A stretch of 43,856 nt of DNA, from NCBI GenBank assembly GCA_947600065.1, contig CANQFZ010000011.1, positions 1-43,856 of the forward strand. Reading direction: 5' to 3'. This document shows, piece after piece, positions 1-43,856 of the stretch (the stretch's first letter is position 1; each line of letters opens with the position of its first letter). The position numbers and the translations under genes are program-made. The DNA comes from an uncultured Clostridia bacterium. Its GTDB lineage: Bacteria; Bacillota; Clostridia; Oscillospirales; Ruminococcaceae. The notes beneath the pieces are model-generated. The model searched no databases and was not told the origin of the DNA. It saw only the letters and a list, made by a program, of their open reading frames with translations.

Positions 1-129
1 GCTAAAGGGTGTGGGGAAAACAAGAGTTTTCCCCACATTGCCGTTTTAAAAACCGTGTTTTTAAAACGGCAATCCTAAAAGAGGTTTTGAGCGGAAGAGT
101 TCCTAGGAAATGCAACTACATAGGAGCGG
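1..129. repeat. Partial multi-hairpin intergenic element (copy A)
   Basis: Two consecutive perfect hairpins are visible: an 11-bp stem at 11-21/26-36 with loop AAGA, and a 16-bp stem at 38-53/57-72 with loop CGT. They match the last two hairpins of the larger element at 11048-11222 in order and loop, but the stem bases differ in a pairing-preserving way. Downstream, GTTTTGAGCGGAAG and a TAGGAGCGG motif also recur near 11225-11280. The element lies at the 3' end of the minus-strand carboxypeptidase gene and may act as its terminator. The left part of the element would lie outside the window. Confidence 0.7.
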
Positions 130-1284
130 CTACATTGAAATAATCTCGCTCAATATAAGCCCCAGACATCGCCAAATGTCCATTCTCGGTATATCCTCGT
201 TTGCTATTATATCGGAGCGGAAAACCGCCGCTCCGTCGAGCGTAACGAGATATTCTCCCAAAAACTGACCTTTTTCAACAGGGGCTTCGACCTGCTCTAC
301 AAACGTGTATTCATATTCGACTTTGCTTGCGCTTCCTTTTTTGATTACACATTCAACGCCCTGCTGTTCTATTATGGGAACTATCTCCGATTTTGCTCCG
401 CGCACGACCTTTATCGGCAGAAGTTTTGAAGCGTCCTGTTCGGGAGTAAATTTCTGATAGTTGTCAAAGCCGTAGTCTAAAAGCTCCTCGCACCTGTCAA
501 AGCGCTCCTCGTCGCTGTCGCAACCGAGTGCTACGGCTATATACCGCATATCCTTTCTGTCGGCGCATACCGAAAGACAATATCCCGCGTTGTCCGTAGT
601 TCCCGTTTTCCCACCGACAATACCGTTATAATACCTTACGAGCTTGTTTGTGTTTACAAGCTGGGTTTCTCCTCCTCGCAGATAGTCCAGCCATATAAGC
701 CAATAGCTCCTCAAAACCTCGCAGTTCATAAGCTCGGCGGTTATTATTGCAATATCCCGCGCCGTCGAATAATGCCCGCTTTCATCATATCCCACGCAGT
801 TTGTATATCTGGTGTTTTTAAGCCCCAGCTCTTTCGCTCTTTCGTTCATCATTTTTACAAACGCCGCTTCGCTCCCCGCTATATGCTCCGCAAGGGCAAT
901 GCAGGCGTCGTTTGCCGAGCTTACGACAACCGCTTCTATAAGCTCCGCCGCGGACATTTCCTCTCCCGCTCTCAGCCAGATTACAGAGCCGTCTGCGTCG
1001 GAGGCGTTTACAGAGGCTTTTACTTTTTCTTCGAGCGACATTTCTCCTCTTTTTATCGCTTCTGCCACGAGCAAAAGCGTCATCGTTTTGGTTATTGACG
1101 CCATCGGAAGTTTTTTGTCGGGATTTTTTGAATAGATAACTTGCCCCGTGTTTGCCTCAAAAAGTATCTCTGCCTCTGCGCCGCCGCTTGTTGTCTCGGC
1201 ATAAGCCGAGCCGCGCGGAATAATGATAATGATCATTAAAATTGCACACAGTAAAAAACAAGTCGTTCTTTTTATCTTTTTCAT
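130..1284 (-). CDS. D-alanyl-D-alanine carboxypeptidase (S11 family, DacF/DacB-like)
   Basis: A 384-residue secreted penicillin-binding protein that should trim the terminal D-Ala from peptidoglycan stem peptides outside the membrane. The N-terminus has basic residues, a hydrophobic core and a likely cleavage site after AYA near residue 29. The three serine-peptidase motifs are present in order: S63-I-T-K66 (nucleophile and general base), S123-A-N125, and K226-T-G228. The remaining C-terminal part fits the PBP5 C-terminal beta domain and ends in a short hydrophobic stretch that could associate with the membrane. The start ATG is preceded on the minus strand by AGGTG at a suitable distance. 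In Bacillota, DacF-type enzymes are often tied to sporulation, but nothing here proves that. The family is certain; the paralog is not. Confidence 0.95.
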   Translation of the reverse strand: MKKIKRTTCFLLCAILMIIIIIPRGSAYAETTSGGAEAEILFEANTGQVIYSKNPDKKLPMASITKTMTLLLVAEAIKRGEMSLEEKVKASVNASDADGSVIWLRAGEEMSAAELIEAVVVSSANDACIALAEHIAGSEAAFVKMMNERAKELGLKNTRYTNCVGYDESGHYSTARDIAIITAELMNCEVLRSYWLIWLDYLRGGETQLVNTNKLVRYYNGIVGGKTGTTDNAGYCLSVCADRKDMRYIAVALGCDSDEERFDRCEELLDYGFDNYQKFTPEQDASKLLPIKVVRGAKSEIVPIIEQQGVECVIKKGSASKVEYEYTFVEQVEAPVEKGQFLGEYLVTLDGAAVFRSDIIANEDIPRMDIWRCLGLILSEIISM

Positions 1285-1387
1285 ATCGCACCTCGTATAA
1301 TGTACCGAATAAAACAGCTGTTGAAAAAATTATTTCCCAAAAATATTTATATATGCCTTGTCTTGATAATTATAACCACTGACCTAC

Positions 1388-1416
1388 TTGCAATTATCGC
1401 AAATTTGTGATATAAT
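1388..1416 (+). promoter_or_regulatory. Sigma-A promoter for the DUF2339 gene
   Basis: TTGCAA at 1388-1393 and TATAAT at 1411-1416 are 17 bp apart, with an extended -10 TG at 1408-1409. It sits about 70 bp before the start codon at 1484, in the gap between divergent genes. Confidence 0.75.
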
Positions 1417-1483
1417 TATTATGGGGTAGTTTTTAGACCACCATAAAATCGTTTTTGCATTGCAATTTAGAAAGGATTCTTTT

Positions 1484-3463
1484 ATGAACGACCATAACGA
1501 TCGACAGCAAAACTCGGTTTCAAGCGGCGAAATGTTCGTCGGACTGAATTTGCTGAGCAAAATAGGCGTTATATTTATAATCATTGGCGTTATAGCATTT
1601 TCCGCGACCTCGGGCTATTATCTGAGCGGCGGAGTAAGAATGGCGCTGGTTATTTTTGTCGGCATTATAATGCTTATAGCAGGGGAGAGCTTCTACAGAA
1701 AAGGCTCTGTCGTATTCGCAAACGCGCTTATTTACGGAGGAATAGCAGAGCTTTTTATTTCGGCTCTTATAGGAAAATACGGCCTCCATGTATTCGGCGG
1801 CGGAGGCGCACAGTTTGTGGGATTGTTCGCGGCGGCGGTAGGCTTTTTGCTGGCAAACCGCTATAAATCAATGCCGCTTAGTTTTGTTGCGCTTTTCTGC
1901 GGTATACTCCCCATATATGCCGTAGATTCAAACTTTTCGGCTTGTATCTGCCTATGTTGTCTTATAGCAGAACACGCCGCAGCGGCTGTCACGGCTTATA
2001 ACAAGAACTACAGACCGCTCAATATTGCGGGCGCGGCACTTATGTGCTATGAAGTCTTGATGATTACTCCGCTGTTTTACGGAACTATGCGCGATGAGTT
2101 TAAAATTCCCGCAATTATAATAATCCTGTTTATGGTATGTGCGGGATTTATTTACACATGTGGCGCGCTTTTAAACGGCGCTCACAGCGACGGAGCGCTT
2201 TCGGCTTCGGAAATTGCCACTATAATAACAACCCAGGCTTTCCTGATTTTCTTTGCAAACGCAAACCTCTTTTTTATATTCGGGAAAACCGTCGACCTTG
2301 TCGCAATGATAGTTCTGGCGCTTATCTACCTCGTCTGCGTTATAGGTTTTTCGATGAGGTTTTCTTCAAAATGCATGGCGGCGAATGTGTTTATAAACCT
2401 TCTGCTTGCGACGGTAGCGTTCTCGGTTCTTTCGCTTTTAACCCGCGAGGCTAGTTATTATGCTATTCACGGCCTTGCGGCGGCGGTGCTTGTTGTCGGA
2501 GTTATTATTGAAAGGAATATGCTTAAAGTCTGGGGATATGTGCTTTTAGGAATAGCAGAAGTAGATTTCTTTATACAGCTTGGAATAAACCGCTTTGAGG
2601 ACATATTCCAAAACGAATTTAACTATCTCGATAATACTATAATATATATCGTAAATATAGCCATCTGGCTCGGAATAATGATATTCTTCCTCATAAAGCA
2701 TAATACCGACGGTATAATGTTCAAGGTCTATGCCTGCTTTGCTCTTGCCAACACGGGAGTTCTTCTGAGCGTTATTGCTCATAACGATATGTTCCGCGCT
2801 TTGAGGAGCACGGGAATGAACAGAGGATTTGTAACGCTTATTGTGATGCTTGTGTGCGCATGTTTGTGGCAGATAATCGGCTTTACGGCGGGAAAGATGA
2901 AATCTCTAGAAGGGGCAAGTATGCCCGCGTCGCTGTCGTTTTACGGAGTGGGATTGGTGTTTTTGGGAATTGCAAACATAATCCGCTCCTCGGCAAACAG
3001 AAGCGAGATAATGCTGAACGGACTGTTGATAGCCATAACCATAGTGGTAAACGTTATATCGGTGCTTGCCGTTCTGGATATAACAAAGCAGATAAGCGAA
3101 AAAGCTCCCAAATTTGCAAAGACAGTCGGACTTGTCGTTTCGCTCTACGGAGTTATGACGCTTACGACCATTCTCGGAACAAACAATTTCGTAAGATTTA
3201 CAAGCTATATCATAAGCATAATTTACATAGTGACTGCGGCGGTCTGGATCTTTGTCGGATTTAAAAAGCTTAATGCTCTGCTAAGGCGCTTCGGGCTGGC
3301 TCTGGCGCTTTTGGTCTCGGTAAAGCTGTTCTTGTTCGACTTTATAAAAGAGGACGCAATGATAAGAACGGTCTTGTTTATAGGCTTCGGCATTACGCTC
3401 CTCGGAATAGGTCTGGGATATGGAACGGCAGAACTTAAACTAAAGCAAAACAATAAAAAATAG
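1484..3463 (+). CDS. DUF2339-like polytopic membrane protein
   Basis: A 659-residue protein made almost entirely of hydrophobic helices, roughly 18-20 predicted membrane spans. The opening (residues about 15-45, with the motif LLSKIGVIFIIIGVIAFSAT followed by a short loop and paired helices) resembles the DUF2339 family of predicted integral membrane proteins, whose function is not established. The ATG at 1484 is preferred over an upstream in-frame TTG at 1460, because AGAAAGGA lies 7-8 bp before the ATG and would fall inside the longer reading frame. The gene has its own promoter and stands divergent from the carboxypeptidase gene. A role in envelope biology is only a guess from the membrane topology. 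Confidence 0.8.
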   Translation: MNDHNDRQQNSVSSGEMFVGLNLLSKIGVIFIIIGVIAFSATSGYYLSGGVRMALVIFVGIIMLIAGESFYRKGSVVFANALIYGGIAELFISALIGKYGLHVFGGGGAQFVGLFAAAVGFLLANRYKSMPLSFVALFCGILPIYAVDSNFSACICLCCLIAEHAAAAVTAYNKNYRPLNIAGAALMCYEVLMITPLFYGTMRDEFKIPAIIIILFMVCAGFIYTCGALLNGAHSDGALSASEIATIITTQAFLIFFANANLFFIFGKTVDLVAMIVLALIYLVCVIGFSMRFSSKCMAANVFINLLLATVAFSVLSLLTREASYYAIHGLAAAVLVVGVIIERNMLKVWGYVLLGIAEVDFFIQLGINRFEDIFQNEFNYLDNTIIYIVNIAIWLGIMIFFLIKHNTDGIMFKVYACFALANTGVLLSVIAHNDMFRALRSTGMNRGFVTLIVMLVCACLWQIIGFTAGKMKSLEGASMPASLSFYGVGLVFLGIANIIRSSANRSEIMLNGLLIAITIVVNVISVLAVLDITKQISEKAPKFAKTVGLVVSLYGVMTLTTILGTNNFVRFTSYIISIIYIVTAAVWIFVGFKKLNALLRRFGLALALLVSVKLFLFDFIKEDAMIRTVLFIGFGITLLGIGLGYGTAELKLKQNNKK

Positions 3464-3466
3464 GTC

Positions 3467-3495
3467 TTGACTATTTTGATGATTTGTGTTATAAT
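3467..3495 (+). promoter_or_regulatory. Sigma-A promoter for secDF
   Basis: TTGACT at 3467-3472, a 17-bp spacer, and TATAAT at 3490-3495. The TTG start of secDF follows about 120 bp later. No strong terminator separates it from the gene before, so readthrough is possible. Confidence 0.75.
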
Positions 3496-3614
3496 AATAT
3501 AGCTTGTTTGAAATGTTTGAAAAGTTTGCCTTTTTTTGTGGAATAATTGAACAGGAACAGCAACTTTTCACGATAATTAAAAGACGTAAAAATTTCTGAA
3601 ACGGAGTGAAAATA

Positions 3615-5954
3615 TTGAAAAGCAGGATAACAAAGCCCGTGTTTTTTATCGTGTTCTTTCTCATTGTTGCTTTTACATTGCTTTCTACAATGGGTATAAA
3701 AACCTATTACGGCGATATAAAGACATCGTATATATGGGGAATTGACGATATTCGCTGGGGAATAGATATACGCGGAGGCGTAAACGTTACATTCGGCGTA
3801 CCCGAGGATTATGCAAAGGATAATCCCGTGACCGAGGCCGACTTAAATTCCGCGAAGTCTATAATTGAAATGCGTCTGGTGGATAAAAACATAAACGACT
3901 ATGAAGTTTATGTCGATACCGCGACAAACGGAATTATCGTTCAGTTCCCGTGGCAGAGCGACGACACCTCTTTCGACCCGCAGAAGGCGGTAGAGGAGAT
4001 AGGCGAAACGGCGCTTCTGACATTCCGCGAAAAACACGAAGTCGACAGCGACGGTCTTCCCTCGGGGGATACAAAGAACATTATCCTTTCGGGTTCTGAC
4101 GTTGAAAGCGCAAGAGCAGGCTACGACAGCGAAAACGACGAGTATGTCGTACAGCTTAAGTTTAAGGACAGCGGAACAAAGAAATTCGCCGAGGCTACCG
4201 AAAAATTAAAGGGCGACACCATCTCGATCTGGATGGACGACATCTGCATTTCCTACCCTACGGTAAACTCGGTAATTACAAACGGCGAAGCGGTTATTTC
4301 GGGTACGTTTACCGCCGAAGAAGCTAATGACCTCGCAAACAAGATAAATGGCGGCGCGCTGCCCTTTAAGCTCGAGGTCGAAAGCCTTTCGACAATTTCG
4401 CCCATACTCGGTATCGGTGCAAGAGACGCAATGGCGCTCGCGGGCCTTATAGCGTTTATCCTTATCGCGATATTCATGATAATCTACTACAGACTGCCCG
4501 GCTTTGTTGCTGTAATAGCGCTTACGGGTCAGGTAGCGGGAATGTTTGCGGCAATTACGGGATTTTTCGGATTTAACGACGCTTCTTCGCTTACGCTCCC
4601 GGGAATAGCGGGTATTATCCTTTCAATAGGAATGGGCGTTGACGCAAACGTAATTTCCGCAGAACGTATAAAAGAAGAACTTAAAGCGGGAAGAACGATA
4701 GACGGCGCGCTTAAAAACGGATTTGCGCGCGGCTTTACGGCAATTCTCGACTCAAACCTTACAGTCATAATAGTGGCGGTCATTCTTATGGCTGTGTTCG
4801 GAACATGGTTCGGAGCGTCTACGGAAGGAACGGTTTATTCGTTCGGCTATACGCTGCTTGCGGGCGTTATAATGAACTTCATTATGGCGTGCTGGGCGAC
4901 AAGACTTATGACCATTGCGCTCTCTAAGTTCAAGTGCTTCAGAAAACCGTCGTTCTACGGCGTTTCAAGCAGCGAGACGGCTGACATTGAAAAGGGCAAG
5001 GACACCGTTTCGAGCATTGAAGTAAAGACAAAAACAAACGCCGACTTTGTTAGCAAGCGCAAGGTATTTGTAATCATCTCCGCTTGTGCAATAGCGCTTA
5101 CCGTTATATTCACATTTGTCCTCGGAGTAAATGTAGACATACGCTTTAAGGGCGGTACGATCGTCACTTATTCATACGAGGGAAGCGTTGATACAAACGC
5201 TATAAAGTCAACGGTCGAGGCTCTGGGTACTCCGAGAGCTACCGTTACAACGGGAACGAGCTTTACCGACAGCAGAAGCACAATTTCTATTTCGTTCGCG
5301 GCAGATGAAAAAATGGACGACGCAATGCTTCAAAAGGTTTCGGAGGAGCTTGTAAAGAGCTATCCCGACAACAATATAGTAAACCTTGACACAACGAACG
5401 TTTCCGCTTCTGCAGGCTCTCAGTTCTTTTTAAGCTGTCTTATCGCGGTAGTTGTGGCGTTTGTGCTCTTGGTAGTTTATATAGCGTTCAGATTTAAGAA
5501 GATAGGCGGCTGGAGCGCGGGTCTTATCGCAATTATCTGCTTGCTCCACGACGTGGCGCTGACATACGCGGTATATGTTTTCGCGGGAATGTCGCTCGAC
5601 TCAAACTTTATGGCGGTAATTCTGACATTGCTCGGATATTCGATTAACAACACCATTATCGTTTACGACCGTCTGCGTGAAAACCGCGCAAGGCTCGGCG
5701 GAAAGGTATCCGACCGCGAGCTTGTAAACCTGTCGATAAACCAGATGCTCTCGCGTTCGATAATCACTACCGCAACGACCGTAACGGCGATGCTTTCGAT
5801 CTCTATCGTCTGCACGGTACTGGGAGTTACTTCAATTCTGACGTTCTCAATTCCGCTTGCGTTCGGTATGCTCGTAGGATTTTATTCGTCGCTCTGCCTC
5901 GCAGGTCCGCTGTGGATATGGTGGCAGGAGAAGAAGGGGAAGAAGAAGGCTTAA
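3615..5954 (+). CDS. secDF: Fused protein-export subunit SecD-SecF
   Basis: A 779-residue fusion of SecD (about residues 1-455) and SecF (about 485-779), auxiliary subunits of the Sec translocon that use the proton gradient to pull substrates across the membrane. Residues about 47-55 hold the SecD D1 motif (DIRGGV). A periplasmic-type P1 domain follows, then a six-helix block, a charged linker, the SecF motif DIRFKGGTIV, and a second six-helix block. The start TTG at 3615 has GGAGTGA eight bases upstream; the in-frame GTG at 3606 overlaps that SD and is less likely. Fused SecDF is usual in Bacillus and many Clostridia. The lipoprotein gene follows after 27 bp, so they are probably cotranscribed. 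Confidence 0.96.
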   Translation: MKSRITKPVFFIVFFLIVAFTLLSTMGIKTYYGDIKTSYIWGIDDIRWGIDIRGGVNVTFGVPEDYAKDNPVTEADLNSAKSIIEMRLVDKNINDYEVYVDTATNGIIVQFPWQSDDTSFDPQKAVEEIGETALLTFREKHEVDSDGLPSGDTKNIILSGSDVESARAGYDSENDEYVVQLKFKDSGTKKFAEATEKLKGDTISIWMDDICISYPTVNSVITNGEAVISGTFTAEEANDLANKINGGALPFKLEVESLSTISPILGIGARDAMALAGLIAFILIAIFMIIYYRLPGFVAVIALTGQVAGMFAAITGFFGFNDASSLTLPGIAGIILSIGMGVDANVISAERIKEELKAGRTIDGALKNGFARGFTAILDSNLTVIIVAVILMAVFGTWFGASTEGTVYSFGYTLLAGVIMNFIMACWATRLMTIALSKFKCFRKPSFYGVSSSETADIEKGKDTVSSIEVKTKTNADFVSKRKVFVIISACAIALTVIFTFVLGVNVDIRFKGGTIVTYSYEGSVDTNAIKSTVEALGTPRATVTTGTSFTDSRSTISISFAADEKMDDAMLQKVSEELVKSYPDNNIVNLDTTNVSASAGSQFFLSCLIAVVVAFVLLVVYIAFRFKKIGGWSAGLIAIICLLHDVALTYAVYVFAGMSLDSNFMAVILTLLGYSINNTIIVYDRLRENRARLGGKVSDRELVNLSINQMLSRSIITTATTVTAMLSISIVCTVLGVTSILTFSIPLAFGMLVGFYSSLCLAGPLWIWWQEKKGKKKA

Positions 5955-5981
5955 TTTAAACGGGTGTCGTTTGGAGGCTTT

Positions 5982-6731
5982 ATGAAGAAGAATATTGCAA
6001 TTATTTCGGCAATCGCAGTTATCCTGCTCGCGGGGTGTTCTCCGAGGGCAAACGAAGCGGGCGAAAATTCGCAGGTGCAAAATTCGTCCGAAAACAGCAC
6101 TTTTTCATCAGAAAACAGCGAAAATTCAAACTCGAATTTAACCAATGATTTTAGTTCAAGTTCGATTTATAATAATAGTAATATTAGTAGTGATTATAAT
6201 AATTTTAAGCCCGATTCTGTATCATCAAGCGAGTTAAGCAGTCAAAGCGCGGAAAATTCGTCAAGTTTGTCAAGCTCTTCATCTAGCAGCTCGTCTCAAT
6301 CCTCTTCGCAGAGTTCACCAACTCAATCCTCATCAACACCTTCATCACAGTCAACTCCATCTAGCAGCTCTTCGAGCAAGCCTGCATCATCATCAAAGCC
6401 CGCTCAAAGTTCGTCAAGCACGCCGGCACAGTCAACGCCCGCAAGTTCGTCGAGCAATGCTGCTGCGTCATTCCATGGTCCGGCGGGAGAAATACTCTAT
6501 GAAAATACAGCATACGGTGATCCGGAAACAAATACATTGCGTGATACACCTTCAGATACAACAGGTTGGGAATTGGATTCTGAGGGGTTTCCTGTTGATA
6601 GACAAGCATGGGCAGAAGGAGAAACCGACGGGTTTTTCTTTGACAAAGATGGAATAGGTTGGGTAACATCCGGTGGACTCTGGTGTAGATGTGATCAATA
6701 TGGCAGAGCCGACGATTCTATAACTCATTAA
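5982..6731 (+). CDS. Ser/Asn-rich lipoprotein of unknown function
   Basis: A 249-residue protein beginning with a lipoprotein signal peptide: basic start, hydrophobic core and lipobox LAGC near residue 18. ATG 5982 is chosen because GGAGG at 5973-5977 precedes it; an upstream in-frame GTG at 5964 would contain that SD. Residues about 25-165 are a low-complexity linker of Ser, Asn, Pro, Gln and Thr. About 85 residues at the C-terminus are compact and rich in Gly, Asp and Trp (for example GFPVDRQAWAEGETDGFFFD), probably a small folded extracellular domain held away from the membrane by the linker. I do not recognise this domain. The middle is noticeably AT-rich. A strong terminator follows directly. 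Confidence 0.85.
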   Translation: MKKNIAIISAIAVILLAGCSPRANEAGENSQVQNSSENSTFSSENSENSNSNLTNDFSSSSIYNNSNISSDYNNFKPDSVSSSELSSQSAENSSSLSSSSSSSSSQSSSQSSPTQSSSTPSSQSTPSSSSSSKPASSSKPAQSSSSTPAQSTPASSSSNAAASFHGPAGEILYENTAYGDPETNTLRDTPSDTTGWELDSEGFPVDRQAWAEGETDGFFFDKDGIGWVTSGGLWCRCDQYGRADDSITH

Positions 6732-6749
6732 TATTATATTTTTATATTC

Positions 6750-6788
6750 AACCCTCGGTGAAATAACCGAGGGTTATTTGCTTTATTT
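6750..6788 (+). terminator. Intrinsic terminator after the lipoprotein gene
   Basis: A perfect 10-bp stem (AACCCTCGGT with ACCGAGGGTT, 6750-6759/6766-6775) with a 6-nt loop, followed by a T-rich tract at 6776-6790. Confidence 0.9.
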
Positions 6789-6805
6789 TTAAGGAGCTAT
6801 TTATT

Positions 6806-6961
6806 ATGAATGTAAAATATTCACATAAATTATCAGTAATATCAAAATTATTACTTTCTACCTTAAGCTTTGCGTTTTCAATAACATACGATGCATTTGC
6901 TGTTGCACTTGTTACTATGTTATTATACGGTTCTTTTATAGGTGTAATAATACCATATTGA
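6806..6961 (+). CDS. Small hydrophobic protein, 51 residues
   Basis: A short open frame with AAGGAG at 6791-6796, nine bases before the ATG. The product begins MNVKYSHKLSVISKLLLSTL and ends GVIIPY. It has a basic amphipathic start, a hydrophobic segment of about residues 12-24, an AFA motif near residue 33 and a second hydrophobic segment to the end. It could be a small two-span membrane protein, or a signal-peptide-like precursor giving a roughly 18-residue hydrophobic tail. It sits between a terminator and the secreted repeat protein gene, in the AT-rich part of the window. I do not recognise the family; the good SD and spacing are the main support. Confidence 0.55.
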   Translation: MNVKYSHKLSVISKLLLSTLSFAFSITYDAFAVALVTMLLYGSFIGVIIPY

Positions 6962-7001
6962 TAGCTACTGATTCGTAATATTTTTAGAAAGGAGAATTAT
7001 T

Positions 7002-8666
7002 ATGCAAATTAAACGATCGTACAAAAATATATTTATTGTGTTATTAACGCTATGTATTCTGTTATCTTTAGCAGCAATTGCAATGCCTGTTCGGGCGGTT
7101 GATGTTAATGGTGACGGTATTGATGATGATATAGGTTTAGCAGATAAAAGCGGTGCTTCGGCAGGGTATTTCTATTGGAACGGATATAATACCGAGTGGG
7201 GCGTTCGTGTAACAATGGTAGATAATAACGGCAATCGTGTTTCTTCACCGATAGATTATACAAATGCAAAGTATATTTCAACAATATCAGGCGGAGTTAT
7301 CGCAATGGAAGATGTGCGACATTTCGGAAGGCTATGTAAAACCGATTACAGAAAAAACGGATGGACTATTTCAGATTATAAATCAACTATCTATAAATGC
7401 TATATACCACCAACAGCAAAAGATGAAAGTGGCACAACATTATCTTTGCCTTGTGTAATCAACGGTACTACTTATGGTATAGATAGAGCTAAGATAGTAA
7501 ATTATTTCAGCAATACAGATATAATTAAGTCATATATTAGTAAAGCCGGCAGTATTACCTATCAGCAGGTATTAGATAATCATTATGAGTTTTTAGTAGA
7601 ACCACTGATTTATCTTACAGTATATACTGACAGTAAATGGCGAGCTTATGCATTTACGCCTACAGAAATTGCATTGTATGCCGAAAGCAAAGGTATTCCC
7701 GGAAAATTTGGCAGTGCAAATATAAGGTCTTGGGCTAAATCATTATTTCTTGATTATTCTGACATAGGATTTAATGCTTACAAAACTTATTCGGATTTTA
7801 GCAGATTTGAGGGCGCAGGTGACGGTGCAATTATTGGAGATGATTATACCACAATAAAAAAATATCTCGGTATGCTGACGATATTATTCAATGACTACAC
7901 CCCTTCAACTAATATAGTTAAAATTTATTACCACAAATATGATATAAACGGCAATCAGATTGGTAGGGCTATATACGTTTCTAACTTTGATTTAGGCTCA
8001 GAACCTACCAAGCAATTCCGACCGGTCGATTCATACGGAACACCGGTTGCAGCCTGTGTTGAGAAAAGCTTTCCGTCTTTGAAGTGGTATCCACACGCTG
8101 CTTATCGTGTACGACAAGTAGGTGACCCTGATAAAACAACTAAACTCACATCATCTTTAACAATTTATTCAAGCGATGTCAGCAATAATTACACGATCCA
8201 TGTCAAAGTCATCGACACCCCTGTAATCCCCACAACCATTAAAGTCTATTACCACCTCTACAACAGCAGCGACGTCCAGACCTCACTTAAAACATCAACA
8301 TTCGACTTAGCCACAAGCTCCACCAAACAATTCACGCCAAGCACCGCATACGGAACACCCGTCGCGGCTTGCGTTGAAAATAATCCACCATCTACAAATA
8401 GTTATCCATTCACTCCTTATCGTGTGCGTGAAGTAGGCGATCCTGACAGTAAGTCCAAACTAACGGCAACTTTAACAGTCACATCAAGCGATGTCAGCAA
8501 TAATTACACGATCCATGTCAAAGTCATCGACACCGTACCCCCGCCCGCAACCGTAAAAGTCCCCGTCTACTACTATTACTACGACGGTTACGGCAACCAG
8601 ACAAGCTGCTCGTCAAGCGTTGAATCCTATGTGGAGTTAAACAAGACAAATTGGCGCTATTTTTGA
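7002..8666 (+). CDS. Secreted protein with tandem C-terminal repeats, apparently truncated
   Basis: A 554-residue exported protein. The signal peptide runs to about residue 32 (cleavage after VRA). Directly after it is DVNGDGIDDD, a calcium-loop-like acidic motif also seen in dockerin and EF-hand-like repeats. Residues about 35-300 form an unrecognised domain. Two repeats follow, starting near residues 304 and 410, each beginning with IKIYYH or IKVYYH and ending SDVSNNYTIHVKVIDT. A third, different unit (PVYYYYYDGYGNQ) begins near 516 but stops after about 40 residues. Codon usage changes abruptly inside the gene, from AT-rich to C-ending codons near 8215, back to AT-rich near 8380, and back again. 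A strong SD (AAAGGAG) precedes the ATG. A cell-surface or adhesive role is possible but not shown. Confidence 0.8.
   Translation: MQIKRSYKNIFIVLLTLCILLSLAAIAMPVRAVDVNGDGIDDDIGLADKSGASAGYFYWNGYNTEWGVRVTMVDNNGNRVSSPIDYTNAKYISTISGGVIAMEDVRHFGRLCKTDYRKNGWTISDYKSTIYKCYIPPTAKDESGTTLSLPCVINGTTYGIDRAKIVNYFSNTDIIKSYISKAGSITYQQVLDNHYEFLVEPLIYLTVYTDSKWRAYAFTPTEIALYAESKGIPGKFGSANIRSWAKSLFLDYSDIGFNAYKTYSDFSRFEGAGDGAIIGDDYTTIKKYLGMLTILFNDYTPSTNIVKIYYHKYDINGNQIGRAIYVSNFDLGSEPTKQFRPVDSYGTPVAACVEKSFPSLKWYPHAAYRVRQVGDPDKTTKLTSSLTIYSSDVSNNYTIHVKVIDTPVIPTTIKVYYHLYNSSDVQTSLKTSTFDLATSSTKQFTPSTAYGTPVAACVENNPPSTNSYPFTPYRVREVGDPDSKSKLTATLTVTSSDVSNNYTIHVKVIDTVPPPATVKVPVYYYYYDGYGNQTSCSSSVESYVELNKTNWRYF
8169..8219 (+). 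repeat. 51-bp perfect direct repeat, copy 1
   Basis: Identical to 8484-8534. It encodes SSDVSNNYTIHVKVIDT at the end of the first C-terminal repeat of the secreted protein. Identity at all synonymous positions implies recent copying or gene conversion rather than simple protein-level conservation. Confidence 0.95.
8484..8534 (+). repeat. 51-bp perfect direct repeat, copy 2
   Basis: Second identical copy, 315 bp downstream of the first, closing the second protein repeat. The sequence between the copies is much less conserved. Confidence 0.95.
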
Positions 8667-8675
8667 AAATACTAC

Positions 8676-8704
8676 TTGAAAAATTCCCCGCAGAATGTTA
8701 TAAT
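8676..8704 (+). promoter_or_regulatory. Sigma-A promoter for ychF
   Basis: TTGAAA at 8676-8681, 17-bp spacer, TATAAT at 8699-8704. It begins ten bases after the stop of the secreted repeat protein and 41 bp before the ychF start, giving a short leader. Confidence 0.85.
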
Positions 8705-8744
8705 GAAATTAACTTTTTTATTTCTGAAAAGCGAGGAAAATTAA

Positions 8745-9839
8745 ATGAAATTAGGAATGGTAGGTCTTCCGAATGTCGGCAAGAGCACACTTTTTAACGC
8801 CCTGACAAATGCGGGCGCACAGTCCGCAAACTATCCTTTCTGCACGATAGAGCCGAATGTCGGAATAGTGAGCGTGCCCGATGAAAGGCTTGATAAATTA
8901 GCCGAAATGTATCACCCGGAAAAATTTACGCCCGCAACGCTCGAATTTGTCGATATCGCGGGACTTGTAAAGGGCGCGTCTAAGGGCGAGGGCTTGGGAA
9001 ACAAGTTCTTGTCGAATATACGCGAAGTGGACGCGATAGTTCACGTTGTGCGCTGTTTTGAGGACGACAACATAATCCACGTTGACGGAAAGATCGGCGC
9101 AAAGCGCGATATTGAAACGATAAATCTCGAGCTTATCTTCTCCGACCTTGAAATTCTCGACAGGAGAATTGACCGCGCGAAAAAGGCAATGAAAGGTGAT
9201 AAGTCGCTTCAAAAGGAAGTTGATTTCTTTGAGAGCCTTAAAGCTCACCTCGAAAACGGAAAGTCCGCGAGAAGCTACGACTATACCGACGAGGAGCGCG
9301 AAATGCTCCGCGATACGCCGCTTTTGTCAAATAAGCCCGTTATCTACGCCGCTAATCTGTCCGAAAACGACTTTAAAAACGGCGTTGAAAATAACGAGCA
9401 ATATAAAGCCGTTGCCGAAATTGCCAAAGAAGAACACGCCGAAGTCCTGCCTATCTGCGCGCAGACTGAGGCGGAAATTGCCGACCTGTCGGACGAGGAA
9501 AAAGAGCTGTTTCTGGCGGACATGAACCTCGAAAGCTCGGGTCTTGCGAGAATTATAAAAACAGGCTACAGACTGCTGGGGCTTATTTCGTTTTTGACGG
9601 CGGGAACTCCCGAAGTCCGCGCCTGGACCATAACCAAAGGCACGAAAGCTCCGCAGGCGGCGGGAAAGATCCACACCGACTTTGAAAAAGGCTTTATCCG
9701 CGCGGAAATAGTCGGGTTCGACGACCTTATGGCTTGCGGCTCAATGGCTGCCGCAAAGGAAAAAGGTCTTATCAGGCTCGAAGGAAAGGACTATGTTATG
9801 CAGGACGGCGACGTTACGCTGTTCAGATTCAACGTTTGA
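8745..9839 (+). CDS. ychF: Redox- and ribosome-associated ATPase YchF (Obg family)
   Basis: A 364-residue cytosolic P-loop NTPase of the TRAFAC/Obg group. The Walker A motif GLPNVGKST is at residues about 6-14, followed by the YchF-type G2/G3 region with DIAGLVKGA near residue 66, a helical insertion, and a C-terminal TGS-like domain (from about residue 280) containing TAGTPEVRAWTITKGTKAPQ. Family members bind ATP in preference to GTP and interact with ribosomes; that is family knowledge, not visible here. Length matches the usual 360-367 residues. It has its own promoter. The NERD-domain gene begins 15 bp after the stop and is probably cotranscribed. Confidence 0.97.
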   Translation: MKLGMVGLPNVGKSTLFNALTNAGAQSANYPFCTIEPNVGIVSVPDERLDKLAEMYHPEKFTPATLEFVDIAGLVKGASKGEGLGNKFLSNIREVDAIVHVVRCFEDDNIIHVDGKIGAKRDIETINLELIFSDLEILDRRIDRAKKAMKGDKSLQKEVDFFESLKAHLENGKSARSYDYTDEEREMLRDTPLLSNKPVIYAANLSENDFKNGVENNEQYKAVAEIAKEEHAEVLPICAQTEAEIADLSDEEKELFLADMNLESSGLARIIKTGYRLLGLISFLTAGTPEVRAWTITKGTKAPQAAGKIHTDFEKGFIRAEIVGFDDLMACGSMAAAKEKGLIRLEGKDYVMQDGDVTLFRFNV

Positions 9840-9854
9840 CCGAGAGGTGAATTA

Positions 9855-10595
9855 GTGAAGAACGTCATTCGCTGTAGAAATACAAACAACAGAAAAATAG
9901 TAGGGCTTCTTGTCGCGCAGGTGATACTGGGAGTTATGCCCGTGCTTATGCTCATTGCGTTTGTAATGTTCAGGCTCTATGAGCACAAGGTCTTTGCGAT
10001 AATAACCATAATTCTCATCTTCCTTTGCAACACCGCGTATATGATAACCGCGCGGCGCTATAATATCCTCAACAGCGGGCGCAGAGGAGAAAAACAGCTT
10101 TATAAGCTGGTAAAGAAAATAAGCTCGAATTGTATTATTTTTGTCAATTTGCCTATCCGCTATAAATGCGGACGCTCCGAAGCCGACGCGCTTATATTAG
10201 GCGAAAAGGGCATTGTTATTATAGAAGCAAAGAACCATTCGGGTTCTATTTCGGGAAGCTGGCGCTCCGAAAAATGGACGCAATCCAAATATTATGCCAA
10301 CGGAAAAACAACCACTACCGAAATGGAAAATCCCATAAAGCAAATGCGCCGACAGCGCGACATTGTAAAGAGCATTTTCAATGCCGCAGGAGAGGACGTC
10401 TGGATAGACACCGTTCTTTATTTCTCTAATGAGAACGTAAGACTGAAACTAAGCCTGCGCGAAAACGACTATGTCTGCCAAGGCTCAAAGGAGCTTCAGA
10501 ACTTCCTCGCAAACTACAAATCGGGAAAGAATATCTCTCCAGAAAAAATAAAACGCTATGCAGAGATACTCAATGAAATGCGATTGAAGATATGA
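9855..10595 (+). CDS. NERD-domain membrane protein
   Basis: A 246-residue protein starting at GTG, with GAGAGGTG just upstream. Two membrane spans lie at about residues 16-40 and 46-66. A NERD (nuclease-related) domain follows: GEKQLYKLVKK near residue 81, the core EADALILGEKGIVIIEAKNH near 109-128, and a conserved W/K-rich segment after it. The E-x-K pattern in IIEAKN resembles the catalytic core of PD-(D/E)XK nucleases, and the family is thought to process DNA, but activity is not established. Its cytosolic NERD part would be tethered to the membrane. It is next to ychF by short spacing. A CAGACTG-type hairpin element begins two bases after its stop and may act as its terminator. Confidence 0.85.
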   Translation: MKNVIRCRNTNNRKIVGLLVAQVILGVMPVLMLIAFVMFRLYEHKVFAIITIILIFLCNTAYMITARRYNILNSGRRGEKQLYKLVKKISSNCIIFVNLPIRYKCGRSEADALILGEKGIVIIEAKNHSGSISGSWRSEKWTQSKYYANGKTTTTEMENPIKQMRRQRDIVKSIFNAAGEDVWIDTVLYFSNENVRLKLSLRENDYVCQGSKELQNFLANYKSGKNISPEKIKRYAEILNEMRLKI

Positions 10596-10596
10596 C

Positions 10597-10688
10597 ATTC
10601 AGACTGTTGATAAAGCCCCGTCTGCGTTGGTTGTCCGCCTTTGGCGGATAACTATACGACGTAGATGGGCTTTCTCTACAGTCTGAAT
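10597..10688. repeat. CAGACTG-type terminal-inverted-repeat element, copy 1
   Basis: The ends ATTCAGACTG and CAGTCTGAAT are perfectly inverted; pairing continues imperfectly through ATAAAGCCCCGTCT and its partner AGATGGGCTTTCTCT. An internal hairpin, TCCGCC with GGCGGA, lies in the middle. The same ends occur at 28003-28106 with a different interior, and the right end alone at 13427-13454. It could be a terminator or a small nonautonomous mobile element. Confidence 0.75.
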
Positions 10689-10733
10689 TTTTAGTTTTTA
10701 TAAAGTATACTTATAGTTTAAAACAGACATTTG

Positions 10734-10871
10734 TTTTCAACAAATTCAACTGTATTATCTGTTGATAACTGCCGAAAATTTGTAAATTATATGCGGTTTT
10801 CAACGAAAAACGTCTGACGCGTGCCAAATTGCTGTTTTTCGTGTTGAAAACATTGTTGATAACGTTGAAAA
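10734..10871. other. Cluster of six DnaA-box-like 9-mers away from dnaA
   Basis: TTTTCAACA at 10734-10742 (+) and 10842-10850 (-); TTATCAACA at 10760-10768 (-) and 10854-10862 (-); TTTTCAACG at 10797-10805 (+) and 10863-10871 (-). Two of them differ from the classical TTATCCACA at one position only. The same 9-mer family clusters around dnaA. Six in 138 bp is a marked enrichment. It may be an accessory initiator-binding site or a part of the origin. Confidence 0.5.
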
Positions 10872-10957
10872 GTTATACGGACAAATTGTATATTTTCAAG
10901 GACAATAATTTGTGTATAATACCACTTGACATTGAAAAAACGGATTCTTTGCGCTTC

Positions 10958-10992
10958 TAGAGGCTAGAAGCTAGAAGCAAGAGGCAAGAAGA
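10958..10992 (+). repeat. Heptanucleotide array, C type, five units
   Basis: Units TAGAGGC, TAGAAGC, TAGAAGC, AAGAGGC and AAGAAGA. Four of five units end in C. It directly precedes GTTTTGAGCGG, the left edge of the multi-hairpin element, as also happens near 16502. Confidence 0.9.
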
Positions 10993-11280
10993 TGTTTTGA
11001 GCGGAGAACAACGTTTTCTTTTAAAACAACTAAACGGGCGTCGCACAAAAGTTTTTTGAAAAGGAGCTTGAGGGAAAACTTTTTTTCAAAAAAGTTTTCC
11101 CTCAATAACGCTTCAAAGAAGCGCATCAGGTTAAATGCCTTCGGCATTAAACCTGGGGTGCGGGGAAAACAAGAGTTTTCCCCGCATTTTCAAATTTAAA
11201 ACGTAGTTTTAAATTTGAAAATTATGAAACAACATTTGAGAGGGTAACAGCCTTAGAAATAGATTTACCTTAGAGCGGAA
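10993..11280. repeat. Multi-hairpin intergenic element (copy B, most complete)
   Basis: After TTTTGAGCGG come, in order: a long hairpin 11068-11085/11088-11105 (18 bp, stem TTGAGGGAAAACTTTTTT); a short GCTTC/GAAGC hairpin at 11110-11122; an AGGTTAAATGCC/GGCATTAAACCT hairpin near 11128-11154; an 11-bp stem 11160-11170/11175-11185 with loop AAGA; and a 17-bp stem 11186-11202/11206-11222 with loop GTA. Copies or parts occur at 1-129, 16509-16698 and (inverted) 41590-41835. No protein-coding potential is evident. Confidence 0.85.
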
Positions 11281-11475
11281 AATAAAGTATGTTTAGATTA
11301 TTAACAGTGATAAACGAGAGGACAACTTTTCGGCTGTTACTGCATACAGCCATTGTGTATACTGTCATCTGCCAACATGGTGGATGCTGGGCGCGCCGGC
11401 GCCCCGAGCCCCGCCTGTTGTCAGTTGACAATTGACAAGGTACAGTATGCAGTAACAACCGATAGGTTGTCAAAT

Positions 11476-11520
11476 GAATATAACATATAAAAAGAGGTAA
11501 GGGTTTAAACTCTTACCTCT
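11476..11520. repeat. AATATAACATATAAAAAG hairpin, version 1
   Basis: After the shared lead AATATAACATATAAAA, AGAGGTAAG (11493-11501) pairs with CTTACCTCT (11512-11520). The sister copy at 11700-11746 has AGAGGCTAG pairing with CTAGCCTCT, so two stem positions changed on both sides. Confidence 0.75.
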
Positions 11521-11580
11521 AAAAGAGTATCTATCTAAATATCGTTATCTCGCTCTATCCCCCTAACCCCCTTCCCCTTC

Positions 11581-11615
11581 TAGAGGTTAGAAGTTAGAAG
11601 TAAGAGGTAAGAATT
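11581..11615 (+). repeat. Heptanucleotide array, T type, five units
   Basis: Units TAGAGGT, TAGAAGT, TAGAAGT, AAGAGGT and AAGAATT. It is the same array as at 10958-10992, with T in place of C at the seventh base of the first four units. Confidence 0.9.
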
Positions 11616-11699
11616 TCAAGGAGCTTTTGGAATATAAAGTTTTTTGGTTTTCGGAAAAAGAAACTAGGGGCTAGAGTTTAAGCCGAAAGGCTGTCCGCT

Positions 11700-11746
11700 G
11701 AATATAACATATAAAAAGAGGCTAGGGGTTAAAACTCTAGCCTCTT
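11700..11746. repeat. AATATAACATATAAAAAG hairpin, version 2
   Basis: AAGAGGCTAG (11716-11725) pairs perfectly with CTAGCCTCTT (11737-11746), 11-nt loop. Compensatory partner of the hairpin at 11476-11520. Confidence 0.75.
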
Positions 11747-11798
11747 GCTTCTGATCTCTAGCTTCTAGAAGCTTACCTCTTACCTCTAACTTCTGAAA

Positions 11799-13247
11799 TT
11801 ATGCCTCGGACGGCACGGCGGTTGTTTCAATATTATCCTCGGGCTTGCTGCGGTCGTTTTCCCAGTGTTCTTCAAATTCGGTTATGGACATGGGCTTTGC
11901 GAAATAGAACCCCTGTACCATTCCGCAGTGTATCTTTCTCAAAAACTCGATCTGGTCTTTCGTTTCAATGCCCTCGGAAATAACGTTCATGTCGAGGTTT
12001 TTCGCTAAATCAACGACAGACGAAATTACCGCTCTGCCGCGCGAAGAATTTACCGTGCCGTTAAAGAACTCTCTGTCGATTTTCAGAACGTCCGCGGGAA
12101 TGTCCTTTAAGATATTAAGCGAGGAATATCCCGTTCCGAAATCGTCTATTGACAGCTTAAAGCCCAGCTCGTGGAGCTTGTGCAATATCTTAAGCATAAG
12201 CTCGGTGTCGTCTGTGAAAACGCTTTCCGTTACTTCAAGCTCTATAAACCCATACGGTATCTCATACTTATCGACAATTTCCCTAAGCCGCCAAATATAA
12301 TTATCGGCATTTATATGAAGCCTCGACTGGTTTACCGAAATGACAATGGGAGTTATGCCGCAGTCGAGCCATTTTCGCATAAGTTTGCAAACTTCTTCGA
12401 GAATAAAGAAATCAAGCTCAACTACAAATCCGTTCTTTTCGGCAATAGGTATAAAACTTCCGGGGAGCATAAATCCAAATTCTTTGCTGTCCCAGCGTAT
12501 AAGGGCTTCCGCTCCGCAGACCCTTCCGCGCTCTGTGTCATATTTCGGCTGGAGATAACATAAAAACTCTCCGTGTTCCAGAGCCCGCGGCATTGCATTT
12601 TCGATGTCCTTTTCGCGTATAGAGGCGTCGCGAATCTTTCCGTCATAAAATGCGACCTGGCTCGAATGTAAATTCTTTACCGTCTTTTTTGCAAGCTTAC
12701 AGCGATCCACCGCCACAGCCATATCTACTTTTCCGTTTTCGTCCTTGCAGTCTCCCAGTCGGCAAACCCCCGCGCTGAATGTCATGGGGTATTTTCCGAA
12801 AATGGAATTTCTCCGTTCAAATTCTGCGAAGATACTTTTCAGACGGTCTTCAAGCTCGTTGTTCGCGGCTTTTTCCAAAAATATGGCAAAATTGTCCTCG
12901 GATATTCTCGCAACGTCCTCGCCGGGTCTAAGACAGTCTGCTATGGTATTATGAAATCTCGAAAGTATCCTGTCGCCTTCTTCATAACCGAAACGGTCGT
13001 TTATAAGCTTAAATCTGTCGATATCTATGACCGCCATTTCCCATTTTTCGGCGGGAAGTTTTTTAAGGGAATTTTCACAGTCCTCGAAAAAACGACTTTT
13101 GGTTTTTCCTCCCGTCAGTTTATCTACTTCGCTGTCGCGGCGTCTTATGTGACTGAAAAAAACAAACAGTATTATAACCGCCGCAACAAGCGCCAATACG
13201 ACAGACGAAAGTATTATAAATACCGTTAGTTCATTATTTTCGGGCAT
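11799..13247 (-). CDS. EAL-domain cyclic-di-GMP phosphodiesterase with degenerate GGDEF domain
   Basis: A 482-residue protein with an N-terminal membrane span (about residues 8-31), a GGDEF-type domain (about 40-205) and an EAL domain (about 215-460). The diguanylate cyclase signature is replaced by SEDNF at 116-120, so cyclase activity is unlikely; it may still bind GTP and regulate. The EAL domain looks catalytically complete: E247-A-L, N306, E337/E339, DDFGTGYSS at 368-376, K389, E425 and the QGF motif at 445. It should hydrolyse c-di-GMP at the cytosolic membrane face. The start has GGGGGAGG upstream on the minus strand, and a good promoter lies at 13476-13504. It is divergent from the GH13 gene and bounded by repeats on both sides. 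Confidence 0.92.
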   Translation of the reverse strand: MPENNELTVFIILSSVVLALVAAVIILFVFFSHIRRRDSEVDKLTGGKTKSRFFEDCENSLKKLPAEKWEMAVIDIDRFKLINDRFGYEEGDRILSRFHNTIADCLRPGEDVARISEDNFAIFLEKAANNELEDRLKSIFAEFERRNSIFGKYPMTFSAGVCRLGDCKDENGKVDMAVAVDRCKLAKKTVKNLHSSQVAFYDGKIRDASIREKDIENAMPRALEHGEFLCYLQPKYDTERGRVCGAEALIRWDSKEFGFMLPGSFIPIAEKNGFVVELDFFILEEVCKLMRKWLDCGITPIVISVNQSRLHINADNYIWRLREIVDKYEIPYGFIELEVTESVFTDDTELMLKILHKLHELGFKLSIDDFGTGYSSLNILKDIPADVLKIDREFFNGTVNSSRGRAVISSVVDLAKNLDMNVISEGIETKDQIEFLRKIHCGMVQGFYFAKPMSITEFEEHWENDRSKPEDNIETTAVPSEA

Positions 13248-13265
13248 AAGACCGCCTCCCCCATC

Positions 13266-13300
13266 CAGAGGTTAGAAATTAGAGGTAAGAGGTTAGAGCT
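13266..13300 (+). repeat. Heptanucleotide array, T type, five units
   Basis: Units CAGAGGT, TAGAAAT, TAGAGGT, AAGAGGT and TAGAGCT, just upstream of the EAL gene start. The remaining 13301-13475 holds an inverted heptad fragment (near 13335), a GCATTATCCG hairpin fragment and the CAGACTG element end, with no gene. Confidence 0.85.
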
Positions 13301-13426
13301 TTAAAGAAAATGTTGTTCAATTTTCGTAAATATTCTAGCCTCTTTCTCTGAAAAACAAATAACTTTAATTTTAAAATCACATTTGACTTCTTACAGCATT
13401 ATCCGACTTCGTCGGAAAACGCTACA

Positions 13427-13454
13427 CAGCAGATGGGGCTTTATATACAGTCTG
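13427..13454. repeat. CAGACTG-type element, right end only
   Basis: CAGCAGATGGGGCTTTATATACAGTCTG matches in two blocks (AGATGGGGCTTT and ACAGTCTG) the right ends of the elements at 10597-10688 and 28003-28106. The left end is missing. Confidence 0.6.
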
Positions 13455-13475
13455 CCCCCATATTTACCTATTATC

Positions 13476-13504
13476 ATTATAACATTTACACTACAGTATT
13501 TCAA
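13476..13504 (-). promoter_or_regulatory. Sigma-A promoter for the EAL-domain gene
   Basis: On the minus strand, TTGAAA (13504-13499), a 17-bp spacer and TATAAT (13481-13476). The transcript would have a leader of about 220 nt crossing the CAGACTG fragment and the heptad array. Confidence 0.75.
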
Positions 13505-13574
13505 GATGTGTGAATAAAAATGTACTTTTTAGTTAAATTTATTTTTTTATTTTAGGCAATTTATACAAAATGGC

Positions 13575-13603
13575 TTGACAAAATCCTTAAAATATGGTAA
13601 TAT
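13575..13603 (+). promoter_or_regulatory. Sigma-A promoter for the GH13 gene
   Basis: TTGACA at 13575-13580, 17-bp spacer, TAATAT at 13598-13603. The start codon lies 55 bp downstream. Confidence 0.8.
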
Positions 13604-13658
13604 TTTAGTGTACTGTTTATTATAAAAAAGTGCAATTACAAAAAAGGAGATACAAAAA

Positions 13659-14978
13659 ATGAAATGGTATGAAAGCGCTGTATTCTATCACATCTATCCT
13701 ATAGGATATTTCGGCTGTCCGCGGCAAAACGACCGCACGAGCGAGCCTACTCACAAGATCTTGAAGCTCATCGACGATATCCCTCACATAAAAAAGCTCG
13801 GCTGTAACGCCGTTTATTTCGGACCTGTCTTTGAAAGCGTGGCTCACGGTTATGACACTATTGATTATAAAACCATAGACCGCCGTCTCGGAACTAACGA
13901 CGACTTTAAAAAGGTCTGCGAGGCGCTCCATGAAAACGACATAAAGGTAGTTCTTGACGGAGTTTTCAATCACGTAGGGCGCGACTTTACGGAGTTTATG
14001 GACGTTAGAGAACACAAGCTCGGAAGTTATAAAAAGGACTGGTTTCATGTACGCGAAGGCAACAGTCCCTATAACGACGGGTTTTATTATGAAGGCTGGG
14101 AAGGTCACTATGAGCTTGTAAAACTAAACCTCTACAATCCCGAAGTAAAGCAGTATCTCAAAGACGTTATAACGTTCTGGAAGAACGAATTCGGAATAGA
14201 CGGACTAAGGCTTGATGTGGCGTATTGTCTTGACAAGAACTTTTTAAAGGAACTTCGCGGTCACTGCAAGTGGCTTTCGGAGGACTTTTTCCTGCTCGGT
14301 GAAACGCTCCACGGGGATTATAACCAGTGGATGAACGACGAAATGCTCGACAGCGTAACTAACTATGAGTGCTATAAGGGCTTGTTCTCGAGCTTTAACG
14401 ACATGAATATGTTTGAAATCGCACATTCGATAAACAGGCAGTTTGGTTCGGAAAACTGGTGTCTTTACAGAGGAAAGCACCTTTATACATTCGTTGATAA
14501 CCATGATGTAACGAGGGTAGCTACTATCCTTAGAACAAAAGAACATCTCCCGCTTATTTATACGCTTATGTTTATGATGCCGGGAATACCGTCGGTCTAC
14601 TACGGGAGCGAGTTCGGGATAGAGGGCGACAAGCGCGGAGGCGGCGACGACGCTCTTCGTCCCGAGTTTAATGCCGAAAAGATGAAAAGCGAGGGTCACA
14701 GAGATCTTACGGAGCTTATAGGAAAGCTCGCTGAGATAGAAAAAGAGCACCCCGCCGCGTCTATGGGCGACTATAAGCAAATTCAGCTTACAAACAGGCA
14801 ATATGCGTTTTCGCGCTCGGCAGAAGGCGAAACGCTTATAACGGTTATAAATGCCGACGGCTCGCCATTTACCTTTAACGGCATGGGCGGCGAGGCGGAA
14901 AATCTTCTCACAGGGGAGAAGCAGGATCTTTCTAACCTTACACTTCCCGCGTTTTCATCGGGTGTTTTTAAAGTCTGA
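13659..14978 (+). CDS. GH13 alpha-amylase-family glycosidase
   Basis: A 439-residue cytosolic enzyme (no signal peptide) with a (beta/alpha)8 barrel. The four conserved GH13 regions are present: DGVFNHVG (region I), GLRLDV with nucleophile D186, GETLHG with acid/base E215, and FVDNHD with transition-state Asp D283. A C-terminal beta domain follows from about residue 370 (TVINADGSPFTFNG). It should hydrolyse or rearrange alpha-glucosidic bonds in intracellular maltodextrins or glycogen; exact specificity cannot be read. AAAGGAGA precedes the ATG. No sugar transporter or other glycan genes are adjacent, so it stands alone, flanked by repeats. Confidence 0.93.
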   Translation: MKWYESAVFYHIYPIGYFGCPRQNDRTSEPTHKILKLIDDIPHIKKLGCNAVYFGPVFESVAHGYDTIDYKTIDRRLGTNDDFKKVCEALHENDIKVVLDGVFNHVGRDFTEFMDVREHKLGSYKKDWFHVREGNSPYNDGFYYEGWEGHYELVKLNLYNPEVKQYLKDVITFWKNEFGIDGLRLDVAYCLDKNFLKELRGHCKWLSEDFFLLGETLHGDYNQWMNDEMLDSVTNYECYKGLFSSFNDMNMFEIAHSINRQFGSENWCLYRGKHLYTFVDNHDVTRVATILRTKEHLPLIYTLMFMMPGIPSVYYGSEFGIEGDKRGGGDDALRPEFNAEKMKSEGHRDLTELIGKLAEIEKEHPAASMGDYKQIQLTNRQYAFSRSAEGETLITVINADGSPFTFNGMGGEAENLLTGEKQDLSNLTLPAFSSGVFKV

Positions 14979-15200
14979 AGGTTTTTTGTGCCTATTGACT
15001 TAAAACAATATAAATCTATCCGCCGCAAGGCGGATACCTTCTGGAAGCTAGAAGCTAGAGGCCGGAAGCAAGAATTTGGATTTTAAAACCTAGCTTATTT
15101 TTATACGTTATATTCAGCGGACAACTATTCGACTATTACTGACTACTGTATATAACGTTCAATGCGTACACTGTCAATTGCCTACAGGGAGTTTTATGTT
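14979..15200. repeat. Repeat-module tract upstream of dprA
   Basis: No gene. It holds a TATCCGCC/GGCGGATA hairpin (15017-15036, loop GCAA), a heptad array (15042-15076), and, inverted, the AATATAACATATAAAAA module and the CCGAA-GGTTGTCC module, ending in TGTCAATTGCC. The last words run directly into the dprA ribosome-binding site. Confidence 0.75.
15042..15076 (+). repeat. Heptanucleotide array, C type, five units
   Basis: Units TGGAAGC, TAGAAGC, TAGAGGC, CGGAAGC and AAGAATT. The first four units all carry C at position seven. Confidence 0.85.
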
Positions 15201-16391
15201 ATGTCAAGTTCAATAGAAGTTTGGTTATGGTTATTGCTCGTTATGCAGCCGAACAATCCGAAAACGAACAAAATACTTTCCATTTGCAGCGGCGACGCTG
15301 TAAAAGCATCAAGAGCCATACGCGACAAGAAATTTCCTTTTCTTTCGGAAAATGAGAACAATCGTGCTTTAGAAACGCGTAACGGCAACATTATGCATAT
15401 TTTGAAGATCTGCAATGAGAATAATATACAGATACTTACCCTTGACAGTGACGAATATCCTGCTCTATTGAAAGAAATTGAAAACCCACCGATAGTGTTG
15501 TTTGTAAAAGGCGACATCTCAGCGCTAAACAGCAAACTTATGATATCGGCGGTAGGAACAAAAAGACCTTCTGAGTATAGCCTTAATGTTACCGAAAATA
15601 TTGTAGGAACGCTTTCAAAAGTCGGCGCCGTTATGGTCAGCGGAAACGCCGAAGGGCTTGATACAGCGGTGCATAGAGCCTGCATAAAGGCAAAGGGAAG
15701 ATCTGTAGCCGTTCTTCCGTGCGGTATTTTAGCCAATTATCCAAGGGGAGATAAAGATCTTAAAAATGATATAATAAAAAGCGGCGGAGCTGTTGTAAGC
15801 GAGCTGCTGCCGTATACAAGCGCTAATTTATACTATTTTCGTCCTCGCGACAGAATTATTTCGGGATTATCTCTCGGAACATTGGTTTTACAGGCGGGGG
15901 AGAAAAGCGGTGCGCTGGTTACGGCGAACCTTGCATTTTCACAAAACCGCGAGGTATTTTATATTCCTCCTCATAATATTTTTTCAAAGGAATACGGCGG
16001 TACAAGAATACTTGCCTATCATAATGCCGTGCCCGTGTTTGACGCTTCGGATATTACAGAAAGCCTTCTGAAAAACACTATTGAAAAAGAAGCTGTTTTT
16101 AATAAGATAAAGAACATAAAGCACGAAAATAGTGAACCAATTAAATCAAAGCCCCAAGAACCACCAAAGCCGCAAAATATAATAAAAAAGGAAAAGCCCG
16201 ATATACCCGAGAATTTGTCAGACGATGAGAGAAAATTAGTTGAAATTATAGCAGAGAAAGAAACAGATATCGAAACGCTTATCAGTAAAAGCGGACTGAG
16301 CTATGAAAACGCTATAAGCGCGCTTACTATGCTGGAGCTTGCAGGAGTGTTAGAGCGGCAGATGGACGGGAATTACGCTTTTAGAGGTTAG
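15201..16391 (+). CDS. dprA: DNA-processing protein DprA (Smf family)
   Basis: A 396-residue protein that binds incoming single-stranded DNA and loads RecA during transformation; many non-competent Bacillota also keep it. The Rossmann-like core is clear: MISAVGTKRPSEYS, VSGNAEGLDTAVHRACI, VLPCGI, YFRPRDRIISGLSLGTLVLQ and SGALVTANLA. A C-terminal winged-helix DML1-like domain spans about residues 335-395, joined by a Pro/Lys-rich linker. ATG 15201 is chosen because AGGGAG at 15186-15191 precedes it; an in-frame ATG at 15162 lies inside a repeat module. The stop codon TAG is itself contributed by the inverted-repeat island that follows. No other competence genes are nearby. Confidence 0.92.
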   Translation: MSSSIEVWLWLLLVMQPNNPKTNKILSICSGDAVKASRAIRDKKFPFLSENENNRALETRNGNIMHILKICNENNIQILTLDSDEYPALLKEIENPPIVLFVKGDISALNSKLMISAVGTKRPSEYSLNVTENIVGTLSKVGAVMVSGNAEGLDTAVHRACIKAKGRSVAVLPCGILANYPRGDKDLKNDIIKSGGAVVSELLPYTSANLYYFRPRDRIISGLSLGTLVLQAGEKSGALVTANLAFSQNREVFYIPPHNIFSKEYGGTRILAYHNAVPVFDASDITESLLKNTIEKEAVFNKIKNIKHENSEPIKSKPQEPPKPQNIIKKEKPDIPENLSDDERKLVEIIAEKETDIETLISKSGLSYENAISALTMLELAGVLERQMDGNYAFRG

Positions 16392-16508
16392 AGATTAGAG
16401 TGTAAGCGCATTATCCGCCGTAAGGCGGATAATGCTGTAAGATTTTCAAGGAACTTTTGGAAGATAAAGTTATTTGGTTTTTAGAGAAAGAGGCTGGAGG
16501 CTAGAAGC

Positions 16509-16698
16509 TGTTTTGAGCGGCGAAGCACTTTTCAAATTATCAGCCACTACACGGGCGGCGCACGAAAGTTTTTTGAAAAGGAGCTTGAGGAAAAACTTTT
16601 TTTCAAAAAAGTTTTCCCTCAATAACGCTTCAAAGAAGCGCATCAGGTTAAATGCCTTCGGCATTAAACCTGGGGTGTGGGGAAAACAAGAGTTTCCC
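16509..16698 (+). repeat. Multi-hairpin intergenic element (copy C, 3' truncated)
   Basis: Runs in parallel with copy B from GTTTTGAGCGG through the TTGAGG-AAAAACTTTTTTT hairpin, the GCTTC hairpin and the AGGTTAAATGCC hairpin, then breaks off in the middle of the fourth hairpin (AACAAGAGTTTCCC) exactly where a heptad array begins. Confidence 0.85.
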
Positions 16699-16701
16699 TT
16701 C

Positions 16702-16736
16702 TAGAGGTTAGAGATTAGAGGTAAGAGGTAAGAAGT
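16702..16736 (+). repeat. Heptanucleotide array, T type, five units
   Basis: Units TAGAGGT, TAGAGAT, TAGAGGT, AAGAGGT and AAGAAGT. All five end in T. Confidence 0.9.
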
Positions 16737-17104
16737 CAAAGGTAGTTTTGGAGATAAAGTTTTTTGATGTTCAGAGAAAGAGACTAGAGGCTAGAGTTTA
16801 AGAGGAAAAGTTGTTTTCCACTCAAAACAAATTCTAGTCTCTAGCTTCTTCTTTATGACAATCAAAAAACTTTATCTTCCAAAAGCTCCTTGAAAATCTT
16901 ACAGCATTATCCGCCTTACGGCGGATAATGCGCTTACACTCTAATCTCTAACCTCTAAAAGGGCGAGTGAAGGTTATTGAGGAAAATTGCGTTTGAAAAG
17001 AACCACAAAACGGAATACATAATTATTCATGCTCTTTGTTTTAACATATTTTCCTTTTAACATTAAACCTGAAAATGTTCAAAAAAATTTTTTTAACTAT
17101 CAAT

Positions 17105-17600
17105 TGCCTGTGATTTCAACATTACTTTAAACAAGTTCAAATTTTTTAAAAGGCTTTTATTTAAAAGAAAATTTAACATTTTCAACTGAGTTTTCAACAA
17201 TTTTTGTTTTGAATTATCCAATTTATGTTTAATTTTTTTAAATTTAATAAAAAATATTGAAAATAAAATTTAGTTTTCAACAATTTTAATTAAACTAAAA
17301 AATAAATCCTATTTTAATGCCAAATTAAAAATTTACAATTTGTATAAATTTTGTCTGAAAAATTAAAAATGAATTTTATTCTATATACATATCAGAAAAA
17401 ATCTGTTGTTTTTAATGAACTTTTTCACATTTTCAACCGAGTTTTCAACCAAAAATAAAATTTTTCATTTTGTATATTTAAAAAATTCTTTTTCAACAAA
17501 ACTATGTTGATTGTTTTTGATTATAGTTAAATAAATTTAAATTAAGTTATTATAAAATATTATTACCTAATGAAAAATCGTTTTTTGTTGATTTTACACA
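17105..17600 (+). other. oriC, upstream part (DnaA-box-like 9-mers and AT-rich region)
   Basis: The region is extremely AT-rich and has no gene. Plus-strand 9-mers of the TTTTCAAC family occur at 17113-17121 (ATTTCAACA), 17179-17187 (TTTTCAACT), 17191-17199 (TTTTCAACA), 17274-17282 (TTTTCAACA), 17430-17438 and 17442-17450 (TTTTCAACC), and 17490-17498 (TTTTCAACA). Weaker minus-strand TGTTGATT words lie at 17505 and 17586. The stretch 17200-17420 is a likely DNA unwinding element. Together with the boxes after dnaA this fits a bipartite origin. The box sequence differs from the classical TTATCCACA. Confidence 0.75.
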
Positions 17601-17633
17601 TATTACCGATAATTTTATCATATGTTTTTTTCC

Positions 17634-17662
17634 TTGCAAAATAAAGCATTTTATGATATAAT
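17634..17662 (+). promoter_or_regulatory. Sigma-A promoter for dnaA
   Basis: TTGCAA at 17634-17639, 17-bp spacer, TATAAT at 17657-17662 with extended TG at 17654-17655. Transcription would begin near 17669, which argues against translation from the GTG at 17671. Confidence 0.8.
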
Positions 17663-17706
17663 GATTATAAGTGAAAATATGTATTATAAGAAATATGGTG
17701 AATAAA

Positions 17707-19065
17707 ATGAGTTTATCTTCTCTTTCGGATATTTATAGACGTGTCGTGGATAATTGCATGGAAGAATATAACGATCTGTCTGATTCGGCGAGGTCGCTGT
17801 GGCTCGATCCGCTCGTTCCCGTTAAAATGGACGGAGGTACTTTTGTGCTTGCTGCCGAAAATGAATTTCAAAGAGATACGCTTATTGAATTATGGCTGGT
17901 GAGAATAGAAGAACAGCTTAAAAACGTTCTGGGCGTGCCGATGAAAGTCGAAATAATCGTTGACAACAACCTTTCTTCCAAAAAACCCGTTATATCCGAA
18001 ATAATAAAGTCCGACAATATAAACGAAGCTGCCGAAGTTATAGACAAAAAAATTACCTATACATTCGATAATTTTATAGTCGGTCCTTCAAATAACCTTG
18101 CTTTTGCTGCGGCAAAATCTGTTTCAAAAAAGCAGCATGAAAGATATAATCCTTTATTTATTTACGGTGATTCGGGACTTGGAAAAACCCATTTGCTTTC
18201 GGCTATAAAGTTTGAAATGCAAAAAAATTATCCGGGAATAAATATTATTTATATTCCCGCCGAGACTTTTACAAATGAGTTTCTTCATTCTATTTCAAAT
18301 AATACCGTAGAACAGTTTGACGATAAATATCGCGGAGCGGACGCGCTGCTTATAGACGATATCCAGTTTATCGCGGGCAAAGAGCAGACGGAAGAAAAGT
18401 TCTTCCATATCTTTAACGAATTATATAATCAGAATAAGATAATTGTTCTTACTTCAGACCGCCCCGCAAAAGAAATAAAATCTATTTCGGACAGACTGAA
18501 AACAAGGTTCAGTTCGGGTCTTATCGCGGACATAAAGCCTCCCGAATATGAAACAAGGCTCGCTATAATACAAAGAAAAGCCGAACTTTTGAATTTTATG
18601 ATAACAGACGATGTTATAGACTATATAGCTACAAAGCTTAAAAGCAACATTCGCCAGATAGAGGGCGTTGTTACAAAGCTTAATGCGCTTTATGTCGTTT
18701 CTCAGGTAAAGCCGTCTATAACAGTTGCACAGAACGTTATAAAGGATATAGTTACCGACCATCAGCCTATACCTATAACGGTAGATAAGATAATAAACGA
18801 GGTCAGCAAGATCTACAGCATTGAGCCCGAGGAAATGCGTTCTCAAAGAAGAACAGCTAATATTTCTCAGGCAAGAAAGGTTGCTATTTACGTTATACAA
18901 GAAGTAACGGGGCTTCCCTATGAAAGCATAGGACAGGAATTTAACGGGAGAGATCATTCGACGGTCGTATATGCGATAAAGTCCGTTAAAGAAGAAATGG
19001 AACACGACAGCGGATTCCGTTCGATAGTTGAAGACATAATAAAGAACATAAAAACAAACCAGTAA
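17707..19065 (+). CDS. dnaA: Chromosomal replication initiator DnaA
   Basis: A 452-residue AAA+ initiator that binds DnaA boxes and opens oriC. Domain I starts with SLSSLSDIYRRVVDNC. Domain III has Walker A GDSGLGKTH (about 154-162) and Walker B LLIDDIQF (about 214-221). Domain IV ends with the helix-turn-helix signature GRDHSTVVYA (about 414-423). ATG 17707 is preferred because GGTGA precedes it and the alignment-like start matches the family; in-frame ATG 17695 and GTG 17671 are alternatives. The DnaA-box-like 9-mers upstream and downstream suggest autoregulation. The domain IV signature is close to the usual GRDHTTV. Confidence 0.97.
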   Translation: MSLSSLSDIYRRVVDNCMEEYNDLSDSARSLWLDPLVPVKMDGGTFVLAAENEFQRDTLIELWLVRIEEQLKNVLGVPMKVEIIVDNNLSSKKPVISEIIKSDNINEAAEVIDKKITYTFDNFIVGPSNNLAFAAAKSVSKKQHERYNPLFIYGDSGLGKTHLLSAIKFEMQKNYPGINIIYIPAETFTNEFLHSISNNTVEQFDDKYRGADALLIDDIQFIAGKEQTEEKFFHIFNELYNQNKIIVLTSDRPAKEIKSISDRLKTRFSSGLIADIKPPEYETRLAIIQRKAELLNFMITDDVIDYIATKLKSNIRQIEGVVTKLNALYVVSQVKPSITVAQNVIKDIVTDHQPIPITVDKIINEVSKIYSIEPEEMRSQRRTANISQARKVAIYVIQEVTGLPYESIGQEFNGRDHSTVVYAIKSVKEEMEHDSGFRSIVEDIIKNIKTNQ

Positions 19066-19112
19066 TTAAAATTCATACAGATCTTCAATTCTTAACTCTT
19101 ACCTCTAAAATG

Positions 19113-19204
19113 TTTTCAACTTATTTTAACTTTAGTTTAACATAAAAAATTAAAAACTTACTTTTGAAAATGCTTTTGCAAAAGGACAAAACGCGTTTTC
19201 AACA
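19113..19204 (+). other. oriC, downstream part between dnaA and dnaN
   Basis: Two DnaA-box-like 9-mers, TTTTCAACT (19113-19121) and TTTTCAACA (19196-19204), in the 214-bp AT-rich gap. A short inverted heptad remnant lies at 19090-19108. In Bacillus the equivalent gap also carries boxes. Confidence 0.6.
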
Positions 19205-19279
19205 GTTCAAACACCCCTTATTATTATTATTAAAAAAATAATAATAAATAAATGAAAAAAAAAACCGAGGAGAAAAACG

Positions 19280-20380
19280 ATGAAATTTTCGTGTTCAAAC
19301 GATGTTATCCTTGAAGCATTTCAGACAACAGCAAAAGCCGCAAGCTCGAAATCAACTATTCCTGCTCTCGAGGGTTTGCTTCTTGAACTTTCGGGCAATA
19401 CTCTTATTATAACAGGTTATAATCTTGAAATAGGAATAAGAACGGAAGTCGAAGTTTCGGGTTCTGAAAACGGAAGCGCTGTTATAAATGCCCGCACTCT
19501 TTGCGATATTACAAGAAAAATGCCCGAAGGCATGATAACGTTTGATATAACAGAGGGCAAGGAAGTAAAGATCTCCTGCGCGGCTGTTGAATTTGCAATA
19601 AGCTGCGCGCGCTCGGACGAATATCCGACTATTCCCGAAATAAGCTCGGGAAAAGGATTTACTGTTTCTCAGCCTGTTCTTAAAAGCATGATAAATCAGA
19701 CAAAATATGCCTGTGCAACGGTCGATACAAAACCCGCATTTATGGGCTGTAAGTTTGAGATAAAGGATAATGTTCTTAATGTTGCGGCAACAGATACGGT
19801 GAGAGTGGCTTTAAGACAAGAAGAACTTCAATATGAAGATATGGAATTTATCGTTCCGAGCAAGACCCTCGAAGAACTTACACATATACTCTCAGACAAT
19901 AAAGACGATAAAGTTACTGTAAGTATAGAAAAAAATCAAGTATCGTTTGAAGTCGGAAAGTATATAATGATATCCAGACTTATAAACGGAGATTTTCTTG
20001 ATTACAGAAAATTTATGAACTGCGACGAAAGCGTTTTTGCGGAAGTAAAATGCTCTCAGATAGTAGAAATGCTAGACAGAGCGCTTCTTGTAATAAATGA
20101 AAAGAACAGAATGCCGCTGAGATGTGAATTCGGAGAAGACAGCTTAGCTGTTTCCTGCTCGTCTGCTTTGGGAAAGATAAATGACAAGATAAATATAAAA
20201 TATAACGGCGAGCCAATAACAATAGGATTTAATGTAAAATTCTTGCTTGACGCATTCCGCGCCTGCGATACGGAAGAAGCAAAGATAATCTTTACGGGAT
20301 CTTCTACTTCTCATATACTGATAGTACCTAAGGAAAAGAGAACATTTACGTTCTTGCTTGTACCGATGAGGTTAAGATAA
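19280..20380 (+). CDS. dnaN: DNA polymerase III beta sliding clamp
   Basis: A 366-residue protein with the three repeated clamp domains that form a ring around DNA and tether the replicative polymerase. Typical features are the N-terminal MKFSCSNDVILEAFQTTAKA, the middle TKPAFMGCKFEI (each domain having an equivalent FMGxx strand) and the C-terminal TFLLVPMRLR, which matches the family's conserved end (normally -LMPMRL) closely. Length is the usual 365-380. GAGGAGAAA precedes the ATG. Next gene rlbA follows after 36 bp, and recF overlaps rlbA, so these form an operon that may continue from dnaA. Confidence 0.97.
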   Translation: MKFSCSNDVILEAFQTTAKAASSKSTIPALEGLLLELSGNTLIITGYNLEIGIRTEVEVSGSENGSAVINARTLCDITRKMPEGMITFDITEGKEVKISCAAVEFAISCARSDEYPTIPEISSGKGFTVSQPVLKSMINQTKYACATVDTKPAFMGCKFEIKDNVLNVAATDTVRVALRQEELQYEDMEFIVPSKTLEELTHILSDNKDDKVTVSIEKNQVSFEVGKYIMISRLINGDFLDYRKFMNCDESVFAEVKCSQIVEMLDRALLVINEKNRMPLRCEFGEDSLAVSCSSALGKINDKINIKYNGEPITIGFNVKFLLDAFRACDTEEAKIIFTGSSTSHILIVPKEKRTFTFLLVPMRLR

Positions 20381-20416
20381 ATTATAATAATAAAATTATA
20401 GAAAAGGATGGACAAA

Positions 20417-20656
20417 ATGGAAGAATTAAAAATTACGACGCCTTTTATAAAGCTTGATCAGCTCGTAAAATATGCGGGATTTACCGAAACAGGCGCAAAA
20501 GCCAAGATCCTTATAGATCTCGGCGAGTTTAACGTAAACGGTATTTGCTGTACAAAACGCGGAAAGAAGATAAAGCCCGGGGATATAATCGAGTATAAGA
20601 ACAAAAAGTATAAGGTAGTTTATGACGGACCGTCAGATGAGGAATCAGCTGAATAA
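20417..20656 (+). CDS. rlbA: S4-domain RNA-binding protein RlbA (YaaA)
   Basis: A 79-residue S4-like protein conserved between dnaN and recF in Bacillota and linked to ribosome assembly. The S4 signature is seen in ITTPFIKLDQLVKYAGFTET, GAKAKILIDLGEFNVNG and the KRGKKIKPGD strand turn. ATG 20417 is chosen because AAAGGA at 20403-20408 is properly spaced for it; an in-frame ATG at 20408 overlaps the SD. The stop TAA overlaps the recF start by one base, implying translational coupling. Confidence 0.9.
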   Translation: MEELKITTPFIKLDQLVKYAGFTETGAKAKILIDLGEFNVNGICCTKRGKKIKPGDIIEYKNKKYKVVYDGPSDEESAE

Positions 20657-21786
20657 TGTATCTTACAAAGATCTGTCTTAAAAATTTTCGCAACATAGGC
20701 GAAGCGGAGCTGTCTTTTGACAAAAAACTTAATATTTTTGTCGGAAACAATGCTCAAGGAAAAACAAATCTCTGCGAGGCTATCTCCGTATGTCTGGGAG
20801 GGAGTTTTCGCAAATCGCGTTTTTCCCAGTTTATTCCTACAAATGATTCAAAAGCCGAGGTCAATATTCGGCTTTTTTTTCGTGATGATAATACAGAACG
20901 TGAAAATATAATAAATTATACTATTTGTAAAAATAATGTCAGAATAACTTTTAACGATATAAAGATGAAAGATGCTGCACAATTATACGGAGTGTTAAAA
21001 TATGTCGTTTTTATACCGGAACACTTAAATTTAATAAAAGGTTCTCCCGATTTGAGAAGGGATTATCTCGACGATGTGGCGCTTATGCAGACAAAGACCC
21101 ACTTTGAAAAGCTGTCGAGATATAACAAAGCCCTTAAACAGAGAAACAATATCCTTTCGGATATCTCAATTGACAAAAAATTCCTTTCAGATCATCTTCA
21201 ACCATGGAACGAGATACTTGCGGCGGAGGGTATAAACGTAACATATGGGAGACTGAAGTATTTTAATTTTCTGAAAATGTGTGCTTTGGATATTTATTCG
21301 GATCTTACGGACAATTCTGAGAAGCTCACTATGGAATATTTAAGCTCGGTTTTTAAAACAGACAGTATAAATTTTAAAGAAAAAGACAAACTGTATAGTA
21401 AATATATGGAAACATTGTCAAAAAATGTAGAGGTTGAAAGTAAACTTGGTTATACTTTGTCGGGGGTTCACCGAGACGACGTAAACTTTTTTATAAACGG
21501 AATGCCTGTGAGAGATTTTGCCTCTCAGGGACAGCTCAGAAGCGTCGCTCTTGCGTTAAAGCTGTCAGAAGCGGAAATTATACGCCGAAAGAATAAAACC
21601 GATCCTGTGGTCATTTTAGACGATGTTTTGAGCGAGCTGGACAATACAAGGCGCGACTTTATAATTAAACATATTGAAAATAATCAGATATTTATTACTT
21701 GTTGTAATATAGATGACCTTTCAAAATTGAATTATGGCAAAATATGGAAGGTGGCAAACGGAAAGTTTTATGAAAAGAAAGTGTGA
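20656..21786 (+). CDS. recF: Recombination mediator RecF
   Basis: A 376-residue SMC-like ATPase that helps load RecA at gaps during recombinational repair. Walker A is GNNAQGKTN (about residues 30-38), the signature motif is ASQGQLRSVALALKL (about 287-301), and Walker B is VILDDVLSELD (about 316-326). The start overlaps the stop of rlbA. A run of eight T at 20873-20880 encodes part of RLFFRDD in frame. remB starts nine bases after the stop. Confidence 0.96.
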   Translation: MYLTKICLKNFRNIGEAELSFDKKLNIFVGNNAQGKTNLCEAISVCLGGSFRKSRFSQFIPTNDSKAEVNIRLFFRDDNTERENIINYTICKNNVRITFNDIKMKDAAQLYGVLKYVVFIPEHLNLIKGSPDLRRDYLDDVALMQTKTHFEKLSRYNKALKQRNNILSDISIDKKFLSDHLQPWNEILAAEGINVTYGRLKYFNFLKMCALDIYSDLTDNSEKLTMEYLSSVFKTDSINFKEKDKLYSKYMETLSKNVEVESKLGYTLSGVHRDDVNFFINGMPVRDFASQGQLRSVALALKLSEAEIIRRKNKTDPVVILDDVLSELDNTRRDFIIKHIENNQIFITCCNIDDLSKLNYGKIWKVANGKFYEKKV

Positions 21787-21795
21787 ATAAGAAAA

Positions 21796-22035
21796 ATGTT
21801 TCTTTATCTTGGCGGAGATGTCACCGTTAAATCAAAAGACGTCATAGGGATTTTTGATATAGAAGCCTGCTCCGTCAGCAGGACGACCGTTGACTATCTG
21901 AATAACTGCCAAAAAAATAAACAGATAGTATATATCTCGGAAGATATGCCAAAGAGTTTTATAATTACCGATGATAAAACCTATATTTCTAATGTTTCAA
22001 ATCTGACGATAAATAGAAGAATATTGAAAAAATAA
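21796..22035 (+). CDS. remB: RemB-like extracellular-matrix regulator (DUF370)
   Basis: A 79-residue protein of the DUF370 family, as found after recF in Bacillota (Bacillus yaaB/remB, a biofilm-matrix regulator). MFLYLGGDVTVKSKDVIGIF and the SRTTVDYL segment are family-typical. The SD is weak, so it may depend on coupling from recF, whose stop is nine bases upstream. The last 15 codons have a diverged second copy at 22263-22305, after an insertion of repeat modules. Confidence 0.88.
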   Translation: MFLYLGGDVTVKSKDVIGIFDIEACSVSRTTVDYLNNCQKNKQIVYISEDMPKSFIITDDKTYISNVSNLTINRRILKK

Positions 22036-22262
22036 ACAAGTTGTTTGATTTTTGGAGAAAGGTGACGAAAGCAGGAATACTTACTAAAATCGAATAACCT
22101 TTCCTTTAAAACTCTAACATCTTACCTCTTACTTCTATCTTCTAAAAAGGCAGGGCGCGGGGCGCCGGCGCCCCGCATTCTCCCCCTTCCCCTTCGGGAA
22201 AGGGGGCGGGGAATATGGCGAGAAAACGTAATTTAGACAAACTACATTTGAAAATAATCTCT
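22036..22262. repeat. Repeat insertion between the two remB 3' ends
   Basis: No gene. It holds an inverted heptad array (22110-22144), a perfect 20-bp GC palindrome at 22157-22176 (GCGGGGCGCC with its mirror), a C-rich/G-rich hairpin CCCCCTTCCC near 22182-22206, then ACATTTGAAAATAATCTC resembling the end of other modules. The same order (heptads, GC palindrome, CCCCCTTCCCC hairpin, GTTTGAAAAGA) recurs at 36496-36660. Confidence 0.85.
22110..22144 (-). repeat. Heptanucleotide array, minus orientation, five units
   Basis: Read on the minus strand: TAGAAGA, TAGAAGT, AAGAGGT, AAGATGT and TAGAGTT. Confidence 0.85.
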
Positions 22263-22305
22263 TTTCAAATCTGACGATCAACCGAAGAACATTGAAAAAA
22301 TAGAC
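22263..22305 (+). pseudogene. Remnant duplicate of the remB 3' end
   Basis: These 43 bases match 21995-22037 at about 37-38 positions. Differences are mainly third-base changes (ATC AAC CGA against ATA AAT AGA), and the frame ends in a stop (TAG against TAA), coding for SNLTINRRTLKK against SNLTINRRILKK. This looks like the tail of a homologous allele left behind when the preceding repeat block came in, rather than a chance match. Confidence 0.8.
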
Positions 22306-22376
22306 ACTATGTATAACAATTTATTTAGCTATACTTTTAGTATGTAAATTTAATTTTTATACAAATTGAAATATGT

Positions 22377-22438
22377 AAAAAAATTCCATATAATTTTTTA
22401 AAAGAGTAATTTCGATTAAAATTATATGGAATTTTTTT
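22377..22438. terminator. Long bidirectional terminator hairpin before gyrB
   Basis: A perfect 21-bp stem (22377-22397/22418-22438) around the core TTCCATATAA, 20-nt loop, with A tract on one side and T tract on the other. It separates the recF-remB unit from gyrB. Confidence 0.85.
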
Positions 22439-22470
22439 TATAAAAAACTGTTTAAAAAATGCTAAAAGTC

Positions 22471-22499
22471 TTGAAATTTACACGGTTTTGTGGTATACT
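22471..22499 (+). promoter_or_regulatory. Sigma-A promoter for gyrB
   Basis: TTGAAA at 22471-22476, 17-bp spacer, TATACT at 22494-22499; gyrB starts at 22562 after GGGGAGG. Confidence 0.8.
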
Positions 22500-22561
22500 A
22501 TATATAATATATAAGATTGCGGGCAGTTTTGGTTTTTTATAAGGGGAGGATAAGTAGCTAA

Positions 22562-24550
22562 ATGGATGAAAACGAAAATTTGACAGAAGTAAACTATGGT
22601 GCGGACGAGATCAAGGTCTTAAAGGGTCTCGACCCTGTAAGAAAACGTCCGGGAATGTATATAGGTTCTACGGGTGAAAGCGGACTTCATCACCTTGTGT
22701 ATGAAATTGTAGACAACGCCATAGACGAGGCTTTGGCGGGATTTTGTACGGAGATAGATGTTTCTATACTTCCCGATAATGTTATAAGAGTTATAGACAA
22801 CGGGCGCGGCGTTCCTACGGGAATTAACCATTCGGAGGGTATTTCCGCCGCGACGCTTGTTTTTACTGTGCTTCATGCCGGAGGAAAATTCGACAACGAC
22901 GTTTATAAGGTTTCGGGCGGACTTCACGGAGTAGGCGCTTCTGTCGTAAATGCGCTTTCCGAATGGCTGGAAGTTGAAATTCACGATGGAGAGAATATTC
23001 ATTTCCAGCACTTTGACAGAGGTCAATATGACGAGGAAATAAAGATAATCGGACAGACAAACCATACGGGAACGACCGTTACATTTAAGCCTGACGCAGA
23101 AATTTTTCATACAGTGGTTTTCAACTATGACACTCTTCAGGAAAGACTTAGAGAAGAAGCGTTTTTAAACGCGGGATTAAAGATAAAACTGCATGACCTA
23201 AGAGATGAAAATAACTTACAGAACGACGAGTTTTGCTATGAGGGCGGAATTTGCTCGTATATCGAATGGCTCAATAAAAAGCGCGACGCAGAGGTACTTC
23301 ACCCCGACATTATCTATTTAAAAGGCACGGCGAATGATGTTCAGATAGAAGCGGCTTTTCAATATACGACGGATTTCAACAGCGAGGTTTTCCGTTCATT
23401 TGCCAACAATATTCACACGAGCGAGGGCGGTATGCACGAGCTCGGCTTTAAGCGCGCGCTGAATAAGGTAATAAACGACTATACAAAGCAATATAAAGAA
23501 AACGCCGAAAAGAATAAAGTAAAGAAAAAGAACGCGAAAAAGGGCGAAGAAGAAAAGGCGTTTACTCCTATAAGCGGAGAGGCGATTAGAGAAGCTATAA
23601 ACGCCATTATTTCCGTTAAATGTCACGAATGTGAATTTGAGGGGCAGACAAAAGGAAAACTCGGAAATCCCGAAGTTCAGCCCGCGGTCTATAAAGTAAT
23701 AACAGAGCAGCTCACTTATTATTTTGAAGAACACCCCGAGACCGCGCAGATAATAATGAACAAGGCTATTAACTCTCAAGCTGCGCGCGACGCCGCAAAG
23801 CGTGCGATGGAGGCAAAGAGAAAGTCCATTATGGACAGTAACGGTCTGCCGGGGAAACTCGCGGACTGTTCGGACTCCGACCCTACTCACACCGAAATAT
23901 ATATCGTCGAGGGAGATTCGGCGGGAGGTTCTGCAAAAGAGGGCAGAGACAGACGCTTTCAGGCTATACTGTCGCTCTGGGGAAAAATGCTGAATGTCGA
24001 AAAAGCGAGAGCAGATAAGGTATATAACAACGACAAGCTTCTTCCCGTGGTTAAGGCTTTGGGAACGGGAATTGCCGAGGATTTTGATATAACAAAGCTC
24101 CGCTATGGGAGAGTTATAATAATGGCGGATGCCGATGTAGACGGTCTGCATATAAGAACGCTTATGCTGACATTCTTCTTCAGATTTATGCGACCGCTGC
24201 TTGAACACGGACACGTTTATATTGCACAGCCGCCGCTGTTTAAGGTGTCAAAGGGAAAACAGGTGCGCTATGCGTTTTCTGATGATGAGAGAGATAATTA
24301 TATCGCGGAGCTTGGCGGAGGAGAAAAAGGAAAAGTAGACGTTCAGAGATATAAAGGTCTGGGCGAAATGGATCCCTCTCAATTGTGGGAAACGACAATG
24401 AACCCCGAAACAAGGACAATGCTTCGCGTTTCCGTCGAGGATGCGGCAAAAGCGGACGAAATAATGACCATTCTTATGGGCGACAAGGTCGAGCCGCGCA
24501 GACGTTTTATTGAACAGAACGCAAGCCTTGCGGAAGATCTGGATATATAA
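22562..24550 (+). CDS. gyrB: DNA gyrase subunit B
   Basis: A 662-residue ATPase subunit of gyrase, which introduces negative supercoils ahead of the fork. The GHKL ATPase domain shows EIVDNAIDEALAG, VIDNGRGVP and GGLHGVGASVVNALS. The transducer domain follows, then the TOPRIM motifs VEGDSAGGSA (about 449-458) and MADADVDGLHI, and the C-terminal VQRYKGLGEMDPSQLWETTM. A Lys-rich insertion (about residues 315-335, KNKVKKKNAKKGEEE) lies in the transducer. Length is slightly above the usual 640. It has its own promoter; gyrA follows after one intervening small gene. Confidence 0.98.
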   Translation: MDENENLTEVNYGADEIKVLKGLDPVRKRPGMYIGSTGESGLHHLVYEIVDNAIDEALAGFCTEIDVSILPDNVIRVIDNGRGVPTGINHSEGISAATLVFTVLHAGGKFDNDVYKVSGGLHGVGASVVNALSEWLEVEIHDGENIHFQHFDRGQYDEEIKIIGQTNHTGTTVTFKPDAEIFHTVVFNYDTLQERLREEAFLNAGLKIKLHDLRDENNLQNDEFCYEGGICSYIEWLNKKRDAEVLHPDIIYLKGTANDVQIEAAFQYTTDFNSEVFRSFANNIHTSEGGMHELGFKRALNKVINDYTKQYKENAEKNKVKKKNAKKGEEEKAFTPISGEAIREAINAIISVKCHECEFEGQTKGKLGNPEVQPAVYKVITEQLTYYFEEHPETAQIIMNKAINSQAARDAAKRAMEAKRKSIMDSNGLPGKLADCSDSDPTHTEIYIVEGDSAGGSAKEGRDRRFQAILSLWGKMLNVEKARADKVYNNDKLLPVVKALGTGIAEDFDITKLRYGRVIIMADADVDGLHIRTLMLTFFFRFMRPLLEHGHVYIAQPPLFKVSKGKQVRYAFSDDERDNYIAELGGGEKGKVDVQRYKGLGEMDPSQLWETTMNPETRTMLRVSVEDAAKADEIMTILMGDKVEPRRRFIEQNASLAEDLDI

Positions 24551-24706
24551 AATGCCGAATTACTGTATACTGACAACGGGAGTTGATGTTTTATAAATAA
24601 CGGACTTTTACCCGACCTGCAAAAGGAAGAACAGGAGAAAAAGGCGAAAAATCTGCCGATAGTAAGTTTTACTTATGACAATTCTCTTGAAGAAACAGAC
24701 GCAGCT

Positions 24707-25264
24707 ATGAAGATGTTTCAAAAGGAATATTCTTCAAAGCGAGGGATCTTGTTTACTATAGCGTATGCTCTTATAATGGCTGCGGGAATTGTGTTGATCG
24801 TCCTAAATCCGACAAATGTCGTGCTTTATATAGCGGTGGCTTTATGTTTGTTCGGGCTTATTTTTCACCTGACGGCTAAAAAGAGAGTGAGAAAGAGCAT
24901 TATTAAAACGCTCAGTAAGATGAACCCCGAGGATTATTGCTGTACTATCTATAAAAACAGAATTGAAATTGAAACAATAATAAAGCCGAAAGAAGAAGAA
25001 ATTCCCGAAAAAAATGATAATAATGACAATAAAGAAAATTCGGATATACAGGAAGATGAAGTAGAACTTAAAGAGCCTACGCCGATAAAGTCGGTATTTA
25101 AATTCAAGGACGATCCGCTGGATTTTTCGGAGGATAAAATTTCGCTTTATCTTGTTTATAACAGACAGCAGATATATTGCTTTCCTAAACGCTGTCTTTC
25201 GGAAGAAGTTCAGGAAAAAGTGCGCTCGCATCTGAAAAAGATGACGGGAGAGGAGCTTGTATAA
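24707..25264 (+). CDS. YcxB-like membrane protein, 5' end probably frameshifted
   Basis: As read, a 185-residue protein with two membrane helices (about residues 12-28 and 33-50), an acidic low-complexity linker and a C-terminal strand-rich part (KISLYLVYNRQQIYCFPKR) resembling the YcxB-like family. The ATG at 24707 has no good SD. The open frame continues upstream to 24587 without a start, encoding an in-family-looking FTYDNSLEETDAAM segment. An ATG at 24586 with GGGAG before it runs into a stop after four codons; removing one T from the TTTT at 24589-24592 would join it to the long frame and add about 40 residues. Either this is a real frameshift, a sequence error or an unusual start. It lies between gyrB and gyrA. 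Function unknown. Confidence 0.65.
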   Translation: MKMFQKEYSSKRGILFTIAYALIMAAGIVLIVLNPTNVVLYIAVALCLFGLIFHLTAKKRVRKSIIKTLSKMNPEDYCCTIYKNRIEIETIIKPKEEEIPEKNDNNDNKENSDIQEDEVELKEPTPIKSVFKFKDDPLDFSEDKISLYLVYNRQQIYCFPKRCLSEEVQEKVRSHLKKMTGEELV

Positions 25265-25306
25265 ATTTAAGTAAGTAAAAATACTTAGCGGGATATTGGA
25301 GGATAA

Positions 25307-27940
25307 ATGGGAGAAGTAGATTTTAGTCTTGAAAAGCTTCATGATATAGATCTTGAAGAAACAATGAAATATTCGTTTATTGAATATTCAATGGCGGTTA
25401 TAACGTCGAGAGCGCTTCCCGATGTAAGAGACGGCTTTAAACCCGTTCACCGCAGGATAATATACACGATGAACGACGCGGGAAACACCTCGGACAAGCC
25501 CTTTAGAAAATGCGCGTATACCGTCGGAGAGGTTTTGGGTAAGTATCACCCCCACGGCGACGCTTCCGTATATGACGCGCTCGTAAGGCTTGCGCAGACG
25601 TTTTCAATGCGCTATCCGCTTATTGACGGTCACGGAAACTTCGGCTCGATAGACGGCGACCCGCCCGCGGCTTATCGTTATACCGAGGCTCGTTTGTCGA
25701 AGATATCAAACGAGATGGTGTCGGATATAAACAAAAATGTCGTTGATTTCAAGACAAACTACGACGACAAGCTCCTCGAACCTGTCGTTCTTCCCTCGCG
25801 TTTTCCAAATCTTCTCTGCAACGGCTCAAACGGAATAGCCGTAGGTATGGCGACAAATATCCCGCCTCATAATCTGGGGGAAGTTATCGACGCTATACAG
25901 CTTATAATAGAAGACCCCGAGGTTTCTATAGAAGAGCTTATGACCTGCATAAAAGGCCCCGATTTCCCCACAGGCGGCATAATAATGGGCTACAGCGGTA
26001 TAAGAAGCGCATATTATACGGGGCGCGGAAAAATAATCCTCAGAGGTAAAGCGGAAATAGTCGAAGAAGCTTCTCATACGCGCATTATCATAAGCGAAAT
26101 TCCGTATATGGTAAATAAGGCGCGTATGCTCGCAAATATAGGCGAGCTTATACGCGACAAGAGAATAGACGGAATTTCCGTTGTGCGCGACGAATCCGAC
26201 CGCGACGGAATGAGGATAGTTATTGAGCTTAAACGCGACGCAAACGCAGAGGTAGTGCTTAATAAGCTGTATTCTTATACACAGCTTCAGGATACGATCG
26301 GCGTTATTATGTTAGCTCTCGTAAACGGCGAGCCGAAGACACTTACGCTTAAAGAAATGCTCGAGCATTATCTCAACCACCAGATAGACGTTGTTACGAG
26401 AAGGACGAAATACGACCTCGAAAAGGCAAGAGAAAGAGCGCATATCCTCGAAGGATTGATGATAGCAATTGACTTTATTGATGAAGTTATTGCCATTCTC
26501 AGAAGTTCAAAGACCGTACAGGAGGGCAAAGAGCGCCTTATTGAACGCTTTAAGGGCATTGACGTTTCGCAGACGGGAATATTCAGCGAGCACACCTATT
26601 CGCTTTCCGAGGCGCAGGCGGACGCTATTGTTAAAATGACTTTAGGTTCACTTACGGGAATGGAAAAGAGCAAGGTCGAAGACGAGCTTTTACAGAAGCG
26701 CGAGATCATCAAAAGTCTCGAAGAACTGCTTTCGGACGGCTCGAAAATGCGCCACCTTGTCGGAGAAGAACTTGCGGAGATAAAGAAAAAATATTCGGAC
26801 GAGCGCCGTACGGCTATTGAGCCCGTAAGCGGAGAGGTAGATATAGAAGACCTTATCCCCGAAGAAGACGACGTTGTGACATTTACGAACATGGGCTATA
26901 TAAAGCGCCAGCCCGTCGAAGTCTACAATATCCAAAAACGCGGCGGACGCGGAGTTTCGGGAATGAAACAGCGCGACGACGATTTTGTCGACAGTATGTT
27001 CATTTCTTCTACACACGAGAACATTCTCTTTATAACGAACAAGGGAAATATGTTCAGACTGAAATGTTATCAGATACCCGAGGGAAGCCGCCAATCAAGG
27101 GGCATGAACATTGTAAATCTGCTTCAGTTGGCTGATGACGAGAAAGTCGCGGCGATGATGACGACAAAAGACTTTGCGGAGAACAAATACTTTATATGCA
27201 TAACTAAAAACGGACTTGTAAAGAAAACGCGCCTTTCGGAATTTAAGAACATCAGAAAGGGCGGATTGAGGGCGATTGCCTTAAACGAAAACGACGAAAT
27301 TGCGGCGGGATTTTTGACAGAGGGCGACTGCACTGTCATTGTCGCTACGCATAACGGCGCGGCTATACGCTTTGACGAGAAAATCGTCCGCTCTATGGGA
27401 AGAATTGCGCGCGGCGTTAGAGCTATTCGTTTCCGCGGGGACGATTATGTTGTCGGAGCAACAAAGATCTTTGACGAAAGCGCTACTATCCTCACGGTTA
27501 CAGACAGAGGAATGGGAAGAAGATGCGCCGTGACGAGCTATCGCCTGCAGAATAGGGGCGGTCTCGGACTTAAAAACTATCCCGTAAACGACGAAAAAGG
27601 GCACGTTATCGGCATAAAGACATTGGGTCCCGACGACGATGTTATTCTTATAAGCGCAGACGGCGTTATAATCAGAATACGCGCAAACGACTTGAGGGTT
27701 ATGGGAAGAACGGCTTCGGGAGTTCATGTAATGCGACTGGGCGAAAATGACAGACTTGTTACATTCACCCGCACGGCTCATGACGAGGACGAGCAGACCG
27801 AAGAAGTTGAAAAGGCAACGGACGAAGAAGTTGCGGCTTCGCTTGCAGAGGACGCGGCGGAGGTCGTAGAACCCGACGAGCCTGTGCCCGATGATGACGA
27901 AAATTTGGAAGAAGATAACAGCGAAGAACCAAATGAATAA
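25307..27940 (+). CDS. gyrA: DNA gyrase subunit A
   Basis: An 877-residue breakage-reunion subunit. The catalytic tyrosine is Y125 in [10 protein letters not shown]. The quinolone-determining segment reads [10 protein letters not shown] at 81-90, with Ala86 where many gyrases have Ser. The C-terminal six-bladed domain begins near residue 515 and carries the GyrA box [10 protein letters not shown] near 544, which identifies gyrase rather than topoisomerase IV. The last about 55 residues form an acidic tail (Asp/Glu-rich). GGAGG lies just before the ATG. It follows the YcxB-like gene after 42 bp with no clear promoter, so it is probably transcribed from gyrB. Confidence 0.98.
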
Positions 27941-27943
27941 GAA

Positions 27944-27980
27944 AATTTTCCCGAGCGACAACGTTCGGGAAAATTGTGTA
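27944..27980 (+). terminator. Terminator-like hairpin after gyrA
   Basis: An 11-bp stem AATTTTCCCGA/TCGGGAAAATT (27944-27954/27965-27975), then a moderately T-rich stretch GTGTAATTGTT. Confidence 0.7.
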
Positions 27981-27982
27981 AT

Positions 27983-27998
27983 TGTTCCACATGGAACA
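27983..27998. promoter_or_regulatory. parS-like site 1
   Basis: TGTTCCACATGGAACA, a 16-bp palindrome apart from its central base pair, one of four related sites. Compare the Bacillus parS TGTTNCACGTGAAACA. It lies four bases before the CAGACTG element. Confidence 0.8.
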
Positions 27999-28002
27999 TT
28001 AA

Positions 28003-28106
28003 CAGACTGTAGATAAAGCCCCATCTACTTCGTCAGCGTAACTGCGGCAGGCACAAAGCCTAGCCGCAGCCACGCTTCCTTGTATCTGGGACTTTCTCTA
28101 CAGTCT
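28003..28106. repeat. CAGACTG-type terminal-inverted-repeat element, copy 2
   Basis: Left end CAGACTGTAGATAAAGCCCC and right end with GGGACTTTCTCTACAGTCT are inverted matches. The interior holds a different hairpin, CTGCGGC with GCCGCAG, around 28041-28069. Relative to copy 1 the ends are conserved and the centre replaced. Confidence 0.75.
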
Positions 28107-28126
28107 ACATTAATTAGGAGTTTATT

Positions 28127-28780
28127 ATGGCTTTTGATTATAAAAAGGAATATAAAGAGTTTTATATGCCCAAAAACAAGCCCGCGCTTATAGAAGTGCC
28201 GAAAATGAACTATATCGCCGTGCGCGGAAAGGGCGACCCTAATGCGGAAAACGGCGAATATAAACAGTCTATAGGGCTTTTATACGGGATAGCTTTTACA
28301 ATAAAAATGAGCAAAATGGGAGACCACAAGATAGACGGCTATTTCGATTATGTCGTGCCGCCGCTCGAAAGCTTTTGGAAACAGGGAAACAGCGGCGAAA
28401 TAGACTATTCGCATAAGGAAGATTTTGAGTTTATTTCATGCATAAGGCTCCCCGATTTTGTGACTGAAGATGAATTTAAGTGGGCTGTAAGTGAAGCTGA
28501 ACGAAAGAAAAAGACCGACTTTTCAAAGGTTAAGTTTTTGACCGTAGAAGAAGGTCTTTGCGTTCAGTGTATGCACATAGGGAGCTATGACGACGAACCG
28601 AAAACGGTTTCGGATATGAAAGAATTTGCGGGGCAGAAAGGGTTTGTTTTTGATATTTCCGACATTCGCCGACACCATGAAATTTACCTTTCAGACCCGA
28701 AAAAAACTGCTCCCGAAAGGCTGAAAACGGTTATAAGAATACCGATCAAACTAACGAGGAATAATAATGTACACTCTTGA
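28127..28780 (+). CDS. GyrI-like small-molecule-binding domain protein
   Basis: A 217-residue stand-alone protein of the GyrI-like/AraC effector-binding fold. Recognisable segments are [11 protein letters not shown] near residue 31, a central [14 protein letters not shown] stretch, and [20 protein letters not shown] followed by [25 protein letters not shown], the typical family end. Such proteins bind, and some hydrolyse, small lipophilic ligands; no DNA-binding domain is present here. TAGGAG precedes the ATG. The mnmG start overlaps its last codons by 14 bp, so the two are cotranscribed. Relevance to tRNA modification is not apparent. Confidence 0.85.
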
Positions 28781-30638
28781 AGAATATGACGTTTGCGTTA
28801 TAGGCGCGGGACACGCGGGCTGCGAGGCGGCACTTGCCGCGGCAAGGTTGGGAATGAAAACGGCGGTTTTTACGCTGTCGCTCGACTGTATAGCGAATAT
28901 GCCGTGCAACCCCTGTATAGGCGGCTCGGCGAAAGGGCAGATAGTGTGCGAGATAGACGCGCTCGGCGGAGAAATGGGAAAAGCGGCGGACGCTACGTTT
29001 ATACAGTCGCGGATATTAAACAGGGGAAAAGGTCCTGCCGTTCATAGTCTTAGGGTTCAGAGCGACAGGGTTAAATACCACGGGTATATGAAAAGCGCGC
29101 TCGAACAGACAAAGAACCTGTTTATTAAACAGGGAGAAGTTACGGCAGTAGAAGTTTCCGACGGGAAAATAACGGGCATAAGGACAAAGCTCGGCGCGTT
29201 TTATCCCTGCAAAGCCGCGATAATAACGACAGGTACTTATCTCAACGGAAAAATCCACATAGGCGAGCTTAACTATGCGGCGGGACCTGATAATGTTCTG
29301 CCGTCAACGGAACTTACGGAATGTCTGAAAAAGCTCGGAGTTTCAATGCGGAGGTTTAAGACAGGTACGCCCGCGAGAGTTCACAGGCGGTCGGTTGATT
29401 TTTCGGTAATGGAAAAGCAGAGCGGCGACGAGGAAATTATGCCGTTTTCGTTTGATAATGAAGTAAAAATGGAGAATAAGGCCGACTGTTATGTAACATA
29501 CACAAACGCCGAAACGCATAAGGTAATTCTCGCAAATCTCGACCGTTCGCCGCTTTATTCGGGAGTTATTGAGGGGATAGGTCCGAGATATTGCCCGAGC
29601 ATTGAGGACAAGATAGTAAGATTTAAGGACAAGGAGCGCCATCAGCTTTTTGTCGAGCCTATGGGGCTTGACACTGACGAGTGTTATTTACAGGGAATGT
29701 CAAGCTCTCTGCCCGAAGACGTACAGATAAAGTTTCTGAGGACGATAAAGGGGCTTGAAAATGTTGAGATAATGCGCCCTGCGTATGCTATTGAATATGA
29801 CTGCTGCGACCCGCTGGAGCTTTTGCCGACGCTGGAATTTAAGAACATAAGCGGACTTTACGGCGCGGGGCAGTTCAACTGTACCTCGGGTTATGAAGAA
29901 GCCGCGGCGCAGGGACTTGTCGCGGGGATAAACGCCGCGCTCAAAATTCAAGGCAGAGAGCCGCTTATTCTTGACAGGGCTTCGAGCTATATTGGAACGC
30001 TCATTGACGATTTAGTCACAAAGGGCTGCTCCGAGCCTTACAGAATGATGACCTCAAGGAGCGAATTTCGCTTGCTTTTAAGGCAGGACAACGCTCCCGA
30101 AAGGCTGTTGCCTATAGGTCACGAGGTGGGGCTTGTGTCCGATGAGAGATTTGAACGGTTTAAAAAAGACTGCGAGGCGCTGGAAGCAGAGATTAAAAGG
30201 ATAAAGAGCGTTACTATCCACCCGACGGAGGAAGTAAATAAACTGCTCGAAGAAAAGGGAACTTCTCCTATTACTGCGGGAGTAAAGCTATATGAGCTCT
30301 TAAAGCGTCCGCAGCTTTCGTACAATGACTTTGCGGAAATTGACAAGGACAGACCGAAACTTAAAGTTGCGCTTGTAAACAGGATTGAGACCGAGCTAAA
30401 ATATTCGGGGTATATTAAAATTCAGCAAGAGCAGGTAGAAAAAATGCGGAAGCTGGAAAAGAAACTGCTTCCCGCAGACGTTGATTATAAAACGATTAAA
30501 GGACTAAGACTTGAAGCGCAGGAAAAGCTCAATAAGCACAAACCGTTGAATATCGGTCAGGCGGGGAGAATTTCGGGAGTAAATCCCGCAGATGTTTCGG
30601 TTTTGCTGATTTGGCTCGCGGGGAAAAATAATGGATAG
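28767..30638 (+). CDS. mnmG: tRNA uridine-5-carboxymethylaminomethyl modification enzyme MnmG (GidA)
   Basis: A 623-residue FAD enzyme that, with MnmE, modifies the wobble uridine of certain tRNAs. The FAD-binding start [19 protein letters not shown] (about residues 10-28) is followed by [15 protein letters not shown], the second conserved Cys region [37 protein letters not shown] and the C-terminal helical MnmE-binding domain. Length is normal (about 620-630). It overlaps the GyrI-like gene upstream and rsmG downstream. mnmE, which often precedes mnmG, is not in this window. Confidence 0.97.
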
Positions 30639-31329
30639 AATAAAGTTTATTGTTGAGGAATTTTTAAAAGCGGGGATAACGCTTGCTGACGGGCAGGCGG
30701 AGAAGCTCTTAAAGCTTAATGACTTCATGCTCGAGTATAACAAAAACGTAAACCTAACGGCAATAACCGAGTTTTCGGAGGTTGTAGTAAAGCATTTTAT
30801 AGACAGCGTTCTGCCGTTTACAATGCTCAATGTTCCGAAAAATTCGAGCATTATCGACGTTGGCACGGGCGCGGGGTTTCCGTCCCTGCCGCTTGTTATT
30901 TGGAGAAACGACCTGAATGCGGTGCTGGTTGACAGCTTGGAGAAGCGATGCGTGTATCTTGAAAAGGCTTGCAAAGAAGTAGGAGTGAACGCCGAGATAG
31001 TTCACGCAAGAGGTGAAGAATTAGGAAGGATACGCCGCGAGGAATTTGATTTTGCTTGTGCAAGGGCAGTTGCTGCGCTGCCGACCCTTGCAGAATACTG
31101 TATACCTTTTGTAAAGGTCGGGGGTTATTTCATTGCGCTTAAATCAACAAACGAGGATATAAAACCCGCGGAAAAGGCAATAGATGTTCTCGGAGGGAAA
31201 ATTGAAAAAACGGTGGATTATACTCTCACAAACGGCGACGGGCGAAGGCTCGTTATTATAAAAAAAGTTCGGCAGACGCCGACAAAATATCCCCGAAATT
31301 CCGCAAATATAAAGAAAAAGCCGCTGTAA
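30631..31329 (+). CDS. rsmG: 16S rRNA (guanine527-N7) methyltransferase RsmG (GidB)
   Basis: A 232-residue SAM-dependent methyltransferase. The SAM-binding motif is [17 protein letters not shown] (about residues 70-86); NVNLTAI and the [21 protein letters not shown] segment are typical. The C-terminus ends KTPTKYPR-like ([18 protein letters not shown]), the usual family ending. The start overlaps the last codons of mnmG by eight bases. The stop codon lies in the loop of an intrinsic terminator. Confidence 0.96.
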
Positions 31330-31339
31330 TGCGGCTTTT
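31316..31339 (+). terminator. Terminator hairpin overlapping the rsmG stop
   Basis: Perfect 9-bp stem AAAAGCCGC/GCGGCTTTT with loop TGTAAT; the stop codon is in the loop. Confidence 0.8.
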
Positions 31340-31377
31340 GCTGTCGGGAAATGTAAATTTGGCGCGATATTTTCCTG

Positions 31378-31412
31378 TGGAAATTATTTCCCCGATATGC
31401 TAAAATTTTAGC
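31378..31412 (+). promoter_or_regulatory. Extended -10 promoter of noc with palindromes
   Basis: TGGAAA at 31378-31383, 17-bp spacer, TAAAAT at 31401-31406 with TG at 31398-31399. The -10 lies inside a perfect 14-bp palindrome GCTAAAATTTTAGC (31399-31412), and GGAAATTATTTCC (31379-31391) covers the -35 side. Either could be an operator; neither matches parS. Confidence 0.5.
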
Positions 31413-31427
31413 AAAGGAGGAAATATC

Positions 31428-32243
31428 ATGAACGGATTATTTAAACAAAAGGAAAAGAACGCGGGCTATATAGTAATGATAAACATTGGGATTATTGTTC
31501 CGAACAGAAGCCAGCCGCGCAAGGAATTTAACGAAGAAGAATTAAAATCACTTGCCGACAGCATAAAGGAAAACGGAATTTTACAGCCGATCATTGTCCG
31601 AAGAATTGGAACAATGTACGAAATCATCAGCGGAGAAAGGCGGTTTCGCGCAGCTAAACTTGCGGAAATGTACGAAGTTCCTTGTATAATAAAAGAAGTA
31701 GACGAGGAAAAGTCGGCGGTTTTGGCGCTAATTGAAAATATCCAACGAAAAGATCTCAACTATTTTGAAGAAGCGCAGGCAATCGAAAAGTTGGTTAGTA
31801 TTTACGGACTGACGCAGGAGCAGGCAGCTAAAAAGCTCGGAAAAGCTCAGTCTACCATAGCAAATAAACTGCGGTTATTGAGGTTTGGCGAGAACGAACA
31901 GAAGCTGCTTTTGTCGGGGGAATTGTCCGAGCGGCAGGCGAGGGCAATCGTTCGGATAGATGATGAAGCATTAAGGGCAAAAACAATTGAAACAGTCATC
32001 TCAAAAAAATTAGACCTACAGAAAACCGAAGAATATGTAAACGAAATTATCTCGGGCTGCCCCGAAAAGCGCCGCAAGCCGCGGAAAAAGCCTGTTATCA
32101 TTGCTCCGCCGAGACTGTACTTAAACTCACTGAACGCACTTTTAAAACGAATAAAGGACGACAAAATTCCTTGTGAGATGTCCGAGAAAAAGTCAGAAAA
32201 GTATTATGAATATACGATAAAGTTTCCTATAAATATTTGTTGA
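31428..32243 (+). CDS. noc: Noc-type nucleoid occlusion protein (ParB family)
   Basis: A 271-residue ParB-fold protein. The CTPase motifs GERRFRAAK and ENIQRKDLNYFEEA are present, followed by a helix-turn-helix and a C-terminal dimerisation part. At the four positions known to separate Noc from ParB DNA specificity (Caulobacter numbering 173/179/184/201), this protein has Gln, Lys, Arg and Arg, close to the Noc set Q/K/K/R, whereas the ParB downstream has R/S/S/G. A short N-terminal segment MNGLFKQKEK could be the membrane-binding helix typical of Noc. GGAGG lies before the ATG. It follows rsmG, as noc does in Bacillus. It should inhibit division over the chromosome. Confidence 0.85.
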   Translation: MNGLFKQKEKNAGYIVMINIGIIVPNRSQPRKEFNEEELKSLADSIKENGILQPIIVRRIGTMYEIISGERRFRAAKLAEMYEVPCIIKEVDEEKSAVLALIENIQRKDLNYFEEAQAIEKLVSIYGLTQEQAAKKLGKAQSTIANKLRLLRFGENEQKLLLSGELSERQARAIVRIDDEALRAKTIETVISKKLDLQKTEEYVNEIISGCPEKRRKPRKKPVIIAPPRLYLNSLNALLKRIKDDKIPCEMSEKKSEKYYEYTIKFPINIC

Positions 32244-32251
32244 TATAAACG

Positions 32252-32282
32252 GCGCTGTTCTATAATTGAACAGCGCTTTTTT
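32252..32282 (+). terminator. Terminator after noc
   Basis: Perfect 9-bp stem GCGCTGTTC/GAACAGCGC, 7-nt loop, followed by six T. Confidence 0.9.
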
Positions 32283-32298
32283 GCCCTGCTTTCTTAAT

Positions 32299-32314
32299 TG
32301 TTCCATGTGGAACA
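32299..32314. promoter_or_regulatory. parS-like site 2
   Basis: TGTTCCATGTGGAACA, palindromic but for one central pair, in the noc-parA gap. Confidence 0.8.
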
Positions 32315-32348
32315 TATTCCGACACCGAAAAACTTTTCTTGATATAAA

Positions 32349-32364
32349 AGTTCCACGTGGAACA
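32349..32364. promoter_or_regulatory. parS-like site 3
   Basis: AGTTCCACGTGGAACA; the inner 14 bases are a perfect palindrome. Confidence 0.85.
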
Positions 32365-32408
32365 AAAATTGACAGGGAGAATTTAAATTCAACTAAACAG
32401 GACAAAAA

Positions 32409-32424
32409 TGTTCTACGTGGAACA
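32409..32424. promoter_or_regulatory. parS-like site 4
   Basis: TGTTCTACGTGGAACA, one base off the perfect palindrome. Sites 2-4 are spaced 50 and 60 bp, centre to centre. Confidence 0.8.
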
Positions 32425-32526
32425 ATCATTGACAATAAAATATAAACAAATATTCCCGAGGACAACATCTTTATATATAAAATTTTACGAAAATAGAAAA
32501 AAGCCCTTTATTTTTGACAAAAAGTG

Positions 32527-32535
32527 TGATATAAT
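32527..32535 (+). promoter_or_regulatory. Extended -10 promoter for parA
   Basis: TGATATAAT at 32527-32535. A TTGACA at 32514 is only 10 bp away and cannot be its -35; the extended -10 probably suffices. parA begins 50 bp downstream. Confidence 0.55.
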
Positions 32536-32585
32536 TAAAAAGTGATGATATTGCATTAAAGTAATCAAGGAAAAGGGGATATAGA

Positions 32586-33374
32586 TTGGGAATTGTTATA
32601 GGGGTAGTAAACCAGAAGGGCGGCGTCGGAAAGACAACTACGACCGTAAATATTGCCGCGGGGCTGGGCGCTCTCGGAAGAAAAGTTTTGCTGATTGATT
32701 TTGACCCGCAGGGAAATTCTACGACAGGTTTCGGCGTTGAGAAAAAGTCGCTCGAATATACAATTTATGATGTGATAACGGGAGAAATCAGACCCGAAAA
32801 GGCGATAGTTCAGACTAAGTTTAAGAACGTTTCCATTTTGCCCGCGACCAGCAAGCTCTGCAACGCCGAGCCGCTTCTTACGCAAATGGAACAGAAAAAC
32901 CTTCAGCTTAGGAAAATTGCGCTTCAGGTAAGAGACAAATACGACATTGTGCTTATTGACAGCCTGCCGTCGCTCGGAATACTCGCGGTGAATGTATTGG
33001 CGGCGTGCGATACGATAATAGTGCCGATGACGTGCGAGCATTTTTCGCTCGAGGGTTTGGCACAGCTTATGGTGACAATAAAGAAAGTAAGGCTCAAATT
33101 CAATCCCGACATAAGCATTATGGGGATTGTATTTACAATGCTTGACAAAAGGCTTGTTTCGAGCGTTGAGATAAAGAACGAGATCAGAAAGAGCTTTAAA
33201 AAGGACATGATATTCAGAGCGGAAATTCCGCGAAACGTCCGCATTTCCGAGGCGCAAAGCCACGGAGAACCGATAATCTATTTCGACAAGAACTCAAAGG
33301 GTGCGGACGCTTATATGAGATTGTCAAAGGAAATACTTGTAAAATGCAGAGAACGTGAAAAGGAGAGTGTCTGA
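32586..33374 (+). CDS. parA: Chromosome-partitioning ATPase ParA (Soj)
   Basis: A 262-residue ParA/MinD-type ATPase. The deviant Walker A motif QKGGVGKTTT (about residues 9-18) starts the protein; LIDFDPQGNSTTGFG and IVLIDSLPSLGILAVNVLAA follow. It forms ATP-dependent dimers on DNA and is regulated by ParB at parS; in Bacillus it also affects DnaA. The start is TTG with AAAAGGGGA upstream. Its stop TGA overlaps the parB start by one base (TGATG). Confidence 0.96.
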   Translation: MGIVIGVVNQKGGVGKTTTTVNIAAGLGALGRKVLLIDFDPQGNSTTGFGVEKKSLEYTIYDVITGEIRPEKAIVQTKFKNVSILPATSKLCNAEPLLTQMEQKNLQLRKIALQVRDKYDIVLIDSLPSLGILAVNVLAACDTIIVPMTCEHFSLEGLAQLMVTIKKVRLKFNPDISIMGIVFTMLDKRLVSSVEIKNEIRKSFKKDMIFRAEIPRNVRISEAQSHGEPIIYFDKNSKGADAYMRLSKEILVKCREREKESV

Positions 33375-34240
33375 TGGGAAGAAAAACCGAGAGCAGTTTT
33401 GACGACCTGCTTTTTGACAACGACATAGACGGCGAGGACGGCGCTGTCACTCTCAGAATAAGCGACATTGAGCCGAACAAAAACCAACCGCGAAAAACTT
33501 TCGACAGCGAGAACCTTAAACAGTTAGCAGACTCAATTAAAGAACACGGCATATTACAGCCTATTCTTGTAAGGTCTACGTCTGTCGGGAGCTATAGGAT
33601 AATTGCGGGGGAAAGACGCTGGCGCGCGGCAAAAATGGCGGGACTTTCGGAAGTTCCCGCGCTCATACGCGACGACCTTTCCGAAGAACAGGCGGCGCAG
33701 ATCTCTCTTATTGAAAACCTACAGCGCGAAAACTTAAACCCCGTTGAAGAAGCTATGGGATATAAGACACTGCTGGACGAATATTCCATGACGCAGGAAC
33801 AACTAGCAAAAGCGCTCGGAAAAGCGCGTTCGTCGATTGCAAACAGCGTTGGTTTGTTGTCGCTTCCCGATGAAGTAAAAAGGCTTCTTGCGGACGGGAA
33901 AATTACTACGGGACACTGTAAAGTGCTTAAAGGCTTAAAGGACGAGAACAACATTGTCATAGCGGCAAAGCTTGCGGCAAAGGACAATATGTCCGTAAGA
34001 GAGCTTGAAAACTACGTTAAGAATTTTGAAAACCTACAGGCGGCGCAGAAAAAGAAAAAGCAGATAAAGCAAAAGCCGACGTATTATACCGAGGTAGAAG
34101 CGAGCCTTTCGGATATTCTTGAAACAAAGGTCAGAATAAACGAGGGAAAGAAAGTAAATGTATTGCAGATCGAATTTTCCGATAAGGAATTTTTAAGCAA
34201 GATTATAGAAAGATTTTTTATGGAGGACAATGAAAAATGA
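33374..34240 (+). CDS. parB: Chromosome-partitioning protein ParB (Spo0J)
   Basis: A 288-residue CTP-dependent clamp that loads on parS. GERRWRAAK and ENLQRENLNPVEEAMGY are the CTP-binding motifs; the helix-turn-helix region reads TQEQLAKALGKARSSIANS. Specificity positions (R, S, S, G) match ParB rather than Noc. A Lys-rich linker leads to the C-terminal dimerisation domain. Both ends overlap neighbours: one base with parA and four bases with serS, so all three are translationally coupled. Confidence 0.96.
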   Translation: MGRKTESSFDDLLFDNDIDGEDGAVTLRISDIEPNKNQPRKTFDSENLKQLADSIKEHGILQPILVRSTSVGSYRIIAGERRWRAAKMAGLSEVPALIRDDLSEEQAAQISLIENLQRENLNPVEEAMGYKTLLDEYSMTQEQLAKALGKARSSIANSVGLLSLPDEVKRLLADGKITTGHCKVLKGLKDENNIVIAAKLAAKDNMSVRELENYVKNFENLQAAQKKKKQIKQKPTYYTEVEASLSDILETKVRINEGKKVNVLQIEFSDKEFLSKIIERFFMEDNEK

Positions 34241-35517
34241 TAGACATTAAACTTATCAGAGAAAACCCCGAGCTTGTAAAGGAAAACATCAAAAAGAAGT
34301 TCCAGGACGAAAAGCTGCCGCTGGTAGACGAGGTAATGGAGCTTGACATTGAAAACAGAAAGACCATTCAGCAAATGGAGCAATTAAGAGCCGACAGAAA
34401 CCGCATTTCAAAGGAAATAGGCGGATTTATGGCAAAGGGCATGAAGGACGAAGCCGAAAAGGCAAAGGCGAAAATAGCGGAATTTACCGAAGAGCAGAAG
34501 CAGCTTGAAGCAAAGCAGGCCGAACTTTCCGAAAGAATAACGAAGATAATGATGACAATTCCGAACATCATTGACCCGTCTGTTCCCATAGGAAAAGACG
34601 ACAGCGAGAACGTTGAAATTACAAAGTACGGCGAGCCTGTTGTTCCCGATTTTGAAATACCGTATCACAGCGAGATAATGGAAAAGCTTAACGGCATTGA
34701 CCTTGACGCGGCGAGAAAAGTTGCGGGAAACGGCTTTTATTATCTTATGGGCGATATCGCAAGGCTTCACTCGGCAGTGCTTTCATATGCGAGAGACTTT
34801 ATGATAAACAGAGGCTTTACCTATTGCATACCGCCTTATATGATAAGAAGCAACGTTGTCACGGGAGTTATGAGCTTTGCTGAAATGGACGCCATGATGT
34901 ACAAGATAGAGGGAGAAGACCTTTATCTTATCGGAACTAGCGAACATTCAATGATAGGAAAGTTTATTGATACTATACTTGACGAAGAAAAGCTCCCGTA
35001 TACCCTCACGAGCTATTCTCCCTGCTTTAGAAAGGAAAAGGGTGCGCACGGCATAGAGGAGCGCGGCGTTTACCGTATCCACCAGTTTGAAAAGCAGGAA
35101 ATGATAGTTGTCTGCAAGCCCGAGGATTCTCCCATGTGGTTCGACAAACTCTGGCAGAATACGGTTGATTTGTTCCGCTCTATGGATATTCCCGTAAGGA
35201 CGATTGAATGTTGCTCGGGAGACTTGGCAGATCTTAAAGTAAAGAGCTATGACGTCGAGGCATGGTCGCCCAGACAGAAAAAGTATTTTGAGGTAGGCTC
35301 CTGCTCTAACCTCGGCGACGCTCAGGCAAGAAGGCTTAAAATACGCATAAAGGGCAAGGACGGAAATTATTTCGCGCATACCCTCAACAACACCTGCGTT
35401 GCGCCTCCCAGAATGTTAATAGCGTTCCTTGAAAACAATCTGAACGCAGACGGGTCCGTAAATATTCCCGAGGTACTAAGACCTTATATGGGCGGAAAAA
35501 GCAAGATTGAAGTTTAA
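34237..35517 (+). CDS. serS: Seryl-tRNA synthetase
   Basis: A 426-residue class II aminoacyl-tRNA synthetase. An N-terminal antiparallel coiled coil (about residues 30-105, Lys/Glu/Ala-rich) binds the tRNA long arm. The catalytic core shows TSEHSMIGKF, the motif 2 segment CFRKEKGAHGIEERGVYRIHQFEKQE, and the motif 3 segment NNTCVAPPRMLIAFLENN. The start ATGA overlaps the parB stop, so serine tRNA charging and chromosome segregation genes share a transcript. No T-box leader is possible here. Confidence 0.97.
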   Translation: MIDIKLIRENPELVKENIKKKFQDEKLPLVDEVMELDIENRKTIQQMEQLRADRNRISKEIGGFMAKGMKDEAEKAKAKIAEFTEEQKQLEAKQAELSERITKIMMTIPNIIDPSVPIGKDDSENVEITKYGEPVVPDFEIPYHSEIMEKLNGIDLDAARKVAGNGFYYLMGDIARLHSAVLSYARDFMINRGFTYCIPPYMIRSNVVTGVMSFAEMDAMMYKIEGEDLYLIGTSEHSMIGKFIDTILDEEKLPYTLTSYSPCFRKEKGAHGIEERGVYRIHQFEKQEMIVVCKPEDSPMWFDKLWQNTVDLFRSMDIPVRTIECCSGDLADLKVKSYDVEAWSPRQKKYFEVGSCSNLGDAQARRLKIRIKGKDGNYFAHTLNNTCVAPPRMLIAFLENNLNADGSVNIPEVLRPYMGGKSKIEV

Positions 35518-35529
35518 CTATTAAAGCTT

Positions 35530-35551
35530 CGGAGCTTCTTCGGAAGCTCCG
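35530..35551 (+). terminator. Hairpin after serS
   Basis: Perfect 9-bp stem CGGAGCTTC/GAAGCTCCG with a TTCG loop. No T tract follows, so termination may be partial and the ABC gene could be read through. Confidence 0.5.
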
Positions 35552-35578
35552 CAATTTAAACCGCAGCTCGGAGGAACT

Positions 35579-36283
35579 ATGGCATCATTTGTTTCACTTA
35601 AAGACGTCTACAAGCGCTATCAGGTCGGAGAGGTAACAATAAACGCCTCCGACGGTATGACCTTTGATATAGAAAAAGGCGAACTTGCCGTTATTGTCGG
35701 GCCCTCGGGTTCGGGAAAAACAACGGTCTTAAATATGCTCGGCGGTATGGACAGCTGCGACGAGGGAATTATTTCCGTCGACGGTTCGAGAATAAGCGGC
35801 TATAACCGCAAACAACTGACGCTTTACAGAAGATATGAAGTTGGGTTTATTTTCCAGTTTTACAATTTACTTCCAAATCTGACGGCAAAGGAAAATGTCG
35901 AAATAGCGGGGCAGACAAACAAGGATTACATTCCCGCAGTCGATATTCTCGAAAAGGTGGGTCTGGGAGAAAGAATAAATAACTTTCCCGCCCAGCTTTC
36001 GGGAGGAGAACAGCAAAGAGTGTCTATTGCGCGAGCGCTCGCGAAAAAGCCGAAGCTGCTTTTGTGCGACGAGCCGACGGGCGCGCTGGACTATAATACG
36101 GGAAAGATGATATTAAAGCTGCTTCAGGATACCTGTCGAAAGGACGGAATGACGGTTATTCTCGTAACCCACAACACCGCTATTACCCCAATGGCCGACA
36201 GAGTGATAAAGATAAAAAACAGCAAGGTCGACAGTATTCGCATAAACGAAAAGCCGACCCCCGTAGAAGAAATAGAGTGGTAA
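35579..36283 (+). CDS. ABC transporter ATP-binding protein (MacB/LolD type)
   Basis: A 234-residue ATPase subunit. Walker [10 protein letters not shown] is near residue 41, the signature [20 protein letters not shown] near 140, Walker [13 protein letters not shown] near 160, and the switch His in LVTHN near 198. The [16 protein letters not shown] segment is typical of the MacB/LolD/FtsE group that pairs with FtsX-type permeases. CGGAGG precedes the ATG. The presumed partner permease starts 409 bp downstream, after a repeat tract. Substrate is unknown; such systems act in envelope stress, peptide export or lipid handling. Confidence 0.95.
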
Positions 36284-36692
36284 TTATTCAAGTCTGTATA
36301 AAAAGTGTCTTTTCAAGGTTTCGGGTAGGCTACGCCCGTTGGCAGTTGACAGTAAACAGTGTACGCATTATCCGCTTCGCGGAAAACGCTGTATGCAGTA
36401 ATAACCGAAAGGTTGTTTGCATTTTGTCAGTATTCTAGCCTCTAACCTCTTACTCCGAAAGCAAAAAGACTTTATCTCCCAAAAGCTCCCCCCGAAATTC
36501 TTACCTCTTACCTCTTACTTCTTATCTCTAACTTCTAAAAGGGCGGGTCGCAGGGCGCGCCTGCGCCCCGCACTCTCCCCCTTCCCCTTCGGGGAAGGGG
36601 GCAGGGGGTTGGGGCGAGTAAACGTTATATAGAAAAACAGCGTTTGAAAAGAAAATAGTTTTTATACAAGATGATTCATTTTAGGTGATATA
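36284..36692. repeat. Repeat-module tract between ABC ATPase and permease
   Basis: No gene. In order: a GGCAGTTGACAGTAAACAGTG module, a CGCATTATCCGCTTCGCGG hairpin fragment, the CCGAAAGGTTGT module, inverted heptads (36434-36450 and 36496-36537), a GGGCGCG-type palindrome, a perfect 11-bp hairpin CCCCCTTCCCC/GGGGAAGGGGG (36577-36601) and a GTTTGAAAAGA end. AGGTGA at 36683-36688 is the permease SD. Confidence 0.8.
36496..36537 (-). repeat. Heptanucleotide array, minus orientation, six units
   Basis: On the minus strand: TAGAAGT, TAGAGAT, AAGAAGT, AAGAGGT, AAGAGGT, AAGAATT. All end in T. Confidence 0.85.
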
Positions 36693-39600
36693 TTGAAGGC
36701 TTTTAATAAGAATACATTTCGCGAGATCTCGAAAACAAAGAACCGATTTTTTTCGATTTTGCTTATCTGTGCAATTGGCGTCGGTTTTTTCAGCGGCGTT
36801 AGGGCGACCTGCGACGACATGAAAACATCTGCGGACAATTTTTATGACGAAAATTGTCTGTTTGATATAAGGGTGTTGTCGTCTTTCGGCCTGACTGACG
36901 GCGACAAAGACGCGCTTTTGGAGATAGACGGCATTGACGGAGTTTATACCTCTAAGTATACCGACCTCTCGCTTCATAATAAAGAACATGAATATCTGAC
37001 GCGCGTATACTCGGCGCAGAATGAAGATATAAATAAAATAGATATTATTGAGGGCAGGAATATCCAAAACGAGGGAGAATGTCTGATAAGCTGCAATTTC
37101 GTGAAGTCGGGAGTAGCGAATGTTGGAGAAAAGATAACCCTCGAAGATTTGACAGAAGCAGAAGAATTCCCGCTTTCTAAAAAAGAATACACGGTTGTGG
37201 GCTTATATAATACGCCGATGTTTATTTCCATAACGCAAAGAGGAAGCACAAATATCGGCGACGGCTCTATAGACGCGTTTATGATAGTGGACGAAAAGGA
37301 TTTTACGCAGGACGTTTATACGGAGATATACGCGACTTCCGATAAACTTAAAAGCGAAAAGAGCTATTCGGACGAATACAAGAGCCTGCGCGACGAGCTG
37401 ATGGATAAGCTAGAAGAACTGGGCGTAAAACGAAGCGAGATAAGGACGGACGAAGTCCTCGGAGAAGCAAGGCAGGAGATAGCTGACGGAGAAGAGGAGC
37501 TTGAACAGGCGAAAATCGACGGAGAAAAAGAGCTTGCCGACGCAAAGCAAGAACTTGACGACGGCAAAAAGGAAATAGCTGACGGAGAAAAGGAGCTTAT
37601 TGACGCGAAGAAAGAACTTGACGACGGCAAGAAAGAAATTGAGGACGGAGAAAAAGAACTTGCTAGTGCAAAGAAAGAGCTTGACGACGGAAAAGTTCAG
37701 CTGGATGACGCGCAAAAACAGCTCGACGACGCGCTGACAGAGCTTAATGACGGTAAGAAACAGCTCCAAGACGGAAAGAAAGTTCTTGACGATTCGAAAA
37801 AACAGCTTGATGATGCGCAGGCTGAACTTGACGAAAATAAAAAACAGCTCGAAGCGGGCAGGGTTGCACTTGAAGCGGCAAAAGCGGAGTTTAATGCAAA
37901 CCTCGCGCAATATGAAAGTGCCGAGGCTGAATTAAAATCAAAAGAAGAACAGCTCTTAGCCGCGGAACAGATGTTCGGAAAAGAAGCCGTGGCAAGCTAT
38001 AGAGCGCAGTTTGAAGCGGCAAAACAGCTTCTCGCCGAAAACAAGGCTCAGCTTGACGCGGGAAAAGCTCAGTTAGACGAGCAGGAGCAAACGCTTGTTG
38101 ACGGAGAAAAGGCTCTCGCCGACGGGCAGAAGCAGATAGACGAAAATCGCGCGCTTTATGAAAGCGGCTTGAAAGAATACAACGAAAACGAAAAGAAACT
38201 TTCCGACGCAGAAAAGCAATATAACGAGGGATATGCCGAATTTGCCGCAAAAAAAGCCGAATACGAACAGGGCGTAAAGCAATACGAAGACGGCGCGAAA
38301 GAAATAGCCGACGCAAAGAAGAAATACAACGACGGTCTCAAAGAATACGAGGACGGTTTAAAGGAAATAGAGGACGCGAAGATAAAATATGCCGACGGTC
38401 TTAAAGAATACGAAGACGGCGTAAAGGAATACAACGAGAAGATAGCCGACGCGGAAAAAGAAATTGCCGACGCAAAGCAAAAGCTTGCCGACGCGGGAAG
38501 CGCCGAATGGTATTTATTCGACCGAGAGGACAACGTGGGCTATGCCGAATATGAGTCCAACGCGGAGAGAATAAACAAGATCTCCACTATTTTCCCGATC
38601 TTTTTCCTGCTTGTGGCGGGGCTTGTCTGTCTTACAACAATGTCAAGAATGGTAGAAGAACAGCGAACGCAGATAGGAACATTAAAAGCCCTCGGCTATT
38701 CTGGCGGCGCTATTGTAAGGCACTATATGATATACGCCGTATTGGGTGCGCTTGTCGGAGGGATAGGCGGCGCGTTTTTCGGGTGCGTGCTTTTTCCGTG
38801 GGTAATTATGTATGCATATTCTATGATGTATAACATAACCGACTTTGTTTTCCTGTTTGCGCCCGACAACATCATTTTCTCCGTAGGCTCTATGACTGCG
38901 GCGATTGCGATCACGGTATATTTCAGCTGTCGAAAAGCGCTCGGCGAAACGCCCGCTTCTCTTATGCGCCCGAAAGCGCCGAAAGCGGGAAAACGCATAT
39001 TACTGGAAAAGATACCGTTTATTTGGAACAGAATGAATTTCTTTGCGAAGATAAGCGGGCGAAACCTTTTCAGATATAAACGCAGAATGTTTATGACAGT
39101 GGTAGGAATTGCGGGCTGTACGGCGCTCTCGCTGACGGGCTTCGGACTAAAAGACTCCATTTCGGACATTGTAGACCTGCAGTATAAGAGCATATACAAA
39201 TACAGCGGATATGTGGCTTATGACGAAAACGCAAGCGACAGTGAGCTTCAGACGGTCTATGACGATATGCTGGGATATAACCCCGACACAACTTACACAA
39301 GGGCGCTTATAAAGCAATATGAAACGAAGTTTGAAAATAACACGGTCCAGTGTTATGTAACGGCGGTCGAGGATACGCAGATATTTGAAAGCTTTGTGGA
39401 TATTCACGAGCGCGTATCGCGTGAAAAGGTGTCAATAAGCGGCGGCGCGGTAATTACCGAAAAGGCCGCAAAGCTCCTCGGAGCAAAGGTCGGAGACGAG
39501 ATAGAGCTGTCTATCGGCGGCGGGAAGACAAAAAAGGTAAAAATTTCGGGCATAACCGAGCAGTATACAAGCCACTATCTTTACATAAGCGGAAGTCAGT

Positions 39601-40181
39601 ATGAAGAAATTTTCGGCGATAAGCCAAAATACAACATCGTTTATTTTGAAAACGGCATAACAGGCGAGGACAGCGAGGAAATAAACAAGTTCAGCGAGAT
39701 AATGCTTAAAAATGAAAATATCCTCGCGGTCATGATGAATGCAACGTCGCTTTCTTCGATAAAAGAAACGCTGTCTATAATGGACTTGGTGACGATAGTG
39801 CTTATTGTGTCGGCGGGAGCGCTGGCGCTTGTCGTGCTTTACAATCTCTCGAACGTCAATATTACGGAGAGAATACGCGAGATAGCGACGCTAAAGGTTT
39901 TAGGCTTTTATGACGTTGAGGTTTCGAGCTATGTTTTCCGTGAAAACATCGTTCTGTCAATTATGGGCGGCGCGGTAGGACTTCTCCTAGGACACTGGCT
40001 CTGTATGTTCGTAATAACGACGGCGGAGATAGACGAGGTTATGTTCGGGCGAGTGATACATCCGCTTTCGTACTTATGGGCATTTTTAGTCACGATAGGT
40101 TTTTCGCTTATGGTAAATCTTATAATGACGAGAACGCTTAAAAAGATAAGTATGGTAGAGTCATTGAAATCCGTCGAGTAA
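36693..40181 (+). CDS. Giant FtsX-family ABC transporter permease with coiled-coil insert
   Basis: A 1162-residue permease. A first membrane helix lies at about residues 18-36, then an extracellular domain to about 250. From about 255 to 606 comes a long run of short repeats of the type DGKKELDDGKKEI and DAKKKYNDGLKEYEDG, with an Asp/Glu-Lys-rich periodicity expected to form an extended helical or coiled-coil arm outside the cell. Two FtsX domains follow: three helices at about 630-755, and four or so at 780-800 and 1030-1150. The start is TTG with AGGTGA upstream. It presumably works with the ATPase at 35579-36283. Family members of this form are common in Clostridia; transported substrate unknown. 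Confidence 0.9.
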   Translation: MKAFNKNTFREISKTKNRFFSILLICAIGVGFFSGVRATCDDMKTSADNFYDENCLFDIRVLSSFGLTDGDKDALLEIDGIDGVYTSKYTDLSLHNKEHEYLTRVYSAQNEDINKIDIIEGRNIQNEGECLISCNFVKSGVANVGEKITLEDLTEAEEFPLSKKEYTVVGLYNTPMFISITQRGSTNIGDGSIDAFMIVDEKDFTQDVYTEIYATSDKLKSEKSYSDEYKSLRDELMDKLEELGVKRSEIRTDEVLGEARQEIADGEEELEQAKIDGEKELADAKQELDDGKKEIADGEKELIDAKKELDDGKKEIEDGEKELASAKKELDDGKVQLDDAQKQLDDALTELNDGKKQLQDGKKVLDDSKKQLDDAQAELDENKKQLEAGRVALEAAKAEFNANLAQYESAEAELKSKEEQLLAAEQMFGKEAVASYRAQFEAAKQLLAENKAQLDAGKAQLDEQEQTLVDGEKALADGQKQIDENRALYESGLKEYNENEKKLSDAEKQYNEGYAEFAAKKAEYEQGVKQYEDGAKEIADAKKKYNDGLKEYEDGLKEIEDAKIKYADGLKEYEDGVKEYNEKIADAEKEIADAKQKLADAGSAEWYLFDREDNVGYAEYESNAERINKISTIFPIFFLLVAGLVCLTTMSRMVEEQRTQIGTLKALGYSGGAIVRHYMIYAVLGALVGGIGGAFFGCVLFPWVIMYAYSMMYNITDFVFLFAPDNIIFSVGSMTAAIAITVYFSCRKALGETPASLMRPKAPKAGKRILLEKIPFIWNRMNFFAKISGRNLFRYKRRMFMTVVGIAGCTALSLTGFGLKDSISDIVDLQYKSIYKYSGYVAYDENASDSELQTVYDDMLGYNPDTTYTRALIKQYETKFENNTVQCYVTAVEDTQIFESFVDIHERVSREKVSISGGAVITEKAAKLLGAKVGDEIELSIGGGKTKKVKISGITEQYTSHYLYISGSQYEEIFGDKPKYNIVYFENGITGEDSEEINKFSEIMLKNENILAVMMNATSLSSIKETLSIMDLVTIVLIVSAGALALVVLYNLSNVNITERIREIATLKVLGFYDVEVSSYVFRENIVLSIMGGAVGLLLGHWLCMFVITTAEIDEVMFGRVIHPLSYLWAFLVTIGFSLMVNLIMTRTLKKISMVESLKSVE

Positions 40182-40206
40182 CAGTTAAAACTTTGGAGAT
40201 TATCTT

Positions 40207-41151
40207 ATGATCGAAAATATTGTAACAATAAAGCTCAATGTGGACGAGGAGCTTGTGATAAGGAAAAATTCGCTGTGTGCGGTAAATCCCACTACCGATA
40301 AACGAATAGCCGTTGTAACGGGAATACACGGCGACGAGCTGGAGGGGCAGTATATCTGCTATAAGCTGGTAAAGACAATAACCGAGAAAATGCAGAACCT
40401 CAAAGGGCGAATTGACATCTATCCCGCGATAAATCCTCTGGGAATGGAAAGCGTGAGCAGGGCGGTGCCTACTTCGGGGCTGGACATGAACAAGCTGTTT
40501 TCGGCGGGAGAGGACTTGGGCTCAAACTCGGAGAATATCGGAAAGAAGATAGTAGAGGACATAAAGGGCGCGGACTTGTGCGTTGATATCCATGCGAGCA
40601 ATTTGTTTATAAGAGAGATACCACAGGTGAGGATAGCTCCGAAAAACTCGGACAGTCTGCTTAAATATGCCAGAAAGCTCAACACCGACCTTATATGGCT
40701 TCACGAAAGCGGAGCGGTGGGCGGCGGTTCGCTTGCGGAGGCGCTTATAGAAGAAGGAGTGCCAACGCTTGCGGTCGAAATGGGAGTAGGCGGAAGGATC
40801 GACATTATTTACTGCGAGCAGATACTTCACGGGATATTCAATATTATGAACTATCTCGGCATATGGGCGGACGAAGAAGACGGCATTTCAAATCCCGTTG
40901 TGGCGAGGGATAATGCCGTACACGTTGTACATTCCGTAGGAAGCGGGATATTTATCCCCGCCGCGGAGCATAATATGTGGCTGGAAAAGGGAAGCGCGAT
41001 AGGAGAGATAGTTACTCCTATAACGGGAACGAAAGTTCAGGTCATAACTGCTCCCGTAAGCGGCGTGGTATTTTCTCTGAGGGAATACCCCATTGTTTAC
41101 GAGGGGAGCGTTATTGCGAGAATGTTAGATTTGAACAACAACAGGATGTAA
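40207..41151 (+). CDS. Succinylglutamate desuccinylase/aspartoacylase-family protein (M14-like)
   Basis: A 314-residue zinc-dependent deacylase-like protein. The metal-binding pair is in VTGIHGDELEG (His and Glu, about residues 40-43), the third ligand is in DLCVDIHAS (about 130), and a catalytic-type Glu is in LAVEMGVGG. The C-terminal part has the small barrel domain usual for this group (SVGSGIFIPAAEH to VSGVVFSLREYP). It should remove an acyl group from an amino acid or similar small molecule. GGAG precedes the ATG. The DtxR-like gene follows after 11 bp, suggesting a metal-linked operon; this is an inference. Confidence 0.85.
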   Translation: MIENIVTIKLNVDEELVIRKNSLCAVNPTTDKRIAVVTGIHGDELEGQYICYKLVKTITEKMQNLKGRIDIYPAINPLGMESVSRAVPTSGLDMNKLFSAGEDLGSNSENIGKKIVEDIKGADLCVDIHASNLFIREIPQVRIAPKNSDSLLKYARKLNTDLIWLHESGAVGGGSLAEALIEEGVPTLAVEMGVGGRIDIIYCEQILHGIFNIMNYLGIWADEEDGISNPVVARDNAVHVVHSVGSGIFIPAAEHNMWLEKGSAIGEIVTPITGTKVQVITAPVSGVVFSLREYPIVYEGSVIARMLDLNNNRM

Positions 41152-41162
41152 AGGAAAAGGCT

Positions 41163-41543
41163 ATGAAAGACAGAATTTTGGAATCAAAGGAAAACTATCT
41201 CGAAACGATACTTATTCTTCGGAACAGGCAGGGAAATGTGCGGTCGGTAGATATTGCTGCGGAAATGGATTTTACAAAACCGTCGGTGAGCGTTGCGATG
41301 AAAAATCTTCGCAACGAGGGGTGCATCGAGGTCGATAAAAGCGGGTATATAACGCTGACGGAAAAGGGGCTTGAAATAGCGGAAAAGGTTTATGAAAGGC
41401 ATTTGCTGTTTACGGATTGGCTGACTTCTCTCGGAATACCGAAAGAAACAGCGGAAGAGGACGCCTGCAGAATGGAGCACTGCCTTTCGGCGGAGAGCTT
41501 TGCGGCGATAAAGGGGTATATAGAGAAACACGGAGCGTGTTAG
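41163..41543 (+). CDS. DtxR/MntR-family metal-dependent transcriptional regulator
   Basis: A 126-residue regulator. The winged helix covers about residues 8-65 (ENYLETILIL, VRSVDIAAEMDFTKPSVSVAMKNL, GYITLTEKG), and a short metal-binding/dimerisation part follows (ERHLLFTDWLTSLGIPKETAEEDACRMEHCLS), including the conserved E-x-x-C/H and ME-H ligands. No SH3-like third domain is present, so it is of the short MntR form. ATG 41163 is chosen: AAAGGAAAAGG lies upstream, and a longer reading frame beginning at 40977 overlaps the aspartoacylase gene in another frame. It may regulate manganese or iron genes, perhaps its own operon. Confidence 0.88.
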   Translation: MKDRILESKENYLETILILRNRQGNVRSVDIAAEMDFTKPSVSVAMKNLRNEGCIEVDKSGYITLTEKGLEIAEKVYERHLLFTDWLTSLGIPKETAEEDACRMEHCLSAESFAAIKGYIEKHGAC

Positions 41544-41547
41544 GGAA

Positions 41548-41583
41548 AAGGGGGAGAACCTTTTGAAAAAGGTTCTCCCCCTT
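41548..41583 (+). terminator. Terminator hairpin after the DtxR-like gene
   Basis: Stem AAGGGGGAGAACC/GGTTCTCCCCCTT (41548-41560/41571-41583), extended by TTTT/AAAA pairing. It is followed by CCCC-rich repeat sequence rather than T residues. Confidence 0.6.
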
Positions 41584-41589
41584 AAACCC

Positions 41590-41835
41590 CCTTTCCAAAA
41601 CTTTTATGTGCCGCCGCTGACGCGGCGGACGAAAGAGGAAAAACGTTTCCACTATTCGACCGCGCCGCAAGGCGCGACACGAAAGTTTTTTGAAAAGGGA
41701 TTCCAAAGGGAAAAACTTTTTTGTCAAAAAAGTTTTCCCTCAAACTCCCTTTCAAAAAACTTTCGTGCGCCGCCCGTTTGGTGGTTTTAAAATTAAAAGC
41801 GTTCGCCGCTCAAAACAAATTCTTATCTCTTACAA
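41590..41835 (-). repeat. Multi-hairpin intergenic element (copy D, inverted)
   Basis: Read on the minus strand it begins with heptads (near 41835), TTTTGAGCGGCGAA, then a CGGGCGGCGCACGAAAG segment, as in copies B and C. A nested cruciform spans 41678-41767: the outer stem pairs CACGAAAGTTTTTTGAAA with its mirror, and the inner stem pairs AGGGAAAAACTTTTTT. A further GCGCCGCAAGGCGCG hairpin lies near 41662-41676. Remaining 41836-41920 shows nothing recognisable. Confidence 0.8.
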
Positions 41836-41920
41836 CGTTTCTTGCTTTGTGCAAAATCCACAAAATTCCTCTGTCAAATAGTAATAATTCTCCAAATTCA
41901 TTTACGGCGTGCAAAAAATC

Positions 41921-41949
41921 TTGAAAAAAAGATTGAAATAATATATAAT
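41921..41949 (+). promoter_or_regulatory. Sigma-A promoter for pgi, with a leader hairpin
   Basis: TTGAAA at 41921-41926, 17-bp spacer, TATAAT at 41944-41949. The leader contains a GTCTGTG/CACAGAC hairpin (41961-41967/41976-41982) directly before the SD GGAAAGGAG. Confidence 0.8.
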
Positions 41950-42001
41950 ATAGACAGGAGGTCTGTGGCGAAGTTCACAGACGGAAAGGAGAATTTTTTA
42001 A

Positions 42002-43342
42002 ATGGCACTGAAGCTTGACGACAAGTATCTGAACGGTTTCATCAAAGACCACGAGCTTTCGCAGTATGCCGCACAGGTAAAGGCGGCTCACGACACGCTC
42101 GAAAGCAGACAGGGCGCGGGAAACGACTATCTCGGCTGGATAGACCTGCCTGTCGATTATGACAAGGAGGAATTTGCGCGCATTAAAAAAGCTGCCGAGA
42201 AGATCAAAAGCGACAGCCAAGCGCTCGTTGTTATCGGCATCGGCGGTTCTTACCTCGGCGCAAGAGCGGCTATAGACGCCCTCAAGTCCTCAATGTATAA
42301 CCTTATGAAAAAGGATACTCCCGAAATCTATTTTGTCGGGTGCAGCCTTTCGCCTACTTATCTCAGCGAGGTCATCTCCCTCGTAAAGGATAAGGATTTT
42401 TCAATAAACATAATTTCCAAGAGCGGTACAACTACCGAGCCTGCGCTCGCTTTCAGAATTTTCAGAGATATGCTCACCGAGAAATACGGCGAGGAGGGCG
42501 CAAAGGGCAGAATTTACGCTACTACCGACAAGGCGCGCGGTACGCTTAAAGAGCTTTCCGACAAAATGGGATATGAAACGTTTGTCGTTCCCGATGACGT
42601 TGGCGGAAGATACTCGGTATTGACGGCTGTCGGACTGCTTCCTATTGCCTGCGCGGGGTGCGACCTCGATATGCTCATGAAGGGCGCTCAGGACGCAAGA
42701 GAAGCATATAAGGACTGCGACCTTGAAAAGAACGACTGCTATAAATACGCCGCTTACCGCAATATCCTCTACAAAAAAGGAAAGAGCGTTGAAATGCTGA
42801 TAAGCTACGAGCCGTCGTTCCAGATGATGGCGGAATGGTGGAAACAGCTCTACGGCGAGAGCGAGGGCAAGGACGGAAAGGGAATTTACCCGTCGAGCGC
42901 GGTGTTCTCTACAGACCTTCATTCTCTCGGTCAGTTTGTCCAAGACGGTTCGAGAATTATGTTTGAGACAGTTGTTCAGTTCGGAAAGCCGCAGAAGGAA
43001 CTTTTCCTGAATGACGACCCCAACAACATAGACGGACTGAACTTCCTTTCAAATCAGAATATGTCCATTGTAAACAGAAAGGCTTTCGAGGGAACTGTTA
43101 TCGCTCATACCGAGGGCGGCGTTCCGAATATGGTAATAGAAGTTCCCGAGCTTAACGAATACGAGCTAGGATATATGATCTACTTCTTTGAAAAGGCTTG
43201 CGCGATAAGCGGCTATCTGCTCGGAGTAAATCCGTTCAACCAGCCCGGCGTTGAAAGCTATAAGAAGAATATGTTCGCTCTCCTCGGAAAACCGGGCTAT
43301 GAGGACAGGAAAGCGGAGCTTGAAAAGAAACTTGGACTTTAA
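42002..43342 (+). CDS. pgi: Glucose-6-phosphate isomerase
   Basis: A 446-residue glycolytic enzyme interconverting glucose-6-phosphate and fructose-6-phosphate. The phosphate-binding segments [13 protein letters not shown] (about residues 77-89) and [14 protein letters not shown] (about 139-152) mark the SIS folds, [17 protein letters not shown] is family-typical, and the C-terminal [17 protein letters not shown] contains the conserved catalytic Lys region. Length matches the short Bacillota form (about 445-450). It has a strong promoter and SD, as expected of a highly expressed gene. Confidence 0.97.
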
Positions 43343-43367
43343 TAACTAATTTACGGAGGATATTACA

Positions 43368-43772
43368 ATGGTTAAAATCATCACGGGCAGAAGAGGTTCG
43401 GGAAAGACAAAGATCCTTATCGACGCTATCCATGCGGCTGAAAAGCAGTCAAAGGGAAACGTTGTCGCTATTCAAAAGGGTTCTTCGCTCAACACCGACA
43501 TCACCTATAAAGTTCGCCTTATAAACATTGAGGACTATGCGGTAGAGGGCATTGACGCATTCTACGGATTTGTCGCGGGCATTCTCTCGTCAGACCACGA
43601 CTGCACCGATATTTTCGTAGACGCAACGCTTAAAATAACAGGCAGAGATTATGCAAAGCTCGGCGATATGTTCGACAGGCTCGCTTCTATCTCTCCCGAA
43701 ACCACTATTACGCTGACGATTTCCGCGGATAATTCGGAGCTTCCCGAAAACGTAAAGAAATTTATCGGTTAA
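43368..43772 (+). CDS. Small P-loop protein of unknown function
   Basis: A 134-residue protein with Walker A GRRGSGKTK at about residues 7-15 and a Walker B-like strand CTDIFVDATLKI near 80-91. It is much shorter than typical P-loop ATPases and has no recognised partner domain. ACGGAGGA precedes the ATG. It starts 25 bp after pgi and is probably cotranscribed with it. Similar short proteins occur in Clostridia under vague ATPase names; I cannot assign a function. Confidence 0.8.
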   Translation: MVKIITGRRGSGKTKILIDAIHAAEKQSKGNVVAIQKGSSLNTDITYKVRLINIEDYAVEGIDAFYGFVAGILSSDHDCTDIFVDATLKITGRDYAKLGDMFDRLASISPETTITLTISADNSELPENVKKFIG

Positions 43773-43788
43773 ATTTTCTAAAATGTTA

Positions 43789-43797
43789 TGATATAAT
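43789..43797 (+). promoter_or_regulatory. Extended -10 element at the right edge
   Basis: TGATATAAT at 43789-43797, probably for a gene beginning beyond the window. No clear -35 is seen. Confidence 0.4.
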
Positions 43798-43856
43798 AGA
43801 TATGTTACAAAAAGAGAAGACAAACGACCTCAAATAAGTTATAATGTTAATAGCTA

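Follow-up and report, generated by a model that had tools for sequence, protein, structure and literature searches.

A high-copy mosaic hairpin repeat of uncultured Clostridia in which covariation of the fifth stem may reflect copying between DNA arms

Four described systems share properties with the element reported here. REP/REPIN sequences with their RAYTs are high-copy, non-autonomous intergenic palindromes occurring as inverted doublets; REPINs are such doublets, and RAYTs are proposed to recognise them (Bertels and Rainey, 2011; PMC3116915). BIMEs, bacterial interspersed mosaic elements (see PMC2817692), combine palindromes with spacer modules in the gaps between genes. Long inverted repeats with internal repeats and no open reading frame (ORF) characterise MITEs and fold-back transposons such as Foldback and Galileo. 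Finally, work on template switching at quasipalindromes (PMC8794818, PMC8604942; see also PMC7202029) describes arm homogenisation, multi-base compensatory change and spacer inversion. PMC8604942 reports that the arms of inverted repeats become homogenised, and the spacers inverted, when the template is switched from one arm to the other, and refers to bacterial data showing that switching favours transversions.

The element was studied in a window of 43,856 nucleotides (the whole stretch of DNA analysed, from contig CANQFZ010000011.1 of an uncultured Clostridia bacterium), in which the original prediction had placed four copies with a common order of hairpins. The copy at 10993–11280, about 330 bp long including its heptamer array and containing five hairpins, and the three other copies comprised the following features:

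10954–10992, plus strand: degenerate heptamer array (CTAGARG)n before the left end (from the sequence and a consensus built from 68 left ends of the own genome)
10993–11067, plus strand: left end, TGTTTTGAGCGG...AAACGGGCG..CACAAAAGTTTTTTGAAAAGG (from the sequence and the consensus)
11068–11105, plus strand: stem 1, TTGAGGGAAAACT7CA6GTTTTCCCTCAA
11109–11123, plus strand: stem 2, CGCTTC/GAAGCG
11127–11155, plus strand: stem 3, CAGGTTAAATGCC(TTCG)GGCATTAAACCTG, with one mismatch
11160–11185, plus strand: stem 4, GCGGGG/CCCCGC with loop AAGA, the conserved core (exact 22-mer at 11162–11183)
11186–11222, plus strand: stem 5, a perfect 17-bp hairpin with loop GTA
11223–11280, plus strand: tail with GAGCGG-type motifs, toward the centre of the palindromic unit
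1–129, plus strand: copy A, with stem 4 (11–36), stem 5 (37–73) and tail, cut by the contig start
16509–16698, plus strand: copy C, with left end and stems 1–3, broken off within stem 4 between GAGTTTCCC and TTCTAGAGG
41709–41817, minus strand: copy D, with left end and stem 1 only

The common order held for the parts that each copy retains, but the five hairpins are not present in all of them: 1–129 has stems 4 and 5 only, 16509–16698 has stems 1–3 and half of stem 4, and the copy placed at 41590–41835 retains just the left end and stem 1, which adjoin unrelated-looking hairpin modules (41525–41708) to which they are joined. The junction at which copy C breaks off recurs in several other copies. 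The proposed change of stem 4 from GTGGGG/CCCCAC in copy A to GCGGGG/CCCCGC in the copy at 10993–11280, with the AAGA loop kept, was read directly in the sequence, and the fifth stems of these two copies, unlike in sequence, were both found to pair perfectly over 17 bp, as had been claimed.

The element is modular. Copies of the own-genome group started with (CTAGARG)n and the TGTTTTGAGCGG left end and continued with stem 1 (replaced in some by another hairpin, CAGAGGGGAAAAAT...), stem 2, an optional stem 3 (TAAAGGG standing there in other copies), stem 4, stem 5, and the tail. Degenerate heptamer arrays (CTAGAGG/TTAGAAG) were located at module joints (window positions 10949–11021, 11572–11644, 13257–13329, and 16693–16765), together with a second heptamer-like class (TGTACAC/TCAACTG) at approximately 11344–11460; both classes also adjoin copies in relatives. 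Another tail module (CTGGAGGGGGAGCGGGGGAACCGGCAGGTTCCC...) follows stem 5 in the CANRDI loci L084, L087, L130, and L135, as well as in L221 of the own genome.

Further repeats were observed elsewhere in the window. A module consisting of a GC-rich palindrome and a CCCCCTTCCCC hairpin is repeated at 22159–22211 and 36554–36606 (91% identical), outside the listed large ORFs. The ORF at 36693–40181 contains many 21-nt (7-residue) direct repeats at 37411–38493, as in a long coiled-coil protein, and that at 7002–8666 an internal direct repeat of 188 nt (8032–8219 and 8347–8534, 77% identical). Repeated AT-rich stretches of the TTTTCAAC type at 17159–17455, just upstream of dnaA (17671–19065), are possibly the replication origin.

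Exact copies of the core GGGGAAAACAAGAGTTTTCCCC numbered 84 in the own genome (G000), a lower bound as several contigs begin or end inside copies, and 69, 89, and 85 in G002, G006, and G009, the genomes of three close species, respectively. A reversed control pattern had no match in the own genome, which excluded a chance origin, while a BLAST search with the 288-bp query returned 86 own-genome matches, many of them the palindrome matching itself. The core was present in 20 of the 43 genus genomes examined (own included) and in none of the 293 genomes of the order outside the genus (295 were sampled; the two positive ones, G000 and G009, are in the genus). With the 288-bp query, matches were obtained in 22 of 61 genomes, of which 21 (the own genome among them) belong to the genus and one, a weak match (E 2.9e-4), to another family; phages and plasmids gave none, and no exact core 22-mer was found in viral contigs. 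Among the matches listed, the core-bearing records come from uncultured gut Clostridia and carry the labels Clostridia, Oscillospiraceae or Ruminococcus sp., with isolate names referring to rabbit, water deer, and other sources; as these records were picked by exact core match, core conservation there is by construction. What recurred in more distant members of the genus was AGCGCTAAAGGGG followed by stem 4; the hairpins on either side differed in sequence, and a few copies had no clear stem 5. Among the literature hits listed, no description of the element was found, judged by titles and abstract openings and largely outside subscription journals.

Cores on opposite strands within 700 bp of each other were convergent in 26 cases and divergent in none. 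These were 9 in G000 (all 84 places considered), 11 in G009 (66 of 85 places), and 6 in the relative G011 (all 37); eight same-strand neighbours also lay at this distance (1, 7, and 0, respectively). The convergent cores of G011 were spaced 240–251 bp apart, and alignment of the six units showed palindromes with inverted halves and trains of small hairpins varying in number and order; the motif-to-motif span was 556–619 bp in the three units with one end motif on both sides. At loci L253–L258 of this genome, trains of small GC-rich hairpins (CTCCGCACGAAGTGCGG, TACTCCGTGCGAAGCACGG, TACTCTGCGCGCTGGCGCGCAG) differ from one element copy to the next in how many hairpins they hold and in what order. 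Among 44 listed convergent core pairs (some places counted twice), the 36 less than 700 bp apart held no open stretch longer than 105 codons, and seven of the eight that were 1.1–5.7 kb apart enclosed an open stretch of 187–534 codons, which may be cargo or a partner gene. In our reading, a unit is one half, or what is left, of a larger element built as an inverted repeat, comprising heptamer array, left end, a series of exchangeable hairpins, stem 4, stem 5 and tail, followed by the same in reverse.

Once identical contexts were merged, 283 copies were available, and stem 5 was called in 243 of these; the other 40 reflected truncation, contig ends or degeneration, and because the finder requires near-perfect arms, degenerate stems among them fall outside the counts. 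Stem 5 was a perfect hairpin in 226 of the 243, with 44 perfect arm types, and only 18 of 3881 pairs were non-Watson-Crick (T.G 5, G.T 1, C.A 1, G.A 4, A.G 3, T.C 3, T.T 1); before a few duplicate records were merged, the numbers were 288 copies, 246 stems, 227 perfect, and 21 of 3928 pairs. Arm lengths ranged from 9 to 18, with 16, 17, and 18 all found perfectly paired. Covariation over many copies, as anticipated by the original prediction, was significant in two ungapped alignments of distinct copies restricted to three-base loops, one with 16-bp arms (40 copies) and one with 17-bp arms (38 copies). The scores were 0.170 and 0.310 vs. shuffled means of 0.052 and 0.088, respectively; none of 500 shuffles reached either, and both far exceeded all slid controls. 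Two of the five measures applied to the 38 copies did not rise above shuffling, namely pairs with two-sided change (123/500) and further pair types (405/500). There were 142 two-sided cells (41 + 101), compared with 4 in which one side had changed (wobble) and 7 that were unpaired; transversional changes, which have no path via G-U, made up 101 (28 + 73) of the 142. Cells here are sequences rather than events and are not independent, arm types being common to several copies. Tail identity was also tried as a clock for arm exchange and was uninformative (70.0 for shuffled tails vs. 72.1 and 71.4).

Stem 5 also differed from the other stems in its loops. Fifteen perfect arm types carried more than one loop, and 10 of these included an exact reverse-complement loop pair (reciprocal pairs were CTTG/CAAG, GTA/TAC, CGT/ACG, CAT/ATG, GAA/TTC, TTT/AAA, TAT/ATA, and TCC/GGA). 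Random loops gave a mean of 1.4 such arm types (0 of 20000 draws reached 10) and loops drawn from the pool a mean of 3.4 (1 of 5000 reached 10); the result was unaltered after merging duplicates. The rarer orientation occurred in 14 of 227 stem-5 copies. The stem-4 loop read CAAGAG in element orientation in all 233 copies, with 0/233 inverted, and its outer pair changed stepwise (C-G 45, T-A 21, T.G 7, C.A 4; the remaining row is a truncated copy). The stem-3 loop (TGC 30, TTC 25, TAC 25, TAT 3, TTAC 2) was never the reverse complement (0/85) and was of T-N-C-G type, closed by C-G with N variable, in 80 of 85 copies in one orientation. In stem 1, A/T runs of 3, 4, 5 or 6 were paired in 143 copies and unpaired in 10; its loops were CA in 134, AC in 13, GA in 3, and other in 2 (n = 152), so that 3 of 152 were inverted (GA being inverted CA). 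Since their loops are never inverted, stems 3 and 4 may be recognised; the non-flipping loops could reflect either recognition or descent from few recent master copies.

Such covariation would ordinarily suggest hairpins selected as RNA, transcribed from neighbouring genes and serving to stabilise 3' UTRs, to terminate transcription or as a small RNA. Besides the strong covariation of stem 5, a mild excess of wobble among its mismatches on the element strand (T.G and G.T 6 vs. C.A 1) points in this direction, as does the stem-3 loop, which on one strand resembles the RNA UNCG tetraloop family. On the other strand, however, the same loop reads as C(GNA)G, a stable DNA triloop; being RNA-type on one strand and DNA-type on the other, it favours neither RNA nor DNA. 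Among the 137 copies lying between ORFs of at least 120 aa in four genomes, 46 were in convergent gaps, which speaks for an RNA role, 44 and 32 were sense and antisense in co-directional gaps, and 15 were in divergent gaps (11 more copies lay inside such an ORF), compared to a baseline of 61 convergent, 146 co-directional, and 46 divergent adjacent ORF pairs with gaps of 150–1500 bp at the same loci. Copies were thus mildly enriched between gene ends with little strand preference, and the orientation counts lent little support to a terminator or 3' UTR role. Stem-5 wobble pairs are nearly absent overall and the loops are inverted, while in the outer pair of stem 4 the U.G and C.A intermediates are similar in number. 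Rfam gave no match at gathering score in the window, and the sub-threshold hits, far below the cut-offs, were taken as chance matches of AT-rich hairpins. Selection as RNA appeared unlikely. The step in the original prediction from conserved pairing to a selected RNA or cruciform was weakened for stem 5 by the transversional two-sided changes, matched lengths, and inverted loops, whereas stems 3 and 4 stayed compatible with protein recognition or an RNA role. Inverted duplication within each copy, named there as the opposing explanation, is closely approached by arm-to-arm copying, which fits stem 5 best.

Most likely, the arms of stem 5 change together because one is copied onto the other in DNA replication, rather than through preservation of an RNA shape. 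Stem 5 would form a DNA hairpin, and a nascent strand stalled there would change to another template, so that the sequence of one arm is transferred to the other; a single such event could yield compensatory changes and occasionally a flipped loop, and RNA selection would be unnecessary. Template switching is favoured as it predicts covariation, inverted loops, matched lengths, and block exchange at once, whereas RNA selection predicts wobble intermediates and constant loops. Multi-base compensatory changes have been reported to arise by template switching, and PMC8794818 expected the strongest support for switching to come from a compensatory change accompanied by loop inversion. In the data given there this combination was, however, extremely rare (6 of 9,931; Table 1) and not enriched over simulation. 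Several further points speak against the proposed process: no single event was polarised on a tree, the patterns being seen among copies with one genome per species; arm types are common to several copies, so that counts of stem-5 copies are not counts of events; the mismatches lean to wobble, as noted above; and uniform switching is opposed by stem 4, a comparable palindrome, and by stem 1, given how rarely or never their loops are inverted. Stem 4, which keeps both its sequence and its loop orientation, is for this reason considered the part that is probably recognised or otherwise constrained. Altogether, we read the family as a mosaic repeat akin to BIMEs and MITEs whose DNA hairpins correct themselves: a non-autonomous fold-back repeat whose stem 5 is matched to itself by replication template switching, whose arm types are spread by conversion, and whose stem 4 is constrained (probability about 0.58).

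Comparison of syntenic sites showed how far stem 5 differs between genomes. Syntenic pairs had a flank at least 83% identical on one or both sides and covered part of the genomes, hence not all orthologous sites; they are not independent. Stem 5 was found in both members of 85 of the 105 pairs. The arms were the same in 25 of these (19 with the same loop, 5 with another loop, and 1 with an inverted loop) and different in 60, the fair count being 60 of 83 as two same-arm pairs were one genome under two labels. The pair with the inverted loop (L163/L134) has diverged surroundings and may represent different copies. Loci L128 and L066 are nearly identical over approximately 350 bp with stem 4, then differ by a block of approximately 110 bp with a stem 5 of another type, after which identity resumes; this block would be explained by ectopic gene conversion, which could exchange stem-5 blocks and so spread arm types. 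The differing arms, the mosaic make-up, the alternative modules at fixed positions, and the block exchange would also be expected of BIME-like debris, in which ectopic recombination shuffles old hairpin types with neither current template switching nor function. That account would leave the many different perfect arm pairs, the matched length changes, and the inverted loops unexplained, and we regard it as rather improbable.

The original prediction had further suggested a nonautonomous mobile element. In agreement with this, the repeat is high-copy and gene-free, and its syntenic sites are unlike in different species. Neither a transposase partner, among the four families searched, nor a signature of insertion came to light, and mobility is thus a presumption. 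Nine filled/empty comparisons at eight locus pairs mostly showed a different module mosaic in the other species, so that element ends could not be defined, and the putative empty sites displayed no clean join or readable target duplication. At the 10993 site, the core is missing between the same flanks in G002, G006, and G009, although a clean empty site of the kind proposed for relatives was not seen. The transposase search comprised four families. Matches to PF01797 (Y1 transposase) were obtained in 8 of 41 genus genomes but in none of the copy-rich G000, G002, G006, and G009 (69–89 cores each), and REP/RAYT membership was therefore unsupported. PF00665 (rve) was matched once in G000 and once in G002 but not in G006 or G009, the G000 match lying in a 3.3-kb locus without a core; PF01609 (DDE_Tnp_1) had none in any of the four, and PF00872 (Transposase_mut) none, G006 and G009 included.

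These results also bear on the idea that selection acts on a cruciform or a single-stranded DNA hairpin because a transposase or other protein recognises it in trans, with unpaired copies failing to spread. The occurrence of the core across the genus, the fixed loop orientation, and the C(GNA)G reading of stem 3 would suit a recognised hairpin, and the convergent doublets recall REPINs as portrayed in PMC3116915. A site read by sequence is nevertheless hard to reconcile with a stem 5 that varies freely and inverts its loop, and two of the copy-rich genomes, G006 and G009, lacked a match to any of rve, DDE_Tnp_1 and Transposase_mut, in addition to PF01797; we consider this explanation unlikely. 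More speculative, and with a low probability in our estimation, is a transposase-free parasite of replication errors, whose hairpin train would stall the fork, whose arms would be matched and inverted second half built by switching, and which would spread by ectopic strand exchange at the core and heptamer arrays. If this were true, intergenic regions would turn over as cassettes.

Returning to arm copying by template switching, its relevance lies in the common practice of treating compensatory change as proof that an RNA structure is under selection. Here, hundreds of replicate hairpins show a pattern that fits DNA arm copying, with a contrast between the loops of stem 5 and those of stems 3 and 4, and such a dense natural source would make the choice between selection and mutation mechanism directly testable. 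Covariation in perfect palindromes should accordingly not be read as RNA function.

In relation to known systems, the element is longer than REP/REPIN sequences, in which a palindrome of 20–40 bp lies next to a GTAG or CGTC tag, and modular, the sequence of its stem 5 is free, and the genomes rich in copies yielded no match to the Y1 transposase. Like BIMEs, it combines palindromes with other conserved modules in variable order; unlike them, it has heptamer arrays where modules meet, the mosaics of entire intergenic regions vary from species to species, and the covariation fits arm copying. Terminal inverted repeats and the lack of an ORF, as seen in the six G011 units and in core pairs less than 700 bp apart, are traits of MITEs; the loci compared showed neither a readable target duplication nor a clean empty site, and the four transposase families searched gave no autonomous partner. 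Compared to quasipalindrome switching, it is a high-copy family that offers many replicate hairpins and the internal contrast of stem 5 with stems 3 and 4. It is therefore best described as a repeat of the BIME/MITE/REPIN kind, unusual in its fold-back architecture, in having no Y1 transposase found in copy-rich genomes, and in hairpins that look self-correcting.
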